24,199 nt of DNA, from the IMG/VR virus record IMGVR_UViG_3300008450_000436, positions 1 through 24,199 of that record. One strand, 5' to 3'. Made by a program: the position numbers and the translations under genes. This document shows, piece after piece, positions 1 through 24,199 of this stretch (the stretch's first letter is position 1; every line of letters starts with the position of its first letter). The notes beneath the pieces were generated by a model. The model worked only from the letters and a program-made list of their open reading frames with translations, ran no database searches and was not told the origin of the DNA. Origin of the DNA: a virus.

Positions 1-1
1 T

Positions 2-34
2 ATTAATATTGATACAGGAGAAGTAAAAGCGTAA
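2..34 (+). CDS. C-terminal end of an upstream gene (partial)
   Basis: Frame 2 reads ten codons (INIDTGEVKA) to a TAA stop at 32-34, followed by a terminator, so this is probably the tail end of a gene starting outside the window. Another frame also stays open, to a TAA at 24-26, so the frame choice rests on how protein-like the residues look. No function can be assigned from ten residues. In T4 the gene before the sheath gene is the large terminase, but nothing here shows that. Confidence 0.35.
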   Translation: MNIDTGEVKA

Positions 35-70
35 TATGTATTGTTAGGTGTTAGGAGTTAATATAGAAGA

Positions 71-104
71 GCCTCGACAGTAATGTCGGGGCTTCTTCGT
101 TTTA
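71..104 (+). terminator. Rho-independent terminator before the tail sheath gene
   Basis: A 9-bp stem (GCCTCGACA with TGTCGGGGC, one G-T wobble) closes a GTAA tetraloop and is followed by a T-rich run. It separates the upstream gene from the sheath gene, so the sheath is likely transcribed from its own promoter in the gap at 105-149. Confidence 0.8.
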
Positions 105-116
105 TAATCTATTTTA

Positions 117-125
117 TATATTTAT
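117..125 (+). promoter_or_regulatory. TATATTTAT box upstream of the tail sheath gene
   Basis: TATATTTAT lies 24 nt before the sheath ATG and just after a terminator. It fits the TAnnTTT core of the Bacteroidota -7 element and recurs before other genes in the window. A promoter role is inferred from this recurrence and position. Confidence 0.4.
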
Positions 126-149
126 CAATAGACAAAATCTAATTAAAAC

Positions 150-1922
150 ATGGCGCAAGAAACATTAATTTCCCCAGGTGTTCTCACACGTGAGAATGAC
201 TTATCCCAAATAACCCAACTTCCTGTTACTGTTGGATTAGCATTGGTTGGACCGACTGTTAAAGGACAACCATACATCCCTACTGTAGTTACATCATATA
301 GTGATTATATTAATCGCTTTGGTGGCTCATTTGTTAGTGGTGGTGCTAGCTATGAATTTTTAACTTCAATAGCAGCGTATAATTACTTCCAACAAGGTGG
401 TGAAACAATATTAGTAACAAGAGTTGTAAGTGGATCATTTACTCCATCATCAGCTAGTATTTTAATCTCAGGAAGTGATACAACATACACCACATCATCA
501 TTCGTTTTAGAAACATTAAACTACGGTTTATTTACTGACAATAGTGGATCTATTTTGAGCAATGGTGGTTTAAGTAGTGGTTCAATGGAGAATGTAAGAT
601 GGGAAGTTACAAATGTTAACCAGACTCAAGGTACATTCACTGTATTAGTTCGTCGTGGTGATGATAATGATCTTAATAAAGTTGTTTTAGAAACATTTAC
701 TAATGTATCATTAGATTCAAATCAACCAAATTATATAGCTTCTGTGATTGGTAACCAATCTAGAACTTTATCATACGATGCGGATATGGGTGGATGGTAT
801 ATTCAAATATCTGGTGACTATCCAAATAATAGCCGCTATGTAAGAGTTAAATCTGTAAATTCTCCAACCCCTAATTATTTTAATAATGCAGGTGGAGTAG
901 CAGTTAATGGAGTTGGTGGTAGCCCATTATATGGATTAAGTTACTCAGCTTCATTACCATTAGCTGGATCTGGATCTTATGGTGGATCATTTGATGGTGG
1001 TGCTGGTGATGATATTCCATATGTTGGAAACACATTATTCGGAAACATTAGCACTACAACTCAAGGTTTACCAGCTTCTAACTATTTAACAGCTAGTAAT
1101 ATTTTAGCTAATAAAGATGAATATGATTATGAATTATTAGTTACCCCAGGTTTGATCAAAACTGATCACTCTTCAGCTGTAACTAGTTTCATAACTAACG
1201 CTGAACAAAGAGGTGATTATTTTTATATCACTGACTTAAAAGGATATAATAGTACTTTAACACAAGTTGTTAACGCAGCTGCTGGTACAAATACCAACTA
1301 CGCTGGTGCTTATTGGCCTTGGGTTCAAGTAGTATCTCAAGAAACTGGTAAATTAGTTTGGGTACCTGCTTCAACTGTAATGGCTGGTGTGTATGCCTTT
1401 AATGATAATGTAAGTGCTGAATGGTTCGCTCCAGCTGGTTTAAACAGAGGTGGATTAGGCGGTGTTATTCAAGCAGAAAGAAAATTATCTCCAACAAATC
1501 GTGATAATTTATATGCTGGTAAAGTTAATCCAATCGCTACTTTCCCTAATGTTGGTGTAACAGCTTTTGGTCAGAAAACATTACAACAAAAAGCAAGTGC
1601 TTTAGATAGAATCAATGTTCGTAGATTATTAATTGCTCTTAAACGTTACGTTGGTAATGTAGCTAAGACATTAGTATTTGAACAAAATACAACTGTAACA
1701 AGAAACAGATTCTTATCTCAAGTTACTCCATATCTTGAATCAGTACAACAAAGACAAGGTTTATACGCGTTCAAAGTTGTAATGGATGAAACAAATAACA
1801 CTCCAGATGTAATCGATAGAAATCAGTTAGTAGGTCAAATTTACTTACAACCAACTCGTACAGCTGAATTTATCCTCTTAGATTTCAACATCTTACCAAC
1901 TGGTGTAGAATTCGGTTCATAA
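150..1922 (+). CDS. 18: Tail sheath protein (T4 gp18-like)
   Basis: This 590-aa protein is the contractile sheath subunit that polymerises around the tail tube and shortens to drive the tube into the host envelope. The N-terminus carries the typical sheath opening (SPGVLTREND). The middle is Ser/Gly/Thr-rich and variable, as in the exposed sheath domains. From about residue 470 the conserved C-terminal domain follows (AFGQKTLQ, then INVRRLLIALKRYV, then LQPTRTAEFILLDF near the end); this domain makes the sheath-sheath contacts. T4 gp18 is somewhat longer (659 aa), so the variable domains are smaller here. The ATG follows an A-rich spacer without a Shine-Dalgarno sequence. The tail tube gene follows after 37 nt, the usual order in T4-like phages. 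The family assignment is firm. Confidence 0.95.
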   Translation: MAQETLISPGVLTRENDLSQITQLPVTVGLALVGPTVKGQPYIPTVVTSYSDYINRFGGSFVSGGASYEFLTSIAAYNYFQQGGETILVTRVVSGSFTPSSASILISGSDTTYTTSSFVLETLNYGLFTDNSGSILSNGGLSSGSMENVRWEVTNVNQTQGTFTVLVRRGDDNDLNKVVLETFTNVSLDSNQPNYIASVIGNQSRTLSYDADMGGWYIQISGDYPNNSRYVRVKSVNSPTPNYFNNAGGVAVNGVGGSPLYGLSYSASLPLAGSGSYGGSFDGGAGDDIPYVGNTLFGNISTTTQGLPASNYLTASNILANKDEYDYELLVTPGLIKTDHSSAVTSFITNAEQRGDYFYITDLKGYNSTLTQVVNAAAGTNTNYAGAYWPWVQVVSQETGKLVWVPASTVMAGVYAFNDNVSAEWFAPAGLNRGGLGGVIQAERKLSPTNRDNLYAGKVNPIATFPNVGVTAFGQKTLQQKASALDRINVRRLLIALKRYVGNVAKTLVFEQNTTVTRNRFLSQVTPYLESVQQRQGLYAFKVVMDETNNTPDVIDRNQLVGQIYLQPTRTAEFILLDFNILPTGVEFGS

Positions 1923-1934
1923 ACTTAAACTATT

Positions 1935-1943
1935 AATATTTAT
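1935..1943 (+). promoter_or_regulatory. AATATTTAT box upstream of the tail tube gene
   Basis: A variant of the recurrent box starts 12 nt after the sheath stop and ends 16 nt before the tube ATG. It could give the abundant tube protein its own transcript. There is no terminator between the two genes, so readthrough from the sheath is also expected. Confidence 0.3.
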
Positions 1944-1959
1944 ATAAAACAACAATACA

Positions 1960-2445
1960 ATGGCAGTATTAGATCCAAATGAAATAATGTTCACAGCGTT
2001 TGAACCTAAAGTTCAAAATCGCTTTGTGATGTACATTGATGGAATCCCAACCTATTTAATTAAAAAAGCATCTTCACCATCATTTAACGCTGGTGAGATT
2101 ATATTAGACCATATAAACGTTTACCGTAAAGTTAAAGGTAAAGTTAGATGGGAAGATATGAACTTAGAGCTTTATGATCCTGTAACTCCATCAGGCGCTC
2201 AAGCAGTGATGGAATGGGCTCGTTTAGCACATGAATCAGTAACTGGTAGAGATGGATATAGCGATTTCTATAAAAAAGATTTACGCTTAGATATCTTAGG
2301 TCCAGTTGGTGATGTAGTAGGTGAATGGATTATCAAAGGTGCTTATGTTAAAACAGCTAACTTTGGTGAGTATGACTGGTCAAATGAAGCTTACATCAGT
2401 ATCGCTATGACTATCGCTATGGATTACTGCATATTGAATTACTAA
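1960..2445 (+). CDS. 19: Tail tube protein (T4 gp19-like)
   Basis: This 161-aa protein matches the tail tube family in length (T4 gp19 is 163 aa) and layout. It has an N-terminal segment reading NRFVMYIDGIPTYLIKKASSPSF, split here by description only: the NRF..YIDG strand is followed by the basic KKASSPSF turn. A central part (KVRWEDMNLELYDP) precedes the C-terminal strand pairing region (AYISIAMTIAMDYC). Tube subunits stack as hexameric rings on the baseplate and are surrounded by the sheath. It sits directly after the sheath gene and is followed by a strong terminator, so sheath and tube form a two-gene unit. The ATG is preceded by an A/C-rich spacer. Confidence 0.93.
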   Translation: MAVLDPNEIMFTAFEPKVQNRFVMYIDGIPTYLIKKASSPSFNAGEIILDHINVYRKVKGKVRWEDMNLELYDPVTPSGAQAVMEWARLAHESVTGRDGYSDFYKKDLRLDILGPVGDVVGEWIIKGAYVKTANFGEYDWSNEAYISIAMTIAMDYCILNY

Positions 2446-2469
2446 TCTGAACACAGTGCCTATAATAAG

Positions 2470-2502
2470 AGCCGTCCATTTGGACGGCTTTTTTTATTTT
2501 TG
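2470..2502 (+). terminator. Rho-independent terminator after the tail tube gene
   Basis: An 8-bp perfect GC-rich stem (AGCCGTCC with GGACGGCT) closes an ATTT loop and runs into TTTTTTTATTTTT. This is the clearest terminator in the window. It ends the sheath-tube transcript and separates these high-copy products from the baseplate genes. Confidence 0.93.
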
Positions 2503-2511
2503 TATATTTAT
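2503..2511 (+). promoter_or_regulatory. TATATTTAT box upstream of the gp26-like gene
   Basis: The box starts immediately after the terminator T-run and ends 23 nt before the ATG at 2535. Its position right behind a terminator makes a promoter role more likely here than at most other copies. Confidence 0.4.
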
Positions 2512-2534
2512 ATATATAAAACAATAAAAACGTT

Positions 2535-3293
2535 ATGGAAGAAAAATTTAAGTATCCAACTGAGCAAATTGATTTACCATCTAAAGGTTTACTTTATCCT
2601 GAATCATCTCCATTGTCTAAAGGTGTAGTTGAGATGAAATACATGACAGCTAAAGAAGAAGATATTCTCACCAATGTTAACTTTATTAGACAAGGTGTTG
2701 TGATTGATAAACTGTTACAATCAATGATTGTTACACCTATTGATTATAATGAATTATTAAATGGTGATAAAAATGCCATTTTAATTGCTGCTCGTATTTT
2801 AGGATATGGTAAGGATTATGAATTTATGCTTGGCAATCCAGAAACAGGAGAGAGTGAAAAAGCAACAGCTGATCTAACTCAAATTGAAACAAAACCATTA
2901 GATGAATCCTTATTCACTCGTGGTAAAAATGAATTTAGTTTTACATTACCGTTTTCTAAAGTTAATGTGACTTTTAAATTATTAACTCATGGTGATGAGA
3001 AAAAAATTGATAAAGAAATTGAAGGATTGAAAAAAATTAACGCTCAATCTATTACTACTATAACTACTCGTTTAAAACATATTATCACTTCTGTTAATGG
3101 TGATAGAGAAGTAGCTACAGTTCGTGAATTTGTAGATAATATGTTAGCTAGAGATGTAAAAGCATTACGTGATTATGTCAATAAAATAACACCAGATGTT
3201 AATTTAAAAGTTAACGCGGTTAAAGAAAATGGTGATGTAGTGGAGGGCATCGAGTTACCAATTGGTGTTAGCTTTTTTTGGCCTGAATCTTGA
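2535..3293 (+). CDS. Baseplate protein of the T4 gp26 family
   Basis: This 252-aa frame-0 product resembles the T4 gp26-type baseplate family (Pfam T4_baseplate). The recognisable parts are the opening DLPSKGLLYP, the MTAKEEDIL segment near residue 40, and the region about residues 50-90 ending AARILGYGKDYE. In T4, gp26 belongs to the baseplate hub and its assembly. The gene lies between tube and tape measure, the place where other phages encode the frameshifted tail assembly chaperones. Frame 0 ends ...GVSFFWPES and stops at TGA 3291-3293, just after a run of seven T (3273-3279). The +1 frame stays open to 3540 and encodes a protein-like extension, described separately, so this may be the shorter of two products. 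Confidence 0.78.
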   Translation: MEEKFKYPTEQIDLPSKGLLYPESSPLSKGVVEMKYMTAKEEDILTNVNFIRQGVVIDKLLQSMIVTPIDYNELLNGDKNAILIAARILGYGKDYEFMLGNPETGESEKATADLTQIETKPLDESLFTRGKNEFSFTLPFSKVNVTFKLLTHGDEKKIDKEIEGLKKINAQSITTITTRLKHIITSVNGDREVATVREFVDNMLARDVKALRDYVNKITPDVNLKVNAVKENGDVVEGIELPIGVSFFWPES

Positions 3294-3540
3294 GTATAAA
3301 AATATTGTACTAGAAGAAGTACATTCATTATGTTATCACGGGAATGGTGGCTTTACTCATAGTGAAGTTTATAATATGCCTATCAGATATAGGCACTACC
3401 ATTTGAAAAAAATAGCTGAATTTATAGAAAAACAAAGTGAAGCTATGCGTGGTGATAAAGAAATAACAGAAGATACAAAACTTCCTAATAAAGTCCAACC
3501 ACCAGACTTTGTAAGTAAAGTGAAAGCGCCTAAAAAATAG
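3262..3540 (+). CDS. +1-frame extension of the gp26-like protein, probably made by frameshifting
   Basis: This frame overlaps the end of the gp26-like gene and has no ATG before its Tyr-Asn-Met-Pro segment; the only upstream start-like codons are TTG (3262) and GTG (3265). The peptide from 3280 on (GLNLEYKNIVLEEVHSLCYH, then GGFTHSEVYNMP, then a basic helical tail) is protein-like and far longer than chance would suggest. The overlap contains CTTTTTTT and, at the frame-0 stop, TCT TGA G. A +1 slip at either site (or -2 on the T run) would give a fusion of about 334-335 aa. Alternatives are translation from TTG/GTG or a homopolymer indel in the assembly. The tape measure gene follows, which supports a chaperone or assembly role. 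Function is not proven. Confidence 0.6.
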   Translation: MVLAFFGLNLEYKNIVLEEVHSLCYHGNGGFTHSEVYNMPIRYRHYHLKKIAEFIEKQSEAMRGDKEITEDTKLPNKVQPPDFVSKVKAPKK

Positions 3541-3550
3541 GGCGCTTTCA
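3521..3550 (+). other. Perfect hairpin straddling the extension stop codon
   Basis: TGAAAGCGCC (3521-3530) pairs perfectly with GGCGCTTTCA (3541-3550) around a 10-nt loop that contains the TAG stop at 3538-3540. No T-run follows, so it is not a standard terminator. It could be a weak terminator, a processing site or a 3'-end stabiliser ahead of the tape measure gene. Confidence 0.6.
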
Positions 3551-3557
3551 TATTTAT
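3549..3557 (+). promoter_or_regulatory. CATATTTAT box upstream of the tape measure gene
   Basis: The box overlaps the last two bases of the preceding hairpin and ends 21 nt before the ATG at 3579. The hairpin-box-gene arrangement mirrors the terminator-box-gene pattern seen at 2470-2535. Confidence 0.35.
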
Positions 3558-3578
3558 TCTCGATATAAACTGTAACAA

Positions 3579-6008
3579 ATGCCAGATCCACAACAGCAAG
3601 ATCCACAACAGCAGGCCGCTTTTAATGATGAATTACAAGAAACAAATGATTTATTAAAAGATACTAAGGATATAGTTGATACACTAAGAAATGATTTTTT
3701 AGGTATAGGATCAGCTATTGAGAATGGACTTAAAGTTAAAATAAAAGATCTTAAAGGAGATACTAAAAAAGTAGCTCAAACTATATCAAATGATATAGCT
3801 AAAGGCTTTAGAAAACTAAGAATAGATTCTTCAGACTTAGTTGATCTAACAAAGAAACAATTAGCTGGATCTTTAAAAATAAAAGATGTTAACTCAGCTA
3901 TAGAGACTATTAAAAGTAATCATGCATCTTTAGAAAACTCAATTAAAGAAGCTGTATCTGAAAATTTAATGAGTGAGACTGAGGGTAAAGATCTATTAGA
4001 AATTGTACTTGAAAGAAAAAAAACACAATTAGCTTTAGCTAAACAGTTAGCTGATGAAGCAGAAAGACAGGAAAAGGCTTTAGGTATAACATATAAAATA
4101 TTTGATGGTATAGCTAAAATACCCATACTTAATTCTCTTATTAAAATAGAGAAAGTTAAAGAAGCTATGGAAGGAGCTGCTGCTAACACTAACTCAGCTT
4201 GGGGTGTTTTTAGAAAAGGTGTAGCTGCTTCTTTTCAACAAATAGGGAAATCTTTAAAAGATCCATTAATTATATTAGGTCTTCAAGTAGCTTTATTTAA
4301 GAAAATTTTTGATATTAATAAAGAAATAAATGAGAGACAAGTAGCTCAACAAAAGTCTTTAGGTATATCATATGATCAATCACAAAAATTAGCTCAAAGT
4401 ACATTTGAATACGCTAACGCTACTAATGATGTTTTTGTAACTGAAAAACGATTAACAGAAGGTAGAACCAAACTAAATGAACTATTAGGCACTAGTGTTG
4501 TTTATACTAATCAATCAGTTGAAGGTTTTGAACGTTTAACTCATTATTATGGTGTAAGTGAAGAAAGCGCCGCTAAATTAACTGAGTTAGCTACTCAACA
4601 AGGTACATCTACTAAAGATATTCTTGGTTCTACTATTAGAACAGCTAATGAACAAAAAAGACAATTTGGTGGAACAATAAGTTATCAAAAAGTATTACAA
4701 AAAGTAAGTTCTACTGGTGGTGAAATATTGACTAAATTTAAAGGTAACACTCAAGAATTAGCTAAAGCAGTAATGCAAGCTGATAGATTAGGTTTAAACT
4801 TAGATCAGGTTAATAAAATAGGTGAATCATTACTTGATTTTGAATCTTCAATTGAAAATGAACTTAAAGCTGAATTATTAACTGGTAAACAAATAAATTT
4901 AGAAAGAGCCAGAGCAGCTGCTTTATCAGGTGATTTATCTAAATTAACTACTGAGATCGCTCAACAAACAGGCGGTATAGCTCAATTCCAAAAGATGAAT
5001 GCTATACAACAAAAAGCATACGCTGAAGCTTTTGGTATGACTACCGCTGAGATGGGTGATATGCTCCGTAAACGTGAGTTTGAAGCTAAACTAGGAGCAG
5101 ACGCTAAAAAATCAGCTGAAGAACAACTTAGAATAGCCGATGAAAGAGGTATTAAGATAGATGAAAGTATTAGAAAAGATCTTGAAGCTAAAACATTGGC
5201 TGATAAACAAAAATATGTTTTTGAAAAAATAGCTGAAATTATAGGAAGAATAACAGCTGGTCCTATGGGTAAGTTTATGAAGATGTTAGAGGGTGCTTTA
5301 GGATTTGTAGAAAAAATATTTAGCTTTTTTGGCAAAATAACAGGTGGTGTATTAGGTGATGCTTTAGGAGCGGCTATTATGGGAGCTCCTTTATTGATAG
5401 GACTTACAAAAATGTTAATTGGCGGAGCTAAAAATTTATTTTTTGGTAAACCATCTGGTAGAGCTGGAGATCCTGTACATACAACTCAAGGCGCTGGAGG
5501 TGGTGGTTTAGCAGATATGTTTAGTGGTGGATTTGGAAAAAAAGGTTTAGTTAAAAAATTTGGAGCTAAAGGAGCTAGAAATATTATAAGAGGAGCTAAA
5601 GGACTTGGAGGATTTGGCATAGGTGCCGCTGTAGGACTTGGAGCTGACTTAATATCAGATCAAATGGAAGAGGGTGGGGCTAAAGATACAGTATCTGGAA
5701 TTGGTACAGTAGCTTCATATGCTGGTACAGGAGCTATGATTGGATCTATCATACCAGGTGTTGGTACAGCTATTGGAGCTGGTGTTGGAGCTATAGCTGG
5801 TGCTATTAAAGGATTATTTGATGCTGAAACTAATAAACGTGAACGTGAAGAAAAAGCTAAACAACAGCGTGAAGATCAACAGAAAAAAACAAATGAATTA
5901 TTAGCGCAATTCTTAGATAGACCTGTACAATTAAATGTTGGAGGTAAAACAATACTTGACTTTAACACAGCGTCTAATCTATATGGAAACCAGCAGAGTT
6001 CATTCTAA
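3579..6008 (+). CDS. Tail tape measure protein
   Basis: This 809-aa protein sets tail length by spanning the lumen of the growing tube, and is released during DNA entry. Its composition is typical: a long Lys/Glu/Ala-rich helical N-terminal half with coiled-coil character (about residues 10-170 and 240-560), then hydrophobic Gly/Ala-rich segments. One lies at about residues 588-625 (GVLGDALGAAIMGAPLLIGL) and a second at about 713-746, rich in GxxxG spacing (GAMIGSIIPGVGTAIGAGVG). A charged coil (NKREREEKAKQQREDQQKK) and a short conserved-looking C-terminus follow. The hydrophobic parts could insert into the host inner membrane. It lies just after the gp26-like/frameshift gene, as expected. 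The ATG at 3579 precedes a Gln/Pro-rich start (PDPQQQDPQQQ). T4 gp29 is a functional counterpart, but direct homology is not visible. Confidence 0.88.
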   Translation: MPDPQQQDPQQQAAFNDELQETNDLLKDTKDIVDTLRNDFLGIGSAIENGLKVKIKDLKGDTKKVAQTISNDIAKGFRKLRIDSSDLVDLTKKQLAGSLKIKDVNSAIETIKSNHASLENSIKEAVSENLMSETEGKDLLEIVLERKKTQLALAKQLADEAERQEKALGITYKIFDGIAKIPILNSLIKIEKVKEAMEGAAANTNSAWGVFRKGVAASFQQIGKSLKDPLIILGLQVALFKKIFDINKEINERQVAQQKSLGISYDQSQKLAQSTFEYANATNDVFVTEKRLTEGRTKLNELLGTSVVYTNQSVEGFERLTHYYGVSEESAAKLTELATQQGTSTKDILGSTIRTANEQKRQFGGTISYQKVLQKVSSTGGEILTKFKGNTQELAKAVMQADRLGLNLDQVNKIGESLLDFESSIENELKAELLTGKQINLERARAAALSGDLSKLTTEIAQQTGGIAQFQKMNAIQQKAYAEAFGMTTAEMGDMLRKREFEAKLGADAKKSAEEQLRIADERGIKIDESIRKDLEAKTLADKQKYVFEKIAEIIGRITAGPMGKFMKMLEGALGFVEKIFSFFGKITGGVLGDALGAAIMGAPLLIGLTKMLIGGAKNLFFGKPSGRAGDPVHTTQGAGGGGLADMFSGGFGKKGLVKKFGAKGARNIIRGAKGLGGFGIGAAVGLGADLISDQMEEGGAKDTVSGIGTVASYAGTGAMIGSIIPGVGTAIGAGVGAIAGAIKGLFDAETNKREREEKAKQQREDQQKKTNELLAQFLDRPVQLNVGGKTILDFNTASNLYGNQQSSF

Positions 6009-6012
6009 TTTA

Positions 6013-6021
6013 TATATTTAT
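6013..6021 (+). promoter_or_regulatory. TATATTTAT box downstream of the tape measure gene
   Basis: The box starts 4 nt after the tape measure stop and ends 23 nt before the ATG at 6045. It is identical to the copies at 117 and 2503, and is followed as there by an ATATTAAAC-like A-rich spacer. Confidence 0.35.
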
Positions 6022-6044
6022 ATTAAACAATTAAATTTAATAAC

Positions 6045-6317
6045 ATGGCAGCAGTAGTTGATCAATTAAAAGGCGGTACCTTAAGTTTAAAAGGCAATCC
6101 AGGACCAACTTTTGAAACTGAAGGACAACGTACAACTTCAGATATTCAGGCTTCAACCAAAAATAATCTTTTAAAATCTTCTCAAGATTTAATATCTGGT
6201 AGAAGATATGGCAAAGGTAGATTTACAACATTTGTATCTCCATCTTCTTTAGATGCTAATGGATTACCAGTGGGAACTGAATATAAAAATAAGGGACCTA
6301 GAGAAGGAAGATACTAA
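6045..6317 (+). CDS. Small uncharacterised protein in the tail module
   Basis: The 90-aa product is not recognised. It is basic, with no Cys, no clear hydrophobic segment and no predicted signal peptide, and is rich in Gly, Ser, Thr and Lys (GGTLSLKGNPGPTFETEG; SGRRYGKGRFTTFVSPSSLD). The ending (KNKGPREGRY) is strongly charged. It lies between the tape measure gene and a large tail/baseplate gene, 10 nt before the latter, so it probably belongs to the same transcript. A minor virion or assembly role is inferred from position only. Codon use matches its neighbours, which supports a real gene. Confidence 0.7.
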   Translation: MAAVVDQLKGGTLSLKGNPGPTFETEGQRTTSDIQASTKNNLLKSSQDLISGRRYGKGRFTTFVSPSSLDANGLPVGTEYKNKGPREGRY

Positions 6318-6327
6318 AAAAATATAA

Positions 6328-8379
6328 ATGCCTTTTTTAAAATTAGATAATAGCTGGTCAAATCTAGCCAAGTATTATAATCAATCATTTAATAACAAAC
6401 CTGAAGTACCAACTCTTAAATACACAGCATTTGATGATGGTTTAATACGTGGTGGAGTTATTAACGCTACTTTAGCGTCAGTTAGAGATACAGCTCGTAT
6501 AGGTAAATTTTTTGCTTCTGGAAAAGGTGTTTTATTCATAGCTAAACAAGTTGGTTTACAATTATCTAATCCATTATTAGAACAAGCCCCACCAGAAGAT
6601 ACTTTTGGTAAATTAGGTACTAATACTAAATCAAATTTATTAAATAATGCTGCTGGAGCTGCCAATACAGCTATTAACGCTATAAATAGTTTTATAAATA
6701 AAAGATCTCCTAACCAAATATATAACTTAGGTTTAAACACATTAACTCAAATTCCATTAGTATCAGCTGGTGGACATATTATTAGACATGGTATCACACC
6801 AATTGGAGGCGGTGGTTATTTAAATGGAAGTACAGATAATATTAAAGGCTATAATTATGAAGCTATAGCTAGAGAAAATAATATTAAATCTACAACTTAC
6901 ATAAATTCAAACACATCAATTGAATCACAACCATATAGTGGACCTGCTGCTACAACAAACATACTTGGACAAGGTGAAACTGGTAAAGTAATTTCTAATC
7001 AAGGTGGTAGACTTGTTACACAATATTCTAGTCGTAAAGAATTAAAAGCTAATTTAGGTGAAAAATCTAAAACAATAGGTTTTAGTGAAGAAAACTCTAA
7101 AATCCTTGAAAACGCAACAATAACAGCTAAAAGTGATACATTAACTAGATACTTAGCTTCTTCTAATAGGTTGCTAAGATATTATGGTACAATTATAAAA
7201 AAAGGAAAAGAAGGTGGTTCTATTGAGTTAGATAGCTATAATGGAGGTCCTGAAAGTGCTTATGGTATAGGAAAAACATTTATTAGAACATACACTGATC
7301 AACAAACTGATATAACTAAAAAAATATCAGATGTGTCTGGAAAAAATGTATCTATTCCTATACCAGGAATGACAGGAACTGTAATACCATTCACTTTCCC
7401 TAAAGATTCTACAGAAAATCTTTTAAATGGTTTTCAAGCCAGACCATATAATAATATTGCTAATAGAAAAGCAAAGATAGATCGTTTTAATGCCACTTAT
7501 ATAACCCCAGCAGATAAAAATAATGTAGAAGATAGAGTTGGTGTTTCTAAAGTAAATAAAGAAAACAATGTTACTCAAAGAAGTGTAGATGCTATTAATA
7601 CTATTAGTATTATGAATAGTAAAACCTTTTATGGTACTAGTACATCAGCTCAAGCTTTTAATACAGATAATAGTACTCTTTTCACATATAGTGATAATAC
7701 AAATGGAAAAGTACAAGCTGGATATTTTGGTAGAGATCTTATTAAATTTAGAATTGAATTTTTAAATAATAATATTTCTACTACCTCTATACAAGATGAA
7801 AGTGGTAAATCTAAAATTATTACAAATACTGATGTTTTAACATTTAGAGCCTATATAGATGATTTCCAAGATGGTATGCAAGCTAAATGGAGCTCATATC
7901 GTTATATGGGACGTGGTGAAGAATTTTACATATATGATGGTTTTTCAAGAGATATGAGTATCGCTTTCACTATGCATGCCCATTCACCTGAAGAAATGAA
8001 ACCATTATATCAAAAACTAAACTATCTAATGTCAGCCTTCACCCCAGATTATAACTCAGCTAATAAAATGAGGGGTAATATAGGATACTTAACTGTTGGA
8101 GATTACGTTTATAGACAACCAGGTATATTTACTGATATTAAATTATCAGGAATGTTAGATACACATTGGGAGATAGCTTTAAATGAACCTGAGAAGGGTT
8201 CTGATAATGGACAGTATGAAGTGCCTAAACATATTAAAGTAAATTTAACATTTAAACCTATTCATAGTTTCTTACCGCGTAGAGTATCTACAGGTGATAT
8301 TAATAGTGGTAATATTCCATTTGTTAGAGCACCATTTATTACACGAGATGACGCTAATAATAAGTACTTAAAAGCGTAA
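6328..8379 (+). CDS. Large tail/baseplate structural protein, possibly tube initiator or cap-like
   Basis: This 683-aa protein is not matched to a named family with certainty. The first 150 residues hold small-residue helical stretches (FFASGKGVLFIAKQVGLQL; NNAAGAANTAINAINSF). The middle (about 150-460) is Asn/Ser/Thr-rich and looks like a spacer or variable domain. The C-terminal part, from about residue 465 (FGRDLIKFRIEFLN, then FRAYIDDFQDGMQAKW and FYIYDGFSRDMSIAFTMHAH), looks like a beta-rich domain. Similar segments occur in tail-tube-like baseplate proteins such as T4 gp48 and gp54, which start the tube. That comparison is an inference from pattern and position before the gp53-like gene. 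The ATG follows an A-rich run with no recurrent box, so it is likely co-transcribed with the 90-aa gene. Confidence 0.75.
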   Translation: MPFLKLDNSWSNLAKYYNQSFNNKPEVPTLKYTAFDDGLIRGGVINATLASVRDTARIGKFFASGKGVLFIAKQVGLQLSNPLLEQAPPEDTFGKLGTNTKSNLLNNAAGAANTAINAINSFINKRSPNQIYNLGLNTLTQIPLVSAGGHIIRHGITPIGGGGYLNGSTDNIKGYNYEAIARENNIKSTTYINSNTSIESQPYSGPAATTNILGQGETGKVISNQGGRLVTQYSSRKELKANLGEKSKTIGFSEENSKILENATITAKSDTLTRYLASSNRLLRYYGTIIKKGKEGGSIELDSYNGGPESAYGIGKTFIRTYTDQQTDITKKISDVSGKNVSIPIPGMTGTVIPFTFPKDSTENLLNGFQARPYNNIANRKAKIDRFNATYITPADKNNVEDRVGVSKVNKENNVTQRSVDAINTISIMNSKTFYGTSTSAQAFNTDNSTLFTYSDNTNGKVQAGYFGRDLIKFRIEFLNNNISTTSIQDESGKSKIITNTDVLTFRAYIDDFQDGMQAKWSSYRYMGRGEEFYIYDGFSRDMSIAFTMHAHSPEEMKPLYQKLNYLMSAFTPDYNSANKMRGNIGYLTVGDYVYRQPGIFTDIKLSGMLDTHWEIALNEPEKGSDNGQYEVPKHIKVNLTFKPIHSFLPRRVSTGDINSGNIPFVRAPFITRDDANNKYLKA

Positions 8380-8385
8380 TATTCT

Positions 8386-8394
8386 CATATTTAT
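8386..8394 (+). promoter_or_regulatory. CATATTTAT box just before the gp53-like gene
   Basis: The box ends only 4 nt before the ATG at 8399. If it is a -7 type element, a transcript starting here would be leaderless or nearly so. The short spacing makes it a weaker promoter candidate than the copies 16-24 nt from a start. Confidence 0.25.
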
Positions 8395-8398
8395 TATC

Positions 8399-8716
8399 AT
8401 GGAACGCTATGATGATATCCCTATAATTCAAACAGTACCATCAGTACAATATCCTAAAGTAACTAGGTATCGAGCATCAGTTAGATATCCTGATGTCCCG
8501 CTATCTGAGGATGATGTTTTTATATATACTATTCGTGGTGATAGGTTAGATAATCTAGCTTATCAATTTTATAATGATCCAACATTATGGTGGATATTAT
8601 CAATAGCTAATCCTGATTTACCAAATGATTCATTATATCCAACACTTGGTTTCCAATTACGAATACCAAATGATATTAGTCAAATTTTATCGGATTATGA
8701 ACAATTAAATAGTTAA
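8399..8716 (+). CDS. 53: Baseplate wedge protein, gp53-like with LysM-type fold
   Basis: This 105-aa protein has the pattern of gp53-like baseplate wedge proteins and the related LysM-type tail proteins. After an extended N-terminus (TVPSVQYPKVTRYRASVRYP) comes a core of the form YTIRGDRLDNLAYQFYND, then PTLWWILSIANPD and a final strand with GFQLRIPND. The D-x-L-x-x-L-A followed by PTLWWILSIANP is characteristic of these folds, which bind partner proteins or peptidoglycan. In T4, gp53 (196 aa) closes contacts between baseplate wedges, so this is a short form. It lies 20 nt after the 683-aa gene and 8 nt before the hub-like gene, in a baseplate operon. Confidence 0.8.
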   Translation: MERYDDIPIIQTVPSVQYPKVTRYRASVRYPDVPLSEDDVFIYTIRGDRLDNLAYQFYNDPTLWWILSIANPDLPNDSLYPTLGFQLRIPNDISQILSDYEQLNS

Positions 8717-8724
8717 AAAGTGTT

Positions 8725-11700
8725 ATGTCTATATTTAAAAGTACATTAAAGCCATTTGTAGCAGCCCAACTTAAAGCTCGTGAGAAAGTAATAGGCCAAG
8801 TTGAAAATAATAAAGCAGGTGTTGGCCCAAGAGATAGTACTTTCTTACGTTATGCAGCTGGTAAAAACGGCTGGGTGAGAATGGTATCTATGGTTAATTA
8901 TGATTCTCAAAAATTTTCTAAAAGTAAAGGTAGATTTGAAAGTGATGGTAGATATAGTGGTAATCAACTAACAAAAAAATATGTTTTAGAAGGTGGTACT
9001 TTATATGAAGGTAGTAAAGGATTTTATTTAAGAAGAGGAGTTAATCAACGAGATGGTATATATGGGAGTAATATTGATAAAATATCTTTTGATCCTAAAT
9101 CAAACCAAGTTGATAGAACATATGGTCTCAGACCAATGCCTGGTATTACATCAGTAAGTATACAAAACAAATCCGCGTACGGCTCATTAAGAGAAGCAAC
9201 TGTTAATTTTTACGCTTGGGACAAACACCAATTAGAAGAATTAGAAGTGTTATTTATGAGACCTGGCTATAGTGTGTTTGTAGATTGGGGATGGTCTCAA
9301 TACTTAGATCATGGCCCCGCTAAACAAGGTATTAACTCATACCCAGATAATATTCGTATTGAAAATTTATTAGCACCTTTATCTCCAGAATTACTTGATC
9401 CAATAAATGAAGGTAGAATATATAATTTAATTGATACTAATATAGAGAAATATAATGGTAATTATGATGCTATGATTGGTTTTGTAAAAAACTTTTCATG
9501 GCAAATGATGGCTAATGGTGGTTGGCAATGTTCTACAACTATTATTTCTAGAGGTGAAGCACTTGAAGAAATAAAAGCAAGTAATAACCCTAGAACTATT
9601 CTTGGTAGTAAAACAGCTCAAACTCCAGCAGCTGGGTTAAATACTCCAGCAGAACCACCACCACCTATTCTTAGTTTTTTTGAAAAGTTATTTCTAACTA
9701 TAAAAGGATCACTTAACTATTCTGAATTTTCAGGTTTAGCACCTGGTACTCCTCCTGTTACAGGCGCGGGTACTTCAGGTACATCTGGAACATCAGGAGT
9801 ATCTGGTACATCTGGTACATCTGGTACCATTAAAACTGATGCTAATAAAGCACCTCTACCTAATGGTACAAGTGGCACAAGTGGTACTAGTGGTGTGGCT
9901 GGTGGAGAATTTTATGTTCAGGGAGTAGATCCTTCAGCTATTATAGGTAAAGTACTTGAAGAATTTAATTTTATTAAACAAGCTTTAGCTGAAACAACAA
10001 ATAAATATAAAATATATACATGTAATGATGATGGATCTAAAGCTGGAGTGTATAATTATGATGGATATAAAGTAACTAATTTCCCAGGTGGTGTTTTACC
10101 AGCTGAAGGTTCAACAGATGGTTCTGGTATTGAATATATTTCATTTGATCTTTTTATAGCTATACTTCAAAGATTTTTTATACCTAAAGATGAAAAGACA
10201 AAAGAACCAATGATTTATTTTGTGGTTCCTGGAAGAACTCCTTGTCTAATGAGTGAAGATACTGTTAGTGTTGATCCAACAACATGCTTAGTTAAAAATC
10301 AATTCGCTACTTTTGTAACAGGTTTAGATACAGGATTTGATCCTGTTTTATATACTAATTTAAATTGGAATGGAACTCAGTTAGTACCAGGATCTCAAAT
10401 ATCAATAGGTACATTTCCATTTGATACATTTGCTAAAGACAAAAAAGTCAAGGTTCCTGATCCTAAAGACAAAAATAAAACTATTGATGTTGATCAAAAA
10501 ATAGTTAGCATTGGAGAAATAGGTAACATTTATATATCTATAGGTAAAATTATCCAAACTTATAGAGATTTATCAGATCCTAATGGTGTTAACATAGTTG
10601 ATCTTGTAAATAACTTATTAGAAAGTATATCACTTGCTTTAGGTGGTCTTAATGACTTTAAATTATATACTGAAAAAAATATAGTTCAAATTATTGATGC
10701 TAAGTATTTAGAAGTTGGTGAATCATCTAGTAGTAAATTTAAAATGGACTTAATTGGATTAAAAAGTATATGTCGTGATGTTAAAATAAACTCAAGAATA
10801 TTTCCAGAACAAGCATCTATGATTGCTATTGGTGCCGCAGCGGGTGGATCTTCTAATAATATAGGAGATGTTTATGCATCAAGTCAAGTGTTATTTAATA
10901 AAGGATTGAAAGATAGAGTTATACGTGATTTAGGTTTTGATGAAGGTAACACTAGTGCTCCATCAATGATTGAAGGTGAAAATTTATATTACTTTCAGAT
11001 ATATGATAATATTAAAGCATTAACAACATATATTAAACGTAAAGTTTTAGGAATTGATGACACTGGTACTAGAGGATATAATAGTATAATGACACCAAAT
11101 GATGAAGAAATATCAAATGCATCTAGTATGCTAAAAACACTTCATTATCAAATCAATAATAAAGATGTTGATTTTAAAGCCTTCGTTCCTTTCGAATTAG
11201 AAATAACATTAGATGGTATTAGTGGATTTGTTGTTGGACAGATTTTTACTATTGATCAATCTATACTACCTAGAGATTATTACAATAAAAATTTAGGATT
11301 TGCTATAACAGGTGTTTCTCATATGTTGCAAAATAATGATTGGTCTACAACTATAAAAACACAAATATGTTTATTAGATAATGGTGATTATCCTTCTGAT
11401 GTTGATAAAGCTAAATTAAAACAAGCTATAGCTACTATACAACAACAAAATCAATCTAGAGCATACTTATTTTATGCTATAACTGATTACATCATCTATC
11501 TTATGGTTAGAATGATGACTGATGATGGAGCTACAAAATTAAAACAACCATTCTTAGCAGGTACCCAAGCCGTTATTAATGGTCCAGGAATGGATACATC
11601 TTATTTTGCTCCAGGTAAAGTTCAAGATGCATTAAATAGAATTAGTGACACACAATGGGAAAGTACATTACCTGGTGGATTTGGATATACTGGTGAAAAT

Positions 11701-12192
11701 ACAGGTGGAGGACTTACTAATTATACGAAAAAATGGTGGGAAGCAAATAAAACAAATACTTCATTACCTAATTTTCCAACTGGCAGTTATGAAGAATTTA
11801 CTCAAATAATTTTACCTGATGGCACTAAAATAATGCCTTCTGTTATGCAAGCTTTTATAATTAACTTTGATAAATATCTTTTAAATACAACTAATTTAAC
11901 AAAAAGCTTACAAGTAAAAGCTGGATTTGATCCTAATAAAGACTTTTTCTTATATAAATTTTTTGGAAATGATCCAAAAGCAGGACTTCAAAATAATAAT
12001 CTTATCACAATTAAAAATGGAGAAACCCTTATTAATTTAAAAGCAATATGGTCTTATTGTTTAGGAAAAGTTCAAGATCAAATAAATTCTGTAGGTCAAT
12101 TCGCTTTTATTATTCAAGGTAATGAAGCACCTTTCACATCATTAGAAATAGATATTAAAGGAGATGGACAATATAAACTAGATACTGATTAA
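8725..12192 (+). CDS. Large baseplate hub-like structural protein with GTS repeats
   Basis: This 1155-aa protein is probably a baseplate hub component. Near residues 135-195 it has PMPGITSVSIQ followed by REATVNFYAWDKHQLEELEV and FMRPGYSVFVDWGW, a pattern seen in virion proteins of T4-like phages. Residues 349-368 and 381-390 are tandem Gly-Thr-Ser triplets separated by a 12-residue linker, likely an extended flexible spacer. Residues about 820-885 (PFELEITLDGISGFVVGQIF, then GFAITGVSHMLQNNDWSTTI) resemble the domain of gp27/gpD-type hub proteins that contacts the tube. No lysozyme motif was found. The last 100 residues carry an aromatic, hydrophobic patch (FFLYKFFGND). Overall length exceeds T4 gp27 (391 aa), so several domains seem fused. 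It is followed after 2 nt by the 218-aa gene. Confidence 0.75.
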   Translation: MSIFKSTLKPFVAAQLKAREKVIGQVENNKAGVGPRDSTFLRYAAGKNGWVRMVSMVNYDSQKFSKSKGRFESDGRYSGNQLTKKYVLEGGTLYEGSKGFYLRRGVNQRDGIYGSNIDKISFDPKSNQVDRTYGLRPMPGITSVSIQNKSAYGSLREATVNFYAWDKHQLEELEVLFMRPGYSVFVDWGWSQYLDHGPAKQGINSYPDNIRIENLLAPLSPELLDPINEGRIYNLIDTNIEKYNGNYDAMIGFVKNFSWQMMANGGWQCSTTIISRGEALEEIKASNNPRTILGSKTAQTPAAGLNTPAEPPPPILSFFEKLFLTIKGSLNYSEFSGLAPGTPPVTGAGTSGTSGTSGVSGTSGTSGTIKTDANKAPLPNGTSGTSGTSGVAGGEFYVQGVDPSAIIGKVLEEFNFIKQALAETTNKYKIYTCNDDGSKAGVYNYDGYKVTNFPGGVLPAEGSTDGSGIEYISFDLFIAILQRFFIPKDEKTKEPMIYFVVPGRTPCLMSEDTVSVDPTTCLVKNQFATFVTGLDTGFDPVLYTNLNWNGTQLVPGSQISIGTFPFDTFAKDKKVKVPDPKDKNKTIDVDQKIVSIGEIGNIYISIGKIIQTYRDLSDPNGVNIVDLVNNLLESISLALGGLNDFKLYTEKNIVQIIDAKYLEVGESSSSKFKMDLIGLKSICRDVKINSRIFPEQASMIAIGAAAGGSSNNIGDVYASSQVLFNKGLKDRVIRDLGFDEGNTSAPSMIEGENLYYFQIYDNIKALTTYIKRKVLGIDDTGTRGYNSIMTPNDEEISNASSMLKTLHYQINNKDVDFKAFVPFELEITLDGISGFVVGQIFTIDQSILPRDYYNKNLGFAITGVSHMLQNNDWSTTIKTQICLLDNGDYPSDVDKAKLKQAIATIQQQNQSRAYLFYAITDYIIYLMVRMMTDDGATKLKQPFLAGTQAVINGPGMDTSYFAPGKVQDALNRISDTQWESTLPGGFGYTGENTGGGLTNYTKKWWEANKTNTSLPNFPTGSYEEFTQIILPDGTKIMPSVMQAFIINFDKYLLNTTNLTKSLQVKAGFDPNKDFFLYKFFGNDPKAGLQNNNLITIKNGETLINLKAIWSYCLGKVQDQINSVGQFAFIIQGNEAPFTSLEIDIKGDGQYKLDTD
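9769..9894 (+). repeat. Two clusters of 9-nt GGTACWTCW-like repeats encoding Gly-Thr-Ser
   Basis: Imperfect 9-nt units (GGTACATCT and variants) run tandemly at about 9769-9828 and again at about 9865-9894. They encode GTSGTSGTSG-type triplets with one GVSG variation. Codons vary between units (TCA, TCT, AGT), so selection seems to act on the peptide and not the DNA. Confidence 0.85.
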
Positions 12193-12194
12193 TA

Positions 12195-12851
12195 ATGTAT
12201 ATACCAATCTCAAATATAATAGAAACAGGATACACTCAGGGTAGTCAATATACATTACCTGATGGAAGTAATTATAAAGGATTCTATCACAAAGATAATG
12301 TTGGTAGATATTGGACTGGAAAAGAACATGATAGATCTTCTATTCGATTAACTAATCTAGTAGGTGATATTAGTAATACACCTATTGATTTGAATTTTAT
12401 ATCTAAAAACAATCCAGTATCTAAAAAGTTTACAAAAATATATGATCAAAACAATGATTCTCCTTTATTAAAAAATGATATTATACAGCCAACTCTTGAG
12501 GACTATGAAAAAGGATATTTTACACGTTATATAGCTCAACTAAAAGCATCTATTAACCCAGAAAATAATATTGTTGAGTTAAATCAAAATTCATTTGATG
12601 TAGCTTCTAGAAATGGAAACGTTGTTAGAGCTTATAGATTTGCTATATTCAAATGGAAAATAGCTGGTCCGTTTTATGATTTATATAGAGGTAATATTAG
12701 AATAGAAGCTGGTATTATTGATACTAACTTACGATCTTTACAAGATGTTGAAAAAAAATCTATACACGGTATAACATTATTTTTAAAAGATCCAACTCAA
12801 TTCGCTATAAAACCTTTTGGTTTCGCTTTAGAGAACTCTTTGGTAAGCTAA
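12195..12851 (+). CDS. Probable virion protein of unknown function
   Basis: The 218-aa product is not assigned to a named family. Its N-terminus has a striking pattern, YTLPDGSNYKGFYHKDNVGR followed by YWTGKEHDRSS (about residues 19-50), that resembles YxGxYHxxxxGxxxTGxxH segments found in uncharacterised structural proteins of T4-like phages. The centre is polar with NPENNIVELNQNSFDVA; the end is a mixed beta-type segment (IHGITLFLKDPTQFAIKPFG). There is no signal peptide or membrane segment. It starts 2 nt after the hub-like gene, so it is very likely translated with it and belongs to the baseplate operon, where it ends the tail module. A structural role is inferred from context. Confidence 0.7.
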   Translation: MYIPISNIIETGYTQGSQYTLPDGSNYKGFYHKDNVGRYWTGKEHDRSSIRLTNLVGDISNTPIDLNFISKNNPVSKKFTKIYDQNNDSPLLKNDIIQPTLEDYEKGYFTRYIAQLKASINPENNIVELNQNSFDVASRNGNVVRAYRFAIFKWKIAGPFYDLYRGNIRIEAGIIDTNLRSLQDVEKKSIHGITLFLKDPTQFAIKPFGFALENSLVS

Positions 12852-12862
12852 ATTTTCTATTA

Positions 12863-12871
12863 TATATTTAA
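12863..12871 (+). promoter_or_regulatory. TATATTTAA box at the junction of tail and replication modules
   Basis: The box ends 16 nt before the polymerase ATG in the only gap between the two modules, a sensible place for a separate promoter. A small 5-bp hairpin (AACCT at 12870-12874 with AGGTT at 12883-12887) lies directly before the ATG. Confidence 0.4.
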
Positions 12872-12887
12872 CCTAATAATAAAGGTT

Positions 12888-14153
12888 ATGTTTTATATAG
12901 TAGAAACAAAAGAACAACTTGAACAGCTAGGTAAACCAGAACATAATGCTTGTTTTGTTAATGTTATCACTACAAATGATAATAAACACCCATCATTAAC
13001 TAAACCATGTTTAGTATATTATAATGATGGAGAAAAAGGTTATATATTACCTATAGATCATAGTGAAGCATTTAAATTAGATTGGGAGACAGTTAAACAA
13101 TTTCTTTCTGATATTGAGCTTGTTTATGTCTTAGATAAAAAATTCCATTTATATTTTCTACCAGAGCATAATTTACAAGATTTTAATTTTATTAATTATG
13201 TTGATGAGTCACAATTTGATACTAAAGTACACACTGACTTTAATCGTGAGAAATATTATATAAATGAGCTAAATACACTTATACCAATTTCTAAACATTA
13301 TGAGAAATGGGAAAATATATACAAACATTTAGTTGAAAAATTATTTTTTTCTAAATGGCATGTAGCTAATGAGTTTTTAAATGGTCCATTTACTAATGTA
13401 TTATATGAAATAGAGAAAAACGGTATAGGTATTGATCCACGTAAGTTTAATAAACATTTTGAAACTACTTGGAAAGATAATTCGATTTACGGGAATACAG
13501 TTTATACACAATACAATTTATATAATTTAACTACTCGCCCTTCAAACGCATTTAATGGAGTTAATTTCGCCGCTTTACCTAAGGGTGTAGCGCGTGAGTC
13601 ATTTGAACCAAATAATTATGTATTTGTTGAGTTTGATTATAGTGCTTACCATCCACGTATAATTGGTAAAATGATTGGTTACACATTTGAAGGTGAACCA
13701 TATGATGAGGTACCTAAAGAAATAATGTTTCAAAACATATATGGTGGTATTAGAGATGAATATGCTTGGTTTCCATTTTTTAGTAAACTGAATGAGTGGT
13801 TAGATATTAGATGGAAAGAATTTAAATCAACCCAACTTAATAGTTTAATATTACCAACAGGTATTGTTATACCACAAGTAAAAATAGATAACCCAAATAA
13901 AAATAAAATACTAAGCTACCTAATTCAGGCCTATGAAACATATTATAACACATTAACATTAGAACGTGTGTTAAAACTACTAAAAGGTAAAAAAACTAAA
14001 ATAGTATTATACACATATGATTCAATTCTATTAGACGTGGCTAAGGAGGATATTAAAACATTATTACCAAAAATTAAACAAGAACTTGAAGCAGATGGTT
14101 TTCCAACACGAATGAGTGTAGGTGAAAATTATGGCGCTTTAACAAAAAAATAA
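12888..14153 (+). CDS. Short divergent family A DNA polymerase
   Basis: This 421-aa protein carries the family A polymerase order of motifs. A TTRPSNAFNGVNFAALPKG segment corresponds to the T.GR.S...NLQN.P region. Motif A follows as FVEFDYSAYHPRI with catalytic Asp250. Motif B is KEIMFQNIYGG (Lys277 to Tyr285), then LPTG. Motif C is LYTYDSILLD with Asp378. Motif C is normally HDE; here it is YDS, so the adjacent Glu is missing while the Asp is kept. The first 100 residues look like the 3'-5' exonuclease domain of PolI (FYIVETKEQLEQL), but the D-x-E metal pair is absent, so no proofreading is expected. E. coli PolI is 928 aa, so fingers and thumb must be compact. It opens the replication module. 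Most T4-like phages use a family B gp43 instead. Confidence 0.82.
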   Translation: MFYIVETKEQLEQLGKPEHNACFVNVITTNDNKHPSLTKPCLVYYNDGEKGYILPIDHSEAFKLDWETVKQFLSDIELVYVLDKKFHLYFLPEHNLQDFNFINYVDESQFDTKVHTDFNREKYYINELNTLIPISKHYEKWENIYKHLVEKLFFSKWHVANEFLNGPFTNVLYEIEKNGIGIDPRKFNKHFETTWKDNSIYGNTVYTQYNLYNLTTRPSNAFNGVNFAALPKGVARESFEPNNYVFVEFDYSAYHPRIIGKMIGYTFEGEPYDEVPKEIMFQNIYGGIRDEYAWFPFFSKLNEWLDIRWKEFKSTQLNSLILPTGIVIPQVKIDNPNKNKILSYLIQAYETYYNTLTLERVLKLLKGKKTKIVLYTYDSILLDVAKEDIKTLLPKIKQELEADGFPTRMSVGENYGALTKK

Positions 14154-14160
14154 CATATTT

Positions 14161-14580
14161 ATGACATGGAACTTAACTATAGAGGAATTGGCAAACAAGT
14201 TATTCGCAACCTTCTCAAAGAAGGAAGACATAGATGAAACAATTGAGGTTATAGCTAGTCGCTATTCCATATTATTCAATAAAATTTTTATTTTAGAGTC
14301 TAAGGATAGTGATGAATTTATATGCACATATAATATTGATCCAGGCAATCTAAGTACTATGTCAGTGTTGCCAAACACTATATTATTACATCGTAAAAAA
14401 GAATCAAATTCTTTATATACAATCAATGCTTTGAATACTTTAATCAAATCATTGAATAATGGTTACGCTGATCCCAATTATAAGATTAATTGGTCTGACT
14501 ATAAGAATACTATCTTATTAACAAACGGTCCAGACCTTCGCAAGTTAGAAACAACTATCTATAAGATAGTTAATATCTAA
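14161..14580 (+). CDS. Uncharacterised protein between polymerase and ssDNA-binding protein
   Basis: The 139-aa product is not recognised. It begins MTWNLTIEELANKLFATFSK and has a middle with a single Cys (EFICTYNIDPGN) and a C-terminal segment with INWSDYKNTILLTNGPDLRK. There is no membrane segment or known nucleotide-binding motif. It starts 7 nt after the polymerase stop. The CATATTTAT box-like sequence at 14154-14162 overlaps its ATG, and no alternative in-frame ATG exists nearby. Base composition is slightly less AT-rich than in the polymerase gene. Position inside the replication module suggests a link to replication, but nothing in the sequence shows this directly. Confidence 0.65.
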   Translation: MTWNLTIEELANKLFATFSKKEDIDETIEVIASRYSILFNKIFILESKDSDEFICTYNIDPGNLSTMSVLPNTILLHRKKESNSLYTINALNTLIKSLNNGYADPNYKINWSDYKNTILLTNGPDLRKLETTIYKIVNI

Positions 14581-14605
14581 GTTTGGCCTCCGGCTGACCT
14601 TACAT

Positions 14606-14614
14606 TATATTTAA
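14606..14614 (+). promoter_or_regulatory. TATATTTAA box upstream of the gp32-like gene
   Basis: The box ends 20 nt before the ATG at 14635, in a 54-nt gap that starts with a GC-rich patch (GGCCTCCGGC). That spacing matches the copies upstream of the sheath and baseplate genes. A separate promoter would suit an abundantly needed ssDNA-binding protein. Confidence 0.4.
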
Positions 14615-14634
14615 TTCTAAAATAATAAACAGTT

Positions 14635-15438
14635 ATGGATTTGAATCAGATCAAGCAACGTATGCAGTCGTTGCAAAACAAAGGCAAAGGCGGCGGTAAC
14701 AAAGATGACCGCGCTAAGAATTTCTGGGTTCCACCTGTAGGTAAATCAGTGATTCGTATTGTTCCATCTAAATTCAACAAGGCAAATCCGTTCAAAGAAG
14801 TAATGTTCCATTATGGTATTGGAAACAAAACCATGTTGTCATTATCTAACTTTGGCGAAAAGGATCCAATTGTTGAATTTGCTCAACAGCTTCGTAAAAC
14901 TAGTGACAAAGAAAATTGGTCATTAGCTAAGAAGATTGAACCTAAAATGAGGGTATTTGTACCTGTTATTGTCCGTGGCGAAGAAGATAAAGGTGTTCGC
15001 ATGTGGCAATTTGGTAAAGAAATGTACCTTGAATTGTTAGGTATTGCTGAGGATGAGGATATCGGAGATTATACTGATATTATGGAAGGTAGGGATCTTA
15101 CAGTTGACACAGTTGGTCCAGAAGTTACTGGTACTAAGTTCAACAAATCATCTATCCGTATTAAACCAAAAACTAGCCCATTGTCTGATAACAATGATGT
15201 TATTAAGAAGTGGATTAGTGAACAACCTGATGTTTTGTCGCTCTACAAAAAGTATGAGTTTGATGAAATGAAAACAATGTTGATGGAATGGTTAGAGCCA
15301 TCTGAAGACAGTAGTGAAGAAACAACTGAAGAAGTTGCTGAAACACCAGTACAAGAGGCACCTAAAGCTAACTATGCCCTTAACACTAAGAAGAAAGGGT
15401 TTGATGAAGATGAATTTGATGAACTTTTTAACAAGTAA
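14635..15438 (+). CDS. 32: Single-stranded DNA-binding protein (T4 gp32-like)
   Basis: This 267-aa protein coats single-stranded DNA during replication and recombination and recruits the phage machinery. Its layout matches gp32 (301 aa in T4): a basic N-terminal cooperativity region (MDLNQIKQRMQSLQNKGKGG), an OB-fold core beginning NFWVPPVGKSVIRIVPSKF, a long acidic linker (EDSSEETTEEVAE) and an acidic tail ending DEDEFDELFNK that would bind partner proteins. T4 gp32 has a zinc-binding loop (His and three Cys). The matching stretch here reads LSLSNFGEKDPIVEF and the whole protein has no Cys, so zinc is not bound in the usual way. Its codons are less AT-biased than in the tail genes, suggesting high expression. 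It is followed 5 nt later by uvsX, forming a recombination operon. Confidence 0.9.
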   Translation: MDLNQIKQRMQSLQNKGKGGGNKDDRAKNFWVPPVGKSVIRIVPSKFNKANPFKEVMFHYGIGNKTMLSLSNFGEKDPIVEFAQQLRKTSDKENWSLAKKIEPKMRVFVPVIVRGEEDKGVRMWQFGKEMYLELLGIAEDEDIGDYTDIMEGRDLTVDTVGPEVTGTKFNKSSIRIKPKTSPLSDNNDVIKKWISEQPDVLSLYKKYEFDEMKTMLMEWLEPSEDSSEETTEEVAETPVQEAPKANYALNTKKKGFDEDEFDELFNK

Positions 15439-15443
15439 TTAAA

Positions 15444-16550
15444 ATGGCAAAATCCAAAAGTGTAAATGCGAGTGTATCTCAAGCAATTAAAGGTACATTT
15501 GATCTTGACAAGTTCAAGAAAACTAAAAAGCTAGACGCATCGTCTAACTTTAAAGCACAAAAGTGGATTCCATTTTCACCTGCAGTACAAGATGCCTTAT
15601 CAATACCAGGCGTACCTATGGGACACATAACCATAGCTAGAGGTGGCTCGGACACAGGTAAAACAACTCTAATGATTGAAACAGCGGTAAATGCTCAGAA
15701 AATGGGCATTTTACCGGTGTTCATCATTACTGAAATGAAATGGGATTTCGCTCATGCTCAAAAAATGGGCTTCCAATGTGAAGCTGAACCTGATGAAGCT
15801 ACAGGTGAAGTAATGAATTATAAGGGTTTCTTTCTATATGTTGATAGATCAACTCTTAATTCAATTGAGGATGTAGCAGCGTTTATGGCTGATATCTTAG
15901 ATGAACAAAAGAAAGGTAACTTACCTCATGACTTATGTTTTCTATGGGATTCAGTAGGTTCTATACCATGTGATATGAGTATTGAACAAGGTAAGAATAA
16001 TCCAATGTGGAACGCTGGAGCTATGTCTCAACAATTTGGTAATTTCATTAATCAGAAAATACCTCTATCACGTAAGGAATCATCTCAATTTACTAATACA
16101 TTTTTTGTAATTAATAAAACAGGTGTTCAACCAGCATTAACTCCTATGAGTCAACCTCGTATGACTAATAAAGGTGGTAATACAATGTATTGGGATGCTT
16201 CACTTGTTATTACATTTGGTAATGTTACAAATAGTGGTACAAGTAAGATTCACGCTCAACATAAGGGTAAGAAAGTAGAATTTGCTAAACGTACTAAGAT
16301 CGCTATCGATAAAATTCATGCTGATTGTGGAGTCGCTACCACATCAACAGTAATTGTTACACCTCATGGATTCATACCAGACGATAAAGATGAAGAGAAA
16401 GCTTATAAAGCTGCTCATGCTCATGAATGGTTTGGTACTGAAGTTAAAATTGAGGAAATTCAAGTTACTGAAGATAACAGCGAGTGGGAAGAAAGTAGTA
16501 AAATATCACCAATGATTGAAATCGATAATGATGATGAACAAGACACTTAA
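15444..16550 (+). CDS. uvsX: RecA/UvsX-family recombinase
   Basis: This 368-aa protein is a strand-exchange ATPase. It has a Walker A at residues 67-75 (GGSDTGKTT), the ITEMKWDF segment following the first beta-strand, and a Walker B-like strand FLWDSVGS with Asp169. The region after (GAMSQQFGNFI, then INKTGVQPALTPMS) matches RecA-type loops L1/L2 that bind DNA, including NKGGNTMYWDASLVI. T4 UvsX is 391 aa, so it is near full length. The acidic C-terminus (IEIDNDDEQDT) is like that of RecA proteins. In T4-like phages UvsX drives recombination-dependent replication together with gp32, encoded directly upstream. Its last 23 nt overlap the 5' nuclease gene when counted from that gene's first ATG, indicating translational coupling. 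Confidence 0.93.
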   Translation: MAKSKSVNASVSQAIKGTFDLDKFKKTKKLDASSNFKAQKWIPFSPAVQDALSIPGVPMGHITIARGGSDTGKTTLMIETAVNAQKMGILPVFIITEMKWDFAHAQKMGFQCEAEPDEATGEVMNYKGFFLYVDRSTLNSIEDVAAFMADILDEQKKGNLPHDLCFLWDSVGSIPCDMSIEQGKNNPMWNAGAMSQQFGNFINQKIPLSRKESSQFTNTFFVINKTGVQPALTPMSQPRMTNKGGNTMYWDASLVITFGNVTNSGTSKIHAQHKGKKVEFAKRTKIAIDKIHADCGVATTSTVIVTPHGFIPDDKDEEKAYKAAHAHEWFGTEVKIEEIQVTEDNSEWEESSKISPMIEIDNDDEQDT

Positions 16551-17562
16551 ACATATCCTTGATAACATAAAGAATACTAAAGAGGAACCTCTACAATTAA
16601 ACAGTAAGGTTCTTCTTATAGACTCGATGAACACATTTCTAAGAAGTTTTGCCATGATCAACCATATGAATCCAAGTGGAGCCCACATCGGTGGGCTCAC
16701 TGGATTCTTAAAATCAATTGGTTTTGCAATTCGTCATATTAAACCAACTAGAGTTATTCTTATATTTGATGGAAATGGTAGTACAACAAATAAAAAGAAT
16801 CTATACCCAGAATATAAGGCGCATAGAAAATTACAACGTATAACTAATTGGGATGGGTTTGATGGTAAAGAGGAAGAGTCTGCTTCAATTGAGAATCAAA
16901 TGTTACGTTTAGTAGAGTATTTAAGATGTTTACCTATTGATTTACTATCTATTGATAAAATAGAAGCAGATGATGTTATAGGATATATAACCAACAAACT
17001 AGCTGGTGAAGTATATATAATGTCAGCTGACCAAGATTTTCTACAATTAGTAAGTGATAGAGTAACAGTATATTCACCTATTAAAAAGAAATTTTATACT
17101 CCAACATTAGTAAAAGAAGAATATGGTTTATATCCTTCAAATTTTATTAATAAAAAAATATTGATGGGAGATGATTCTGACAATATACCTGGTGTAAAAG
17201 GATTAGGACCTAAAAAACTATTTAAGTTATTTCCTGAGTTAGATAGTCCATCACATATTCCATTAAGAAGTATATTAGATAAATCTAAAGAATTAATTAA
17301 TGAACATGGATTGTATGGTAATATAGTTAATTTTGAAAAACAACTACTTGTTAATCAACAATTAATGGATTTATCTAATCCAGATATATCAGAGGATAGT
17401 TTAGAGGAAATAGATCAAGTATTATTTAATGAACCTAGCAAATTAGATAAGTTACATTTTTTAAAGCTTTATAATGAGGATAGATTAGGTAATTCAATTC
17501 CTAATACAGAGATTTGGCTTAACGAAATTTTTTCTTATCTTCAAGTATACAAATTAAAATAA
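16528..17562 (+). CDS. rnh: 5'-3' exonuclease of the FEN/T4 RNase H type
   Basis: This protein (344 aa from the ATG at 16528) removes RNA primers and 5' flaps from lagging-strand fragments. It has the clustered acidic residues of the family: Asp32 (LLIDSMNTFLR), Asp81 (ILIFDGNGS), Glu146-Asp149 (EADDVIG), Asp168/Asp170 (SADQDFLQL) and Asp215 onward (MGDDSDNIPGV). The last is followed by the helix-hairpin-helix GVKGLGPKKLFKLFP. Arg/Lys in the arch (YPEYKAHRK) are present. T4 RNase H is 305 aa. The in-frame open frame extends upstream only to a TTG at 16516, so the ATG run at 16528, 16531 and 16534 is the likely start. It overlaps uvsX by up to 23 nt and is followed after 3 nt by the helicase. 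Confidence 0.9.
   Translation: MMMNKTLKHILDNIKNTKEEPLQLNSKVLLIDSMNTFLRSFAMINHMNPSGAHIGGLTGFLKSIGFAIRHIKPTRVILIFDGNGSTTNKKNLYPEYKAHRKLQRITNWDGFDGKEEESASIENQMLRLVEYLRCLPIDLLSIDKIEADDVIGYITNKLAGEVYIMSADQDFLQLVSDRVTVYSPIKKKFYTPTLVKEEYGLYPSNFINKKILMGDDSDNIPGVKGLGPKKLFKLFPELDSPSHIPLRSILDKSKELINEHGLYGNIVNFEKQLLVNQQLMDLSNPDISEDSLEEIDQVLFNEPSKLDKLHFLKLYNEDRLGNSIPNTEIWLNEIFSYLQVYKLK
16668..16707 (+). other. Strong 17-bp hairpin inside the 5' nuclease gene
   Basis: GAATCCA (16668-16674) pairs with TGGATTC (16701-16707). GT (16676-16677) pairs with AC (16699-16700), and GAGCCCAC (16679-16686) pairs with GTGGGCTC (16691-16698). The loop is ATCG and two single bases (16675, 16678) are bulged. This is unusual in so AT-rich a genome. 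It lies in codons for NPSGAHIGGLTGF. Confidence 0.75.
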
Positions 17563-17565
17563 GTT

Positions 17566-18936
17566 ATGACTACATTTAGTAAGTTGAATCAGTATGGTTT
17601 GAATTTTCAAACCAAGGTAATTAGCTCGCTTTTAAAGAATAAAAAATTTCTACTTAACATTCGTGATGTTGTAACACCAGATTACTTTGATAATCAAGCA
17701 CATCAATGGTTGGTAGAAACAATTATTAAGTATTTTGATAAATGGCATGCTACACCAACATTAGATACACTTCATATTGAAGTAAAGAAAATTGAGAATG
17801 AAGTATTAAAAACAGCTGTAGTAGAACAACTTAAAGAAGCATATAAAGCATCAAATGAAGATGCTGAGTATGTAGAAGCTGAATTTAGTAATTTTTGTAA
17901 AAACCAACAATTAAAGAAAGCACTACTAACATCAGTAGATCTACTACAATCAGGAATGTATGATGACATTAGATCACTTGTCGACTCAGCTTTAAAAGCT
18001 GGTATGGATAAGAATTTAGGTCATGAATATGAGAAAGATGTTGAAGACAGATATCGTGAAGAATACAGAAACCCAGTAGCTACACCTTGGCCAGGTATTA
18101 ATAACTTGTTACAAGGTGGTTTAGGTGGAGGTGATTTTGGATTAATATTTGGAGGTCCTGGTGGTGGTAAGAGTTGGTCATTAATTGCTTTAGGAGCGGC
18201 GGCTGTACAAGCAGGTTTTAATGTTAATCATTATACATTAGAATTAAGTGAAGCATATGTTGGTAAAAGATATGATGCTTGTTTCACCAAGATATCAGTT
18301 AATACAATTCAAGAACATAGAAAAGACGTTGAAAAGGTTGTATCTAATCTACCTGGTAAATTAGTTATTAAAGAATATCCAACAGGTAAAGCGACTATAA
18401 GCACTATTGAAGCACATATTCAAAAATGTAAGGATTTAGATCAAATGCCTGATTTAGTTATTATTGACTATGTTGACTTGTTACGCGCTAATAGAGCAAG
18501 TAAAGAACGTAAAGAAGAAATTGATGATGTTTATGTTGCTACTAAAGGTTTAGCTCGTGAAATAAATGTTCCAATTTGGTCTGTGAGTCAAGTTAATAGA
18601 GCAGGTGCTAATGATAACATTATTGAAGGTGATAAAGCAGCTGGTTCATATAATAAAATGATGATTACAGATTTTGCTATGTCAATTTCACGCCGTCGAC
18701 AAGATAAAGCAGGTGGTACTGGTAGATTTCATATTATGAAAAATAGATATGGAATGGATGGTGTTACTTACGCCGCTGTCATAGACACATCTACAGGTCA
18801 TATACAAATTGACACTGATGAGCTAGATGAGGAAACACTTGAGAGAGAACGCCCAGTTAAATTAAATGAAAATTTTGATACAGCTGATAGAGATATTCTT
18901 AAAAAGAAATTTTTTGAGCTTAACAATAATAGTTAA
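17566..18936 (+). CDS. 41: Replicative DNA helicase (DnaB/T4 gp41 family)
   Basis: This 456-aa protein is the hexameric helicase that opens DNA ahead of the phage polymerase. An N-terminal helical domain (about residues 1-165) contains LLKNKKFLLNIRDVVTPDYF and a Lys/Glu-rich stretch. The RecA-like motor follows with the Walker A GGPGGGKSW (Lys202), a Glu-rich segment LELSEAYVG, the Walker B VIIDYVDLLR (Asp301) and the arginine-finger and sensor region SVSQVNRAGANDN. The C-terminal ISRRRQDKAGGTGRFHIMKN matches motif H4 of DnaB-like helicases. T4 gp41 is 475 aa, so the size is right. It starts 3 nt after the 5' nuclease gene. A separate primase gene is not seen in this window. Reading TTGAATTTTC just after the start is consistent with the opening NQYGLNFQ. 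Confidence 0.93.
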   Translation: MTTFSKLNQYGLNFQTKVISSLLKNKKFLLNIRDVVTPDYFDNQAHQWLVETIIKYFDKWHATPTLDTLHIEVKKIENEVLKTAVVEQLKEAYKASNEDAEYVEAEFSNFCKNQQLKKALLTSVDLLQSGMYDDIRSLVDSALKAGMDKNLGHEYEKDVEDRYREEYRNPVATPWPGINNLLQGGLGGGDFGLIFGGPGGGKSWSLIALGAAAVQAGFNVNHYTLELSEAYVGKRYDACFTKISVNTIQEHRKDVEKVVSNLPGKLVIKEYPTGKATISTIEAHIQKCKDLDQMPDLVIIDYVDLLRANRASKERKEEIDDVYVATKGLAREINVPIWSVSQVNRAGANDNIIEGDKAAGSYNKMMITDFAMSISRRRQDKAGGTGRFHIMKNRYGMDGVTYAAVIDTSTGHIQIDTDELDEETLERERPVKLNENFDTADRDILKKKFFELNNNS

Positions 18937-18942
18937 AAATAT

Positions 18943-18951
18943 CATATTTAT
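18943..18951 (+). promoter_or_regulatory. CATATTTAT box before the DUF6884-like gene
   Basis: The box starts 7 nt after the helicase stop and ends 6 nt before the next ATG, so a transcript from it would be essentially leaderless. It belongs to the short-spaced class with the copies at 8386 and 21813. Confidence 0.25.
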
Positions 18952-18957
18952 ACTTAT

Positions 18958-19446
18958 ATGAGTAAAGTTGTATTAGTTTCATGTTCTGCTGGTAAAGAGG
19001 CAAAATCAATGCCTGCTGAGAAATTATATAATTCTGATTTATTTAAAAAACAATTAGAATACGCTAAAAAACTAACCAGCCCAAATGATATATATATTAT
19101 ATCAGCTAAGTATCATTTAGTACCTTTAAATAAAACCATAGCACCTTATAATTTAACATTAAAAGACATGCCTTCTGAAGATCGTGAGGCATGGTCTGAA
19201 ATTGTTAAAAAACAATTAATACAAAAAGGTTATAATCTTGATAAAGATAAGTTTGTATTTCTAGCAGGAAGTGCCTATCGTCAATATTTAGAACCCCAGA
19301 TGAAAAATGTTGAAGTTCCATTTGAGGGTTTACGTATAGGACAGCAGAAAAAAGCGTTGTTACAAAAACTTAAAGAAAATATCATTAAGTTAACAACTAA
19401 AATAATTAAGGAAGTAAAAAAACTTTATAAAAATGGAGTTCTCTAA
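18958..19446 (+). CDS. DUF6884-like protein
   Basis: This 162-aa protein matches the DUF6884 pattern. It opens with VVLVSCSAGKEAKSMPAEKL followed by YNSDLFKKQLEYAKKL. It then has IYIISAKYHLVPLNKTIAPY, and later FVFLAGSAYRQYLEP. The Ser-Cys-Ser start and the ISAKYHL...PY block are the conserved signature. Members occur in phages and mobile elements, and the catalytic activity, if any, is not established here. A fold relationship to YaaA (DUF328) has been suggested by its sequence pattern, but this is inference. The C-terminal tail from about residue 130 is Lys-rich and helical. It overlaps the next gene by 14 nt, so the two are probably coupled. Confidence 0.7.
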   Translation: MSKVVLVSCSAGKEAKSMPAEKLYNSDLFKKQLEYAKKLTSPNDIYIISAKYHLVPLNKTIAPYNLTLKDMPSEDREAWSEIVKKQLIQKGYNLDKDKFVFLAGSAYRQYLEPQMKNVEVPFEGLRIGQQKKALLQKLKENIIKLTTKIIKEVKKLYKNGVL

Positions 19447-19696
19447 AAAACAAATTGAAGAATTGATGGATCAATATCTTCAAGATAATGAAGACTTTGG
19501 TGATATTAATGAAACAAAATTAATAAATGAAGTATTAAACGGTTTTAAAAATTTACTTTTAGAGAATACAAGTGGTAAAGTTTCAACTTCACTTCTTCAA
19601 GAACATTCTAACGGATTAGAAGGTATTCCGAAAGATATATTTGAAGACTTTATATTATACCTTCAGATGACTGATCTCGACAGTCGCTTACTTTAA
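19433..19696 (+). CDS. Small acidic uncharacterised protein
   Basis: This 87-aa product is not recognised. It is acidic and mostly helical in composition (FSKKQIEELMDQYLQDNEDF, then LINEVLNGFKNLLL), ending IFEDFILYLQMTDLDSRLL. There is no Cys, membrane segment or nucleotide-binding motif. Its ATG lies 14 nt inside the end of the DUF6884-like gene, in a different frame, so both are translated from one message. The following 77 nt contain the hairpin that lies ahead of the reductase gene. Possible roles include a partner of the upstream protein, but nothing in the sequence shows this. Confidence 0.65.
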   Translation: MEFSKKQIEELMDQYLQDNEDFGDINETKLINEVLNGFKNLLLENTSGKVSTSLLQEHSNGLEGIPKDIFEDFILYLQMTDLDSRLL

Positions 19697-19699
19697 ATC

Positions 19700-19735
19700 A
19701 AAAACATAAAAAAACAAATGCTGTCAAATGACAGC
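19700..19735 (-). terminator. Terminator-like hairpin read on the minus strand
   Basis: GCTGTC (19720-19725) pairs with GACAGC (19730-19735) around AAAT. The A-rich run just upstream (19700-19714) becomes a T-rich tract on the minus strand, so the signature is that of a terminator for leftward transcription. No minus-strand gene is evident. On the + strand there is no T-run after it. Confidence 0.45.
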
Positions 19736-19773
19736 GTGACACAGTACACTAAACTTTTAAATATATAAACAAA

Positions 19774-21811
<2,038 letters not shown>

Positions 21812-21812
21812 C

Positions 21813-21821
21813 TATATTTAA
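21813..21821 (+). promoter_or_regulatory. TATATTTAA box before the AT-hook gene
   Basis: The box lies in the 13-nt gap after the DUF5522-like gene and ends 3 nt before the next ATG. It could start the modification operon on a nearly leaderless transcript, or be a chance match in AT-rich spacer. Confidence 0.25.
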
Positions 21822-21824
21822 GTT

Positions 21825-22316
21825 ATGCTTATACATAGTAAAGAAACAATAAGTAAAGAAATAGCTAAACTACAACCACTCAAATATAACCAGTTTTTCT
21901 GGTGGCGAAAATTCAAAGAAAAGTCTCCGTTATCAAATAAAGAAGCAGTGTATGCTCGAATTGATAATGGGGACTTTGATTTTTCGTCTTATTATTGGCA
22001 AGCACAATACGCGTTACTTGAGATGGAAGAAAAAACAGGCCATATAGCTGAACCTGATAAACGTAGAGAAGCTCAATCTATATATATGGAGCGCTGGAGA
22101 CGATTAATGAATGATTATGAAAAAGATGAGCCACTACGAATAACAAATTATAAGAAAAATATAATTGGTTTGTTTGAAATAGAAGAAGAAGAATTAGAGA
22201 ACAAAATGGAAAATTTTGAAGGTACATTAAGAGAACTTTATGACCTTATAAAAGCTACTTATAATTTTAGAGCAAAACAAAAACGTAGAGGAAGACCTAA
22301 AAAATATAATATATGA
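21825..22316 (+). CDS. Uncharacterised protein with C-terminal AT-hook
   Basis: This 163-aa product has no recognised enzyme domain. Its N-terminal part is charged and aromatic (LKYNQFFWWRKFKEKSPLSN, then FDFSSYYWQAQYALLEMEEK). The middle has an acidic stretch (EIEEEELENKMENFE), and the last residues read KRRGRPKKYNI, an AT-hook (RGRPKK at 155-160) that binds the minor groove of AT-rich DNA. The stop overlaps the queD start (ATGA at 22313-22316), so it is translationally coupled to the modification genes. A DNA-bound accessory role in the 7-deazaguanine pathway is inferred from that coupling, and no enzymatic role is shown. The ATG at 21825 follows the TATATTTAA box closely. Confidence 0.7.
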   Translation: MLIHSKETISKEIAKLQPLKYNQFFWWRKFKEKSPLSNKEAVYARIDNGDFDFSSYYWQAQYALLEMEEKTGHIAEPDKRREAQSIYMERWRRLMNDYEKDEPLRITNYKKNIIGLFEIEEEELENKMENFEGTLRELYDLIKATYNFRAKQKRRGRPKKYNI

Positions 22317-22783
22317 GTAAATTTCAATCAACAAAAGTATTTGATGGATACAGTTGTGTATTTCGTCAATGGAAAGCAGAAGGAACACATTGTCGTTTCT
22401 TACATGGTTATGGAGTATCATTTAGAGTATGGTTTGAAGGTGAATTAGATGAACGTAATTGGGTTTGGGATTTTGGAGGAATGAAACGTGCTAAAGGAAC
22501 TATTGATGGTAAAAATCCTAAAGCTTGGATGGATTATATGTTTGATCACACTACAATTATTGCTGAAGATGATCCATTTATTAACGCGTTTAAACAAATG
22601 GAGACAGCTGGTGTAGCTCAAATTCGTATTACACCAGCTGTAGGAGCAGAACAATTTGCTAAATTTATCTTTGAAAAACTAAATACATTTGTTCAAGAAG
22701 AAACAAATGGTAGAGTTAAAGTAACACGAGTTGAATTTATGGAACATAATAAAAACACAGCTATTTATGAAAGTCAGTCATGA
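22313..22783 (+). CDS. queD: 6-carboxytetrahydropterin synthase-like protein (QueD family)
   Basis: This 156-aa protein belongs to the QueD/6-pyruvoyl-tetrahydropterin synthase family, which makes 6-carboxy-tetrahydropterin from dihydroneopterin triphosphate on the way to preQ0. Cys27 (GTHCRFLHGY) matches the catalytic Cys, FDHTTI the Asp-His pair and VEFMEH the Glu. In E. coli QueD three His (16, 31, 33) bind zinc. Here His31 is kept, but Phe17 and Tyr33 seem to replace the other two. Tyr33 sits in an HGY variant seen in some related phage and bacterial proteins. The metal site may therefore use other ligands. It overlaps the AT-hook gene by 4 nt and the TGT-like gene by 17 nt, so the three are coupled. 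FolE and QueE are not in this window. Confidence 0.85.
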   Translation: MSKFQSTKVFDGYSCVFRQWKAEGTHCRFLHGYGVSFRVWFEGELDERNWVWDFGGMKRAKGTIDGKNPKAWMDYMFDHTTIIAEDDPFINAFKQMETAGVAQIRITPAVGAEQFAKFIFEKLNTFVQEETNGRVKVTRVEFMEHNKNTAIYESQS

Positions 22784-23552
22784 GTTACCTTTTGAGTTAT
22801 TACATAAAAGTTATGAATGGAATGATTATGATTATTGTCTACCTCATTTGATAGATAAATCAGATCAGTATAGATTATTCTTTCAAAAAGCACGTTTAGA
22901 CAAACGTTTTATTATTATGGATAATGGTTTGTTTGAAGGAGTAACTCATACACTTAGTGATCTTTTTGATAAAATTAATTTAATTCGTCCTAATATATTT
23001 ATAGTTCCTGATGAATGGAATGACTCTAATAGAACTTTAGTTAACGCTAAAAGTTGGATGATTAACCATAAAAATAAACTACCAGAAGGAGTTGAATTAA
23101 TGGCTGTATGTCAGGGGAAAGATATATCTGAGTTAATAAGAGTATATCAAATATTAGTTGATTTAGGATATAAACATATAGCGTTTAATCATTCAAGTAT
23201 TGCTTATACTGAATTTTATCCTAATCATTCTAAGTTATTTGCTCAAATGTATGGTAGAATTGAGTTAGTAAGACGTTTAATCGAAACAAAAGCAGTTAGA
23301 GAAAACATATATCATCATTTATTAGGTGTAGCATTACCTCAGGAAATAATGGCTTATAGTCGTATTGATTGGATTAAATCAGTTGACACATCTAATCCAA
23401 TTATTGTAGGTTATAAAGGAGAACGTTATGGAGATAATGGTATTGAGTTTAAACCTACTGAAAAAATTGAAGAACTAAATAAAGTAGATTTGGAACCTAT
23501 GATGGAAGATATTATTTTTAATGTAAATAAATTTAAACAATTCATAAAATGA
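22767..23552 (+). CDS. dpdA: TGT-like transglycosylase, DpdA-type candidate
   Basis: This protein (261 aa from the ATG at 22767) resembles the base-exchange TIM-barrel of tRNA-guanine transglycosylases and the phage DpdA proteins, which swap guanine in DNA for a 7-deazaguanine. FIIMDNGLFEG (Asp52) fits the N-terminal acid region. The block HHLLGVALPQEIM, then IDWIKSVDTSNP, aligns with the TGT region carrying the catalytic Asp (MFDCVMP), placing the nucleophile at Asp207. TGT enzymes are about 380 aa and keep a zinc-binding Cys/His cluster near the end; this protein lacks it and is shorter, as in DNA-acting relatives. The open frame extends upstream only through a TTG at 22731, so the ATG was chosen. 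It overlaps queC by 4 nt. DNA rather than tRNA as substrate is inferred. Confidence 0.68.
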   Translation: MKVSHELPFELLHKSYEWNDYDYCLPHLIDKSDQYRLFFQKARLDKRFIIMDNGLFEGVTHTLSDLFDKINLIRPNIFIVPDEWNDSNRTLVNAKSWMINHKNKLPEGVELMAVCQGKDISELIRVYQILVDLGYKHIAFNHSSIAYTEFYPNHSKLFAQMYGRIELVRRLIETKAVRENIYHHLLGVALPQEIMAYSRIDWIKSVDTSNPIIVGYKGERYGDNGIEFKPTEKIEELNKVDLEPMMEDIIFNVNKFKQFIK

Positions 23553-24199
23553 AAAAACAAGCAGTATTATCATTAAGTGGAGGGATGGATAGCTCCACCT
23601 TGCTGCTTCATCTACTCGCCTCTGGCTATGAAGTTACAGCTCTATCCTTTGATTATGGACAAAAGCATCGCGTTGAACTTGAGCGTGCTAAATCATTAGT
23701 AGAATATATTAATGATAGAATGTTCCGTACTAAAATAGACAATTTTGTTAAACATCAAGTAATTAAATTAGATGGTTTACAAAAATTACTTAATTCATCA
23801 CTTGTAACAGGTGGTAAAGATGTTCCTGAAGGACATTATGAGCAGGACAATATGAAAGAAACAGTTGTTCCTAATCGAAACAAAATTTTTGCTTCATTGA
23901 TTCAAGCAGTAGCGTTATCAATTGCTACTAAACCTATTACAGATGATTGTAGTATAGGTCAAGAAGTAGTTATTGCAATGGGTATTCACGCTGGTGATCA
24001 CGCTATTTATCCTGATTGTAGACAAGAATTTAGAGATGCTGATTTTGAAGCATTTAAAACAGGTAACTGGGATAGTGAATTAGTATCACATTATACTCCA
24101 TATCTTTATGTGAATAAATTTGATATTTTAAAAGATGGAGAAAAATGTTGTGAAGTATTAGATTTAAATTTTGATGAAGTTTATAAACGTACTAATACA
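23549..24199 (+). CDS. queC: 7-cyano-7-deazaguanine synthase QueC (partial, runs off the window)
   Basis: QueC converts 7-carboxy-7-deazaguanine to preQ0 with ATP and ammonia. The 217 codons visible read from ATG 23549, overlapping the previous stop as ATGA. The PP-loop is clear (SLSGGMDSSTLL, residues 9-20), followed by SFDYGQKHRVEL. VVPNRNKIFASLI comes next, then GDHAIYPDCRQEF. The frame is open to the window end after YKRTNT. The C-terminal Cys cluster that binds zinc in QueC would follow and is not visible. Its codon use near the start is less AT-biased than that of its neighbours. With QueD and the TGT-like gene it forms a preQ0 synthesis and insertion set. Confidence 0.96.
   Translation, partial: MKKQAVLSLSGGMDSSTLLLHLLASGYEVTALSFDYGQKHRVELERAKSLVEYINDRMFRTKIDNFVKHQVIKLDGLQKLLNSSLVTGGKDVPEGHYEQDNMKETVVPNRNKIFASLIQAVALSIATKPITDDCSIGQEVVIAMGIHAGDHAIYPDCRQEFRDADFEAFKTGNWDSELVSHYTPYLYVNKFDILKDGEKCCEVLDLNFDEVYKRTNT
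23575..23601 (+). other. Moderate hairpin at the queC PP-loop codons
   Basis: GTGGAG (23577-23582) pairs with CTCCAC (23593-23598) around a 10-nt loop, and AA (23575-23576) can pair with TT (23600-23601) past a bulged C. It lies about 25 nt downstream of the queC start, over the codons for SGGMDSST. It is weaker than the two 17-bp hairpins and may be chance. Confidence 0.4.

Follow-up and report, generated by a model that had tools for sequence, protein, structure and literature searches.

Ribosomal frameshifting in the genes of tail assembly chaperones is a textbook case of recoding. In phage lambda, the chaperone forms gpG and gpGT arise by a −1 frameshift (Xu, Hendrix & Duda 2004; reviewed in Atkins 2016, PMC5009743), and the review describes the G-T frameshift as widely conserved 'except T4', with a direction of −1, −2 or +1 depending on the phage, including a +1 chaperone frameshift in the haloarchaeal virus HSTV-2 (PMC5009743). 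T4 itself contains two separate paralogous genes, gp26 and gp51, and no frameshift. According to the papers that cite them, Vladimirov, Gautam & Davidson (2022) reported T4-like phages that have a short and a long gene for the chaperone (PMC10885494, PMC12846349), as well as poly-T −1 signals in T4-like chaperones (PMC10885494, the PRFect paper; PMC12846349, the Adele paper); the latter paper also places −1 poly-T sites in the chaperones of contractile-tailed phages of the Vandenendeviridae and Andersonviridae (PMC12846349). As far as these citing papers relate it, the identity of the chaperone and the occurrence of frameshifting in the wider T4-like group are at least partly known already; the conserved +1 site that we describe here, together with the base that apparently sets its direction, appears to be new.

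We analysed a stretch of virus DNA of 24,199 nucleotides, hereafter the window, comprising positions 1 to 24,199 of the IMG/VR record IMGVR_UViG_3300008450_000436. Its genes for the tail sheath, the tail tube, a gp26-family protein and the tape measure protein follow each other (Table 1), and the same order occurs in Flavobacterium phage immuto, Bacillus phage SP-15 and Listeria phage LIS04. A preliminary description of this DNA, made from the sequence alone, had pointed to a candidate frameshift at the end of the gp26-like gene, which it located between tube and tape measure; PHROG matches confirmed this order, and all the coordinates it gave were right. Frame 0 runs from the ATG at 2535 to the TGA at 3291-3293, ending in AGC TTT TTT TGG CCT GAA TCT TGA. 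The +1 frame stays open between 3241 and its TAG at 3538-3540 and does not contain an ATG in the vicinity of the overlap, where a TTG at 3262 and a GTG at 3265 are the only candidate starts. Both a run of seven T (3273-3279) and the motif TCT TGA G (3288-3294) are present as described. Runs of seven T are not unusual in this AT-rich window (23 seen vs 34 expected), so that the run is ordinary by itself and becomes special through its conservation; the sequence TTTYTTTGGCCT was found once, vs 0.02 times expected. As in the lambda gpG/gpGT system, a short gene with an overlapping extension in another frame lies just before the tape measure gene and contains a conserved slippery site, but the proposed direction is +1 instead of −1, and the protein belongs to the PF12322 family, without a lambda-type heptamer. 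HSTV-2 shares the +1 direction proposed for our locus and is likewise a contractile-tailed virus. The window also encodes a B12-type ribonucleotide reductase (19774-21621) and, at its end, a QueC-like protein (23549-24199).

Table 1. Position of the tail genes and of the proposed recoding elements in the window.
Feature	Coordinates	Strand	Evidence
Tail sheath	150-1922		Context
Tail tube protein	1960..2445	+	PHROG 4542, E 3e-23
Terminator-like hairpin 5' of the chaperone gene	2467..2492	+	
Short product TAC-N, T4 gp26-family tail assembly chaperone, 252 aa, C-terminus ...SFFWPES*	2535..3293	+	PF12322, PHROG 150, model
Base 5' of the Phe-Phe run, a C in the window; would guard against −1 slip	3272..3272	+	Non-T in 258/264 relatives
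Putative recoding site TTT TTT TGG CCT	3273..3284	+	Conservation, wobble-phase switch, motif counts
Proposed P-site codon, with +1 slip onto 3277-3279; A-site TGG 3279-3281	3276-3278	+	
+1-frame extension TAC-C, 86 codons GGC...AAA, then TAG	3280..3540	+	Comparison, codon-position signature, 3-helix model
Predicted long product TAC-NC after +1 slip, 334 aa	2535..3540	+	Inferred
Terminator-like hairpin over the end of the extension, with the extension stop codon in the loop region	3520..3551	+	
Tape measure protein	3579..6008	+	PHROG 167, E 8e-6, and position

The frame-0 product scored 41.8 bits against Pfam PF12322, above the cut-off of 24.5, and matched PHROG 150 with an E value of 5e-15. 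T4 has two full-length PF12322 proteins, gp26 and gp51 (L207:3803-4429 and 4480-5226), a short and long pair that originates from duplication instead of frameshifting. The short form and the extension were modelled as separate halves. The model of the short form (pLDDT 94) did not retrieve any match at E 0.001 or better with Foldseek, and in a second look at the PDB the top hit was the HK97 tail assembly chaperone gp13 (2ob9), with a modest Z of 5.1 over 79 residues at 3.9 Å, the next unrelated chain scoring 2.9. The likeness to tail chaperones proposed in the preliminary description, which had referred to lambda- and Mu-type phages, fits these results, the relatives that matter being T4 gp26/gp51 and HK97 gp13. 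Judging by its family, its fold and its position, we infer that the locus codes for a tail assembly chaperone with a short and a long form. If these work like lambda gpG/gpGT, the tape measure protein would be coated by the short form, and the few long forms would bring in the tube protein.

The extension was modelled as three helices and shows the conserved pattern L..EY..(20)..GG....VY.MPI..R, and a PDB structure search with the extension alone retrieved nothing convincing. The extension of the window matched DUF6760 (PF20546) weakly (E 0.033; 14.7 bits, for a cut-off of 27); matches to this domain at E 0.1 or better were found in 29 of 90 extension members, the best one at 3e-5, and four MAG genomes yielded one sub-threshold match. 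NCBIfam comparisons returned nothing useful, and DUF6760 was not mentioned in the literature that we searched. T4 gp51 contains around 48 residues past the shared domain that resemble the extension by eye; hhalign comparison of both gave an E value of about 0.05, and other gp51 windows scored as high.

Scanning IMG/VR with the frame-0 protein yielded 80 loci with 47–99% identity, and using alignments as queries we widened the set to more distant members, up to 274 distinct contexts of 120 nt from IMG/VR and from phage records. Alignment of the homologous regions, which had been suggested as a check, revealed a conserved overlap with a frame change and a slippery motif. Among the close relatives, the extension is always in the +1 frame where the sequence runs far enough, with the sole exception of L080, whose gene is broken upstream, perhaps by an indel, and the overlap reads TTT TTT TGG CCT or TTT CTT TGG CCT, rarely TTT CTT TAC CCT. 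In the whole set, 270 of the 274 contexts have the extension in the +1 frame, down to ca. 25% identity, although these and the following counts come from sequences related by descent, most of them from one broad clade, and are not independent tests. The site is most often TTT TTT TGG CCT (198 cases), followed by TTT TTT TAC CCT (26), TTT CTT TGG CCT (17) and TTT CTT TAC CCT (6), with TTC TTT T.., TTT CTT CTC, TTC TTT CGT and TTT TTT CAC as rarer forms; the A-site codon is hence TGG, TAC, TTC or CGT across relatives. The +1 set includes the cultured phages Flavobacterium phage immuto, Microcystis phage Mel-JY01, Rhodothermus phage RM378 (site TCC TTT TTT TGG AAT), Bacillus phage SP-15, Listeria phage LIS04 and Streptococcus phage GXN1, and the +1 layout also appeared in all seven testable relatives of the window type from bacterial-genome contigs. 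Streptomyces phages LuckySocke and pSt2308 apparently use +1 at TTT-C. In L309, the site is TTC TTC TGG and the extension is in the other frame, which might reflect an indel or a changed arrangement. In the distant LR756511 and Agrobacterium phage Atu_ph07 (L087, L089) the extension apparently forms an ORF of its own in a different frame, which in LR756511 has its own ATG overlapping the region of the frame-0 stop.

Homopolymer indels are a common sequencing error, and an indel introduced by sequencing or assembly, or else a pseudogene, might disguise a gene that is truly a single open frame. Beyond this general frequency of homopolymer errors we found no support for such an origin: a search for a single uninterrupted frame, which would have spoken against the preliminary description, found none among the 274 contexts, and the motif is common to independent assemblies and to complete genomes of cultured phages. 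We thus give practically no credit to this explanation. Since the layout and the motif recur in hundreds of relatives, neither chance nor indel error explains the window.

The TTTYTTTGGCCT block is the most conserved stretch in 258 aligned contexts, with TTT-YTT-T nearly invariant while the frame-0 stop varies among TGA, TAA and TAG and is found 9–21 nt downstream of the A site. Upstream of the site, frame-0 third positions are free in these contexts (0.0–0.4 bits); downstream of it, the free third positions are those of the +1 frame, and frame-0 third positions are constrained. The third-base freedom therefore switches frame at the site, which places the phase change between the TTT before the P-site codon and the CCT. 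Likewise, codon usage at the site is biased as expected for reading in two frames: Pro is encoded by CCT in 158/160 cases vs 37% elsewhere in the gene, Asp by GAC in 133/136 vs 19%, and the first Phe of the site by TTT in 161/161 vs 83%. Together, these comparisons strongly support the programmed frameshift from frame 0 to the +1 extension that the preliminary description had put forward, and a programmed +1 ribosomal frameshift in the tail assembly chaperone gene, with predicted short and long forms, is in our opinion highly probable. What the comparison shows is the conserved architecture, the site and the selection in both frames, from which we conclude that ribosomes probably slip here.

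The preliminary description left several options for the slip, including a +1 movement at the stop codon itself, TCT-TGA-G, as in the RF2 genes. The motif exists in the window, but in most relatives frame 0 terminates at another place, at a TAA or TAG and without this motif, and the +1 frame is conserved already upstream of the stop, so that this option has a negligible probability; from these alignments, the putative slip is at the T run and not at TCT-TGA. The +1 movement on the T run is the option that stood. All 258 contexts have TTT or CTT as their P-site codon, followed by a pyrimidine in 257 of them; with YUU followed by a pyrimidine, tRNA-Phe or tRNA-Leu can re-pair on UUY, as a +1 slip requires. 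The tree requires at least 10 changes in the P-site codon, all of them between TTT and CTT, with 6 changes in the preceding codon and 14 in the A-site codon. The single case that fits a +1 slip poorly is that of phage LIS04 (TTT TTT AGT), because UUU-A would allow only poor re-pairing.

The other movement proposed on the T run, a −2 slip as in phage Mu, would likewise end up in the extension frame but add one Phe, for a product of 335 aa vs 334 aa for a +1 slip, both lengths having been correctly predicted beforehand. The seven T would permit the tRNA on the P-site UUU at 3276-3278 to re-pair on the UUU at 3274-3276, and the LIS04 site fits −2 better than +1. Nevertheless, Mu-type re-pairing two bases upstream fails in the members with TTC-TTT (L086, L211, L213, L288, L292, L293, L318 and others), where a Phe tRNA would have to pair with UCU, and a −2 slip leaves unexplained the pyrimidine that follows YTT in all contexts but one. 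We consider it unlikely, and the +1 slip would be strongly favoured over it.

In the +1 slip that we propose, most ribosomes would stay in frame 0 and terminate at 3291, producing the short form of 252 aa. In a fraction of ribosomes, the P-site tRNA on 3276-3278 (UUU; CUU in some relatives) would move one base forward and re-pair on 3277-3279 (UUU), and reading in +1 would then continue to 3538. The resulting long form would consist of the short-form sequence plus a helical C-terminal domain. The prfB (RF2) site is similar in that a P-site YUU, followed by a pyrimidine, slips +1 onto UUU; it differs in its A-site stop codon UGA, replaced in the window type by UGG, UAC or UUC, and in its Shine-Dalgarno-like element, of which no conserved counterpart or purine run is visible just before the site in the 258 aligned contexts. 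We did not find conserved downstream RNA structure in the relatives either (mean z −0.9 vs shuffles). The hairpin noted in the preliminary description at 3306-3323 does exist, with 5–6 bp, but it is not kept in relatives, and we rejected it as a stimulator.

The extension might instead be a separate gene, starting by translational coupling at a TTG, GTG or CTG in the overlap. The window offers the two non-ATG starts mentioned above, CTG is common just past the site, and in LR756511 the extension has an ATG of its own right after the frame-0 stop. However, between the upstream stop of the extension frame and 60 nt past the frame-0 stop, 53 of 161 relatives do not contain any ATG, GTG or TTG, and in 12 of the 161 a +1-frame stop is found 9 nt before the slip point; in turn, CTG is replaced by CTT or CTA in L069-L071, L073 and L075. 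Given these missing starts, nearby stops and losses of CTG, a separate start is not a general explanation, despite LR756511; it also leaves the invariant TTT-YTT-T unexplained, and we regard it as very improbable for the window. Slippage of the RNA polymerase on the seven T at 3273-3279, generating messages with an altered number of U, appears still less probable and was rejected, because a C breaks the run in all the CTT and TTC variants, which keep the layout, and because CTT arose repeatedly.

The base that precedes the run differs for the most part between these putative +1 sites and the members with a −1-frame extension. T is the last base of the codon preceding the run in only 6/264 relatives, vs 142 expected from the synonymous usage of the genes themselves. 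For instance, this codon is AAC in 94 cases and AAT in 3, yet AAT makes up 71% of the Asn codons in these genes; at other places in these genes, a T precedes 26% of the comparable in-frame TTT codons. A T before the run would create U-UUU-UUN, so that a non-T base avoids the classic −1 heptamer, and T-TTT-TTN (U-UUU-UUN) occurs in only 3/264 relatives. Conversely, in distant PF12322 members with a −1-frame extension, a T precedes the run, at the same Phe-Phe position, in 6/6 cases: T TTT TTG in L376 and L378, T TTT TTC in L380, L381 and Pseudomonas phage Paride, and T TTT TTT in Xanthomonas phage XacN1. These members and the −1 poly-T chaperones of the Adele paper resemble the window in having a T run at the end of the short gene and the extension just downstream, and differ from it in the T before the run, which gives U-UUU-UUN, vs a non-T base and a +1 frame in the window type. 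With L376 (2260-2275), L378, L380, L381, L390 and L391 as distant PF12322 members that have a −1-frame extension behind U-UUU-UUN, the family would use both frameshift directions. It is about an even chance that members of the PF12322 family slip at the same Phe-Phe codons, some forward and others backward, and that the preceding base sets the direction, T leading to −1 and any other base allowing only +1 at YUU-Y, with T4 having duplicated genes instead. The role of this base in setting the direction is suggested by its correlation with the frame among related contexts.

Frameshifting would extend to the chaperone family of T4, the phage long held to be the exception, and to a very large environmental group of contractile-tailed phages, through a +1 slip at a simple YUU-Y site whose A-site codon is not a stop. 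The use of one site in two directions would also constitute a natural experiment on forward vs backward slipping of the ribosome. Hundreds of related environmental phages keep the arrangement, and public annotations miss the extension: in the records of immuto, Mel-JY01, RM378, SP-15, LIS04 and GXN1 it appears as a separate hypothetical ORF or is unannotated, and never as part of the chaperone. The gp26-type genes and the small hypothetical ORFs downstream of them in immuto, RM378, SP-15 and Mel-JY01 would hence be misannotated.

The 5' arm of the hairpin at the end of the extension (GCGCC...GGGCGC) encodes the 'KAPKK' that is common at the C-terminus of the extension, and hairpins near the extension stop are commoner than in a control stretch (86 vs 53 of 169).
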